Below, piece by piece: positions 1 through 64,000 of a stretch of 64,000 nucleotides of DNA. The DNA lies in assembly GCA_963855995.1 (NCBI GenBank), contig OY979717.1, positions 40,240,457 through 40,304,456 of the forward strand, read 5' to 3'. This DNA comes from Muricea muricata. Its lineage: Eukaryota; Cnidaria; Anthozoa; Malacalcyonacea; Plexauridae. A model generated the notes under the pieces. It saw nothing but the letters and a program-made list of their open reading frames with translations, ran no database searches and was not told the origin of the DNA. Numbering within the stretch: the stretch's first letter is position 1; every line of letters starts with the position of its first letter. A program made the translations under genes and the position numbers.

Positions 1-1093
1 GCCACGCATTGGGTTGAAGAAACTTGGGCGAGGTTGTGCTCTGCCACCCCGGAACCGCCCTTGAAATCGCCGAGGGGCAGTCCCACGAAAAAACGGAGCA
101 CCAGCTTTCTTGGCCTGGGCAACCGTGTTTGCAGTCTCTGTGTGAAGCTTGAGACGAGATTCGAAACCCTCACCAAATAATTCTCTGCCAGCGCCAGGAA
201 AATCCTCTTTACCAAGCGACACCAAATAAGGATTAAGTTTTGCTAATACTTGTTCACGTCGTTTAGCTGAAAGTTGTGCAGAAGTATCTCCAACCAGAAG
301 TATAGCTTTCTTCACGCAATTCATTATTGCTGAAACAGTGGCACTTTCCAGGGTAATCTTGTCTTCAGATAGAGATTCATGCATGATCGCAATGTTCTCA
401 TATAAAATGTACACAGGGGACCCAGGGTATCAAGTACCTTATCCTGGATATCTCTCAAGGGGGTATCACTTGCTTTTGCCCCGGTTATCATTGGTGGTAG
501 ATAATTGTCCAGACTGGGTGTCCATGCTGCATCTGAGACAGGTCTAGGAAATTCTCTAATAATTGCTCTACGATCAAAACGAGGCAACGGTTTGAACATT
601 ATGCCCAGTAAGGCATCAAGTTCTTCACTTGCTTCCCAGCGGGAGCTAGTGGCGGGCATATCCTCAAGTTCGACTTGATCCGCATCCAAAGACGCGTCAT
701 TTATATGTTTGTGTTCCCGTCCTGTGACCTCAGGCGAAGGCGTTTTGGATGGACCTTCACTCGTGCTCAGATCCACAGTTCTGTGATCTTTTGTTTATTG
801 GTCTGACACACCGTTTGGTCCTCAGACACTCCAGTGGGATTCTGACTGGTCGATTGGCCCACTGGCGCTGCGACCCTTGTATCATTTGTTGTCTGGCCGA
901 CAACGTGTGTTTGTAAATTAGGCTGAATAGCCGATAAAACCGCTTGAGAAATGGCAGTTAACATCGATTGGTCGGTAACCAGAGACTGCACCAACGCTCT
1001 CGCAGAGGGTTGATCATTAGTACTTACGTTGTCCGGAGGATCGACTTGGATTAAAATATCTTCACCTTGAGCATTTTCTTTTTCGGCCATCAT
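1..1093 (-). pseudogene. ORF1 (gag-like) of a DIRS-type tyrosine-recombinase retrotransposon, broken, open at left edge
   Basis: Reading on the minus strand, a Met-rich start near 1093 (MMAEKENAQGED) leads into an acidic, Ser/Thr-rich stretch. A conserved-looking helical domain follows (YLPPMITGAKA...DIQDKVLDTLGPL, then LSAKRREQVLAKLNPYL and GRELFGEGFESRLK). The last part is Arg/Gly-rich (APRRFQGRFRGG). This order matches ORF1 proteins of DIRS-like elements in cnidarians as I know them; the reverse transcriptase and recombinase would lie beyond base 1. The frame changes twice. One change is near 770-780. The other is near 400, where an apparent extra TA in a TATAT run throws the frame into an early stop while the correct frame stays open to the window edge. 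It is therefore a decayed copy. The family assignment rests on pattern recall, not a search. Confidence 0.6.
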
Positions 1094-3270
1094 GTGCGAG
1101 GAGTGAATGAAAAAGACGAGAGCCCACAGACGTTCCAGCGGTTTATAGATGTTTAATACAGATCTACGTTGTGTTATTTGTTTATCTCAGCTTAAAACTC
1201 ACAGTAATTTTGGAGTGAATAAAGAGATATTGCATTGTTAAATTGAGATGAGTATTTTGAAGTATAATAACTTATTATATTGCCAGTGGTTTGTTTTTTA
1301 CAACAAATAATACATCAGGCATAATCACAAAAAGATACACATTCTCATGTCTAACAAGTATCGTTTATTGGAAGAATGTAGAAATACTTCTTTGATCGAA
1401 CAAGTCAAAATGTTTTTGTCTTGCACCTGATAAACCAAGTAAATTCATTATCAAAGATTGTTTCACATGAGCAAGTCTTCACGGTATAGCAAAAGCCTTT
1501 CCAAATCAATGTACTTTTTAGCTATAACTGTTAATTTTTCAAACTCACTACAATTGCACATTGAAACTACATTGGGCATTTGCTTGGTTGACAAATTATG
1601 ATGACAATAATGAATTTAAAAATCTATCTCAGCACTGCTAAATGTCCAAAGTATATAAAATGTTAATGTATTATGTATATTTCTTACCAGCATATCTTTA
1701 TGGTTGGGACTCAACAGCAGCAGAAAAATGGGGTGGTGCTGGTAACATTGTGCTCTTCCAATTAAATACAAATTCTTAAATTAATACCCTTTTTTTCAAT
1801 TTTATCTCCATACAAAAAACTGGTAATCATTGAGCAGTATAATTACATAAAACATAAAGACAAATATTGAAACAAATATCATTACAAGGACATGGGTGGA
1901 CATGGCAAGTAGAAAATGTTTGCATGACTAGTTGGCATAACATGGCCATGAGGTATGAACTACATGTAAATTAATTAAGTCAAATTTAACCAGATATATT
2001 CAAGGCTCGTATATAAAATAACCACAATTGGCCCAACAAATAGACCATGAACAGCCACAATATCTTTATTCCACTTATGTATATTGATTAAATATGTATT
2101 TTCCTTAATTTTCTTCATGAATTTTAATGATGTTCACAAATGTAAGTAAAACAACCCTCATATATCTTCTTCAGAACTTGATGGTATTATTTAAAAGAAT
2201 TTATTACTTACGCCAAAATTATATACGCTAAAATTGTCATAAAATCAATAACAAACAGTAAAGACCTACCTTCAAATGACAGTGCTTGAACGGATTACTC
2301 CAACTCCTCCATAAATAGAGACTCTTCAGATATGGCATATCTGAAGAGCGAAATAAGCATATTCTGCCAGGCGTCTCACTCATTCATCGTGTCCTCCCCA
2401 TAATTCCTCGCACAGTTATATCTTGCATAACTACTTAATATGTGCGCTTTTACTTTGCATAAGACAAGCCTGGGTACGAGGCTGCTCAGTTAGGACAATT
2501 ATTATCTCTACATGGGAAATTGATTTCTTAATATAATTGGTATGAAAAAATTTTCTTATGCAATTCATTTTGAGTCCTACTGGTGCCTGCATTTAATTTT
2601 TTGTATATAAATAACAATTAGGTATCCCAGGGTAAAAAAAATCGACGTTTAGTATGTTTTTAGTAGACTGTAGCTATTGCAAACTACCTAGCGTCAGCAC
2701 AAAGCAGTGAATTTAGGTTGGTTAGCTATGCAACCTGAGTTTGTTGTATAACTTATATTACTGGCCAAGCATTACAAGCTACAGTATCTTGGTATAGTTA
2801 CTGCAACAATGAAACTACAGTAGTCTCATGTAAAGCTGTAAAAATTATATACTGCCAGGCATCATCATATGGTTTGCCATGACAGTGTAACTAGTCTTGT
2901 GTATAAAGAAATGAACTGGCAAACATCAGAAGCTTGCTTATGATGCCTGGCAGTTTGATCTACTGGTAGCTTTAATATGTGTATTATATGTATATACAGT
3001 TGCATTGTCACAGCAAACTGAGCTAGCCTCTGGTGCTTACCCGTTTGTTATAGTTTTCTTCATGTGAGACCACTGTAGTCGCATTGTCCCAGAAAACCAA
3101 GCTAGCTTTTTTTTGTTTGGTTGTTTATTTCTTAGCCAAGCTAATTTGTGGTGCCATTACAGGGTAGCTCGGTTACCTGTGACAGTACAATTATATGGTC
3201 TCATGTATTGAAGCTATAACAAACTGCCAAGCTTCACAAGCTAGCTTGGTTTGCCAGAACATTGCAGATT
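1094..3270. other. non-coding, AT-rich
   Basis: I see no supported gene here. A 27-bp near-perfect palindrome lies at 2322-2348. From about 2640 to 3260 the sequence holds degenerate repeats with recurring pieces (TCTCATGTAAAGCTG, AACTGCCA, GATGCCTGGCAG) that reappear at 6460-6720, so the 3271-6451 element seems to sit inside an older degenerate repeat. Confidence 0.4.
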
Positions 3271-3726
3271 GATGTCCAGTACAGGCAATCTGAGTCCGAT
3301 GGACAAATCTATCAGACAAGTTTTACGATGGATCCGATGGAGTTCTTTTTTTAAAATACACAGTCACGTGACAAACATACTTATACCGGGTGGCGCAAAA
3401 AAAAGTTAACCTATTTGATTAAGCATAATGCCGAAACTAAAGAGTTTATCACACGGAAAACATGTTTTTCGCTTTCACTAATGTGTAACTTAAAATTTGA
3501 TATGCCGTATATGCTTTTTCATGCAATATTTGCCGAGATATCGAAGTTTCAATTTCAATATCCATTTTGCAAAAATGCACAAATTTGCTAAAAATGGCCT
3601 TAAAGTGCCTTAATTAATGCTTTTATTTCATCGTACGCACAGTGTTTAAATGAAGTTCAAATCGAAACATTAGACAGATGGATATGCTCTTTTATTTTTG
3701 TTTTACGAGCTTTTGGAAAGCAATTA

Positions 3727-3925
3727 TTAAAATTTAGAAAAACAACGCTGTTGTGGTTCTGGGTTTGAGGCTGGGTGCCCATCGCCATGCGCTGCATATT
3801 TTCTGACATTCCTTGTGTTTATTTCCGAATTTAAGCTGAAAATTGCTTCGTCTGATACTATTAGCTGATCTAGGAAACCAGGGTTTTGCTCGACGGTATT
3901 TACAAATTGATTACAGAATTTGGAA
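3727..3925 (-). pseudogene. mariner-like transposase fragment, catalytic-core part
   Basis: The minus-strand reading contains FCNQFVNTVEQNPGFL, then VSDEAIFSLNSEINTRNVRK. This corresponds to the FSDEATFHLSG.VNR.N.R region around the second catalytic Asp of insect- and nematode-type mariner/IS630 transposases. It is preceded by unrelated sequence in this frame and stops at 3727, so only about 65 codons are recognisable. Its partner fragment at 3926-4097 reads the other way. Confidence 0.6.
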
Positions 3926-4097
3926 TGTGCCGCAGGATGAGCAATCCAACAATTTGAGACAGCTTCGTGAAGCAATTGTTACCAAATGCCGCAACATCGT
4001 CATCGACCAGCAAACAATCCAACGTTCTTTTGACTGTATGGTCACACGAGTAACACATTGCATCAATGCAAGAGGACATGCTTTTGAAGATGAATAG
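3926..4097 (+). pseudogene. mariner-like transposase fragment, C-terminal part
   Basis: The plus-strand reading gives NLRQLREAIVTKC, then CMVTRVTHCINARGHAFEDE and a stop. This resembles the C-terminal helical end of mariner-like transposases (LR.RI..A...I....L.......R...CI...GGHFEHL). It lies directly against the catalytic-core fragment, which is on the opposite strand. The interior of the element has therefore suffered an inversion with loss of the N-terminus. Confidence 0.55.
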
Positions 4098-4564
4098 ACG
4101 TTCAACTTTAGAAAACGAACGCGTAGTACTCTGTTGTTGCCTACATTATTACATATAAACATTTTTTTTCATATTTAAATTAATAGACCATATTTAGCTA
4201 ATTTGTGCACTTTTCAAAAATGCATATTGAAATTGAAACTTCGATATCTTGGCGAATACTGCATAAAAAAACATACCCAGCATATCAAATTTTAAGTTAA
4301 ACATTAATGAAAGCGATGAGCATGGTTTCAGTGTGATAGACTTTATAGTTTCAACGTTAGGCCTACTGAAACAGGTTAACTTTTTTTTGTGCCACCCGGT
4401 ACATTATGCAATTAATGCAAATATTATAACTATGTAATCTACACAATATTCGGTAAGCTTAGTAACATATATGTAAACATGCTAAACGCTTACTTTGCTG
4501 AAAGTATCTAAGTATGTATTAGGCATAGAAAATAGAAACTTTAGGTCCCTTAGATGGTCCGATA

Positions 4565-6065
4565 GATCCATCAAACAAAAAATGACGTCATCACAAGCTA
4601 AGTTTAATTCAATTAGGGATGTCCGCATGTTGCCTGCCTGGTGATTACTCTAACCTCATGAAAGTCAGATTGTCCCATGGATCCAATGGATCCATCGGAC
4701 AAGCGTGTTTTCCGTCGGACAAAAATTATCCGATGGAGAAAAAATGACGTCATCACAAGCTAGGTTTAATTCAATTAGGGATGTTCGCATGTTGCCTGCC
4801 TGGTGATTGCCCAGACCTCGTGAAAGTCAGATTGTCCGATGGATCCATCGGACAAGCGTGTTTTCCGTCGAATAAAAATTATCCGATGGAGAATAAATGA
4901 CGTCATCACAAGGTAGGTTTAATTATTCAATTAGGGATGTCTGCATGCAGCCTGCCTGGTGATTACTCTAACCTCATGAAAGTCAGATTGTCCAACAGAT
5001 CCGATGGATCCATCGGACAAGCGTGTTTTTCGTCGGACAAAAATTATCTGATGGAGAAAAAATGACGTCATCACAAGCTAAGTTTAATTCAATTAGGGAT
5101 GTCCGCATGTTGCCTGCCTGGTGATTGCCCTGACCTTGTGAAAGTCAGATTGTCTGATGGATCCATCGGACAAGCGTGTTTTCCGTCGGACAAAAATTAT
5201 CCAATGGAGAAAAATGACGTTATAACAAGCTAGGTTTAATTCAATTAGAGATATCCGCATGCGGCCTGCCTGGTGATTGCCCAGACCTTGTGAAAGTCAG
5301 ATTGTCTGATGGATCCATCGGACAAGCGTGTTTTCCGTCGGACAAAAATTATCCAATGGAGAAAAAATGACGTTATAACAAGCTAGGTTTAATTCAATTA
5401 GAGATATCCGCATGCGGCCTGCCTGGTGATTGCCCAGACCTCGTGAAAGTCAGATTGTCTGATGGATTCATCAGACAAGCGTGTTTTCCGTCGGACAAAA
5501 AAATAACCGATGGAGAAAAAATGACGTCATCACAAGCTAGGTTTAATTCAATTAGGGATGTCCGCATGTTGCTTGCCTGGTGATTGCCCTGACCTCGTGA
5601 AAGTCAGATTGTCTGCTGGATCCATTGGACAAATGTGTTTTCCGTCGGACAAAAAATTATCCGATGGAGAAAAAATGACGTTATAGCAAGCTAGGTTTAA
5701 TTCAATTAGAGATATCCGCATGCAGCCTGCCTGGTGATTGCCCAGACCTCGTGAAAGTCAGATTGTCTGATGGATTCGATGGATCTAACGGACAAGCGTG
5801 TTTTCCGTCGGACAAAAATTATCCGATGGAGAAAAAATGACGTCATCACAAGCTAGGTTTAATTCAATTAGGGATGTCCGCATGTTGCCTGCCTCGTGAT
5901 TGCCCAGACCTCGTGAAAGTCCATCCATGATGGATCCATCGGACAAGCGTGTTTTCCGTCGGACAAAAAATTATCCGATGAAGGAAAAATGACGTCATCA
6001 CAAGCTAAAAGCAGATATTAGTTAAACTCAGATTGTCCGATGGATCCATCGGACAAGCGAGTTTG
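4565..6065. repeat. tandem satellite, about 155-bp unit, about 10 copies
   Basis: The anchor AAATGACGTCATCACAAGCT recurs near 4580, 4742, 4897, 5062, 5212, 5367, 5521, 5678, 5836 and 5989, a period of roughly 150-165 bp. Each unit holds the perfect 20-bp palindrome GTCCGATGGATCCATCGGAC or a near version, GTGTTTTCCGTCGGAC, the palindrome TGACGTCA (TGACGTTA in some units) and a CCTGCCTGGTGATT block. Units with GACGTTATAACAAGCT (5212, 5367) or GACGTTATAGCAAGCT (5678) form a sub-type interspersed with the GACGTCATCACAAGCT type. Confidence 0.9.
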
Positions 6066-6451
6066 CTATAGGACAAATAATTTTCCGATGGACATTTAAA
6101 ACTTCATATTATAAATATGAATTAAGACAATTGTTACGTGTATGCGCAGCTAGAAAGTGAACCCGTATCTAAGCATATTTTATACAATTATATGTGCCGA
6201 TAAACCCGTATTCTATATAAGTAACTTAATTGAATGTGTGTTTATTATATCTGTTTGACTCGTTGTTTGACTCCATCAGATCCATCGGACAATCTGAGTT
6301 TAACTGATATCTGCTTCCCATGAGTCATGACGTCACTTATTTTCCATTGGAAAAATGCTTCTCCAACCGAATATACGTTTGTCCGATGAATCCATCTGAA
6401 CCATCGGAAAGTAGATTTGTCCATCGAAGTCAGATTGCCAGTATTGGACAT

Positions 6452-7871
6452 ATATGACATTGCAACTGGTCTGGTGTAAACATGTAAGCTGGCATATGTA
6501 CATCACCAGTGAGCTTAGTTTTCTGTTTTCTGTAACAGGGCAAATGTGGTCTTGTGGTTTACTGTGTACAACAGTGCAGCTATATTAAAGCTAATTTATT
6601 TAGGTATTAAACTGCCACATATAATTTCAAGCTATGAACTGTATTCTCATGTAAAGCTGCATACAATAATTGCCTGAGTATCATGAGCTAACCTTTTCAT
6701 GGATCACCCAAAAAAATACAAAAGAGTACCAGACTCTCTCAAGAGTTGCAGAAAGATAAACAAATGGTAATAAATATGTTATTTAACAATTAGATTACGA
6801 GCTTGAGATTTTTATGAGGTGATAGTTGATGAGGGCAACAACTCTCACATTTTTATGAGGTGATAGTTGAGAGTGAGTAATGTAATTGTTTTTGTAGAAT
6901 CAAAGATTAAACATAAAACATTCAACAAAAAAAAAGATTTTTTAATAATTTTTAAAAAGGAAATCTTTAGAAAGATGATAGTTTTGCTACTTCTATCTAA
7001 TGATGAATAGATAGCGAGTAGAGTAGCCAATCAAATTATAGCATTTGTAATAGTGTGCTAGTATGATTCTACTAATATATATTATATTGTGTGTAGGATC
7101 TAGCCCAAAAGATGTAGGGTGCAATCGCCTGTGTGCGGGCATGAACTAGACGTGAGAAGACATATTTTGTTTGGTATACGAAGGACAAAAGTCAGGTACT
7201 GCATGTTTTTGTCCTATTTTATGTATTTGTAGTGTAATTTAACGTAAAAAAATTGTAGATTATTATCTATTTGTATTGTTTCTGTAGAAACCACCATTAC
7301 ATAGTTAATAAAAAGGCATATACGAGCTGCGTTATTTGGTAAATATTGTGGCGATTGATTCAATATATGGTGCATTTCACTTAGTCCTGTCGAGAATCCT
7401 ACATTGTGTTTTAATCATTTGCAGTGTTCACTGAGAAATTAACAGATGTGTCATAAAACTGTTTTTAGCAAAGTATTCACCCAGTTCAATGGAGCAGATT
7501 AAATACTGTGGCAAGGTATAGTATTATCTGAGTTTTCTCATTCTATCTATTACTAATAGACAACACCAATTATGAAATTTCATACTGTTATTTAACAGCT
7601 AAGACCAGAATGCTTTGCAGAGATTACTGTATATTGCAATTAAGTCTGAATTTTAGCAAAGTACTCTGGACTTAGCAGTGGTTTAATAGTGTTGAATTAT
7701 AATTGAACATCATAATGGGTATGGTCTATTATTGCTTATTGTACTTTGTTAGCTACAGTAGTTGCCAATTCTTTGTAAATTGAAATTTGTGTGTGTTATT
7801 CTTAGGTTTCACTACAGAATTATGATAAGAATCTAAGTGGGTGTTAGCTTGAATGTATTTACGCTAATGAA
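6452..7871. other. non-coding; short duplicated segment
   Basis: No convincing gene. A possible short coding exon (6699-6766, MDHPKKYKRVPDSLKSC then a GT donor) is too short to support. TTTTATGAGGTGATAGTTGA occurs twice, near 6809 and 6850. The rest is AT-rich. Confidence 0.3.
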
Positions 7872-9684
7872 CAGGGCCGTACACAGAGGGGGGGGGCAGC
7901 AGGGGCAGTTGCCCCCCCCAGAGAAAATTAAACTTGCAATTTTTATGTTACTATAAATAATTAAAACTATTCTTGGCTAGTTCAAACATTTGAAATTCAA
8001 TAGCTTATTAGGTATGCGATGTATAATGTGGTGTAAATAATTGAATAAAACATATTATTTTAGAGCCATTTAGATTTTAATTGTACTCTTTCACTATAAA
8101 TTGTTTTTCCATAATACGAGGTAACTGGGTACCAGACTACCAACCGGCATCAAATCATATCGGCCGGCCGCCATATTGGACTGATTCACGCTCGTATGCT
8201 CTTCAATTATTTTAAATGGAGCCAAATGCTAAAAAGCAAAAACTTCGTCAAACAACTCTGTTATTTAAACCAGCCAGTGCTGCCTCAACCAGGTAAGAAT
8301 ATAATTTATATGCTTTAATATTTTTGTTCTATGACTTTGGAAGTTTTATTTGCTAAATAGTAAATATATCATACTGAAGTGAGCCAGTATCATAAATATT
8401 CATGAGACCCTCCGCTGGGCATTAATATAATGGAGTATTTACTTGGTTTCTGAAAATTGTTTACGAATTAACATTTTATGTGTTATATTGTAAATACAGG
8501 TAAATGGTTAGACAGCTAACTAGCTAAGCCTAAAGCCGATGAAGGGGACAGAACGATTTACAAGTGAATTTAAAATTCATGCATGCATATACACTATACT
8601 CATTTAATATATAATGTATGTTCAATATACATATTCATATCTATACTTGTTTGACAGTAATTGACACACTGATTTTAGTCTTTTGTAAACACCACAATCC
8701 CATATCAAAAATTAAAAATACGTTAATATACTAGTCTGTTGGTTCAAGATCTAGACTAGTAGTATAATTTATCAATATAATCATGCTATGTAAATTTTAA
8801 ATTATTTACAAATTCAAACCTTAGAAATGTATTGTCTTAAAAAACTATTTACAGGCCAGCTTAAAATTAGCATAGGATGACCAGTTGGTCCAGTTCCCAT
8901 GGCTAGCTTTGCAACTGCATATTTCTGAAAGACCTTTTGACTGTCAGCCCTGACCTTTAATCATATATGTATACTGTAGTTAAACTTAATAGGTTAACAT
9001 GCCTTCTCTCCTCTCTCGATTCTCTAGCCTCACACTCTGGACTTTGAATATTGGCCATTCCATTTGGATTAATTCCCTGAATATTGACCCAAGCCAATAA
9101 GCCATAGAGTATAAAGAAAGACTATGTTATTAAGCTAACAAGTATCAACTGCTGATGTGAGCAAAGGAAGCAAGCTGTCAGCTGTGTATGTCTTAATAAT
9201 CTGTATCAGCTGACATCACATTAGCATATTATAATAGCACAATTACTATAATAAAATATGGAAAAAAGACATTGATTAGTGTGGCAAAATAGATAATAAA
9301 CAGGTAAGATATCAAGAAGTTTGGAAACAAAATTACAAAATCACATGTGTAGTCGGCCAGCCACGATATCAAAAAGTGCTTCTAAAATAGCTTGATGGCA
9401 ACTTCGTGTTAGAAGCCGGTAACAAGTGGAAAGATATAAGTTATAGTCTATTTAGCAAGGTTTAGGTTGTTACCAAGGCTGATTCGGGATTTTTATGGGG
9501 GAAATCGAGAGATTGTGACTATCTACTATTAAATTGTATTACAGTAAAAAATATGAAATTTCGTGCACAAAAACCTGCATATAAGACTCTTAAACAGTTT
9601 TTTTATCCTTCAAATAGTTTTCGTGTTCTTTGTGTTTTAAAGGGGAAAATTGACCCGAAATCACGCAATAAAAACTGGGAACTA

Positions 9685-9925
9685 CAATCATGGAAATAAT
9701 ATATGTAGACTTTGTATAAAAAGCATGTACTTTTAGCATTCTTGTAGAGCATTTCTTAAATATGTTAGTATTCACTAACAAAATAGTCCCCCCTCCCCCC
9801 AAACACAATGTTGATCATAGCACAAACCTTTGGCAGTGAAACCAAGCACACATCAACATTGTATAGGGAAGAGGGGGGAAATTTGGGAAATTATTGTTTT
9901 GTCTACTAATTAATTTCCATGATTG
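9685..9925 (+). repeat. 241-bp terminal direct repeat, left copy
   Basis: This copy is nearly identical to 14017-14257, differing by a few substitutions and in the C-rich and G-rich runs. It starts CAATCATGGAAAT and ends ATTTCCATGATTG, so it is also a small inverted-repeat (MITE-like) unit. It is flanked by TA outside and TC inside. Internal marks are GTAGACTTTGTATAAAAAGC and CACACATCAACATTGTATAG. Confidence 0.9.
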
Positions 9926-10594
9926 TCCATAAAAAGCATGGACTTGGTGAAATCTTAATACCCAGCAAAGGTTGTCAATTATAATTTCCTGCTTGATTTT
10001 TTACCATAGTTACTCTGTTTGCACCCTCGTATAAGAACACAAGCACATATTCTTTCCGGGGGGGATGGAATTCTCTAAACAGGGGGTGTCTGAAACTAAT
10101 GATTTTGACTGCTTTTCTAAAGTTGTGCCTTATAGTTTGGCCATGGTTTGGTTTTCCAAACAATACATGCACATCTAAGCATTAAAGATATATTTATATG
10201 CAATGACATATCATTGCGACTAATTTCAAGCCAAAATAGCTTTAGATTAAGTTGATTTGAGCTGGTTGTGTAAATAAATATCAGTAAAAAAATTGAACTT
10301 ATAATTGTATTGCCATGATTAACCCGCTAATTGTTGAAGTACAGTAATTAACAAGTTTCACTTTCACGTTGTGTCCGTGGTTCTTGTTGTTATGTCTTTT
10401 ATAAGGATTTCAAAGCTTCCTAGATACCCAGTATGAGAAATGAGACAATAATAAAGCATGTCAGTTTGATTGCTGATGTATGCCTAATTGCCCTTGTTTA
10501 GCTTGAAATTTACTTCTTTTTTCGTTTTTGACAAATCTTTGTTAATGATTGTCACATTGAATTCTTCCAGAATGTTTTTAATCCTTTCTTTAAG

Positions 10595-11680
10595 ATGAGG
10601 AATACAATTTCCCATGAGCATTCTGCACAAATCAGAGCTGCATACCAGCTTTCAAACGTTCGAGGTAAGAAGCTTTTGAAAATGTTTCCACAGTATCCCA
10701 AAGCAGCAATATATAAGCATGCTAAGAAGCCATTGAATGGCAAGCCTGTCTTTGATAAAAGGAAGATGAACAAAGGCAGACCAAACAAACTATCTGTCCA
10801 GGATGAGAGGAGTATACTTCGTACTATTCTAAAACTCCGAGAAGAATTAGGAAATTTTACCTCAAGACGCGTTCAGGTGGAAAGTGGGGTCACACATGTT
10901 AGTAATAGAACTATCAGAAATATGTTAAATAAAGGGGGTTACCATTATTTAAGATCAAGAAAAAAAGGTCTACTGCATGCATCTGACCTCAAAGCTAGAA
11001 AAAAGTTTTGCCAAAAAATCCGACGTAAAAATTTATCTCAAGATTTCTGGAATAAAGGCATCTCGTTGTATTTGGACGGTAAAGGTTTTGAATACAAAAG
11101 TAATCCACATGATCAAGCTCGGGCACCTTGGGCTCGGCAATGGAGAAAACGCGGAGAGGGATTGAAGTCTAGGTGCACGGCAAAGGGCAAAAAAGAAGGC
11201 TCTACTACTGTAAATTTTATGGTAGCAATCGCGTATGGGAAGGGCGTTGTTCTCTGTGAACAGTGGGAGGGGACGATCACGGGTGAGAAATTTGCTTCAA
11301 TTGTGAATCGTTGTTTCAGGAAAGCTTTTCGAAACTCGGCAAATCCAAAGGGCAAAATTTTCTTAATGGACGGATGCCCACGCCAAAATTCAAGAGCAGC
11401 AATGCATGCCATAGATAAAGTGGGTGCAAAGGTTTTCAGAATACCTGCACGAAGTCCAGATCTGAACCCAATAGAAAACTTTTTCCACACTGTCACTATG
11501 AAGTTGAACAGTGATGCCATTGATAAGCAAATAACGAGAGAGAGTATTGACGAGTTTTCCCTGCGAGCTAAGAAAACTATAGAGAGTTTTAATTCCGACG
11601 AGATAGACAAAATAATTGGCAGTATGGATAAACGCATAAGCGCTGTTATTAAAGGACGTGGCCAAAGAACTAAATATTAG
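10595..11680 (+). CDS. Tc1/mariner-superfamily DD34E transposase, intact
   Basis: This is an uninterrupted 361-residue frame, the normal length for a Tc1-type transposase. The N-terminal third is helix-turn-helix DNA binding, with a GRPNKLS linker (residues 61-67) like the GRPR hook of Tc1 proteins and a second helical region (SNRTIRNMLNKGGYHY). The DDE core shows D161 in LYLDGKGF, D259 in IFLMDGCPRQNS and E294 in RSPDLNPIENFF. There are 34 residues between the second Asp and the Glu. The protein would bind the TIRs and integrate at TA. It converges with the Rep gene across a 518-bp gap holding the hairpin. The start ATG is the first in frame; a TTTCTTTAAG acceptor-like string directly precedes it, so an upstream exon cannot be excluded. 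The intact frame among decayed neighbours suggests a young copy. Confidence 0.9.
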   Translation: MRNTISHEHSAQIRAAYQLSNVRGKKLLKMFPQYPKAAIYKHAKKPLNGKPVFDKRKMNKGRPNKLSVQDERSILRTILKLREELGNFTSRRVQVESGVTHVSNRTIRNMLNKGGYHYLRSRKKGLLHASDLKARKKFCQKIRRKNLSQDFWNKGISLYLDGKGFEYKSNPHDQARAPWARQWRKRGEGLKSRCTAKGKKEGSTTVNFMVAIAYGKGVVLCEQWEGTITGEKFASIVNRCFRKAFRNSANPKGKIFLMDGCPRQNSRAAMHAIDKVGAKVFRIPARSPDLNPIENFFHTVTMKLNSDAIDKQITRESIDEFSLRAKKTIESFNSDEIDKIIGSMDKRISAVIKGRGQRTKY

Positions 11681-11836
11681 TTAATAGGAAAACTTCCTTT
11701 CCATCTGTGATTTAAATGTTAATATTCAGTACAGGAATGATGTAACAATCGTTTTAACAGTCAAGGTCGTACTGATTATAGTGTATCCCACGATCTAATA
11801 TCAACTTAGTTTATATTTATATCATAATTAAAAATT

Positions 11837-12078
11837 TTACCACATGTTACCGCATGTTATTGTACATGTTACTGTACATGTTACTATTAATATAGTATAT
11901 TTTTCTATTATATTTCAACATGTTACTACATGTTACTGCTACTTTTATATAGAAGTAATATATATATACTTTTATTAAAAGTAAGCAGTAACATGCAGTA
12001 ACATGTTGAAATATATATAGTAATATATACTATATCTATAGTAACATGTGTGGTAACATGTGCAGTAACATGTGGTAA
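11837..12078. repeat. 242-bp hairpin with iteron-like CATGTTAC octamers between the convergent genes
   Basis: The left arm (11837-11950) and right arm (about 11965-12078) are inverted complements with roughly 85 percent agreement. Both arms share TTACCACATGTTAC at the base, ATATAGTATAT in the middle and TTTCAACATGTTACT near the loop. The octamer CATGTTAC or its complement occurs about eleven times, in clusters with regular short spacing. The position between the 3' ends of the transposase and the Rep gene, together with the repeated short motif, resembles a rolling-circle origin with Rep-binding iterons, but could also be a terminator or a foldback. I did not find a strict NANTATTAC nick motif. 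Confidence 0.7.
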
Positions 12079-12198
12079 CTTGTTCTCTGGTAGTAAATGA
12101 TTAATGAAATACCATATAGTAAAGTTTTACACCAACAATAAGGTCTTGTGATGAGGATTTTGTTCCTTTTTTGCCTTTCATCAAGTTATAGTATGAGT

Positions 12199-13576
12199 TC
12201 AACTTATTTCTCCCATCAGTACAAGCTTAGCAAAGCAGTGTGGACACGGCATCATTTTTTTTTGTTCTCTCTCTGGGATACTGTGTGTGAAGCGGAAGAC
12301 TTTCCATCGTGACGCCATCATATCATCTTCACGTTGGTCTTCAGCGTTGTACGAGCCACGGTATTTGATGACGTCCTTAGACGTTGCAAATATCGGAATG
12401 TCGGTATCGATACAGACATCCATGGCAAAATTCTTTCTGGCTGGCAGGTTCACATGATCCCCTTCCAGCAAGAGAAGCAAGCTCTTCCACTCGATCAACT
12501 CTCTTGTCCAGCGAAAATCGTTAAGCCAAATGATTTCTTTCTTGTCTGCACCTACCCAAGCATACTTGTCTGCGGCAGGGTTAGAAAAGGTGTTGAATAG
12601 TAGCTCGAGAGGTCTAAACAAAAATGTTTTTCCACAGTCTGTCGGGCCGACTATCATGACATTCCTGTATTTTCCTCTTCCAAGAATTAGTATATCTCGT
12701 ACGGCAGCAGCGAACAAGATTGGATGCAATTTGTTATTGACTAAGACTTCTTCAGCGCACCTCAGCCATAGTCCCTCACAGTTCTCAACGCAAGTACCAG
12801 CAGCCGCTTCGCGTATTATATCTATACGAGATGCTTTTTGACATTTCAAAACAGCAGCTGCTTCCTTCATTCTCCAGGTTGGTTGAATAAGCTCATCAAG
12901 GCTTTTCTTTGACCGGGAAAGAGCATAGTTTGCCAGGTCTTTTTTACCCTCTTCTTGCTGAGCATTGGCAACTGCGAGGCAGGTCGTTTGATTCCTTATA
13001 TTGTGCTTGTGAATAAACTCAGACACATCCACACTTGACAGCTTTTTCATCTTTTTCGCAGGAGGGTTGCTGTTAGGTTCTTCATCATTCTGAGGTGCAG
13101 TTGCCAGCGTGGCTGCTTGTCTATTTCTGCATCTCTGATGATAAGTACGCTGCAGACAGTTCTTCGTTTTTGGGGATCCAATTTCTTCCAGGTTTGGATG
13201 ATTTGGGCTGTGGTAAACATTCTCGTCAGACTTGGAAATATACCTGTACGCGGTATAATATCCATCGTGATCCGAGAAGTTCACCACAACTCCATGCTTT
13301 CTTTGAAGGGCTCGCTTACACTCAAGCCATTTTTTTTGGGCCGGTGAGCTTCAAGGCCATATGGTAGTGGAATCCCTGATCTGCATGATTCTCGAGGCAA
13401 CATGCCCAGTGCTGTGGCCTAAATTTACTTCGTTCTGAAGTGAAGACCTCACATATGGCTGCAGCGAATGATTCTCTGGTTGGGAACTTATTCAAATCAG
13501 CTTGGCTGTAAGTTATCAGATAGCTTGTCCGTGGTTTACCACAATTTATTTCATCTCGAAATTCAGCCATCATCAA
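12199..13576 (-). CDS. Rep-like rolling-circle replication initiator: HUH endonuclease plus SF3 helicase, with one frame break
   Basis: The minus-strand protein starts at 13576. The first segment (84 codons) holds motif I (YLITYSQADL) and motif II with the metal-binding pair H70-Y-H72 (FHYHMALKL). The second segment, in another frame, carries motif III (YYTAYRYISK, with Tyr and Lys in YxxK spacing). It then carries a long SF3 helicase: Walker A GPTDCGKT (residues 214-221 of that segment), Walker B EIIWLNDF (251-258), sensor-like IPIFATSKD (297-305), and a terminal CPHC. The break lies in a run of eight A on the coding strand (13330-13337), one base different from an open frame. Known relatives are Rep proteins of CRESS-DNA and parvo-like viruses and their endogenous copies. 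The expected role is nicking and unwinding a circular or hairpin origin. No capsid gene is nearby. The break may be real decay, sequencing error or slippage. Confidence 0.85.
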
Positions 13577-14016
13577 AAATAAGGTCGTTTAGAGAAAAAA
13601 ATTTGAATTTCCCTCCGCCAATCAATGTTTTGCATGTTCAAATTGCCCGTATGCACATGGCATGTAAATACGATTTTAATATTTGTAAACATCAGAAGTC
13701 AAACGCTTAGGAAACTGTAACAAAGCTTATATAATTATAAAGTTTATTTGAACTCAATTGTAACTACGTAAGCGTTTTTATTCGTCTGGAAAGATTGTCA
13801 TTGAAGAAAGCAGCGCCCAAATATAAGATGTAAGTTTTTAAAAGTATTAGGTTGCCATGATTATTTCTTTAATAATATAATACTTTGAATATGTTATGAA
13901 AGCCCCATCGGCTTCATGCATATTCATATCATATAAAATAGCCCTTGACTAAAAGTTTGTGCTGATTTACATTTTAAATATGGAAAGAACTGCGCTCAAT
14001 TTTTTTGAAATTTAGA

Positions 14017-14257
14017 CAATCATGGAAATAATATATGTAGACTTTGTATAAAAAGCATGTACTTTTAGCATTGTTGTAGAGCATTTCTTAAATATGTTAG
14101 TATTCACTAACAAAATAGTCCCCCCTCTCCCCAAACACAATGTTGATCATAGCACAAACCTTTGGCAGTGAAACCAAGCACACATCAACATTGTATAGGG
14201 GGGAGGGGGGAAATTTGGGAAATTATTGTTTTGTCTACTAATTAATTTCCATGATTG
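14017..14257 (+). repeat. 241-bp terminal direct repeat, right copy
   Basis: Same unit and same orientation as 9685-9925. It is flanked by GA on the inner side and TA on the outer side, so only the outer flanks of the two copies together give a TA duplication. Confidence 0.9.
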
Positions 14258-14502
14258 TAGCTTAAAAATGGGGGTTTGAGAACAAATAACTTGAGAACTA
14301 TTTGGAGAACAAAAAAACGGTTTAAGAGTCTTATATGCAGTTTTTTCTGATCTTTCTGATGCTAGCAGTCGTTTTTACTATTGTTAAATATAAGATTTTA
14401 CCTTTTTTGCTGTAATACAATTTAATAGTAGATAACCACAGTCTCTCGATTTTTCTCATAAAAATCCCGAATTAGACTTGGTAACACCCCAAACCTAAAT
14501 CA

Positions 14503-14690
14503 TGTTGATATTTATATTTAAAGCTCACATCTTAACAATAATATGAACGATTTTAACATATACAAATTGTTTTAGAAAGGTTCATTCGTCCATGACCACA
14601 TGTACATAAGCAAAAGATTAAGTAAATAAAACTTCATATAACACTAACTATAGTGTCTCATTATATTGCATCACTACAATAATGTCAACA
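14503..14690 (-). repeat. copia 3' LTR
   Basis: 188 bp, TG...CA ended, about 97 percent identical to the partner at 18863-19050. A polypurine tract (AAGTGGGAG on the minus strand, about 14691-14700) abuts it. Confidence 0.93.
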
Positions 14691-14726
14691 CTCCCACTTA
14701 ATGAGATCACTAGTCTATCGCCAATG

Positions 14727-17700
14727 TCATTTGATTTCTCCAATTCCCATCATACTTCTGAACTTTTCGAACTTGACTTTTGATACTGGTTTCGTCATGA
14801 TGTCTGCCATCATATTTTCCGTTTGACAATAGTCAACATTAATAACTTGATCGTTTACTTTTTCTCGAACAAAATGAACTGATATGTCAATATGCTTTGT
14901 TCGATTATGGAACTTTGCATTCTTCGATTGTCCTCGTAAATAAGAGATGGTGTTTCTTGTGTCAATCCGATGTCATTCAACAATCTCCTTAGCCAGACTG
15001 CTTCTTGTGCTGCAGAACTGAGTGCCATATATTCTGCTTCAGTTGTTGATCGGGATACACATACTTGTCTCTTGCTTTGCCAACTAACCGTGCTGCCATC
15101 AATCTGGAATACATATCCAGATGTTGAACGTCTAGTGTCCAGGTCCCCAGCCCAATCAGCGTCTGAATACCCAGTAAGAGAACAAGTTTTGCCTTTCGCT
15201 TTATAGATAAGACCAAAATCAATTGTTCCTTGTATGTATCGTAGAATCCTCTTCACACCTTGCCAGTGCTCCTTTCCCGGTCTTGACATGTATTTTGAGA
15301 GAATTCCAACAGCAGATGCCAGGTCAGGACGTGTTGCAGTTGTTGCATATGTCAAACATCCTATTATCTTTTGATACTCTTGTACGTTCACAGGATCCTC
15401 ATCATCTGACAACTCATAGAACTTCTTACCTGGTTCCATTGGTGTAGAAACAGGTTTGCAGTGTTCCATATTGAATCTTTTCAGGACTCCTTCAAGATAC
15501 TTTGGTTGGCTAATGGTCAGAATTCTCGACTTTCGATCACGTTTCACCAACATGCCAAGAACATGATTAACTTCCCCAAAATCTTCAATCTTGAATCTCC
15601 TTCCAAGTGACTTCTTCTCTTTGTTAAGCATAACAATATCATTTGAGAACAACAGGATATCATCCACATGAAGAGATAAGATGACAAAGTTAATCTTGCC
15701 ATTCTGCTGCTTCACAGATTTGATATACAGACATGGATCAGCTTCGACTTGCTTGTAACCATCTGATTTAAGATAACCATCAATTGCCGAGTTCCAACAA
15801 CGAGCTGCTTGCTTCAAGCCATAGAGACTTTTCTTTAGTTTGCAAACATGATTTGGATTTTCTTCGTCTGTGTAACCATCAGGTTGTTTCATGTAGATCT
15901 CCTCGTCCAGATCACCTTGCAGGAAAGCAGTGTGGACATCCATCTGATGTACTTCCCAGTCGCAAGTGTTTGCTAGTGCTAGTAAAGTTCTAATGGACGT
16001 GTTTCGTACAACAAGAGAAAATACTTCATGGTAATCAATACCCTCAGCTTGAGAGTACCCTTGGGCTACAAGTCGTGCCTTGAATCTCTCGACCGACCCA
16101 TTTTCATCTCGCTTTACCTTAAAAACCCAACGGCTGCCTACGACATTCTTTCCTTCTGGTAACGGAACAAGTTCCCAGGTATCGTTACTGATCAATGAAT
16201 CATATTCAGAGTCTGTTGCCTCTTTCCATTGAATACAATGATCTCCACTCCAGGCTTGCTTGATGTTCCTTGGCTCACTGATATCTGCGGTAAGATCCTC
16301 AACATTATACAGTTCTTCATCATATCGAGCAGGAGGTCGTCGCCGTCTTTGGGGATTCAAATTCTCAACATTTCGCATAAATGTTTCTTCATAGGTTTCT
16401 CCCACTGGTTGGTGGTGGTGTGCAGGTTCAGGAACGTTATCTTCTGCATGGTCTTGTTGATCATTCGCATTATAAGGGTTATCACTATCAGCTACACCTG
16501 GAACGGGGAATGGGTCAAATGGCAACTGTTCAGAATTTGGTTTTGATGAAAGTTCACTGTTATTAAACTCATGGAACCTTTCTTCGTCGAACACGACATC
16601 TCTACTTCGAATGAACTCTTTGGTAGACATGTCATAGAGCTTGAAACCTTTTGTCCCTTCGGGGTATCCCAATAAATATACACATACGAGATTTCCTTTG
16701 CAATTTCGTACGCTGATGATCAGGAATGTGCATGAATGATTTGCATCCAAATACTCTCAGATTTGACACATCTGGCTTTCGATTGAACAGTTTTTCAAAA
16801 GGTGCTTCACCTTTCAATGCAGTAGTTGGACTACGATTTCGAAGATACACTGCGGTATTCATAGCTTCAGCCCAGAACTCGAATGGTACTTTGGAGTGTG
16901 CCATCATCGAACGACTAGTTTCCAAAAGTGTCCGATTCATCCGTTCTGCTACCCCATTTTGTGCCGGGTTGTACGGAACTGTGGTTTGGTGTACAATTCC
17001 ACTTTCTTTCAGGTACGCTTTGAAGGCTTTCGAGCAGTATTCACCACCATTATCTGAGCGTAGAACTTTGACTTTCTTTCCAGTAGTGTTTGCTGCGTAG
17101 TTGGCAAACTCTTTAAACTTCTCCAACACTTCGTCCTTGCCTTTGATGAAATAAACGTGTACATACCTCGAATAGTCATCAACAAATGTAACAAAGTACT
17201 TTGAATTTCCATGGGAATTGACATGCATTGGACCACACACGTCGCTGTGCACAATTTCAAATGGTTGGGTTGCTCGGTAAGGTATTTCTTTCGGATAGGC
17301 AGTCCGATGTTGCTTCCCCATCATACAGGATTCACAAGTAGAGTTGTCTCCACTCTGTCCCGTAGTGTTCATTCCATCAACCATGTTTTCATTGATCAAC
17401 TTTGTAAGATTGTCCACTCCTAAGTGACCAAAACGACAGTGCCAAAGGTGTAGATTCGGATCTTCTTTTGCAACATTACTTCTTTTCCAACTTCTTCATT
17501 ACTTGGGATAACTTTCAACATGTAGAGTTTTCCACTCATTTCCCCAATAGCTAACAACTTCGAATTTCTTGTAACTTTACAGATATCTCCTTCAAACGTA
17601 ACAAGTGCACCTAATTTCACCATTGCTCGGACGGATAGTAAGTTCTTTCCAAGGTCAGGAAGATACAGAACTTCTTTCAATGAAATATTTTGAATACAAC

Positions 17701-17884
17701 CATCCAGATCAGCAATTAAATCATAATTTCCTTTTCCATAGGCCAAAATGGTACGATTGTCCTCGAATTTCTTGCAAGTTTCGCAAGGTTTCTTGAATTT
17801 TACAAAGTCAGTCAGATGATCTCTCTCAAAGGTCATATGCTGTGTTGCCCCCGAGTCAACTATCCAGCCAGACTTGTTTTCCAC
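14727..17884 (-). pseudogene. copia pol: protease, integrase, reverse transcriptase, RNase H, frameshifted
   Basis: Starting at 17884, the protease active site appears as WIVDSGATQHM. It is followed by the pre-integrase zinc region (LWHCRFGHLG, CESCMMGKQHR) and the integrase core (HSDVCGPM, VLRSDNGGEY, NGVAERMNRTLLE). The next frame holds the C-terminal integrase piece and the reverse transcriptase (WVFKVKRDENG, MDVHTAFLQGDL, SLHVDDILLF). RNase H follows (GYSDADWAGD, STTEAEYMALSS). Frame changes occur near 17470 (an AAAA run), near 16700, and near 14937, where roughly 16 bases of RNase H appear lost. Reading past this, the natural end would be a TGA at 14727-14729. The element normally copies its RNA in virus-like particles and integrates the cDNA. 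This copy is young but disabled. Confidence 0.92.
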
Positions 17885-17910
17885 ATCAGATGTGTGTAGT
17901 GCTTCATTAT

Positions 17911-18825
17911 CTACAACATTGTCATGTCATGCTTCTCTTTCTTGGCACAATGAGCAGATCCTTTCCCTTTCTTTTGAGTGCTACTTTGCTCAGCATTCAA
18001 CTTCGCTTTACGCTTTGGACAGTCTCTAGCAAAATGTCCACGTTCTTGACAGAAATGACATGTTCCACGGAATGGTTTCCCAGTATATTTTCCTTCAGTG
18101 TTTCCACTAGTTTCCTTTTTTCCTTGTGGTGACGTATAAAATCTTCTACCACCTCGTTGGACTGAAAAAGCATCCTCACATTTCTTTGACTTTGTGTCAT
18201 TCGCCCTATCGGCATCATTTAAAAGCATTGCTTTGACTTTTTCATACGAGAGATTGTCCTCACCAACAGCATCCAAGGCCGTGATTAAAGGTTTAAATTC
18301 TTCAGGAAGACTTGCAAGAACAGTCATAGCTAACTCTTTATCATCAATCGTCTGTCCCATTTCTTTTAATTGGTCGTGCAGGGAACGTAAATGATTAATA
18401 TGTGCCAACATATCTCCCCCACTTTGAAATCTACACGAATAGTATTGCTGTCTCAATCTCACCTTCTGCAAAATAGACTCGCGTGCGAATTGGCTTTTCA
18501 GGGCATCCCAGGCTTGTTTTGCATTTTGCGTATCTCTGACATGTATTTGCTGTTCCGGATCCATGCCCAAACAAATGTACGTCCACGCCTTTTTTGCCGC
18601 TGTTTCAAAAGCTTTCTTTACTTGCGCCGAAGCAGTTTCTTCAGGAGGTTCAGCCGATCCATCCACGTGGGCAAATAAATCGAAACTCTCCAAGTAAAGT
18701 CGCATGTTGAACGCCCAGGATCTGTAGTTAGATCCGTTCAATTTTGCCATCCTCAGCACATTTTCGACTGCAGACGCCATCGTAATTTTTTTGAAATTTG
18801 ATACCGATTTTTGCTTATTTAACAA
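17911..18825 (-). CDS. copia gag (UBN2-type) with zinc knuckle
   Basis: A 304-codon frame; the more natural start is the internal Met at about 18780 (MASAVENVLRMAKLNGSNY). It carries a UBN2/gag-like domain typical of copia (WAFNMRLYLESFD, AKQAWDALKSQFA, LRQQYYSCRFQ). The CCHC zinc knuckle is CHFCQERGHFARDC, followed by a basic, Ser-rich tail. It forms the particle and packages RNA. In intact copia elements gag and pol are usually one frame. Here the frame changes just after a duplicated ATGAC in the tail, and the stop at 17911 separates gag from protease. Confidence 0.9.
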   Translation of the reverse strand: MLNKQKSVSNFKKITMASAVENVLRMAKLNGSNYRSWAFNMRLYLESFDLFAHVDGSAEPPEETASAQVKKAFETAAKKAWTYICLGMDPEQQIHVRDTQNAKQAWDALKSQFARESILQKVRLRQQYYSCRFQSGGDMLAHINHLRSLHDQLKEMGQTIDDKELAMTVLASLPEEFKPLITALDAVGEDNLSYEKVKAMLLNDADRANDTKSKKCEDAFSVQRGGRRFYTSPQGKKETSGNTEGKYTGKPFRGTCHFCQERGHFARDCPKRKAKLNAEQSSTQKKGKGSAHCAKKEKHDMTML

Positions 18826-18848
18826 ACATTTCTTAACTTAGAGCCTTC

Positions 18849-18862
18849 CTGGGCCCATAATC
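18849..18862 (-). promoter_or_regulatory. primer-binding site for half initiator tRNA-Met
   Basis: The plus strand next to the 5' LTR reads CTGGGCCCATAATC. This matches the anticodon stem-loop of eukaryotic initiator tRNA-Met (CTGGGCCCATAACC) with one mismatch. Drosophila copia is known to prime from this internal, cleaved site and not from the tRNA 3' end. Confidence 0.8.
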
Positions 18863-19050
18863 TGTTGATATTTACATTTAAAGCTCACATCTTGACAATA
18901 ATATGAACGATTTTAACATATATAAATTGTTTTAGAAAGGCTGATTCGTCCATGACCACATGTACATAAGCAAAAGATTAAGTGAATAAAACTTCATATA
19001 ACACTAACTATAGTGTCTCATTATATTGCATCACTACAATAATGTCAACA
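18863..19050 (-). repeat. copia 5' LTR
   Basis: 188 bp, TG...CA ended. It lies at the start of the minus-strand transcription unit and is followed directly by the primer-binding site. Confidence 0.93.
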
Positions 19051-22044
19051 AATCACACAAGCAATACAACAAATATCGCGAATGTACTTTTCTAACACAA
19101 ACTTGCGATCAAACGATGTATTTCAAAACTTGGCTGGCCGACTAGTGTATATTTGCTGTACTGTAAACTACCTTGAGCAGAGTTTAGATTTTTGACTAGT
19201 AGATTTTCCAGTGTTTATTTGACAATGTCTACATTAATTTCAAGAAGTATATAAGTATATTCCCATCAGTTAATAGCCATTTGTGAATTGTGATAATGGG
19301 ACTACTCAGTTCCTGTTGACCATACCTTCAACCACCATTAGTTGTTAATACTATAGTGCTATAATGCTAATACAATAGTATTAACTCTTTCACATTTATG
19401 ACTTATGTATGGTCGTAAAGTTAATAAATAAATAATATATTTCGGTTTTCCCTTTAAAAAATTTATACATGGTAAAAATAGCCATTGCAAATTTGTGCTG
19501 ATGCAAGCATGAAATGTTCTTTTACCTTATTGGTGTAGTGTTGAAGCTGAAAGCTCTATTCCTCCTGAACCTTTACCACCTGATAATAAAAGCAGTCTGA
19601 CTTTTGATTCCCCACACAAGGAACAACATACCTCACCTGTTCATGATATCAATGACCCTGCCATTTACATTTCCAAAAAGCTTTCTGATGGTGACAAGTT
19701 ATCTTTGCTGAAATCAAAGTCTGTCTTGCTCCATAACTTTGAGTGTCCTGTTACAGCCGGTAGGAAATTCAAATCATCTTGGATGCAACACAGGCCATGG
19801 TTGAGGTATAGTATTACAAAGGACAAAGCTTTTTGTGCATACTGTATATGCTTTGGAAGAAAGAAGAACATTCCAGGAGCTTCCTCATGTTCTTCAAATT
19901 TGTCCCCATTCGTGTCATGTGGATTTAGCAACTGGAAAAAAGCAACTGGAAAAAACAACTACATTGATCAACACATGTTAAGTGAAGCCCATCAGACTCC
20001 AGAAGAAATGGTCCATTGTTTTCTTAGCACGTGTCAGCCAGGTAAAGATATTGTAGCGAGACTATCTAAGCAAAAGTCAGAGCAGCAAATCCGTACAAAA
20101 AAAGGATTATTATCTATCATCGATGTCATCATCAAATTGGCAATGCGAGGAGCACTCTTAAGAGGTAACTGGGTTAAGAAAACTGGCAAAGAAAATGGAA
20201 ACTTCATCTTCTTTTTGAACTGGAAATCAGAATTTGACAAGGATCTCAAAGACCATTTGGAACATGCTCCACAAAATGCAAAGTTCACTTTGCCCTGCAT
20301 CCAAAATGAAATTATTTCAATGTGCGAGTCCATAATACGAGAGAAAGTAATTGCCACGGTTCAAACATATTGGAGTGTAATGGCTGATGAAACAACGGAT
20401 GTTTCTGCAACGGAACAAATGAGTATATGCATACGGTTTGTGAATAACAATATGGAAGTATGTGAAGAGTTCTTGGGCTTTGTAAAATTGACAAAGATGG
20501 ATGCTCAGTCTGTTTTTGATGTTTTGATTCCAACGTTAGAAGGATGGGGAGTAGATTTGACAGCACTTGTTGGACAAGGATATGATGGAGCGGCCGTGAT
20601 GAGTGGAAGCAATAATGGTTTGCAGAAAAGTGTCTGATGCTTACCCAAATGCTATTTATGTACATTGCCGTTCTCATGTTCTCAATCTAGCACTTGCAGG
20701 CACTTGCACAGGCATTGATGGTGTTTGGGATTTGTTTGACAATGTAGCCAAGATCACAAGTTTTTTGGGAGATGGTGCTAAAAGAAAAGAAATGTTTAAA
20801 GAGATTGCAGCGACTGAGGCCAATGACGAATTAACAGCCTCATTAACAGAGGGTGATGATGGTGATGATGGTGATGGTGATGATGATGATGACGACGATG
20901 ACGAGGAGGATGAAGATGAAGACGACAACGATGAAGGAAACGTGGAAGTCGATCATGGCCTTCGTAAGTCAAATAAGGCAATCTTAGGAGGAGCAAAAAA
21001 GAAAACCGTTCCAAAGCTTTGTCCCACCAGATGGAGTTCAAAGGTGGAAACCCTATCTGCCCTGATGGCTAAGTATTCGTCGGTCATGGAAACACTTGGA
21101 CAAATCGCAGACCAAAGCAAAGGGGAGCCGAGGAGCAATGCCCAATCATACATTCGCCTAATGGAATCTCCACAGTTCATCGTAGCACTTGTTGTGGTTC
21201 AGTTCATTCTGAGTTTTACAGCAGCAGTCACCAAAATACTGCAGGCAAAAGAATGCAATCTTGGTGATGCATATGAAGAAGTAAACGGAGCAAAAGAATG
21301 CATAAGAGCTTCGCACGCAGGTGATTCCTGGATTAAAGTGTGGAAAAAAATTCAGTCGATAGGAACAGCACTTGGAATTGAAATAACTAAGCCACGAACT
21401 GCGGTAAATCAACGCCACTGTGCATATGCTGGTAACGCCAACCAAACAAGTGAAGATTATTACAGAATCAACATCTGCTATCCTTTTATTGATCGTGTTG
21501 TTGAAGAGATTGAGACAAGATTTACAGTCAAGCACAAAGGATTAATTGCTGCTCAATCTCTTGTGCCAGTATATTTTGATAGACTAACTGATTCAAATAA
21601 GAAAGATTTGAAAAAGTTCTTTGGAAAGTACCTTACTTTCTGCGAAGAGAACAGCCTTGATTCAGAAATTGTCAGGTGGAAACGAAAATTCGCTGAAGTT
21701 CCTCTCAAGCAGAAGCCTAAAACTGCATGCGACGCAGCAGCGAAATGTGATGCTACATTTTATCCAGCGATCAATAAAATCTTGACAATTTTTTTGACAA
21801 TTCCGGTTGGAAGTGTGTGTTGTGAAAGGTCGTTTTCAGCACTCAGACGCCTCAAACTGTGGACGCGAGCCAGTCTGTGTATCCCAACGCCAGAAGATGT
21901 GTATGCGCGAAAAGCCAAATGGCGCTTATGACCATACGTATACCCTCTAGTTACTGTAGTTAGGCGATCACAAACCTAAATATAGTTATTAGTGCCCCAC
22001 TGCCTGTGTGCCCCCCTGGCAAGAAAATCCTGCGTACGGCCCTG

Positions 22045-24314
22045 CTAATGAAACTGGGGTGAGCAAATGATGTGAAATTGCATGTGTGAAAAACTAATTT
22101 ACCCTGGTGACTGTGTATTGATTTAGCATTGACCCCCTCTCAATGTTTGACCTCACCAGGCCTATGTACATGATAAAAATTGTCTTGCGATTGTCATTCT
22201 GGCCTATAAAAGCAATTGCCATACCAGATTTTTTATCATTCGTTGATGGCAAAATTTGAAACCTAACATCTTTACACATTCTTATTTGATCAGATACACC
22301 ACTGCTGAGAATCGTATAGGTTAACAGATAACAACATTTACTAATACGTCCTTTGAACATCAAGAATAAATGTTTTGTTGAAACACCACGTAAATTTGTT
22401 TTTGCAAAGCTTGATGGAGAAACACACTTGGCATAAAATGCAGTGAATTTGGCCAAGTTGGACTGTCATTGCGTTTAGCAGTTTCGCCCATGAGCATAAT
22501 AAAAATCCAAAATGGTGCCGACCAGGAGTAAAGAATATTGAGCAATTAGGAACTTAGTTTTATTTCATTTGTGGGACTGAAAACATGCCTCCTGGCAAAA
22601 TCATCGAAAAACAAATAGTCTGATAATTGCCACGATAGATGATGTAGTTTTGCATAGAATCTGGCTCTTTTGGCTAGTTTTATATCATTGTATGTGCTCC
22701 TAAGTGGGAATATTATATCCTGATTTTTTCTTGTCCATATTAATTTGTGTTCATTGGTGTCATTTGCAAACATGTATGATATTCATAATGCAAGAACAAG
22801 TTACCAGTACTATAAGGTTTTCACAAGGTACACGTAGTGCAAATGTAACGTCTATATGCTTTGAAACAGCTTGGCAAGTACATGCACTGTTCTTCAGGTG
22901 CCAATGTATCTGACTCATAGAATGCATTAATAGCTTGACCAGTGATATTCAGAGTACTTGATACGGGGGGCATTTATTGTCATTGTAGTCCACAGTATTA
23001 TATGAATAAAATAAAACAAATTGCATTGTGTCTATATGTATGCAGAGGTGTATTAATAACTTAGTTAATCTAGTTAAGTCATACAGATGAGAGTGGTGTC
23101 TAAGTGTTTCAAGAAATTTACCCTGTTAGTGAGTGTGCCTTTGTAATGAGTACAGAATGAAATTGGATGAATGTCTGGTAAAACAAAGGTATGTTTGTCT
23201 TTCAAACAGGTATAAAGAAAACATAAGTAAACAAGCACAGCTTTGCTTTTCAAAACATTCACCACCTATTTCAACAAAAAAGTATCCTCTACACAGTTGT
23301 GGATTAATTCATAGTACAACCCTTAATTGAACTCCTCTTTAATTCATAGTACAACCAACATGAAATCCTTAATTATTAACAGCATATAAATACTACACTA
23401 AACTAAAAGCTTACATACAGTATCACAAATTTATTTCAAAATCAGTGACAAATTATGTCACTAGATGTACATAGTGTAAACTTTCAGTGCTCATGTTGTC
23501 CATCATTAATATAATTGCATCTGAAGACCTACAAGAAATATGTCAAGAGTGAAGATACAAGTACAATATATTTTGAACAGTTGCAGGCTATATTCCCAAT
23601 GAGATGAAAAATTCCTTCCCTCTGTATCCCAGAGAAAACAAATATGTAATTACACACTTTTGGGAAGCTCAAACCATCGATCCGCAGTTTCCCCTCCAGT
23701 GTACACAGCCTATTTAGAACACAGTGGGAGGTACTCCAGCTTAATCGGAGAACCTGCAACAAGGGTTATGGACAATCAGTTACACACGGCAGTGTCAAAA
23801 TTATACTTCTGATCCATAATACAATAAATAACTAAGATGCTGCCCTTCTTGGTGAATAAACATGATTGAATATTTGCATGTTAAAAAGCAGAGTAAACAG
23901 CCAGAGAGAGATAACAATGTAACTGGATGAGTTATTGCATTAACAACAACAGTTCTCCCTCCTCATCCTAGAAGGTAAGAAATATCCTTCACATTAGAAA
24001 AGATCAATTAATATATCATGTATACCCATGCTATGCAGGTGCCATAAGCATCATATAGCTGACTGACCTCCCTTTATTGTACATGTTTCAAAATTGAATG
24101 TTTTCAAGCAATTGTAATTAACTCAATGTAAAGAAAAATGCTGATCCCAAGCCACTAGGATACCAAGCACATATCGATTTCAATGTGTCTTGGTTGTTGC
24201 AAGACTTGAATATCTTCAACAATCATTGTTTTGAAGCTATGATTTTCTATACCAGGTATATTATTGCACATCTACACATTCCTACTCAAGTAAAGAAATA
24301 TTATGTGGTCTAAA
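22045..24314. other. non-coding stretch
   Basis: No gene that I can support. The only recognisable feature is a copy of a dispersed repeat at 22378-22470. Confidence 0.35.
22378..22470 (-). repeat. dispersed repeat, copy 1
   Basis: The complement of this segment (TTGGCCAAATTC, CATTTTATGCCAAG, AAATTTACGTGGTGTTTCA) matches 25345-25440 over about 90 bp. Part of it (ACATCACGTAAATTTATTATTGC) recurs at 55838-55900 in the same sense as here. Family unknown. Confidence 0.65.
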
Positions 24315-24560
24315 GGGGCTTTGGTGGTGTAGTGGTCAGACCACTCGCCTTTTCAAGGTTCCGAGTTTGATCCCCAGTATGGTGGACTCGAACCCAGTCC
24401 TCACGTGAAAAGAGTATAGTCAATGCTCTGCCGAAAGTCATGGATTTTCTCCGGGTACTCCGGTTTTCTCCCACAGGGAAAGTTGACAGGGTGGGATAGG
24501 TACTACGGGCCCACAGTAATTGGTGACCCTGCCCTTGAGGCAAAGCTAAATAAACAGATA
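24315..24560 (+). mobile_element. tRNA-derived SINE
   Basis: The head resembles a tRNA gene: A-box-like TGGTGGTGTAGTGG at about 24322-24335 and B-box-like GGTTCCGAGTTTGATCC at 24357-24373. The body contains GATTTTCTCCGGGTACTCCGG followed by TTTTCTCCCACAGG, a block I have seen in SINEs of many invertebrates (possibly the Nin-type conserved domain). The tail is AAATAAACAGATAAA. Transcription would be by RNA polymerase III and mobilisation by a LINE elsewhere. There is no tRNA function: the acceptor stem does not close. Confidence 0.8.
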
Positions 24561-26502
24561 AAATTCTACAACACAATATAGAAATAAGTAGTTGTACTCG
24601 AGATGCATGAAACAATATTCTAATGTTATTGCAGAATTTTGGTATACAAATACACACGTCTATTTATGAAAAGCTTTGTGAGTATGTAATCTTTGTTCCA
24701 AGATTGTATTGATGCACATATAAAATGATGATGTCGATTATACAATCATGTACTTTAAATCATAAACAAATTCAGTTATTTTACCAAAATAAATAGCAAA
24801 ATACAATTGAGATACACACCTTTTTGTAAATATGTCCGTTTGTCTTGACTTGGCTTACTTTTCGCGAGTTTTCCCCTCACTTGCGGTGACAAAGTACATC
24901 GAATATTGTTTCATATTAAACTCCGACTTTGTGAGAATACGCATTTCCCCCCCAAATTCAACTGCTTATTTTACCGTGATACGAAGGTAATCGAAAAAAA
25001 TACAAAGATACTAATTCAAGTTATAATCACAGCTTTCTTTTAAATATGAAATCACCTCATAATAACATAAAACAAAAAAGTTATAACTTGCCAAAAATGC
25101 TCAAATTTTCCTCAAAATAAACAAGGCGCCATAATGCCAGAAATGCTTGAGAAAGGATGCGTTAGTTCGAGAAAGCAAATTTGGTATCATTATGATCCCG
25201 TAAATCCCCTCTATTGATCCCACTAATACTTGTTTGCATGGCAGGCACCCTCAATCGTTATTAATTGGCACAAATTTCAAAAATTAATTTTGTTCCCAGG
25301 GCCTGAAAAAAAACTGCGCACGGCCACGAAAAAAGTGTGACACTCGTGTTGGCCAAATTTGCTACATTTTATGCCAAGCGTGGAAAGAGATCTGAGCTTA
25401 TGGATAAAAAATTTTGCAATAATAAATTTATGTGGTGTTAATTTTTGCAAATTTGCTATTATGCTCACTACATGTAGTTATTTACCTACAGGTAGTGAGA
25501 ATTCTCGACGAAGTGATTCTTTTTTGTCCAACTATATTTTTTAACCAACTATATTTTTTAACATTATAATATTTTTGGTAATGCTCCATATACTGTATTC
25601 CCCTATTGTTTATTTTCCTAGCCTCTAAGCCAACAAAGTTCTCTTCTAAAATTTCAAAATCATATTTGATAATGTGAAGATTGTACCAAGAGAATAAATT
25701 GTACCACTTGCCTGTTAAATCTGACGGTATATTCTACAGCGTTTGCTGCCTTTGTATTGAATTCTCAAATTTATGACATTTTTTACAGAGTTTTAACCAT
25801 AAGAGTAAGACATTGAAGAAGATGAAAATAGGCATATAAAGTGAAGCAATTACCATGGGAAATTGGGAAACTATGAAGGATTAAACAAAGGTTAGACAAG
25901 GCCTCAAAGGAATGACCAACAAAAAGCACACAAGATAAATTTTTCTGAAGAGTGGAACACCCAGAAAAATCTACACGATTGCCTAGTCCTGAAGAGGTCT
26001 CCCTGAATGGGCAATCTTCAAACAAAGAATAACTTTCAAGAGGACATGGTTACACTTGAACTATTACTGTATTTGTATATATATGGCGGACATTTTGTAA
26101 TTGAATAGAGTTAATTATGAATGGCCAATTTACATTAATACACACTGAATTTTGATCAATCAAGGGGAACAAAATCTACCACACAGGCTGACTAAAGAGT
26201 ATCTAGGATAACTACAAACTTTGGATCACAATTTAGTCGATGTAATGTAAGTTGTCCATTATATAGCGTACATCACAAGTGTGCAACTATTTACTATTCA
26301 AATACAGTTCCTTTATGTATTACATGATTGTATTTAAATGGGGCGAAATAATTGTCAGGCCTTTTTTCAATATAAGGATCTTTCTATATGCATGTTCAAC
26401 GAAACCCTTATTTTGCTGAACACACATAACTGTATTCGTTCATAGATGACACCTCGCATTAATATAGACTTGAGTTTTTCGACATGAACGTCTTTCTATC
26501 TT
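24561..26502. other. non-coding stretch with a dispersed repeat copy
   Basis: No supported gene. The second copy of the dispersed repeat is at about 25345-25440. Near 25298-25326 a hAT-terminus-like string (CAGGGCCTG, then TGCGCACGGCC) may be a relic. Confidence 0.35.
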
Positions 26503-26530
26503 ATGCTATCAACACACTTAAATTTTTATT

Positions 26531-26690
26531 TTCGCGACTTTTTTCGCGATTTTATTCGCGACTTTTTTCGCTACTTTTTTGCGACTTTTTTAATCGCGAC
26601 TTTTTTCGCGACTTTATTCGCGACTTTTTTTCGCGACTTTTTTCGCTACTTTTTTGCGACTTTTTTTCGCGACTTTTTTCGCGACTTTTA
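26531..26690 (+). repeat. CGCGACTTTTTT repeat tract, left TIR
   Basis: About a dozen imperfect repeats alternating CGCGACTTTTTT, CGCGACTTTATT and CGCTACTTTTTTG. The complementary tract is at 37758-37882. It lies about 110 bp upstream of the integrase start. Confidence 0.9.
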
Positions 26691-26801
26691 AGTTTTCGGT
26701 ACTTCAGCATTTCTGATTTCTGATTAATTGCTTGGGTGCGCACGTGCGCTGCACTAGTTCGAATGTGTTATTGTACGTTGTAAAAGCAAGAGGCTGCAGA
26801 A

Positions 26802-28035
26802 ATGTTGAAATTTATATTTATCTTTATGTTGTTAATAGCTGGTTGTCAGGGTGTTTTGCCCCAATATTGTCCTGCTAACCAAGAACAAGAATTGGGACGT
26901 AACGAAGCCATTGTAAACTACTTTAGACTTGGTTATACTGCCCCAGAAATTATGGCTTTCCTTGTGACCCTTCACGGTGTTCGGCTAAGCTTACGCAAGC
27001 TCAGAAGAATACTACGAAGCCACGGTTGCCAAAGAAGAGAAAATCCGACCGATATGGACGACGTTGTGCAAGCCATTGAAGAGGAACTACGAGAAAGTGG
27101 AAGAATTCTTGGTTACAGGGCCATGCACCAGAGGTTAACGAACGAGCGTAATTTGGTTGTTACGAGAGACATTGTCCGACGAGTCTTAAAAATGCTAGAT
27201 CAAGACACAAGCTACGCAAAAGAAAGTATCACACGAAAGGGCCAAACTATCTATGGCACATAGATGGTTATGATAAGTTAAAACCATTTGGATTTTGTGT
27301 GCACGGGGCAATAGACGGGTACAGTCGACAGGTTCTTTGGCTGGAAGTGGCAAGCTCAAACAATAACCCCAAAATTGTTGCGAAGTACTACCTCGATTAC
27401 GTCCGGCAAATAAAAGGTACTCCACGTATCGTAAGAGCAGACCGTGGTACAGAAAATATACATGTTGAAGTCATTCAGCGATTTTTTAGAAGGTCTGCGG
27501 AAGATGATTTTAGAGGACAAAAAAGTTTCATGTATGGAAGATCGGTTGCTAACCAACGCATCGAGGCATGGTGGTCCATTTTGCTGAAGCAATGTACGGA
27601 TTGGTGGATCAAATATTTAAGGATTTGAGGGATAGAGGTCTGTTCTCTGATGAAGACAACATTCACAGAGAATGTTTGAAGTTTTGTTTCATGGACGTGC
27701 TCCAGAACGAACTTCACATGGTAGCGCAACACTGGAACACGCACAGAATAAGACCTTCAGCTAATCTAGAATCACCCTCAGGTCGTCCAGACATCTTGTA
27801 TTTTTTTCCCCAACTGAACAACACGCAAGACTATACTACACCAGCCGATCTAGAAGAGATCGAAATCGCCGAGGAAGAATTTGGCGAAAATGCCCCTCAA
27901 AGAGGATGCAGTCCACACTTTAACGAACTAGCCGAAATGATTATGCACGATGAAAGACTACAAATGCCTGAAACAGCAGTGGAAGCTGAACGTTTGTACA
28001 TAACACTTCTTAGTCTGATTGATGACTTATCATGA
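26802..28035 (+). pseudogene. DDE integrase-like transposase (rve fold), frameshifted
   Basis: Three consecutive frames make one protein. Frame 1 (26802-27263) gives a HTH-like region (YTAPEIMAFLVTLHGVRLS) and a conserved block (GYRAMHQRLTNERNLVVTRD). Frame 2 gives the first catalytic Asp in LWHIDGYDKLKPFGF, the second in IVRADRGTENIH and the Glu in NQRIEAWWSIL. Frame 3 (from about 27600) gives FKDLRDRGLFSDEDN and the C-terminal NTHRIRPSANLESPSGRPD. Breaks lie near 27230 and near 27610, where a T seems lost from a TTT run. The start is odd: MLKFIFIFMLLIAGCQG looks like a signal peptide, but the underlying TTTATGTTGTTAATAG could be a splice acceptor, so the true N-terminus may be in an upstream exon. 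The enzyme would mobilise the surrounding TIRs. Confidence 0.85.
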
Positions 28036-29941
28036 CTCACAAACACACATAGGTGTTGTCAGATAAATACTGGTTTGCAATTGCAAAGTATAAGAATGAA
28101 AAGTATATCATATTTCTAAACAAATATGTAAAACTAGTAATTGATAATTCTTCATATGATGCGAATAGGGTTTTTTAATGAATGAAGCAATCATTCAGAA
28201 TATTTTTTGTTGGTTAAGTTTCGTAGGAAACATGAAGCCTAACTGATAAAAATTCTTTTAAATGCTATTTTTTTGATATCATCATCAAAAGTTATAAGTT
28301 CTCATATTCATTACAAGAATCCGTTTCAGCCTGGCAAATCTCTGGTCATGAGAATAGGAATTTAATTTGCTTTGCTTTGTTTTGTTATTTACATAGAGTA
28401 TGTAACCTTACCTTTACTTTACTTTACTTAAAGGATCATATTAACCTTTGTGCCATGGTCATGATCATGTCACAGCACAGCCTACTGTAAGTTGTTTTGG
28501 TGCTGTTCATGTTCACTTGATTATACATAAAATTTGCACATGAAAATAATTGCACATGAAAATAATTGGCGAACGGTAATTCTTTCGAAATTTTCTCCTC
28601 TTTTATTTAATCTAGCAGAAAAAACTGGGGCAGTTAAAGTAGTGTCACATAATGCAAATTTCTTGCAACTTTCAACGCAATTCTACTCTTAAGAGATGCT
28701 AATTAGTGAAGAATGCTTGGTATGTTTTACATCTCTTGACAGTTTTACATCTCTCATTGCAAGTGGCAAGAAAAATTGCAGTGTGCTAGTGCCTTTATCA
28801 AAACTAAATAAGTTACATGTTATCCGCAAATGGCTAACTTAAATTTTAATATATTGTAGTAAGATTTTGAGGCAAGTTCAGCTGAGATATTGGTATTTTA
28901 AATCGAAATCCGTTTCTTAACGGACTTTCATGGCAAAAAGGATGACGGTATGTCGATTTTACCAGAATTACGGGTATCAAATAAGAATAGCTGGGAAAAG
29001 ATGGCAAGATGCAGAGCCAATGATTGAAAATTTAACAGAAGGGAGAAAATAACCTATTGTCTTCTGTCTTTAGTCTTTTTTCAAAAGTCTTTAATTTGCC
29101 TTTCTAAATGATTTCAGTCCGCAGTGCATTCTGGTAAAATCGACATCCTCCATTTTTCTGCTGTGAATTGAGATGCTTTTCACATGGCTTATAGTTTTTT
29201 ACGTATGCAGCCTTTTTTATTTCAAATATTGCCATTTAGCTACTTAATCATGTAAACTTGTCTATGTGTATGTCAAAGGCAGCTCGTCTAGCAGCTATAG
29301 TTTGTTAAAATTTCAGTAACATTTAGAAATTCAGTAATACCCGCGTATACATGATAACACAACATTATACGCACATTACAAGTACGCCATTTATAATAAT
29401 ACTATAACAAAAAACAACAATAACAGCAATTGTGCATCTTATCGTAGACTTTTGGACTAACTCTTCATTTGCTGAACCAAATATTAATCAGCGAGTATGT
29501 TTGAGCTCATTTATATTAATTTAGAGGCAGATAAAAGGTTCGTCATTTGAGACAGGCCGCGTACATAAGCAGTAGCAACAGAATATGAATTATACTATAA
29601 AATTAATGGGCAACGTCATAACAGTTCCTTCAGGATGTAAAGTCGCAGGTCTATATTCTTGGTTTGCACATGACGTCATTTCGTGTCATTGGGCGCCATC
29701 TTGGTTGACTCTGCAAATTACTTCAGCTGTTTGCAGCGAAGTACTTGTGTCAATTTACTATTTGATCGTTAGTTTTAGCGTATTATGAATGATACTTTAA
29801 AGATGTATGGCTCGATAGGATCAGAAATAATGAATAGATAGTTTGTGGTTGCCATGTGTTTCAAAAGTCAACCAAGATGGCGTCGATTGCAAACCACCTA
29901 TTGAGCAATATCAAACTGAGCATGCGCAAAGTTTCCCAAAG
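28036..29941. other. non-coding interior of the integrase element, with two small inverted-repeat elements
   Basis: No gene supported. There are two MITE-like structures. At 28950-29146, 19-bp perfect arms ATGTCGATTTTACCAGAAT enclose about 160 bp. At 29661-29895 the arms contain GCCATCTTGGTTGACT and GGTTTGCA. Confidence 0.55.
28950..29146. mobile_element. MITE-like element, 197 bp
   Basis: A perfect 19-bp inverted pair, ATGTCGATTTTACCAGAAT at 28950-28968 and its complement at 29128-29146. No coding capacity; target duplication not clear. Confidence 0.55.
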
Positions 29942-32900
29942 TCACAATATGTCATTCTGCCACTTCCCTTTCGCCAAAACATTTGTAAACTCTGTGCGTA
30001 ATTCTGTGTAACTGTTGTATGAACATGGAAGTTGCAAAACACAGCCACATGTGTGGGCGATTGGACGCCTTTCAAATCCCTCCAGCTTTGTGAAATCGAC
30101 ATGAATTGTTGGAACACATAGAACATCACCACCGGTCACAAACATAACAAACTATTTGAGCTGAGTAATGTCCAGTCCCCGTATAAAGCGTTTTAGATAT
30201 CCCAATGCCGATCGCTCTGCATTTGTATCCGGCACAGCATCCAACATGGCTAGCACTTTCTTTGTTGTAGGTTCCAAAGACGCGTACATATCACCAACTT
30301 TCTCTACTGATGACAAGATTCCCAGTTCTGACTTGAAAATACATCTCCAACAATCAGCAACATATTGTGCCTTCTGTATAATTTCTTTATGGGCAATTTC
30401 CATTATCAAGCCCTGGATGTTATCTTTGGTTGGTAATCTTCTACACCCAAACCGATCTAACAGATCAATGAGGTCATCATTGTCGCCATCATCGTCTACG
30501 CTATCACCATCTTTGCCGTCGTCATTATCTTCTTCGCCATCCTTAACGTAAATAGTCAGCGATCTGCATATTAACTGTTCATCGATCGGAGCAAGGTACT
30601 GTTTAAATGATCGTAAAAGGATATCTTCACACACTGCCTTCTCCCCAAACATTGCAGAGATGACAAATGCATGGCTTAGTGTCACTGGAAAGTATCCTAG
30701 ATCCAAATATCCCCTGACAATTATGCGGGCTACCGCTGTCCACTCTTCGGTTTGGAAATTGTGCCTCAAAAACGGAACTCTTCCTCTCTCTCCAAGGCAG
30801 CAAGAAATATAAAATTCTTGCCAAAAAATTGCAAGGGCGTCACGAAAGATGCCACCAGAGTCAACACCTTTTTCCGCGTTTCCATGATAATCAATCATGA
30901 TAACTTTTATTTGACAAGTCATTATATCTACAGTACGGAACTCTTTAAGAAGATCTTCCATAACACGGGATCGTCTCAGTCTCAAGACCCTAACAAAAGG
31001 AAGAAGCAGGAATAATTGGAAGCTATCTTACCCCGATGTCCTTCCTGTTAGCAAAGTTGTGAAGAAAATAAGGAACGACATGTCATACAGTATTCATGAA
31101 ATTATCGAAATAGAATACATAATTACTCAAAAGTGTAAAACCCTGTTTAAACGTGTGTTGACAGTGTTGGAAGGAACATAGTCAAAATTGATCCAACATC
31201 GTTGAAAATTGCTCAACGCAGTGTTCAAACGATTTCAATAATGTTGCATACTCGCTTAAATATGGCTTAATACATGCGAAGATCTGTGCAAATGATAAGA
31301 TCAGTTGAATACGATCCTTATTCTTGGGTATGTAGTCAAATAAGCACGGCGGACACCATGCATACATATACATATACATATACGTATACATATACATATA
31401 CATATACACAGACAACGGAGTGCACTTGTTCTCACATGGTTGTGCAGGGTGTCTCAAAGCGGGCCATTAAAAATTGTATTCTTTAGAAATTCTTTGTCAT
31501 TTTTAATAGAATAGGAAATATGAAATATGTTAATATTTTTTGGGACACTTGACATGTGTAGGGAAGAAGATAAGACATTACCTAATAGGTTTCGAATGGT
31601 TATTCTCATTTCCTCGATCATTCACTGATCCCTGGTGATTCTCAATAGCTGCAAGTGATCCAGTGTATTCACCATACGAATCACCACTTACATCGGATGA
31701 ATCATGGACTTGGCCAGAAGACTCTTGGGGATGCGCACATGTTATTGTTGTGTCCTGAGTAAAATAAGTAATGATTGATAGAAATAGATTATATACTTGT
31801 TTATCATTTATCTAGAAATTTGACCATGCACATGACCCAAAATAACAGCCGATCAACGGACAATGACCGGCCAAAAAATACATGTTGAATAGTTAATTTT
31901 TACCTTACCGGTCATTTTGAAAGGCCACATTTTCGCGCCCTCTCCAAGAATTATACACGAGAGCAAACAAAAAAAGCAAAAAATGCAAAGTCGGTATTTT
32001 TGACTGGTAAAAATAGATTTTGATCGTTGAATGAAGTTGTCATTTTCACCTGAGTCATTTTGTCCGTTATTTTGAGCCCTGGTCATGCATAGGATCAAGC
32101 TCCACTGATGGAGATTTAAATTTGTAAAGCTCCATTCATCCATTCCTATGACAAAGTGGCAGGGTTGCTATTAGGATAGGGTTTGAGTTATGTTCAAAGA
32201 GATATAAATTTTTGCAAGATTAGTCCATCCAATATTCTCTCTACCGATTTGCAACATTCAGCGAGTACGTTAATTTGTTGAACACGTACAGAGTAGCTAG
32301 CGAAACGTGACAATTATAATTATACTTGGTTGCCTTAAAAAAACTTAATAGTTGAGGTATAATATTTCAAAATTAATGATGTGCAAAAGACGGTATTTCA
32401 ATTGCGAGCGGAATATTCCAAACGACATCTTAGACGCTGGGATTACTAAATCATATATGCATGTATCACATATACCTGAATCTACTAGTCGATCAACGTA
32501 CTTCATCAAGTGTCTAGTATTATCGTGTAAAAATAGGTGGATGGTTGGCTTATTACCTCGTGAATTAAAATATTGCTCTAAGATTTGAAATTTGAACTTA
32601 AACAACTTACGTGTGACATTAGGTCCTGGTCATCGCTAAAGTTTTCCCTTCAAAGACAAAAGTTACGTCAAATTTATTAGCATTATATTACATGAAAAAT
32701 CTTATTGATAATACCATGCAAAATATAGGCATACTGCATAGATGTGGTCTCTGAGTTTAGAAGAGATACCAAATGAGACTGGTATGTTAAGGAGACTATT
32801 ATTAATTATCTGACAATATTGAAATGTTAAAAAGCTGTGACAGTGACAACAGTACGCATTAATATACATTGCGCTTCAGATAATTTTCCAAATAAGCTGA

Positions 32901-35137
32901 ATATTTTATTTTTAACTTACAATTGGACATCATGAGTAAGTATTTGCTGAGGTGGTTTGTCCTCAATTGTCAGGACGTCCTTGTCTTCGAGAAACTGCAA
33001 CCTGCAGGGGAAGAGGTTTAATTACGTATGATGTATATTTATAAATTTTTAGTTGCAACTACTGATCTGAAAAATAACTGGATAAAGCATTCTTTTGAAT
33101 TCAGTGACTCAATTTTGAAGCCAGAATATTTATAATGAGATGATATACTATAATCGATCAAAATTTCTGCAAATCAAATCGCGACATGTAAAAACTGGTC
33201 AAATTATCAAGCAAATGACTTTTCCATATTAACTGCGAAGACATAGCTTGCCACGACTTTTCTAATGGCTCTAAGAAGGTTTAAAACACGTGATAATAAA
33301 CTCATGGCGGTCATCTTGGACTATCCTCGTTAGTTATTCAGCGGCAAATTTAAAACGAAAAAGACATTATTTGTAAAAAATTTTTATTCACACGCTGTTT
33401 ATCCACTCCCACCGATAACCTAAAACTGTACAACTACGTCAATAGTACCAATTTATAGTGGATAGTCCAACATGGCTGCCATTGGCTTAATTTATGTATG
33501 GCAGAAGCTTTATCCAGTTGTAGTTTCAGATCAGTGCGTGCAACAGGATCAACAAAACAGTTAATTCGCACATAATTTTTACATGCGCAGTTCACAGCCA
33601 AAAACGTGCAGGTTGCAGCAAGTCTGTGGCGTTTTTGGCTGTGTATATAGTGGCAACATGAACATACTGCTGCTTTATCATTCTATATTACGCATGCAGT
33701 AGATGACTGCAGTTTAGCAGCAGGTAAAATTAGATATTACCATGAACATTTCACTGGATGAGGGTAAATATTTAAACATATTTTTGACAAGTTAACCAAT
33801 TAAAAGTTACTATATTATGACAACCACCCATACAAAAAAGACACAGTGCCTAAAGATTTGACAACTATAATCCCCAAGCCTTACCTTTTTTTATTTTCAA
33901 CCTCCACGCAAAGTGCTGGTAGTGTTTCGCAAAATGGTGTCCCCACTGACTCCAGATTATCATGCTTAGTTGAACCAAATCCAATGAAGTCTATGTGATT
34001 TCCAGGATACGAGGGCATGGAATCACTTTCTGTCATACTTAACAAATGTTTGTCAACATGTGTAACCGATGTGTCTGGAAATAATATACCAGGAGCATCA
34101 CACTTTGATAAGATGAAAAATTCGGGAGTAAGTGCAAGACTCCCTGCCCAATCGTACACTGCTGCCATGTTCTCAAACTCACAACATGATCGGGTCTGCA
34201 TACCGACAGAAGGATGACGGACAGAAACTCGAACATACGGTATACCAGGGCAAGGAGCAGCTGGAACTCTTGACTCTCGAGCACTTTGCAAACACTGTTG
34301 GCGCCTTAATGTTTCTACCTTAGCTGTCTCTTCACTTTCGTGCCTATTTTTAGCTTGGTCTTCTTCAAGTGATCTTCGTAAATCTTCATTTTGTTGCTCT
34401 CTCAACAGTGCTCTTTCAGTAGATGTGCCAACAAGAGAATCCCTATTGCTATATGTACTACCATAAGTAGTATATTCATTCACATGATCTTTGTTAGTTG
34501 ATCCTCCAGTGGCGAATGGGGCTTCAGGCAATTCATCACTACTGCATTCCTCGTCATGCTTTGACATTAGGTACAGCCGAACCCTTGTCAACTTGTTATC
34601 ACTTATGTACTTTCAAATGGAAAAGTTCTCCGCTTCTATAACTTTACAATCAAATCGTCCAAGGGCGAAAGTCATATCTATGTCATTGCCATGAAAACTT
34701 TTTCCATCTGGAAAAAAAAGTTTCTTTGTAGATTGAATGATTGCTCTGAGGCCTGCATTCAAATTCACAGATAATTCACGCGAACCACCACCTTTAGAGT
34801 AACGTACTGATATGTACTTTTTCTTGGAAGAATCATAATGCAACCAACCAACTTGTATTTTTCTTGTACTGCACTTCGGTTTTTCAGCAACACCAAGCCC
34901 AGATGCCAGCGCCATATCAGCTTCAGAATTTCCAGGTCTCTCTTTCTGCCTTGAAATCTTAATCTCCTTAGCAAGTTGCAACAACTTCTTTTTCTTCTGT
35001 ATGCGTTCCTCACACACTTTTTCACTTGCTGTATTGCAATCAACAAAAGACCTTAAAGCAAACAAGTCACCTTTTTTTGTCAAACCAAGCACTTCCAGGT
35101 CTTTATCAGTTGCCTTCTGAATAGCAACAAAATCCAT
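29942..35137 (-). pseudogene. SAM-like/HECT E3 ubiquitin ligase gene, five exons, two in-frame stops
   Basis: Exons on minus are 35137-33885, 33001-32921, 32647-32611, 31754-31582 and 30989-29942, all with GT..AG borders and matching phases. Their sum is exactly 864 codons. The N-terminus is SAM-like (KATDKDLEVLGLTKKGD). Next is a domain with VGWLHYDSSKKKYISVRY, GGGSRELSV and LFFPDGKSFHG, then a charged coiled region (ALLREQQNEDLRRSLEEDQ). The last exon is a HECT domain related to G2E3: MEDLLKEFRTVDIM, GGIFRDALAIFWQEFY, and the C-lobe RRPIAHTCGCVLQLPCSY with the catalytic Cys. An acidic insert (DGEEDNDDGKDGDS) sits mid-HECT. The only defects are TGA at 34613-34615 and TAG at 30152-30154, with no frameshift. 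It would transfer ubiquitin to unknown substrates. The setting inside transposon ends suggests element-borne cargo, not a resident gene. Confidence 0.85.
31367..31413. repeat. ACATAT-type microsatellite
   Basis: A short run of ACATAT with one ACGTAT, in an intron of the HECT gene. Confidence 0.9.
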
Positions 35138-35435
35138 CTAGATTTTAAAAAATAAAATAAAATCATTTTGCAGCGTTGACATAATCTTTTTGAACTTTCT
35201 TGTCTTCACCTATTAATAGGTGATATTGTTTTTTCTCAAATTCCAGCCAATAGATGAAGAAAAAAGTTCAAAAAGATGCCGATGAATTGTCTGCATGGGT
35301 GCCACCCGCATACACAGTTTTGAAAAACAAATTCCCATCGCTCAAAAAAACCTTTAAAACGCTCACTTTTTGTCCACACGTCATAAAGCACAATTATTCG
35401 TGTGAAATATGCTGTATTTTTGTTTTACTATTGCT

Positions 35436-35570
35436 GAGAGACCGCGGAGCCGGGGGGGGGGGAGGGGCAGGGGGCCATGGTCCCCCACTTTTTGATGCGG
35501 ATGAATTTTTTTTGCAAGCGCAGGGACGGAAGGTAAGCATCCCACTTTTAAATACGCTCCGCGGTCCCTG
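35436..35570. mobile_element. short MITE with GC-rich TIRs
   Basis: Termini GAGAGACCGCGGAGC and the complement of CAGGGACCGCGGAGC (two mismatches), flanked by TTGCT on both sides. Contains a G run and no coding sequence. Confidence 0.65.
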
Positions 35571-36171
35571 TTGCTATCAGTTTCCAAGATATTTGTGCTT
35601 ACAATGTATTTATAGTGCTTAGAATGTATTTATATTTTGGTTATTCCTTCATGTTCATCACAAGTGTTTCGTTCTTTGATCCCAGTCTCGAATTCTTGAT
35701 GAGGTCACAGGCAATACATTTGTGACTCGTAACATAAAAATAACCTAGATTTTGTTTGACCCGAAGTTGAGTTGAAAACTATTAAGACGCCACAAACAGC
35801 GTGTGAGACTGACCGACTATCACGTGACAAAATATTGAAAATAACAATAAGGCGAGTTTCTGACAGTTGTAAAGGAATATTATGCAGAAAATTCGACGAC
35901 CCGACGTTTAACTTTAAGTAAGACAAATAATTGAGATAACAGCACCAATTGAAAACTCTATCACATAACTAACTGATAAAGGTCTATAACATGTATACAC
36001 CCTCTTGTGTTTCGATTATCGCCGGTTCATAATTTTTTTTAAATAATTCCTGTTATATGTGTATAAAATACTAGTAATAACTATATCGATATCTATAATA
36101 AATACTATATCGATAGAATGTGTACAGGTTCACGAATCATGTCTCCAATTTTTCTCGCGAGAGCCCAATCT

Positions 36172-36533
36172 CTCTGGGATAATCCATAACCGGAAGCGCA
36201 GAATCTGGGCATTACTTATACTGCGCATGTATGAAAAGCAACCGCGACACATCCTCCTATCATACTTGTTCAGTAATTACGTTTCAAACGTAGAGGTGTG
36301 CCTTTAAAACGTGCTAATTAAAACTTGTCAATTACACATTTTTTGTTTCACAGTTCCAACTGTTTGATTGACAGGTTTTAATTACCACGTTTAAAGGCAC
36401 AAATGTAGTTTTGAAACATAAACAAAGATGATAAAAGGTTCACACTTCGCGGTTGCCTTTCCTACATATGCAGTATATATCACATTACAAGCAATGCCCA
36501 GATTCTGGGCTTCCGGTTATGGATTATCCCAGA
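36172..36533. mobile_element. foldback (palindromic) element
   Basis: Outer arms share CTGGGATAATCCATAACCGG and AGAATCTGGGCATT as inverted complements. Inner arms pair TGCCTTTAAAACGTG (36299 onward) with CACGTTTAAAGGCA (about 36400). The structure is centred near 36350. No coding sequence. Confidence 0.7.
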
Positions 36534-36800
36534 GCCACTCGTTCCTTCCCGTAGAAGATCGCGTGCTCGGGGAACGAGATTGCTTGAAAAACGAAAGTCG
36601 CACTCCTTTCGCCGTGCGTAATTTTCTCTTGCAGGAGTCTGAAACTAGTCAAAATGCCTTTAAAAATCCACCATTTTGTGGCGACAAAATTTTCACGTTG
36701 AAAAAATAGAAGTATGCATACTATATAGACTATATCTATTATTTCTATGATAAAATTTCATTGCTAAGCTAGAACTTCACGAAATCCAGGGGGGAGCATT

Positions 36801-37179
36801 GGCAGCCCAAAACTTGGTGTAGAACGTTCTAAATGTCGATTTGTTGTTAAAACTCTCCCCATTCCTCTGAACTTGTCGCGCGCCATATTGAAAATCTATT
36901 CATATATTATAAACAACATAGACCTTTTCTGAACTACAAAGCATGGTGCATTGTGGTTTAGATTCAGTACAAAATAATTAATTTATCATACCTTATATGG
37001 AATTGCTTGTACTGAAGCTATACCAGCATGCATCTTGTTCTTTTATTTCAGAAAAGGCCTATGTTGTTTATAATGTATGAATAGATTTTCAATATGGCGC
37101 GCGACAAGTTCAGAGGAATGGGGAGAGTTTTAACAACAAATCAACATTTAGAACGTTCTACACCAAGTTTTGGGCTGCC
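36801..37179. mobile_element. foldback element with nearly identical 133-bp arms
   Basis: Arms 36801-36933 and 37047-37179 are inverted complements with only a few differences, including GAACGTTCTA and GGCGCGCGACAAG, around a 113-bp spacer. The close match implies recent arrival or continuing gene conversion. Confidence 0.85.
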
Positions 37180-37757
37180 TATGGGGGGAGTCATAAGAAT
37201 AATTTTAAAAGATTTCAAAATAAATATGATAGAGTAGAACATTGGTAATTGCATTTCGTGTCATTCTATTTTGGTCTATAATCAAGCTTGTGTGACTATA
37301 AATCGCACTCCAGCTTCGCGCCGGTGCTAGTCTGTAATCACCGTTTGATTTCAAACCCGGAATAGTACTACAAGTGCGCAGTGCAATTTAATACAATTAT
37401 TTGTAAATTATTTAATATTGCACTGTACCTTCTCTTCTCTGAAGACCTCTACAACATTTTTTTCGACATTTCTATCTTTTAGAAATCTGCACACCTAAAC
37501 CCATATGATGAATTGATGATTAATATATCCCAGTCATATTCATATATTAGTAGTGGTATAAAAGACAATATTAATTATAGCATTCGAAAAAAACCTCAGT
37601 GAATTAAACATATTTAAAGTAATTTGTACCTTTTCTATTGACTCTGCCTCATTTGATGCTTTGCATGTTGCCATGTCGACGTCCATGAGTCCAGACCTCA
37701 GGTCAGTGGTCCAGACAATCACACGATTGCAATGTAATCACAAAACTCAAAGTCCAA

Positions 37758-37882
37758 GTCGCGAATAAAGTAGCGAAAAAAGTCGCGAAAAAAGTCGCGA
37801 ATAAAGTCGCGAATAAAATTGCGAAAAAAGTCGCGACTCGCGAAAAAAGTAGTGAAAAAAGTAGCGAAAAAAGTAGCGAAAA
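37758..37882 (-). repeat. CGCGACTTTTTT repeat tract, right TIR
   Basis: Inverted counterpart of 26531-26690, reading GTCGCGAATAAAG and GTAGCGAAAAAA on plus. Directly followed by the TIR tip. Confidence 0.9.
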
Positions 37883-37933
37883 TAAAAATTTAAGTGTGTT
37901 GATAGCATGTCATCTCTGGGCCACCATAGGTTT

Positions 37934-40900
37934 GAGGGGCTGATGTTGTGTCGATATGGACAAAGATTTTCTATTGCATAAAGAAAATTCTAAATTTCAT
38001 TAGTATATATTTTTACTGGTACAATTGGTAAACCAGGAGCAACTAAACTTGTAATCGAACAAAATCTGTTTTCTGCCCTGGTGTTTCATCTGAATGAAGA
38101 TTTTTCATTGCACAAAGTAATTTTGAAATTTCATTAGTCATATATTTGTTGATAGGATTGGTAGGACATTAGTCATATTTGTTGGTAGGATTGGTAGGAC
38201 ATTAGTCATATTTGTTGGTAGGATCGGTAGGACACTATATATTTTACTGGCACAATTTGTAAACCTGGAGCAACTATATACTTGCAATGAAACAATCTGC
38301 TCCAGTTCCTTATGTTATGTCTGAATGCAGACTGATTTTCCGTTGCGTACAGTAATTTCTAAATTTCATGACTATATATATTTTTGGGCGCAATGGGTAA
38401 ATTTAGTAATGGATCTGGTTCGAGTGCTGATGTTGCGTGTGAATGCACACAGACTGACCATTGCATCAAGCAAATTTTAAATGTTATGAGTATGTTTTTA
38501 GTGGTACAATTGGTAAACCAGGGGCACCTAAACTTGTAATTGAACAATCTGGTCGGTTTTGTCATGTTGCCTCTGAATGCACACAGATTTTCCATAGCGT
38601 AAATTCATTTTTTAATTTCACAACTATATATATTTATAATTTAGTAATTGAAGCATCTGGTCTGAGGTTGGTAGAATTGCTAAACTTGCAACAAAACCTC
38701 TAAACTAAACCAGTAATGGGAACAATATGCTTTGCTTGCTGATGTTGTGTATATATGAACAAAGATTTTCCATTGCATAGACTAAATTTTAAATTTCATC
38801 AGTATATATATTTTCTGGTGCAATTGATAAAGCAGGAGCAACTACACTTGTAATGAAACAATCTGCTTTGTTTTCTCATGTTGTGTCTGAAGGCACACAG
38901 ATTTTCCATTGCATAAAGTAATTTTTAAATTTCCTGACTATATTATATTTACTGGCACAACTGGCAAATTTAGCTATGTAAGGATCTGGTCTGAGGGGCT
39001 GATGTTGTGTCGATATGGACAAAGATTTTCTATTGCATAAAGAAAATTCTAAATTTCATTAGTATATATTTTTACTGGTACAATTGGTAAACCAGGAGCA
39101 ACTAAACTTGTAATCGAACAAAATCTGTTTTCTGCCCTGGTGTTTCATCTGAATGAAGATTTTTCATTGCACAAAGTAATTTTGAAATTTCATTAGTCAT
39201 ATATTTGTTGATAGGATTGGTAGGACATTAGTCATATATTTGTTGGTAGGACACTATATATTTTACTGGCACAATTTGTAAACCTGAAGCAACTATATAC
39301 TTGCAATGAAACAATCTGCTCCAGTTCCTTATGTTGTGTCTGAATGCAGACTGATTTTCCGTTGCGTACAGCAATTTCTAAATTTCATGACTATATAAAT
39401 TTATGGGCGCAATGGGTAAATTTAGTAATGGATCTGGTTCGAGTGCTGATGTTGCGTGTGAATGCACACAGACTGACCATTGCATCAAGCAAATTTTAAA
39501 TGTTATGAGTATATTTTTAGTGGTACAATTGGTAAACCAGGGGCACCTAAACTTGTAATTGAACAATCTGGTCGGTTTTCTCATGTTGCCTCCGAATGCA
39601 CACAGATTTTTCATAGCATAAATTCATTTTTTAATTTCAGAACTATATATATTTATAATTTAGTAATTGAAGCATCTGGTCCGAGGTTGGTAGAATTGCT
39701 AAACTTGCAACAAAACCTCTAAACTAAACCAGTAATGGAACAATATGCTTTGCTTGCTGATGTTGTGTATATATGAACAAAGATTTTCCATTGCATAGAC
39801 TAAATTTTAAATTTCATCAGTATATATATTTACTGGTGCAATTGATAAAGCAGGAGCAACTACACTTGTAATAAAACAATCTGCTTCGTTTTCTCATGTT
39901 GTGTCTGAAGGCACACAGATTTTCCATTGCATAAAGTAATTTTTAAATTTCCTGACTATATTATATTTACTGGCACAACTGGCAAATTTAGCTATGTAAG
40001 GATCTGGTCTGAGGGGCTGATGTTGTGTCGATATGGACAAAGATTTCCTATTGCATAAAGAAAATTCTAAATTTCATTAGTATATATTTTTACTGGTACA
40101 ATTGGTAAACCAGGAGCAACTTAACTTGTAATCGAACAAAATCTGTTTTCTGCCCTGGTGTTTCATCTGAATGAAGATTTTTCATTGCACAAAGTAATTT
40201 TGAAATTTCATTAGTCATATATTTGTTGATAGGATTGGTAGGACATTAGTCATATATTTGTTGGTAGGATTGGTAGGACACTATATATTATTTTACTGGC
40301 ACAATTTGTAAACCTGGAGCAACTATATACTTGCAATGAAACAATCTGCTCCAGTTCCTTATGTTGTGTCTGAATGCAGACTGATTTTCCGTTGCGTACA
40401 GTAATTTCTAAATTTCATGACTATATATATTTATGGGCACAATGGGTAAATTTAGTAATGGATCTGGTTCGAGTGCTGATGTTGCGTGTGAATGCACACA
40501 GACTGACCATTGCATCAAGCAAATTTTAAATGTTATGAGTATATTTTTAGTGGTACAATTGGTAAACCAGGGGCACCTAAACTTGTAATTGAACAATCTG
40601 GTCGGTTTTCTCATGTTGCCTCTGAATACACACAGATTTTTCATAGCATAAATTCATTTTTTAATTTCAGAACTATATATATTTATAATTTAGTAATTGA
40701 AGCATCTGGTCCAAGGTTGGTAGAATTGCTAAACTTGCAGTAACCAAACTTTTAATGGAACACTATGCTTTGCTTGCTGATGTTGTGTATATATGCACAA
40801 AGATTTTCTGTAACATAGAGTAAATTTTAAGTTTCATCAGTATATATTTTTACTGATGCAACTGGTAAACCAGGAGCAACTAAACTTGTAATGGAACAAT

Positions 40901-40935
40901 CTGCTTTGTTTCCTTGTGTTGTGTCTGAAGCACTG
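37934..40935. repeat. higher-order satellite, about 1.02-kb unit, three copies
   Basis: GAGGGGCTGATGTTGTGTCG begins units at 37934, 38993 and 40011 (spacing 1059 and 1018). The first two differ by extra copies of a GGATTGGTAGGACATTAGTC sub-repeat. Inside each unit, 120-180-bp diverged monomers recur, each with a GATTTTCCATTGCATA block, a TAAATTTCAT block and an ACAATTGGTAAACCAGGAGC block. The third unit degenerates after 40735 and ends near 40935. Small open frames repeat in each unit but show no coding pattern. Confidence 0.92.
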
Positions 40936-43061
40936 AGCTATTCTATATATCTGGAGATAGAGCTGTCGACTTCAAAGGGTCCTCAAAAACATGGCGGATT
41001 TGATGTCACTGGGGTACAGCTGGGGTACACCGTTAATGCGGTTACCACTGATCAGGGCTCATTTTTTTGTGGGCGACACGAAATTCTGCCCTGATTTAGC
41101 AATTGAAATTTTTTTAATTCTACATCGTGTAAAAAAAATTCATAACGTCGTTTGAAATTATTTGTGAATTTATGGTCGAGAAAATTAAACCGCCTGCGAA
41201 CATGATAGCCTCTGCAGTCAACAGCGGGAAACAGGACGAAAGATATGAAAAGACTTAGGTAAAGTTTTATATTTTACATGGCTAGCGAACTTGAACAACA
41301 TAAAATCTGACTTAGTGACCCATGAATACTTTAATATTTAGTACTCAGATACAATGATACCATCATACCAACAGAATAAAATTTATACATATATCCATGC
41401 TTTTCGATCAGTTGTCTTGGCCTTAAAAGAACCTTTGTTTGGTTTCACTCAACAATTTGTATATAATAAATTGTAAACTCAACTTCAAAGAAAACAATTT
41501 GCATCAAGTTAAACATACAAAAAAAATGTACATCTTCAATCAAACTGTTTCACAAAATCGTTTTTACCACTTTTTTCCAGACATTGCTAAACAACGAAGC
41601 AGCAAAACGAAACAACGAAACGAAATATCAAACAGCAGAACAAGTAACTGAACGAGCCCTAAAAGTTACAGCAGAGCACGGCTGACGTCATTTAGAAATT
41701 TTTTATCTAAAAGTTTTGACGCCCTGAGATCTAGCTGTTCACTGGTGCCCATAAACTGTTGAGTACATGCATAGATAGCTGAGCATAATTATACCCATGT
41801 TACCTGTATTTATTAAAAACTTTGAAACTTAAAAATAGCCAAAAATAAATTTCGTCAATTCGTTATTATGGCGAGCCTGAGCGAGCCCCACTGTTTGGTG
41901 GCTTACCGTGCTGAAGCGCAGTGCATTATGGTGCATACGTACACGGCACTTTGCTACAGTGATTAAAATCCTATCGGGTAATTTTGCCATCCAAACTTCT
42001 CCCAGATTGTTGTCAGCAGTGGTTGTCAGCTTGCCATGAACTACGAAATAAACTTTAGCGTCTTCTTGCATCACTTCGCAAGACGTAAGTTGCTAGCTGA
42101 TCGAAGAAATAGAATAAATATGAGTTCGATGAATTTAGGCCTGTTTAAGACATCGCATTTCTGTCTATCAGACCTAGTAGCGGGCCCAATATACAGCAAT
42201 ATCTTAGCCGAGAAAATACATATGTTTCTGAAAATGCCACCAAAAACACCGTTACCGTTTTCTCTACATTTAAGCCAAGTTTCGTTGGAAAAATTAAAAA
42301 GCAAAAAAAATACAGCGAAATCTAAAATACAGTGCCTTTACTATGTTGACATTCGAAATATTAATTTTAATATACAAATTATTTTGACATTTCACCTCGA
42401 AGGTCTTTGCTATCCTGCATTGTGTTTCCTCAAAATACCACCGAATGAATCGCTATCGTTTCCTTAACATATCTGCCACTTTTGAGCAAAAAATATTAAA
42501 TATTGAAGAAGCTACCGTGATTTTAAAGCGAATTCTTTACAATTTGTCGCGGATTCGTCACGTTTCTCCTGTCAAAACCAACCCTACGGGCCTGTAGGAC
42601 ACGGAAAGCGGATCTACAGGTAAAAATTTGTATAGCGTGCTTTTTGCGTGTCTATAGCAACTGACTTAAGACTTGCAAAAGAGTAGCAATCGGTGCAGCT
42701 GCCGTATCAACCATTTTTGAAAGTCTCGGTTTTCGACTGTTAACACCAAGACAATATCTTTCACGAATGGCATTTTCATTCACATTCACTTTCTAGAAAT
42801 CGACGTGTTTTTGCTGAATATGCTGTCACTAAGCAGGATCGAGAACCGCTATATCCCGCTCGGGCTTGCCCCATGATGCTTCGCATCTCTCTAGTTATAG
42901 AAATCAAATTTATACCTAGAAGTGCTTGATGTTCGATCGGTTTAAGAAGATTTAAGGAAATCTAAGGAATTTTTAAGGTTTTTTGGACGATCAAAGGAAT
43001 TCTATTTTGTTGTCACAATGTTTTTGGCGTGTCACCGACCTGACCTTTCCATTTTGGCAAC
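40936..43061. other. non-coding stretch with a dispersed repeat copy
   Basis: No gene supported. 41585-41715 (GACATTGCTAAACAACG, CGAAATATC, ACGAGCCC, CTGACGTCATTTAGAAA) is the inverted counterpart of about 57960-58115. Confidence 0.4.
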
Positions 43062-45528
43062 ATGGAAGGTAAGTGTTCTTTTGCAAATTTCTAATTCTTA
43101 ACAAATTATTCATAACGCTTTGAAATACTTTGTGAAAAGTTGCCGCTCAGTTTCATGCTGTTGCTTTTATTCATGTACTTTTGATCTTACCAAATAAGAT
43201 GGCTTACATTTGTGTTGATATTTTAAGGATTAAAATAATCCTTTCAATTGAATTGTTATCGAGCAAATGGACTGCAAAGTTTCAGCAGAGTATGGCAAGT
43301 GTAGATCATGGCAAGTGCACATACAATATTTTTTGGTTACTAGTTGCACACTTGAGTAACTGGAGTTATACCTTCACCACAAGTATTTGTTCGATATTGT
43401 TGGGAAATTAAACAATATAGTTCACACTAAAGTTAGTATTAAGTACGGTAAGCTTACACAAATTTCAGATAGAATTGCACACCTGCACGTTGAAATTTCA
43501 TTCTTCACCACCCAGGATTATGTCACTACATCCTGCAGCCTAATTGTCTGCAAGGACTGATTTTCATTTTTTCACAGGAGGGGTGGAAAAATTTTAGGTG
43601 GAGTGCAAGTCATACGCAATATGCCACTCTTGATGCTTCGGGAGGGGCATGAAATGGCCAACCAAAGTGTGCTAGGGGGTGGAGCAAAATGCTAGAGGGG
43701 TTAAATACTTTCTGAAGGGGGTTAAGAAAAATTTGGGGGGGTAACCTCCCATCTAACCCCTCCCCTCCAGGAAATCCACCCATGATTGTCTCAATGGCAA
43801 CGAATACTATATGTCTTACATTTAAATAGATTTTACTTTGAGTGTATGTGTGTAGTATAGCACATCACAGGTGACCGCATAGCATGGGGAAAGAACAAAA
43901 AATTATCTTGTGACAGGAAGTTGAGGACTTTGACTTTCTGCTCTTTCCAAACTATGTCTCTGTCCTCAAATTTAATGATTCAGAAGTACTTGCTACTATT
44001 TATAGTTCTGTCAAAAAAATTAGTGAGTGGCAAGTGGAGATTGAGGCAAGGTTTGTAATGCCTACACCCTGTGACCTGTAAAATGCGATCACATAAAAAT
44101 AACAGACTAAACCATCTAGGGGGGTGACGAAAATTGAAAGAGATATCGAGGGGGGGGGAGACTGTCTCACCTTGCTGTCCTTTTGCATCACCACTGCAAA
44201 TAAAATATTTTTGTACATGTAGTTGTTCAACTGTCATCTGGCGATGAAGAGTGTGTTGAGGTGAGTCTGCAGTTTACGGATTGAAGAAATTAGCATATTG
44301 CAGTGGCTTTTTTGACAGGATAGGGTATTTCTATTTTTTTTGTCGAGTGACATATTGCTATATTTTATTACAGCTTATATTTAAAATAATTTATGCATAG
44401 TTTGAGTAAGGTGATAATTTTTGTGGGATGAATATTATTCATTCATGTTTTGCCAATCGATTTCAATACATGCTAATGCATGCCTATCTTAAATATATTT
44501 CAGGGAAAATGTGATGGTTTATTGACACCAGAGGTCATTAATCTTACAGCAAGTCCTGTTGAATTAGAGTGTAAGACCTTGTGTTCTGTAAGTTGCAAGA
44601 CAGAGAGTGATGATGACATATTCTCTAGATTGTCTGACTCTGAATCTGATCAGGGATCTGATAAGAATGTAGATGATTTCTACTTTAACAACCCCAAATG
44701 GTCTGTTTGGAGCCGCAATAGTGAGGGACTTCCTTCTGAAGAACTTATCAAACTCCTTCTGCATGGTTCAGCTAAGCATCCTGCAATCATATGCAAAAGC
44801 CGTCCTGTAGCTGTTCACCATAATGCCTTATTCATTGTTGATTTGAATAGTGTTCCCCCTGAAAAACCTGGCAACTGATGACAATGGTGCATGGAGCATA
44901 TCTTCACCAAGAAGGATGTACCAAGTTGAACGGAGTGATACCAGCAGCATTCTCTCCATAATGAAAACTGACACAGCTGGAAGTGACACATCCACATTGT
45001 TTCGTCAGTATGGTACTCATAAAGCCACCAAGAGAGAAAAAGGATGTTGAATTCAAGTGTGTCATTGCTACATTGAAAAACATGTCCACAGGAGAGATCC
45101 TTCCTTTTGCCATATTGCATTATTTCTGTAAAGATTGCCCAGAGCAAGATATTGTGCCAGCCTCGCACGGAAATGCACGAGGAACGTCTAAAAGACCATA
45201 TATAAGAACAGAACTATCCACATTGCAAAGAATAAAAGAAGTCTGTCATGATAAAAAACCCAAAAAACTTTATGGTGAAACGTTTAAGTCGTGTGGAGGA
45301 TTGCTAGAAAGTGATAATTCGTCTTCTGAACCACAAAACCCAAAACAAATGTATAATGCTCGGTCTACTACAAAAAACGTTTCTGGTGAAAAGGGCGAAA
45401 TATTTCAGTTGTTAACACAGTTGAAAGATGACTATGCTGGAGAAGAGGGCTTTATTCAAGAAGTCAAGTTTGGGAAGACACCAGAAGTAGTCGTAAGCTT
45501 TGAACAACTTGATGACGGCCACTACTAA
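43062..45528 (+). pseudogene. MULE (Mutator-like) transposase, N-terminal half, three exons
   Basis: A seven-base coding exon (43062-43068, ATGGAAG then GTAAGT) joins in phase to 44223-44260 and then to 44504 onward. The start is MEVVQLSSGDEECVE, a hydrophobic-then-acidic string like a SUMO-interaction motif. The third exon has an acidic Ser-rich stretch (DIFSRLSDSESDQG), then AKHPAIICKSRPVAVHHNALF and ILPFAILHYF. It continues with RTELSTLQRIKEVC and TPEVVVSFEQL, the region that precedes the DDE core in this family. Frame breaks occur near 44852 (a run of five C) and near 45037 (a run of five A). A stop follows just after FEQLDD, where the catalytic core should begin, so the gene is truncated by rearrangement. 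A MITE sits in intron 1. Confidence 0.75.
43551..43784. mobile_element. hAT-like MITE
   Basis: Flanked by ATTGTCTG (43543-43550) and ATTGTCTC (43785-43792), 7 of 8 bases matching. Ends CAAGGACTGATTTTC and GAAATCCACCCATG are weakly inverted and resemble the MITE at 50015-50292. G-rich interior. Confidence 0.5.
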
Positions 45529-46458
45529 AAAGCGATTCAAATTAATTAATTATTCAATAAATTATTGCTTTAAATCACCGCAGGAGACATTAGTAATTGT
45601 ATTTTCCGGGGGGGGGCGCATATACTTAAAAAGATGGTTGACACCTAGGTGGTTGACAATAGTACTCATATAGATTGTAGGTCATTTCAGAGTTTAGACA
45701 TTCAGACTAACAGAAATTCGTCCAATGCCCTACGTCGATCGGCGCTTTGTATTTCACTGTTGACAGTAATAGGCTTTTCATGAAGTCGCGGTGTGAAAAG
45801 AGCAACTGTGGATATTCACTTTAATGTTACATTAATTCAAGTATAAATTCTTTAACATGTTATAGTCTGGTAGATTTCAAAATATGTAAAATACCAGCTA
45901 AATGAAAAAGCAAAAGACACGCGATAAGGCAATGCTAACAAAGTCGAGGGTTTGATGAGTATTTCCTTCCCGTCCCTTAGGTGTTTTTATAAGTGCATCA
46001 TAAGTCGACACCACATGCACAAAATGCAGCATGGTTATCTAAAATTTGCAATTTTCACGATAAGGACGTTTGTCGTTCAGGCGAAAGAAATATTCTATTT
46101 CTATCAGCATAATTTATTATAAATTAGCCTTCGTGAGTGACGCTTGCGTGCTAAAGAATGCCTTTGTATAACGCATATCATATTCGTGAAACGTTGTGGC
46201 AAACATATTTTGTGAGCGTGCGCACACTTTAATAAGAGGCACGGCCACGACCTAGCGTGCTAGTAAAAGTTGAGAAGTCGCCTGTATGTAGTCAGTAAAC
46301 TGTACATGAATGAATTACACTTGTACTCACAAAGCAAATTTACGAGTTTATGAAAATAACAGCAAGGAAAACACATATAATTTTTAACAGCATATTAGGT
46401 TATATATATGATTAGGTCTTAAATATTATATAATTCCAGTTAATTAATATTCTTGCGT
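45529..46458. other. non-coding gap between MULE fragments
   Basis: AT-rich with a G run near 45609. I see no gene. Confidence 0.4.
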
Positions 46459-47675
46459 TTAGAATTTAATGCCATGATTACTAAGTAAGTGAACGTGGGC
46501 CGGTTCGAGGTATGGTATTATATCATTGGGGACAAACAAGTAGGACATGTGAAATAATTGTTGTTTCTTCCTTACACAGTTCTCGTTGAGATGAAAATAA
46601 ACATTTCCTCGTCGTGCCATTTGCTCGTTGTTGTGCATAAATGTTCACAGCATGTTGGAAACAATAACCAAATCATGAGGTGGTTTACAAATATGGCCAT
46701 TTATTTTAAGGCTTTGCCAACAACCAAAACAAATGTTTACTTGTTCTGGACAAAACTGCAGCATGTAAAGCCAAAATTTTCCTGTTTGTGGAATTGGATT
46801 GGTTGGAACCATAGCAGGAAATCTGGGAACAAAACTAGGTGATCCAACGTCTTGTAACCCAACTCTCGCGCGATCGTGGTGTGCGATTTCCGTATGCCCT
46901 GGTATGTAGGTTACTGGTTGAAATTGTGGCATACTTTGCAATCCCAGATTAATGTCTGAAGTACTTGGAATAAAATGTTGTTGTTGTTGTTGTTGTGGTT
47001 GTTGTTGCTGTGGTGATTGTTGCTGTTGTTGTTGTTGTTGTTGCTTTTGTCGTTGTCTATTGTTAGCCGAGTTGCTAATCGAGTGTGACGGAGCGTTCTC
47101 TTTTGGTGTTGTATTTGTAAACGTCTGTTTCTTCCTGTACGATTAATTACGTGATCTTTTTTACCTGAGCCACCACCTGGTAACCCATGTTTAGATAAGT
47201 TCTGAAGACTGGTTCCCACCTTTTTGGAGGTTTCAAGAAATCGCCAGTGCTCATTCTTCACATTCCAGGCCAGCGCAGCTGCTTGTGTATGCGAGCACAT
47301 ACCGTGAGTGGAGAAGTTTAAGCATCCTTTTCCTGGACCGCACTTCAATTCCACAATATCTTCTCCTTTGCGTTTCCTGTCTTCACGTATCACAACACGG
47401 GGATAAACGTCAGAGTGACAAGCAATGGCTACCTGTTTATTTTCTTTTCCTTTAATGTCGGACACCAAGTTATCCTTAACCAACTTTTCCGCCTTTTCCA
47501 AAATTCCTTTCAAGACATTACAAGCAATGTTAACAGTTGGCAAGTTTGGCGTGTTTTCGTTCAGAGAGGCGCTAGAACATTCTGGCTGCATACTTTCTAC
47601 TGGTGGTCGTGGAGGACAACTTGCGAACATCTCGAGTGACGATCTGTTTTTGCAAGCTTCAAGGAATTTGTTTAA
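46459..47675 (-). pseudogene. MULE transposase, C-terminal half, inverted fragment
   Basis: On minus the protein begins in mid-domain (HLNKFLEACKNRSSLEM) and runs through TPNLPTVNIACNVLKGILEK. The SWIM zinc finger is CGPGKGCLNFSTHGMCSHTQ, followed by GLPGGGSGKK and a polyglutamine tract encoded by TTG/CTG repeats on plus (46976-47060). The conserved C-terminal domain is FWLYMLQF, NICFGCWQSLKINGH, PPHDLVIVSNML, NVYFHLNENC and LFVPNDI, ending at TAA 46459-46461. A frame change lies near 47130 and an in-frame TGA near 46645. It starts exactly where the plus-strand catalytic core begins, so two MULE pieces abut head to head. Confidence 0.8.
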
Positions 47676-48877
47676 ATGACCATTGCGCTTTGCCGGACTA
47701 AATCCAGGCTCCAGCTCCGTGTATCGCTGTATCCCTTTTTAGTAGTGGCCCTTGATGACTTGGTTCGGTTTTGTTGTGATCCCAAGCAGTTTTCTGTTCT
47801 AGGTATCGATCCAACATTCAGTTTAGGCTCATTTTTTGTTACAGTGACAACTTACAAACATTTAATGTTACGGAAAAAGACCACCAATGACCACCCTGTT
47901 TTCATTGGGCCTTGCTTTATCCATATGCAACAGGAAACCCAGACATATTACTCTTTCCTATCTTGTTTGCATGGCAAGAAGAATGCTCTGCAGCACCTGA
48001 AAGCTTATGGGTCAGATGGAGAAGTGTTGCTATTAAATGCACTGATTGCAGCGTTTCCAGATGCTATTGGCTTGAGATGTTTTATTCATATGAAAAACAA
48101 CATCGAAAACCACCTGCAAAACAAACTGAGTACTAAAGGAGAGGTTAAGTCTGCAATAATCCATGACATATTTGGTCATGTTATAGGTGATACAATGGTA
48201 AGAAATCGTTGCAGCTTTGTAGGGATGCAATAAGCCAAAAATAGCCCCCCCCCCCCTTCATAGAAATGGCTTACTTGGTTCATAGTGGCTATAATTAAAT
48301 TTTTTTAAAAAATATGTTTGCACTTGCACTGGTGGCTTTCTATTACAAGAGTCAATAATCACCATTGTTGGTCAAATATTTAAAAAACAGAGACATTTAT
48401 CGAGTTTTTGAACTAAAATCAAGATGGCAGTTTTTAGTCTGATATTCATTAATGTTGATCAATTATTTCTTTAGCATGTGTCTTCTGTTCACACTAATTA
48501 CTCATATCTAAGAACATGCTGGGAGAATTTTAATAAATATGTACAAGTTATCACTCTGAGGCGGCCAATTTTGTAGCTTTTTACTTGACTATGAAGTCAA
48601 GCATTACTTGTGAATATTTAATGCAAAAATCAGAAGTAAAAATTTGATGATTTGTTGCTTGAAAACCCAGATTCTTTGGGAGTATGATGGCATTTGAAGT
48701 GTAATGTGTTCAAATGCATTACTGATACAAACGTGCCTTTGAAACAGGCTTGAAACAAACGTTAGTACTTCTCTGGTTTATTGCTATACTTCAGTAATAT
48801 TCTTTCAAAACCCTGGCGCTATAACTTTGAGTTGGTTACTGTAATACTACCGTTACACTGTACAGCTATAATTATAA

Positions 48878-49467
48878 ATATGGTGGCATGATTTTACTAT
48901 AATTTGTATTACAAAGAAATGAGAAGTTAAAATATCGGCCTATGCAAACTCCGATGTACACGAAAGTCTTATCGTATAGAAAAATCAGTTTTGCATCACC
49001 TGATATTTTACTTACCAAGATTAGTAAATGTTAATTGGTTCCAGTTGCAATTTTATTCCACATCTTTTTGCAGAAGTCTTTTATAGAAGTCTTATATTAA
49101 TTGCAGTTGTGATAAAATTGCGTTTGGAGCCAATAAACAATTACTAATCTCAAAATTAAAAGTATCAGGTGACGCAAACTATTTTTCTACACAAGAAGAT
49201 TTGTGGACATCAGAAATGAAGCTTGTATTTTCCGGCATTTTAACTTTTAATTCATTTGTAATACAAATTAAGCCCTTTTTACATGACCAAATATTCTTTG
49301 ACAAAATTCATGTGTCAAATGTTTTTTGATGGTGTAAATTAGGAATTTTTGACAAATTTGTCGAAAAATTTTTATTTACACGGTCAAAAAACATTTGACA
49401 TATGAAATTTGTCAAATAAAATTTGGTCGTGTAAAAGGCGTTTTATAGTAAAATCATGGCACCATAT
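48878..49467. mobile_element. foldback MITE with a second foldback MITE nested in it
   Basis: Outer arms start ATATGGTGGCATGATTTTAC and end with its near complement at 49445-49467. They share TTTGTATTACAAA and TCACCTGATA inward for about 180 bp. The right arm is interrupted at about 49271-49443 by another inverted element (GCCCTTTTTACATGACC to GGTCGTGTAAAAGGCG) with an apparent TA duplication. Both lie in an intron of the MULE gene. Confidence 0.8.
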
Positions 49468-50014
49468 TGATCTATAACCTATTCAAAAAGTGCCTGGGAA
49501 TAAATGAATAATAATGCGACTGTCTCACATTTCTGGCCATGACGTAAGAATATTTACACACGATTTAATTCATGCAAATTCTATTTTTTTTTGTAGATAC
49601 TAGGATTAGTAGATTCTGTTGACTACAGTCAGTTTGACAGCTGGCTAGCCCAGTTAGAAGAGAAATGGAATCAATCGTATTGCTCCTGGTTTTCATGCTT
49701 GGTTTCTGCAACAAAAAGCTGAAGTATTCAAGAAGAGCATGATTGCACCTGTACACGAAGCAGCACAGTTGGAATCTCCTCCAAAGAATTACACTGACAA
49801 CGCCAATGAAAGTGCGAACTTTGTTCTCAAAGACTGGGTGGATTTTTCGAAGAACAGTATACCAGACTTCATCGCTGAGCTGAGATCCTTTACACAGCCA
49901 AAACTTGCTGAAGCTGAATGGGCAGTTCTATCTAGCTAAGGAATTCAAATATTTAGAGGTAAGCAAGAATAAATAATATTCTCAACCAAAACTTTGCATA
50001 GAGGAAATTATACT

Positions 50015-50292
50015 CAAGGCTGGATTTTGGGGGGAGGTGCTCCCTTGGGATGACTTTGCACCTCTCCTGAAATTTTCAGCACCTCTCCTAAGAACGTTCA
50101 CACCTCCCCTAATAATATTACTAACGAAATAAATTTTAAAAGACAATTATATAAACTTGATGAAAAACTATAAAATGTAAATATAACTGTGTAAAAGTTA
50201 CTATGATCTCTCCTGACTGGGAGAGATCATAGTAGCACCTCTCCTAAAAATCTCCCCACCTCCCCTTATATTTTCTCAAAAATCCGGCCTTG
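50015..50292. mobile_element. hAT MITE
   Basis: Ends CAAGGCTGGATTTT and AAAATCCGGCCTTG, with the perfect 8-bp duplication ATTATACT (50007-50014 and 50293-50300). An internal 13-bp-stem hairpin lies at about 50201-50232. Sits in a MULE intron. Confidence 0.88.
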
Positions 50293-51622
50293 ATTATACT
50301 TTAACTTTAATTTCAACTTTATGTAAACGTAAAACCAATTTCATGCTGAACTCTTTAATCATTCTGCGCTTCATTTAATAATGGTAAGTGCTTGTAGTAA
50401 TTCGAAATGCCGCACAGTTTTGGTTGTATGTTGTTGTTGTAAATTCTCTAAGAATAATCTTTTGCTATTTTTCTCGGTCATCTGAGAACTGGCTAAAAGT
50501 TAATAGTGATATAACAGTCCAATGCAATGTTGATTGTGTTCCCTGTCTGATCTGCTTCGCAGTGAAAAGCAGTGGAAACATTTGCAAAGAGAGCCTCAGC
50601 AAAAGGAGTCTAAGAAACCACTTACATTCAATTTACTGTATAAAATTGATTTTGTAGGTTGATGCAGCGAAATGGCACAGATGGGATAAAGATCAGGGAG
50701 AAGTGCACCTTATAAAGTTCAGAAAAGCAACGGTTCAAAACGCTCGTGTCCAATCGAACATGGTCGGACATGGCACAGCAAGTGCATCAATCATATCACA
50801 GGCTGTACAGAATTTGGCTTGTCCTTTGGCCATTGATTACCAAGATGTTAAAATACCAGGTGTTCCAAGAGTAACACTAGCTGGTATATGGTCCAAGGCA
50901 GAAGCCATTGTTTCAAAGTCATCTGCTATTGTCAATGCACCAGGAAGCGATGATTCAAAATTAGTTGAAAGTAAATCTGGTAAAAGGCCTCATTTTGTTA
51001 CAAAAGAGAAGTCAGGAAGATTTACGTGCGATGATGGATGCAAGATGTGGCTGTCTACTCGCATATGTTCACACATCGCTGTGGTGCATACCATTAATCT
51101 ACTTTCATCTTTTGTTGATTGGCGTAAGACATACAAAGGGACACCCGTAAGTTTGTCAGGCATAATATTGAGTGACACACCTAAAGTAGCTGGAAAAAAG
51201 GCGGAAAGACAAAGAAGAGATACAGTCAATCTAATAGTCGAAAAATAACTGTCACAAATTACGCTAGTCCATTTGATGATCAACACGTTCCTACATCGTC
51301 AAGTCCCTTCCAGAATACTGGATTTTTTCTAAAATGGGTAAACAGACGAATTTCTGTATGTCAAGGGAAATGCCAGAGGTCAATGAGAACTGAAGAAGGT
51401 AGTATATATCCACCCCCGTATGATGTATGCTTGGCAAGAAAAGAACGGCGCTCATGCCAAAGCCCAGTAGATAGAATTATGAAGCTGGGAAAGGCTGGCG
51501 ACAATCACTACCACTTGAGAATGTCTTGCGTCGATAAGGCTGATTCCCCATTTAAGGGTGAGAGTGTTATTCCACCTGAAGTTGGCATGCGCCTGACTGA
51601 AATTCATAAAGATGTTTTATGA

Positions 51623-52249
51623 AGGGAATTTGGTCTTATTATTTAGACATCGTTCGTCATAGATTCATCATAGTTTTACAGTTGTGTTCGTTAAGGACTT
51701 TTACATGCTAATAACAGTTAACACTAGTTAAGTACGTTTACACGGCATAATTTGTCATCTGCGATTTAAGTTCTATCCTCCTGATCAGCCGTTTTTATCA
51801 GGGCTCATAGCAGGATCATTAATATTCAGTTTATGGTGAACTGGCATTGCAGTCGCTTTCCACATGTATTCATGATATTTGTTTTGCATATTCCAGAATG
51901 TAACAAATTAGAACATGTGGTTTAATATTTAAAATAAGTTCAATATACAAACTTGCAAATCAGGGCCGGATTAACCATGAAAAGCACATCAGCTTAATAT
52001 CCGTCGTCGCGATACTTACCCGTGTGGTTGGTTAGGTGCAGATGCAGTCAATTAAAGTCTGGCATTTGTGTTACTTGGATTCAGGTCCGAGTCATGTGAA
52101 TCTGTACAGCGAGGGCCTGACCACCAAAGTGATATTTCTCTGAAATTCACCACTCCAAGTAACTAACTCCCTGTCTGTTCTAACCACCTCCACACGGTAA
52201 CTTTAAATCAATAGTGTCACAGATAACATCAGCGCAACAGAATAAAACT
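51623..52249. other. non-coding; possible hAT-type terminus
   Basis: CAGGGCCGGATTAACC at about 51962 is the inverted counterpart of GGTTAATCTGGCCCTG near 56211-56226. The two could be ends of one non-autonomous hAT element around the YR retrotransposon, but their 8-bp flanks do not match. Confidence 0.4.
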
Positions 52250-52905
52250 AATTGCTCAGCTGTCGCCACAATAAATTTAGCACAGAAACTACACCCAGAT
52301 ACTCACTGGCTGTCATTCAAATGCAATTAGCAAAGGGACCACACCCAATTGCTAAGCTGTTGCCACCTTAGAATTAGCAAAGGGACCACACCCAATTGCT
52401 AAGTTGTTGCTGCATTAAAATTAGCAAAGGGACCACGCCCAATTGCTAAGCTGTAGCTAAATGCAAAAATTAGCAAAGGGACTACACCCAATGCTAAGCT
52501 GTTGTTAAAATAAAATTAGCAAAGGGACCACACCCAATTGGTAAGCTGTTGCTGCATTAAAATTAGCAAAGGGACCACACCCAATTACTAAGCTGTTGCC
52601 AAATGCAAAATTAGCAAAGGGACTACGCCCAATGCTAAGCTGTCGTTAAAATAAAATTAGCAAAGGGACCATACGCAATTGCTAAGCTGTCGCAACGATA
52701 AAATTAACAAAGGGACCACACCCAATTGCTAAGCTGTCGCCACATCAAAATTAGCACACGGACTACGCCCAATGCTAAGCTAACGTTAGAATAAAATTAG
52801 CAATGGGACCATACCCAACTGCTAAGCTGTCACCAAATTTAAATTACCAAGGGCCACACCCAATTACTAGGCTGTCACAGACTCACTAGGGACCACACCC
52901 ATTGC
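52250..52905. repeat. minisatellite, about 47-bp unit, about 13 copies
   Basis: Units read AATTAGCAAAGGGACCACAC then CCAATTGCTAAGCTGTTGCC with variation. Variants with GGACTACGCCC and CCAATGCTAAGC recur every three or four units, giving a weak higher-order period. It lies just beyond the 3' end of the recombinase gene. Confidence 0.9.
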
Positions 52906-52944
52906 AAAGACCCCCAAAAGAACACGACAATTAAATCTTGGAAA

Positions 52945-55508
52945 CTATTTATTGTTATTATTATGACTATTATTACAAACAATGCGTGCAGGAACGGTCT
53001 CGATAATGTGGTGAGGTGTTTGTATGTACAATTGATAGGCATTGCTGAACCATCTCCCTAAGGTCTTGATTAAGTGATCTGGAATACCTGTGGCAGCGGC
53101 AGATGTTGCTGCGCCAATGCGAAAACTATGACCTGAAAAGTTTCCTGATAAACCAGCGCGAGCTACAGCATTTTTGAGCCAAGTGGTTAGTGTTGCTTTA
53201 GTCAGTGGAGATCCAGTTGAATGACGAAAGAGGGGTCCTGCATCAACCCCACGAAGATGAAGGTAGTCCAGCAGCACCCTAACTGTGCAGATGTCTTTGC
53301 CTGTGATCCCGCGGCGTATAGTGGACCCTTGCCGAAAGGGGTCGGTTTTCGAGCATTTGATATGGAGAAAGATTACCTTTGGGTTGATATGCTTGTCGAT
53401 TTTCACATCGGAGAGAGCTAAATAGATTCGCGAGTCAAACTTGTTGCTTGGCGTTGTAAACTCGCCAGATCGAAGGAAGCCAAAAAATCCCATGCAGCAT
53501 GCAGCCCAAAACAAAATATCGTCATGGCAGTCGAAATTTAACACTGCCCGTATACTTGACAGTACTGCCAACGTCACTGGAAGCTGTTGTCAAGTCGAGA
53601 TACCCTGCGAGCGTTTAACACCGCGCAAGACTCGCTTGAGCCATAAACAATTAGACAGCGGATTCGCGAAGCCGTTTTCTATATGGAGCAATCGCACTGC
53701 AGCCAAATAAACCTTGATAGACGACGCTTTAACTGTATGCGACAGGTGAGTGGCTAATAACATCAAAGTCCATTCAGACGCTGGCAAAGGGGAACCATTG
53801 ACATTGAAACACTTGCTCCAGTGACAAAACTCAAGAAATTTGCGCTGCGTCGTAGGTTCGTCGAGTTGAATTAGCAATGCCCTAAACATTAGTGTTTGCG
53901 TCTGCTGTTCTAATTTAAATAATTCAAATGGGCTAGCACTGCTGGAGGGACCATAACCGGGGTTAGGTGAGCATGAGGAGCCAGTTGACAAAAGACCTGC
54001 ATGTTAAAACGAGACAGCGGATCAGCTATGTTATTATCCTTTCCAGGGACATGTTTTGCGATGATAGAAAAGTTCATGCGAGCAGCGCACAAAAATAACT
54101 CTCTGACAAGCTTCATAATGTACTGTCTTTAGATGTCCCAGAATTAATTATTGCAACAACACTTTGGTTATCACGCAAGGTATTTATCAATGATAGCCAG
54201 GTGCTCAGCAGACGAAGGGCAGTTCTTTTTAGCTGACTTAAGAGTGATGGTATTGGAGTGAAATCCCAGCCGAAACCCATAACGAAAACCATTTAAAATG
54301 TACTCAACTTTGCTTCTGTCCAAATGATTGCATAATTGTAAGCCAGCTTGGCTACATTAATTGGAGAAACTACAGATACATCCGGCAGGTTAAAAGCATT
54401 TATACAGGAAAAAACATGCTTATTACCAACACCGTCTCTCTTAAGCTCGTTTTGGCTGTCGCCAGCGGGTTGGGTCATCGCCAGGGCTTTGCCCTCGCTT
54501 TCATCCAAACTCTGCAGTGGATTCTGCAGTGCGCTCCGCCACACCCGTTTTGATCGCAATTGTGGCGAAATCTACAGGATTCGCATGGACTGATACATGC
54601 CCCTGTATTACATGATTTGCAAAAAATCATCAAATGAAGGTCACCGCGGGGCTCGCTAGGTCTTGCCGCTTGGGGTTGATGCTTGACTGCTACAGATGTA
54701 TGATAGTGATACAGATCTGACTTAATTTGACTCCAATTCTTTGAATTGGACGCAGCGGCTTTGAGACGAAAGGTGCGATCATAGCTATACCAACACCGTC
54801 CAGGAAATTGCTTAGCCATGCGCATTATTAAGGCCATATAGGCAAGTCACGAATTTTTCTGGTTGACATGCAGTGATCACAGAAATGTAACTATTAAAAC
54901 ACTCTATCCAAGTCACAATATCAGTGATTTCAGTTTTCTTTTGCGACAATGTAGTCGTCGTGGGCACAAATGAGCGACCTTCAATTGTAAAGGAGGTGGA
55001 TTCGGTCATTGGGGCATCTAAGTTTTCTGGCATGAGCTCGGACAATTCAATAAACTTGCCAGATAAAATGTGCAAGACAAGTTTAGCAGAGACAGGTGGG
55101 CGACCCGGGCCCAAGATAAACGCTTGGTTAAAATTCCTGTAATAACTATAGGAGCAGGAACTGCCTCACGGACAAAAGTAGGGCAAAAATTAACTGTCCG
55201 ATCGACGACGCTTGATTGTGTCAATGCGTCCGACAAGCCAACAAAAACAGGAGCAGTCAACATACCTTGAGATGGCGCATGCGATGTGGTTGTGCTTGGC
55301 ATCGACGGACTAACCTCACCCATTTGCTCCAATGTAGTAACATTGCTTGCCACTGAACGTGATCCTGATTAATTTGCGATGGCTTCTGCTACTGCGGTCT
55401 GTAAGCCAGCACAGAACTCTGGTGATTTGAATGCAGCGGCCCAATCAATAGAAGAGTGGGATGAACCCGGCGCTGTATCGTTAATGATCTCTCTTACAGG
55501 CTCTGACA
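52945..55508 (-). pseudogene. tyrosine-recombinase (DIRS-like) retrotransposon, internally deleted
   Basis: The minus strand starts at about 55508 (MSEPVREIINDTAPG). ORF1 continues with frame breaks through FPGRCWYSYDRTFRLKAAAS and a Cys-rich knuckle (CNTGACISPCESCRFRHNC). The N-terminal edge of the reverse transcriptase follows (LNGFRYGFRLGFHSN). At about 54177 this jumps directly to the RNase H part (RDNQSVVAIINSGTSKDST, HVPGKDNNIADPLSRF), so the reverse-transcriptase core is missing. The recombinase follows: a SAM-like core-binding domain (53590-53991) and the catalytic domain (52945-53577) with GHSFRIGAATS and the R..H..R region (SGEFTTPSNKF, FSGHSFRIG) and a C-terminal YIQTP Tyr. A stop near 55370 and a frame break near 53585 add to the decay. 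Intact relatives integrate by recombinase without target duplication. Confidence 0.85.
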
Positions 55509-57458
55509 TATGTTTTCAAACAAAAAATAATCAAAAAAATTTCCTAACTCTATTTCCCGCAAATTGTTGCAGCTGGCTTTATAAGCTAGCGAATGCTCCA
55601 CCAGCACGACTGATGCTCTTATATATCCAGCACAGCAGGAGGGTCACTCAGACCCAGATCATGCGCTGGCTCCTAACATATTAACCTTGGTTACTACATA
55701 ACCTCATTTAACATTCTGTGTTATGATGGTAAGTTTGCGGTCAGTAGTCTTACGTTGCGAACTACCACTGCTTAAGCTCCTTGTAATAAGTTCCTTGTAC
55801 ATTTGCATTATGAAGACAATATACTTGTTTAGCTTTGTGGAAACATCACGTAAATTTATTATTGCAAAACTATCGATCCGTAAGCTCGGTCTTCATCAGT
55901 GCTAATACCTTGCTTGTTTTTAAAAACGAACACACCATGTCATAAATGTCTTATTAATTTAACTTCATGTTCTTGGCTCGTAGAGGAAATTGCAGACCCA
56001 CGCTTGTCCATGAAATTTATGGGAAAGGGGGAGGTGGTGAACTCCGTCTGTAATCTGTGCTATGAGCTGTATGACTTTTAAACTCAATTATAGTAAGTGT
56101 CGTGTGTCCATTGTGAATACCACATAAGTATTGTTTGTAGAATTTTTGGCAGCCCCTTCAGTTGGGGTGGGGTCAGGGTTAACCTATAAATAGGTTACCT
56201 AGGTTTTTGGTTAATCTGGCCCTGTACCAAACGTCTTCGTGTGAAACTGTTTAATATTTTAATGGATGTTGAAATTTTTGTTCTACAAATAAACAATAAA
56301 ACAGACATAGATTGTTACTTAAGCTCGATGCACTTGCAAGAATTACAGATTTGGGCATGAATTTCTGGATAGTTATTGATGATGTTCACAGTTATATTTT
56401 CAATTACTGTGCTGATTTAAAAAGAAATTATGTCAATTCTCAAATCACCAATGTCCAAAGAGCGGTTATTCGTAACATTTTATTTTGGGTAAACAGTTTA
56501 TTTTTCAAAATCGTCATAATCGAGTTTTTCAACAACAGCGACGTCATTTTGAATTTTGAGCATATTGCAGTGCATTGTGGTCCATCCAGGATAATTGGAC
56601 TGTTTTGAACTGCTACAAATGAAGTATAAGGGAGACAACCATAATTTTTATTATTCTAAATAAAAGACAAATTAAATGCTGGGAATAACTAATAAAACAA
56701 ACAAGACCCTAGAAAAATAAATAAATTTGAATGAAATTTATCATTTAAAAATTCATTACACCATACGTGCACACTGATGGCATAAAATGTCTTAGAGGCC
56801 AACATACTATAGAATCAAACTACATGCAAGCTGAAAAATGCTGTACAATATTACCTTTGTACCTTTATGCCTTTGTACCAAAACATTGCCAAAATTTATT
56901 ATATAAACCAAATAAAGCCGACCGGGAAGAACAAATTTCGGTCGCCATGTTTTCACTTCCACATATATGTCAGTCAGCAGGTGGGCTCAACTTTGGACGC
57001 ACCTCCTCTTAGCCAATAGGAAAGCGACTAATATGCTAGCTATGAGATAATGGATAGAACACAATGCATCACGATCAAGATGACATCATTATTGATAAAT
57101 AGTTTAATTAAAAATGGAATGATAAATGCTTATTTTCAATTTAAATTTTAATAACCACCATGCCATATTGACACGCAGTACTATTGCATAGTTTCAACAC
57201 TAACATTAGGGGCCGATAGGCAACTTGCATTAACATGGAATGTGACCCTTACGTGCTGAAAATAGATATGGATTCAAAAAATGAGTCAAAACAAGAGTAA
57301 GTGTTCAAATTTTGATTGTTAAAAGTTACAATGACCAAGTGGAAAAGACAATTGTGGCAACTGGTCACGCGACCAATAAAAATGTACACGTACGAAACGT
57401 TCTTTAAACTTAAGAATATGGTCTTATAGTGTTTATATCAATTATGCTTACTTTTTAC
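55509..57458. other. non-coding stretch
   Basis: No supported gene. Contains the third copy of the 22378-type dispersed repeat (55838-55900) and a hAT-like terminus at about 56211-56226. Confidence 0.4.
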
Positions 57459-57726
57459 CAGTGAACTCAATATAACTGGAAGGCTACCTGAGGCGGGAAA
57501 TTTGAAGCCAAGTTGTTAAAGTTCTTCCCAGTCTTTCTATGCAATTAAAAACTCGGCCAAAAACAACATGCTGCAACCCCTGCAGAGTTCTCGCGTGGGT
57601 GATGAACGCGTGATATAAACATGCGTTTCTGGAAGTCAAACACGCATTTCTGGAAGTCAAGTTTGGCTTCAAGTTTTGCATACCGATTTATACGAAGGTA
57701 GCCTTCCAGTTATATTGAGTTCACTG
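57459..57726. mobile_element. hAT MITE
   Basis: Inverted ends CAGTGAACTCAATATAACTG and complement (about 30 bp, GGAAGGCTACC next), with the perfect 8-bp duplication CTTTTTAC (57451-57458 and 57727-57734). ACGCATTTCTGGAAGTCAA occurs twice inside. Confidence 0.92.
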
Positions 57727-59241
57727 CTTTTTACTGCCTTGAGGTCTATTTTGTTTTTTTGCCGCCATGTTGGATGATGAACCTAAGTCATCTCACTTTC
57801 TCAATAAATTAGCAGAAATGATATCAGATCCTCTTTCGACATCTTCTGTGTGGTTTGGGTTCACAAGATTGTTTTAAATGTAATTTTTTGCATATTAAAA
57901 ATTTTAGCTTCAGTCACGTTTATTTTCAAAATGTAAACAAATTAAGTTTAAAAACTCGAAAAACTTTTGAGGTAAAAAATTTCTAAATGACGTCAGCTGC
58001 GTTCTGCTGTAACTTTTAGGGCTCGTAATACTAGCAAACTACCCGAGAGATGATATTTCGCTGTCTCGTTCCGTTGTTTCGCTGTCTTGTTCCGTTGTTT
58101 AGCAATGTCCCTTTTTTCCTCAAATTTCTGTTTAGTTTTATAATATATCCATATTGCTGTTGTTTGTTTTTCTCAAAATTTTCCCAACTTAGAAACGAAG
58201 CAAGGAAACATGACTAAAATTGTCGGTTCTTGTAAATACATCATTTTCTAATGTGTATACCAGTGGTAATAAATTTTATATATTGCATAGTTAATGCTTT
58301 TCACTTTTTGGGGTAATTTACTGAACATTGCTAATGCACCAGATAAATGTTAGCCCACATGGCAGTCAATATGACAGGGACAAGGCCAGGAAGGTAAGAA
58401 TTTTTTTTCATCAACATAAATCAAAGTACTCTCAATCTACACATATAAATTCAAATTAGTGTGATCTCAATGGATTGGGATCCCAAGGAACATTTGCCCA
58501 AGTTACAAATTGCATACCTAGACCAATTCAGCAAGGTTTCAGTGTCCTTGCCAGAACAATATACGATTGGGCTTTGCTGCTCTCCAGGGGCCAGTTGTTC
58601 AAAGCAGGATTTGTGCTAACCGTAGGCTAAAATTTAACCTGCCATTATAGCTGATGTATTTCTGCGCAAAACTTCACAGAAGAAAACTACTATATATTCA
58701 GACAAGATTTCTGAAAAATATTTCCACATTCATAAACACGTGCTAATAGGAAATTTCGTTTGGATTTTAAGTTAACTCAGGGTTAAACTTGGTTAGCATC
58801 AGTACCTGCCTGTTGATCAGAATTTATGATTCATGCCTCTGAATTTCTAAATGCAATAAACTTTCATTGTCTTATTGTTATAATGTTTCAAATTTTTCTC
58901 GCGCTTGTGCTCTATATTTTGTACGAGGTTTTAATATGGAAATGACAGCAAAACGGTTTGAGCCACATTTGTACATACTCATTTTGTTTATATTGAAAAA
59001 ATATAGTTTTAAAACTAACCCTCCAACTCCCTGAAAATTTGGAGAGTATGGCTCTGAGAAAGCAGAATTTTATTTGGCCCAATCATAATAATAATAATGT
59101 ATAATTATAATACTTCAAAATCAAATTCATGCATATTCAAATTTTACTCTTTATTGTTATTTTTAAAACTCAATTTTTAAGCAAAATTAAATATGGCAAA
59201 ATTAATACAATAATTAAATATTACAAATTAAAATAAATATA
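57727..59241. other. non-coding stretch with a dispersed repeat copy
   Basis: No supported gene. 57960-58115 is the inverted counterpart of 41585-41715 (TTTCTAAATGACGTCAGC, GGGCTCGT, GATATTTCGCTG, CCGTTGTTTAGCAATGTC). Confidence 0.45.
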
Positions 59242-59764
59242 CAGGGTGTATCAAAAAAGGTAATTGTACTTTGGAGTGCTTTAGGGCACTCAATATTTAA
59301 CATACAGAAATAATTCTTTCACAGTTGGAAAGAACAGGCTTTTGGCATTTAAATGCCACCATTATTTTAAAATCTGAACTAAAATTGAGCAAAAATAAGT
59401 TACAAAGTATGCTGATCGAAATTTCATCATTTTACCCTTCGGAATTTAGTGAAAATCTGTTAAAATTTAATCCTATTTGCCATTTGGGATTTAAAATCTT
59501 CACATTTTAGCTTAGGTCAGTAAAATTAATGCATCTGTATTAGTGAGGTTATTTAATAATTAATTCTGATGATAGGTAAAGGATAAATGGACTTTTCTTT
59601 TTGTTAAGAGAGAAAAATATATGTTTGAATTTCACAATAATAGTAACAATAAGCTAGTAAAAGCCTGGTCTTTCTGACAGCATGGGAAAGAATTATTTCT
59701 GTACGTTAAAAAAATGATTGTGATTAAGCACTCCAAAGTTCGATTACCTTTTCTAAACACCTTG
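59242..59764. mobile_element. mariner-type MITE, 523 bp
   Basis: Starts CAGGGTGT and ends ACACCTTG with TA on both sides (59240-59241, 59765-59766). Arms share AAAAGGTAAT, ACTTTGGAGTGCTT and GTACAGAAATAATTCTTTC over about 95 bp. The interior open frame of 61 codons shows no transposase motif. Its right end lies 15 bp from the stop codon of the next gene. Confidence 0.85.
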
Positions 59765-59778
59765 TATAGCAATGAAAA

Positions 59779-60964
59779 TTAATTAGTTTTAAAATTAATA
59801 TTACTGCACCCATGCCAGTGATGGATGGTCTGGGGTGCAACTGGCGTTTTCTGCTTTCGCTTAGGGCACACAAATTTAGTGTGCCCTGTTTCTCCACAGC
59901 ACCAGCATTTCATTCCTGCTTATCGGAAAAAAGACATAATTGACAAGGGCAGATTGTAGAGGGGGTGTAGCAGAGGTGTGCACCCCCTAGTTGCACCCCC
60001 CCCCCCTGAAACGGCATGTGCTCTGTATATTCATATAGACTTGAGTTGAAGAATGTTTCACTTAAAGGATAAGCATAATGATGTTATGCCAAAAAACACT
60101 GGCACAAGATGGACAAAGTCTAGCCATTGGTAGTGCACCAATGCAAATCCCCTTAGGAACATCTGCACCTTACCTGTCAGATAGGAATTGATCCTGCCTC
60201 TAATAATTGAATATATACTTTACTTTTATAGGGTCAGGCCTCTAGATGCCAAACTGTAATTATTATCCAATTAAAATGTAGAGTAAAGAGAAAATTCAGT
60301 TGCTGTTAATAGATGAAGACATATAAATACATGATGTAGTTTAAATATATACATATTTGCATGGCACTCTCGTGCATAGTGGCCTTTCATACCACATTTG
60401 CAACATCTTCCTAAATTTAGAAAATATAACTCCTTAAAAAAATTATGCATTTGCATATTATGCTGTATTTTACCTTGGAATAATTTGAACATTTATTACT
60501 GTACTTCATTGTATACAGTTTGCAGTATGCAGCTTTTATAGTGAATACATCAAAATAAATTCCCCACCTCTTTTCTGTGTTTGATCATCTGAAAGTTAGA
60601 AAAAAGACTCGCTATTAATATGAAATTAATAAATACTGGTAATAGCCTAAATCTTTTACAATTCAATGTTCAATGTTACAATATAGTAACGAGTAAATGC
60701 AAACAAAAAAGCACATTTCCACATGTCAATCTTATTATCTAAAATGATTTCTTATACCTTTTTCCCGGGAGCTTTGCTGCCTTCTTCTCTGCTACTGGTA
60801 CTTTTCTTATCTAATTCCTTATCTCTATCAGTATCTATTAAAAATAATTTATAATTGTTAAATACCTGTCTCATAATAAGTATTTTTTATGTATTAAATA
60901 TATTATGGGTTTTAACCCTACCTTCTTCCATCGCCTTTTCCAAGTCATCTATAACTTTCTCCAT
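59779..60964 (-). CDS. two-zinc-knuckle (CCHC) protein, six-exon compact gene
   Basis: Exons on minus are 60964-60922, 60834-60758, 60588-60568 (21 bp), 60432-60353, 60199-60174 (26 bp) and 59915-59779. All have GT..AG borders and agreeing phases, summing to 128 codons including TAA. The product is about 127 residues. It has an acidic helical start (MEKVIDDLEKAMEED) and a charged Ser/Lys stretch. The first knuckle is CCKCGMKGHYAREC, the second CWCCGETGHTKFVC followed by basic PKRKQKTP. Such knuckles bind single-stranded RNA or DNA. I do not recognise the family. No stop or frameshift interrupts it, unlike the transposon genes around, which argues for a constrained host gene, though the two micro-exons and the acceptor at 60433 are my own modelling. 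An upstream exon is possible because an acceptor-like CTGGTAG precedes the Met. Confidence 0.6.
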
Positions 60965-62365
60965 CTTTCTTACTCTACCAGATAAAAATGCAATAATTGT
61001 AGTATTTCATATTATATTAATAAATGTTACTATTAATATTTTACTATTAATATCTATAAATATTTTTGAGAAGATTATCTTTTCAGGTATTTATTTCATT
61101 GTGCATAAAAAGGAACTGTTATTTTATAAATACTCAACTTTTCACAGATTGAATTTTCAATAAAAGTGCAACAAATATAGTAAAAATTGAAATATTTTTT
61201 AAAAGGTCGACTGCTTGTCTACATGATATATTATAAACAATTTGACGACTGTCTATTAATTTAAAAACTTACATACCTTTAAAACGTTTTTCGTACTTAA
61301 AAAAAATTTTCAAAAACAATTTTCCCGCCTTTGATATTTTAAAAAGTTATGTGCGTGGATACTGTGTGTATCATATTAGTGTTAATACCATAGTAAAAGA
61401 CTAGCGTTAATATTTTCAGTACTTCATTTTTACCCATTGGCTTACTGGTCTCGTTTGTGTGCTTTTTTTGTCAAACAGTCTGTTGCAAACAATAAACCAC
61501 CTGTATTTTTTAAACAAGAGTGTTTGAGCTTGAATTAAACGTCAAGATCCCATTATTACATAAATACCATGGAAAAATAACCACATAAAAACGAGACCAT
61601 TATATTATTTGAGCTTGAATTGAATGCCAAAATCTGTTACATAAATACCGTGGAAAAATAACCACATGTAAACGAGACCATTATATTAGACGAAAATGTA
61701 ATGAAGGTGTATTATTTACAAACATGAACATGATTACGGTTTTATAAACAACAGAAACAGAACTAATATGGCAATGTAGCTACTTAACTTCAGCGTAAAA
61801 CTTGCAAAAGACTTCTGTCGAGTTCTTGGTGAACTAACTGAAATCTATGTTTATGTTTCTTTTTGCCCTCCACTGTTTGGTATTTTAATTTTAGTCAGCA
61901 AGCGATGTGCTTTGGCTCTGTTTTTTGTTTGAACCTTTTTTACAATCTTGTCATGAGATTCATTATCAAGATCATGCAGAGCTCTTAGGCTGTCTGCCGT
62001 GGCATGATATTGTTTAATTTCATTTCACATGTCTGGGGACTAAAAAATTTTTACACCTCTTACCTCTTTTAATTGTCCCAAATCCAAATCCGAAAAGTTC
62101 CCGCTCTTCCCAGCTGCAGTTTTTGTGGGAAATCCATTTGTATTTTGACTCCTTCGAAGCTGTTTTGAAACTTAGGCGCCATTTTGAAAATCCGAAGTTC
62201 TTAAATACCATCACTCAGCATGTTGATTTGTTTGCTATCACTTCTGGTTTTTATGACAGATTGTCTTTGTGGTTGATGGCTTTCATAAGTTGAAGTGTAT
62301 GTAAGTCTGGGTTATTTAAATTTAAATTTTAGTAAATTAAAACTTTAAATTTAAACTTAAATAAA
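60965..62365. other. non-coding; short tandem duplication
   Basis: Probable upstream region of both flanking genes. 61527-61690 contains two copies of a roughly 90-bp unit (TTTGAGCTTGAATT, TACATAAATACC, TGGAAAAATAACCACAT, AACGAGACCATTATATTA). Confidence 0.5.
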
Positions 62366-64000
62366 ATGATTGAAATGGAAGTCTGTCATAACCGTAGTTG
62401 TGCGATTCATTTTGAGGGAAAAGGAGGAGAAATTAAGAGTTTTACTAACGAAACATTGGCCAAAATGTTGGATGTACGGCGACAATGGTTAAATATGTCT
62501 GCACCATACAAGAATTTCACTGATGTAGCAAAAGAGTCCTTGAAACTTATTGACGACTCTAGCAACTTTAACCTAGACGGAATTAATGGGGCGTACGGCT
62601 ACCACCCTTCGTGTTATCATTATTTTACGGACATCAGTAAACTCCAGAGAGCAAAAATCGCATTTGCAAACTCCAGCATAAAGCGCACCGCTCAAGAACG
62701 CATCGACAAAGCAGATTTCGAAGATCCAGACCCAGCAACTAAAGTCGCCCGAACAACACGCCGTTCTCTTGGACAAGAAAGTTGTTGTCCACATCGATCA
62801 TCTCACATACTACCTGAGATATGTCTGATTTGCAAACGTGCAAGACCTTTGACTATTACAGACAGGGTACATAAAATTTTGCAATTTAATGATTTGTTGT
62901 GTTTTTTTTCACCCTATCATAGTGAAATTTCTTTCTGCTTTGTTATTTTAAGTGTGAGGATTTTACTTATTTTACTGAATAAGTGCTCATTATCACCTTT
63001 TCTCAGGCAACAAAAAAACGCATTAAGGAAGAGTTATCGCTGGCCCAAACACTAACTGCGGGTGTCTTACAGCAAGCCGCATTGATGAGGAACGACGAGA
63101 GTATTCTGGTACATATTCGTGGACAAGACTGTGTGGCGATCGAAGCAAGGTACCACAGGAGTTGCTACAAAACATACACAAGATGCGTTTCACTAAAATC
63201 AAAAATCGTCGGACAAACGCTGTACGACAAAGCATTTGACGAGTTTTGTCTTCAAGTAGTCGAAAATAGAATCCTTCATGGTGAAATTTTACTGCTTAGC
63301 TACCTCTTAAAGGAGTTCATTAGCTGCGTTAAAACCTTAGACAATGTTGATGTACCATACACTGCAGAACGTCTCAAAAAAAGAATGCAAAATCGTTACC
63401 CACAACTCGTCTTCCACGCGTCAAAAAAAAATGAATAAACGGACTTTAGTATACGCTGATAACATATCCGTTGGAGATGTTGCTGATGAAATACCAGAGA
63501 TTGGCGACGAGCCTGAATGGGAATCAGACGGCGAATACGAAGACGAAAACGGTCAAGGAATCATTAATGACAAAACAATCTCACCTAAAGATATGTATTT
63601 TACCGCCTTGGAGATAAACAAACTTTTGAAGGAAAGCACAGGAATAGACGCTAACTGGCCGCCTGACTCTCACGATTTAACATTCAAGAAAGCAAATCAG
63701 TCCATTCCAATATAAATGTTATACAATTTCTTGTCTTGGATACACGTCCGAAACCGTTACCGATGAAAAGGTAAAAATAAATCCCAGTGATGAGAGGAAA
63801 GTCGTGTCGATTGCACAAGATTTAATTTATGCTGAGTCAAAGGGAAGAAAGCAGACTCACAAGTCACTGGCTCTTGGATAGGCAGTTCGGCAGCTTACAG
63901 GATCAACGAGATTGCTGACGATTCTGCATGGCCTAGGACACACAGCATCTTCATCAACTGTTTCAAAACACGATACAGCATTGGCAGTCGCAAGCATTCA
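62366..64000 (+). pseudogene. multi-copy Cys/His-motif gene of unknown function, decayed, open at right edge
   Basis: Exon 1 (62366-62866) starts MIEMEVCHNRSCAIHFEGKG and carries GAYGYHPSCYHYFTD and ICLICKRARPLTITDR, then a GTACAT donor. Exon 2 starts at 63007 after TTTTCTCAG in phase and gives QQAALMRNDESILVHIRG, DCVAIEARYHRSCYKTYT and an acidic linker (GDEPEWESDGEYEDENG). This Cys/His pattern (CxxC, then YHxSCYKxYT) is familiar from large repeated families in cnidarian and fish genomes that I believe are transposon-linked; I cannot name a function. The frame breaks in a run of nine A at 63423-63431. Beyond 63715 an in-frame TAA and a further shift are followed by VVSIAQDLIYAESKGRKQTH and, after a TAG, AVRQLTGSTRLLTILHGLGH up to the edge. 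Confidence 0.65.

What the first reader, a model, noticed from the sequence alone, without database searches (positions are those of the whole stretch)
9685..14257. Transposon pairing a DD34E Tc1-type transposase with a rolling-circle Rep (HUH plus SF3 helicase)
Seen: an intact 361-residue DD34E transposase and a Rep-like gene with HUH, YxxK, Walker A/B and SF3 sensor motifs lie convergently between short TIRs (CAATCATGGAAAT) flanked by TA. Known: Tc1/mariner elements carry one transposase gene and move as double-stranded DNA; Rep proteins nick and unwind origins of circular ssDNA replicons, and parvovirus-like and CRESS-like transposons have been reported from lower animals and fungi. Inference: one mobile unit may combine cut-and-paste integration with an extrachromosomal ssDNA or circular replication stage. 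I do not know this gene pair as a described element type.
Basis: partly seen in the sequence, partly recalled or inferred. Interest (0 to 1): 0.93.

Follow-up and report, generated by a model that had tools for sequence, protein, structure and literature searches.

The report
Transposon carrying its own rolling-circle replicase
This is a real family of jumping DNA that carries two machines at once, one that pastes it into chromosomes and one of the kind that small circular viruses use to copy themselves, and some of its copies sit in the genome as identical head-to-tail arrays, as circular copying would leave them.

Summary
The window's unit (9685-14257) is one member of a divergent two-gene transposon family in a 453-Mb eukaryotic genome. 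Of 40 sampled transposase loci, 35 have the HUH/SF3 Rep, or a remnant of it, beside the transposase, convergent in all 35. Divergence of the two proteins correlates over 20 pairs (r = 0.88, 0 of 2000 permutations). The "TIRs" are tips of two long terminal direct repeats (DRs; 241 bp here, 184-275 bp in nine families) with a shared inner palindrome. TA flanks the outer tips in 6 of 7 insertions with both ends read, including a 5-unit array (DR-core)5-DR. Neighbouring units are identical in four arrays; three arrays of one family differ by 8 substitutions. DRs can leave alone: two sites carry CAG, the Sleeping Beauty footprint. The window's Rep frame is broken; 6 of 20 other loci keep both frames open. 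I infer insertion by the Tc1-type transposase and amplification through a one-DR circle copied by Rep. No circle was seen. KolobokP shares the architecture but not the enzymes; a degenerate truffle element pairs a Rep with transposases.

The parts
9685..9925 (+). left terminal direct repeat (241 bp) with inverted tips CAATCATGGAAAT and an inner C-rich/CAATGTTG...CAACATTG/G-rich palindrome; TA outside, TC inside
   Evidence: single-strand DNA fold z = -6.6
9926..14016 (.). core (4091 bp) between the two repeats
10595..11680 (+). DD34E Tc1-type transposase, 361 aa, open frame
11842..12083 (.). large intergenic palindrome with GTTAC/GTAAC repeats between the 3' ends of the two genes; a candidate Rep site in some lineages only
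   Evidence: fold of 11800-12110 z = -14.8
12199..13350 (-). Rep, C-terminal part: YxxK and SF3 helicase motifs (stop-to-stop open frame 12199-13350)
13322..13576 (-). Rep, N-terminal part: HUH (HYH) motif; in another frame, so this copy's Rep is broken
14017..14257 (+). right terminal direct repeat (241 bp), 97% identical to the left; GA inside, TA outside
9683..9684 (.). TA target duplication, left
14258..14259 (.). TA target duplication, right

Best explanation
A two-gene transposon of about 4 kb without a capsid gene. SHOWN BY SEQUENCE: layout TA-[DR]-core-[DR]-TA, a convergent DD34E transposase and HUH/SF3 Rep that co-diverge, an array (DR-core)5-DR with TA at the extreme ends, identical neighbouring units within arrays, DR copies with TA on both sides and no core beside them, and DR loss with CAG footprints. 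INFERRED: the transposase cuts at DR tips and joins the element to TA. An integrated copy carries the DR palindrome twice in direct orientation, so if Rep's origin lies there, replication from one DR to the other would release a circle of one DR plus the core. Rep then copies this by rolling circle, giving concatemers. The transposase returns either concatemers, cut DR to DR, or single circles, in which two nicks on opposite strands at the two tips of the one DR leave 3' tails that are filled in after joining; that regenerates two identical DRs, as LTRs are regenerated. LEAST CERTAIN: the origin's place and the route of re-entry.
For: Co-occurrence in 35 of 40 sampled loci, all convergent. Co-divergence r = 0.88 over 20 pairs, 0 of 2000 permutations. 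TA on both sides in 6 of 7 insertions whose two ends were read (window, L014, L018, L021, the L013 two-unit array, the C9 array). The seventh (L023) has CT on both sides and sits in a satellite, where 14 of the 18 monomers spanning the site have one CT there. The C9 array is five 4028-bp units plus one DR. Neighbouring units are identical in each of four arrays (0 differences over 4023, 4028, 4023 and 4049 bp), while three arrays of one family differ from each other by 8 substitutions. DR pairs are 97-100% identical in the five copies compared. CAACATTG is present in 9 of 9 DR families, CAATGTTG in 8 of 9 (CAGTGTTG in L021), against 14-38 of 2000 simulations for CAACATTG alone. DR loss with CAG in L016 and L051, and an imperfect one in L030; CAG is the Sleeping Beauty footprint (PMC8151067, passages). 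In the protein database 8 contig lengths are shared exactly between the listed Rep and transposase hits against 1.9 expected (one, 2329 bp, is too short for both genes and must be chance), and 34 of 119 listed Rep contigs are 3.8-5.2 kb. No third gene: ORFs outside the two genes are at most 129 aa in five loci with both frames open.
Against: No circle junction, single-stranded form or transcript was seen. Identical units could also come from unequal crossover or gene conversion after insertion; pieces further along the C3 and C9 arrays differ from the reference unit at 1-2 sites each. Array copy numbers may be assembly estimates, and C34 may be an allelic copy of C3. L024 has CG, not TA, at its right end and has lost its left end. 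Inner flanks are TA in L021 and on one side in L013 and L009, so TA alone does not mark the outer ends. The nick site and Rep binding site are unknown: the intergenic repeats are enriched in only 10 of 14 copies. Five sampled loci lack Rep. The L023 empty site is not clean: one base is missing on the left and one is extra on the right. In the circle the DR tips are flanked by GA/TC in most families, so opening it needs cutting at non-TA tips; L051 and L030 show that such tips have been cut.
Confidence: 0.68

Rival explanations
1. Pure cut-and-paste Tc1-type transposon with KolobokP-like composite ends. Arrays arise after insertion by unequal crossover between DRs, and Rep acts in another way (for example nicking the DR to provoke recombination, or as a host-interference protein).
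For: KolobokP has the same layout, multimers, solo repeats and repeat excision with a His-Me nuclease in place of a Rep, and its authors discuss induced unequal crossover or a circle joining a solo repeat (PMC9587614, abstract and Discussion part 1). Target duplications stay at the extreme ends in either model.
Against: Neighbouring units are identical over about 4 kb in four arrays while sister arrays carry their own differences, so each array was copied recently from one template. Rep is kept over divergence down to about 40% identity with its catalytic motifs, which argues for a replication or nicking role.
Confidence: 0.25
2. A capsid-less ssDNA replicon (virus or plasmid lineage) that captured a Tc1-type transposase as its integrase; the chromosomal copies are its integrated form and the episome is the main life stage.
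For: Rep resembles the HUH and SF3 modules of small ssDNA viruses (REP_ORF2-G2P in 29 of 33 members, Parvo_NS1 and PPV_E1_C in 13 of 33 each, Gemini_AL1 in 9 of 33, E up to 0.1). Excess of contigs of about 4 kb.
Against: Pattern-based scans found no relative of the Rep in IMG/VR or GTDB contigs, and tblastn found none in plasmids. No capsid-sized third ORF. Copies are abundant in the chromosomes: 115 transposase matches, fragments included.
Confidence: 0.2
3. Chance nesting of a Rep remnant in, or next to, an unrelated Tc1 element.
For: The window's Rep frame is broken, and this copy is itself nested in a larger inverted repeat.
Against: 35 of 40 loci, one fixed orientation, common DR ends, co-divergence.
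Confidence: 0.01

Closest known systems
KolobokP DNA transposons (Kojima and Bao 2022, PMC9587614; abstract and Discussion part 1 read)
   Same: Internal region between two long terminal direct repeats, each with its own short inverted tips; multimers (repeat-INT)n-repeat with target duplications at the extreme ends; solo repeats; excision of the repeat alone; two genes, one a DDD/E transposase.
   Different: The transposase is of the Kolobok superfamily and the second gene is a His-Me homing nuclease. Here the transposase is DD34E Tc1-type with TA targets and the second gene is an HUH/SF3 Rep.
Geminivirus-like transposon of Tuber melanosporum (Liu et al. 2011, PMC3198968, section 8 read)
   Same: A Rep-like gene and transposase ORFs inside one element with inverted repeats.
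   Different: Known from one reconstructed, degenerate copy (interrupted Rep, two damaged transposase ORFs), 37-bp TIRs, no obvious target duplication, no direct repeats or arrays described in that section. Its transposase family and any relation to this Rep were not tested here.
Tc1/mariner transposons such as Sleeping Beauty (PMC8151067, passages)
   Same: DDE_3 transposase with a Tc3-type HTH, TA targets, CAG footprint.
   Different: Those carry one gene between inverted repeats (recalled); no long direct repeats, Rep or arrays.
Helitrons and other eukaryotic rolling-circle transposons (recalled; search listings and two passages of PMC12730594 only)
   Same: HUH nuclease plus helicase in a eukaryotic mobile element.
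   Different: Helitrons insert through the HUH protein itself and have no DDE transposase; here the helicase motifs are SF3-like.
Parvovirus-like repeats of acorn worm, PIVE/PEVE of planarians, DENSOV_HM of Hydra (PMC3198968, section 8)
   Same: NS1- or E1-like Rep genes amplified in genomes of lower animals; PEVE was known only outside the host genome.
   Different: The acorn worm element carries a coat-protein ORF; no transposase is described for any of them in that section.
Coral CMITEs (Wang et al. 2010, PMC2872659; abstract and passages)
   Same: Short inverted-repeat elements with an internal region conserved across families, some in tandem arrays.
   Different: TTAA targets and piggyBac-like tips, about 100 bp, no Rep and no Tc1-type transposase.

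Membership tests
Tc1/mariner superfamily | DDE_3 transposase with DD34E triad | tested here: met
Tc1/mariner superfamily | TA target duplication | tested here: met
   TA/TA in 6 of 7 insertions with both ends read; CT/CT in L023; L024 has CG at its one surviving end
Tc1/mariner superfamily | short excision footprint (CAG type) | tested here: met
   CAG in L016 and L051; imperfect in L030; seen for loss of the DR, not of a whole element
Tc1/mariner superfamily | one transposase gene between simple inverted repeats | tested here: not met
   two genes, long direct repeats
KolobokP-type composite transposon | long terminal direct repeats with own inverted tips, multimers, solo repeats | tested here: met
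KolobokP | Kolobok-type transposase and His-Me nuclease | tested here: not met
   DDE_3 transposase and Rep-like second gene
CRESS/parvovirus-like Rep | HUH nuclease motifs joined to SF3 helicase motifs | tested here: met
   conserved motifs in 33 sequences, read by eye
CRESS/parvovirus-like Rep | significant match to a curated viral Rep family | tested here: inconclusive
   29 of 33 match REP_ORF2-G2P at E up to 0.1 (best 2.1e-6); below the cut-off in all 7 whole Reps whose scores are shown
CRESS-DNA virus | capsid gene | tested here: not met
   no ORF over 129 aa outside the two genes in five loci with both frames open
Helitron | HUH Rep with PIF1-type helicase and no target duplication (recalled) | tested here: not met
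   SF3-like motifs, 2-bp target duplication
Rolling-circle replicon | covalently closed circle or ssDNA intermediate | not testable with these tools
   no reads available; arrays and contig lengths are indirect

The most novel reading that the evidence does not exclude
A eukaryotic copy-out/paste-in DNA transposon that has split its life between two unrelated enzymes. A viral-type HUH/SF3 Rep copies a one-DR circle out of the two-origin chromosomal copy by rolling circle, and a Tc1-type transposase pastes it back by nicking the two tips of the single DR on opposite strands, so that gap filling regenerates both terminal repeats. It would behave as an integrating eukaryotic plasmid.
Probability: 0.4. 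Interest if true: 0.95.

Novelty: new variant of a known kind. Interest (0 to 1): 0.86.

Why it matters
Tc1-type transposons are thought of as pure cut-and-paste DNA elements, and rolling-circle Reps as tools of plasmids, small viruses and Helitrons. A family that keeps both, with co-diverging genes and array structures fitting circular copying, would join these worlds. It offers a testable answer to how a cut-and-paste element gains copies, and to the question raised for KolobokP of how a composite layout with excisable repeats is kept intact: the second repeat could be rebuilt at every cycle. It may also help explain where virus-like Rep genes and MITE-like solo repeats in animal genomes come from.

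Tried and rejected
Chance nesting was rejected. A plain-TIR reading was rejected because the tips belong to direct repeats. A parvovirus-type ITR reading was considered because each repeat is a long imperfect palindrome, and set aside because the two repeats are in direct orientation and the outer boundary is a TA duplication. The idea that GA/TC inner flanks protect the DR from excision was dropped after L051 and L030 showed loss of DRs from such flanks. Intergenic repeats as the universal origin were dropped because they are enriched in only 10 of 14 copies. Searches for relatives in IMG/VR: the Rep piece and Rep alignment gave none, the transposase gave none, and the transposase alignment gave three distant matches of 25-31% identity, not followed up. 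GTDB contigs and plasmids gave no relative of the Rep. In one search the transposase list as typed is missing one entry (118 lengths used), which shifts one printed hit number by one (P0237 appears as 236). One search used the window, 12 of the 20 first loci and 7 of the 8 contig pairs; left out were loci with little or no Rep (L012, L013, L020, L022, L026, L028), two repeats of the L010 family (L011, L027) and the 2329-bp pair. The window, L016 and L024 are one close family, so the 20 pairs are not independent.

Literature: ten searches were run. Nine of them looked for such an element or its kin and showed no description of a Tc1-type transposase paired with an HUH/SF3 Rep in the rows listed; one looked for footprints. 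Most listings were capped at 12-25 rows. The library is open-access PubMed Central only; Repbase was not available. PMC12730594 was opened for passages and holds nothing on this pairing in them.
Full report
WHAT IS THERE. The window lies at G000:C2:40240457-40304456 in an unnamed 453-Mb assembly of 74 contigs; that it is eukaryotic is my inference from size and content. The unit 9685-14257 is 4573 bp: a 241-bp direct repeat, a 4091-bp core and a second 241-bp direct repeat. The core holds an open DD34E transposase gene on the + strand (10595-11680) and a Rep-like gene on the - strand (12199-13576) whose frame is broken at about 13320-13350. The transposase matches DDE_3 (1.3e-13) and, just under its cut-off, HTH_Tnp_Tc3_2. 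The Rep carries an HYH motif, a YxxK motif and SF3-type helicase motifs, conserved across 33 relatives (32 of them 46-86% identical to the first). Pfam matches of the Rep are weak: REP_ORF2-G2P in 29 of 33, Parvo_NS1 and PPV_E1_C in 13 of 33 each, Gemini_AL1 in 9 of 33, at E up to 0.1.

THE ENDS. CAATCATGGAAAT occurs four times exactly, against 0.01 expected, at both ends of both direct repeats. Outside stands TA (acTA|CAATC and GATTG|TAgc); inside stand TC and GA. The same plan holds in other families: L014 (repeats 99.5% identical), L018 (100%), L021 (100%), L023 (99.3%) and the two-unit Rep-less array L013. Nine repeats of 184-275 bp, one per family, begin with CAATC or CAACC and end with its inverse or one change from it. 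Inside, CAACATTG is present in 9 of 9 and CAATGTTG in 8 of 9 (CAGTGTTG in L021), with C-rich sequence before the one and G-rich sequence after the other; simulated sequences of the same dinucleotide make-up hold CAACATTG in 14-38 of 2000. The proteins of these families share as little as about 40%. GA/TC is the inner flank pair in 5 of 9 families; one or both sides differ in L018, L013, L009 and L021, and L021 has TA on both inner sides.

BOTH GENES TRAVEL TOGETHER. The transposase has 115 matches in this genome, fragments included. Of 20 loci fetched first (top hits, arrays and intact frames, so not a random sample), 18 carry Rep or a Rep remnant. Of 20 further transposase matches, chosen by hand among the longer non-array ones, 17 carry Rep or a remnant in the next 1.6 kb. 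All 35 are convergent. Among the top 120 hits of each protein search (of 420 and 826), 8 contig lengths are shared exactly against 1.9 expected when lengths are jittered, reached in 0.08% of trials; one of the 8 (2329 bp) is too short for both genes. Of 119 listed Rep contigs, 34 lie between 3.8 and 5.2 kb, against 7 between 2.5 and 3.8 kb and 7 between 5.2 and 10 kb. I could not read those contigs.

ARRAYS. The transposase matches show head-to-tail arrays: 7 units of 4049 bp (C1), 13 listed units of mostly 4023 bp (C3), 7 on C34, 5 of 4028 bp (C9), 12 of mostly 2832 bp (C1) and 2 of 2499 bp (C8). The C9 array runs from a DR left end to a DR right end, a length of exactly five units plus one DR, with TA on both outer sides; within the family the inner flanks are GA/TC. 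The C3 and C1 arrays have TA at the left end; their right ends were not found. Two neighbouring units compared in each of four arrays are identical (0 of 4023, 4028, 4023 and 4049 bp), while arrays of one family on C3, C9 and C34 differ from one another by 8 substitutions, plus a gap against C9. C34 is a small contig and may be allelic to C3. Pieces further along the C3 and C9 arrays differ from the reference unit at 1-2 sites each. Both genes are open in L009, L010, L011, L014, L021 and L023, 6 of the 20 first loci.

LOSS OF SINGLE REPEATS, AND LONE REPEATS. In L016 the left DR is gone, leaving TA-CAG-TC; in the C3 array one junction reads GA-CAG-TC (L051) and another keeps GA-CA with nine flank bases lost (L030). 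CAG is the published Sleeping Beauty footprint (PMC8151067, passages). The window's DR has 31 matches in the genome. Of 14 that I fetched with 150-bp flanks, 5 have TA on both sides and no core sequence next to them: L035, L036, L037, L039 and L041; L041 shares its left flank with three other copies, so it may belong to a longer element. The other nine are single ends of longer copies, mutated, partial or lack TA. L023 sits in satellite DNA: the joined flanks match 18 monomers across the junction; 14 have one CT there, 3 have AT and 1 has TT, while the insertion has CT on both sides, with one base fewer on the left and one more on the right than a clean duplication. Against the rule, L024 has CG at its right end and has lost its left end.

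HOW IT MOST LIKELY WORKS. Shown: insertion at a duplicated dinucleotide, usually TA; a DR that can be lost with a transposase-type footprint; arrays copied recently from single templates; two linked, co-diverging genes. Inferred: the integrated copy holds the DR palindrome twice in direct orientation. If Rep's origin lies in the DR, replication from one DR to the next releases a circle with one DR, the known principle by which tandem origins release circular replicons (recalled, not tested). In that circle the two genes point away from the DR, so the DR could also hold their promoters. Rolling-circle copying gives concatemers, matching the arrays. The transposase then reinserts a DR-to-DR piece. 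For a one-DR circle, nicks at the two tips on opposite strands leave the DR as a 3' tail at both ends; joining both tails to TA and filling the gaps yields TA-DR-core-DR-TA with two identical DRs, as observed in L018 and L021. The intergenic palindrome 11842-12083 (fold of 11800-12110 z = -14.8) with GTTAC repeats is a second candidate for Rep action, but only 10 of 14 copies are enriched for them (first-order simulations).

RIVALS. Unequal crossover after insertion can also make arrays, as discussed for KolobokP (PMC9587614); it does not by itself explain why Rep is kept. A replicon that captured a transposase is a matter of emphasis and of ancestry, which I did not resolve. Chance nesting is excluded.

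COMPARISON. KolobokP shares the architecture and behaviour of the repeats but not either enzyme. The truffle element of Liu et al. 2011 is the nearest published pairing of a Rep with transposases that I found, known from one reconstructed, degenerate copy (PMC3198968, section 8). Nine searches of open-access papers showed no description of the present pairing in the rows listed; subscription papers and Repbase were not searched. I therefore call it a new variant of a known kind, composite-like DNA transposons. If the circular stage is shown, a new category would be justified.

LIMITS. The whole-genome Rep search and the flank search did not complete. No reads were available, so the circle remains inference, and array lengths depend on the assembly.

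Noticed in passing
window 9458-9633 and 14282-14496: The flanks of the unit are about 85% inverted repeats of each other, so the transposon probably landed near the centre of an older palindromic element; the search for empty copies did not complete.
   Followed up: partly
window 14855-18837 (-): Long ORFs that by eye look like a Copia-type retrotransposon (integrase, reverse transcriptase, gag-like zinc knuckle); not scanned.
   Followed up: no
window 19513-21931 (+): Two overlapping long ORFs that by eye look like a hAT-type transposase; not scanned.
   Followed up: no
window 52945-53589 (-): ORF that by eye resembles a tyrosine recombinase of DIRS or Crypton type; not scanned.
   Followed up: no
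L023:1-2381 and 6259-9001: A two-gene copy inserted inside a satellite array of about 264-bp monomers, giving many paralogous empty sites.
   Followed up: yes
L012 and L013: Shortened units of about 2.83 kb (12 listed copies, Rep reduced to a 38-aa match) and 2.5 kb (2 copies, no Rep found) also sit in head-to-tail arrays, as non-autonomous derivatives.
   Followed up: partly
L040, L041, L042, L043: Four diverged copies of the repeat share nearly the same sequence left of the tip (ttaatttgagcgc...acagacTA), suggesting they belong to a longer, different element family that uses the same kind of end.
   Followed up: no
L015:4537-4768: The intergenic palindrome of this copy is about 95% perfect over 232 bp, while L018, L019, L021, L022, L023 and L009 show only weak stems there.
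   Followed up: partly
L024:1990-2060: This copy of the window's family ends in CG instead of TA and its left end has run into repeated sequence, so it was truncated or rearranged after insertion.
   Followed up: no
C1:58261929-58293825: The first spacing in the 2.83-kb array is 2695 instead of 2832 bp, so the first junction differs from the others.
   Followed up: no
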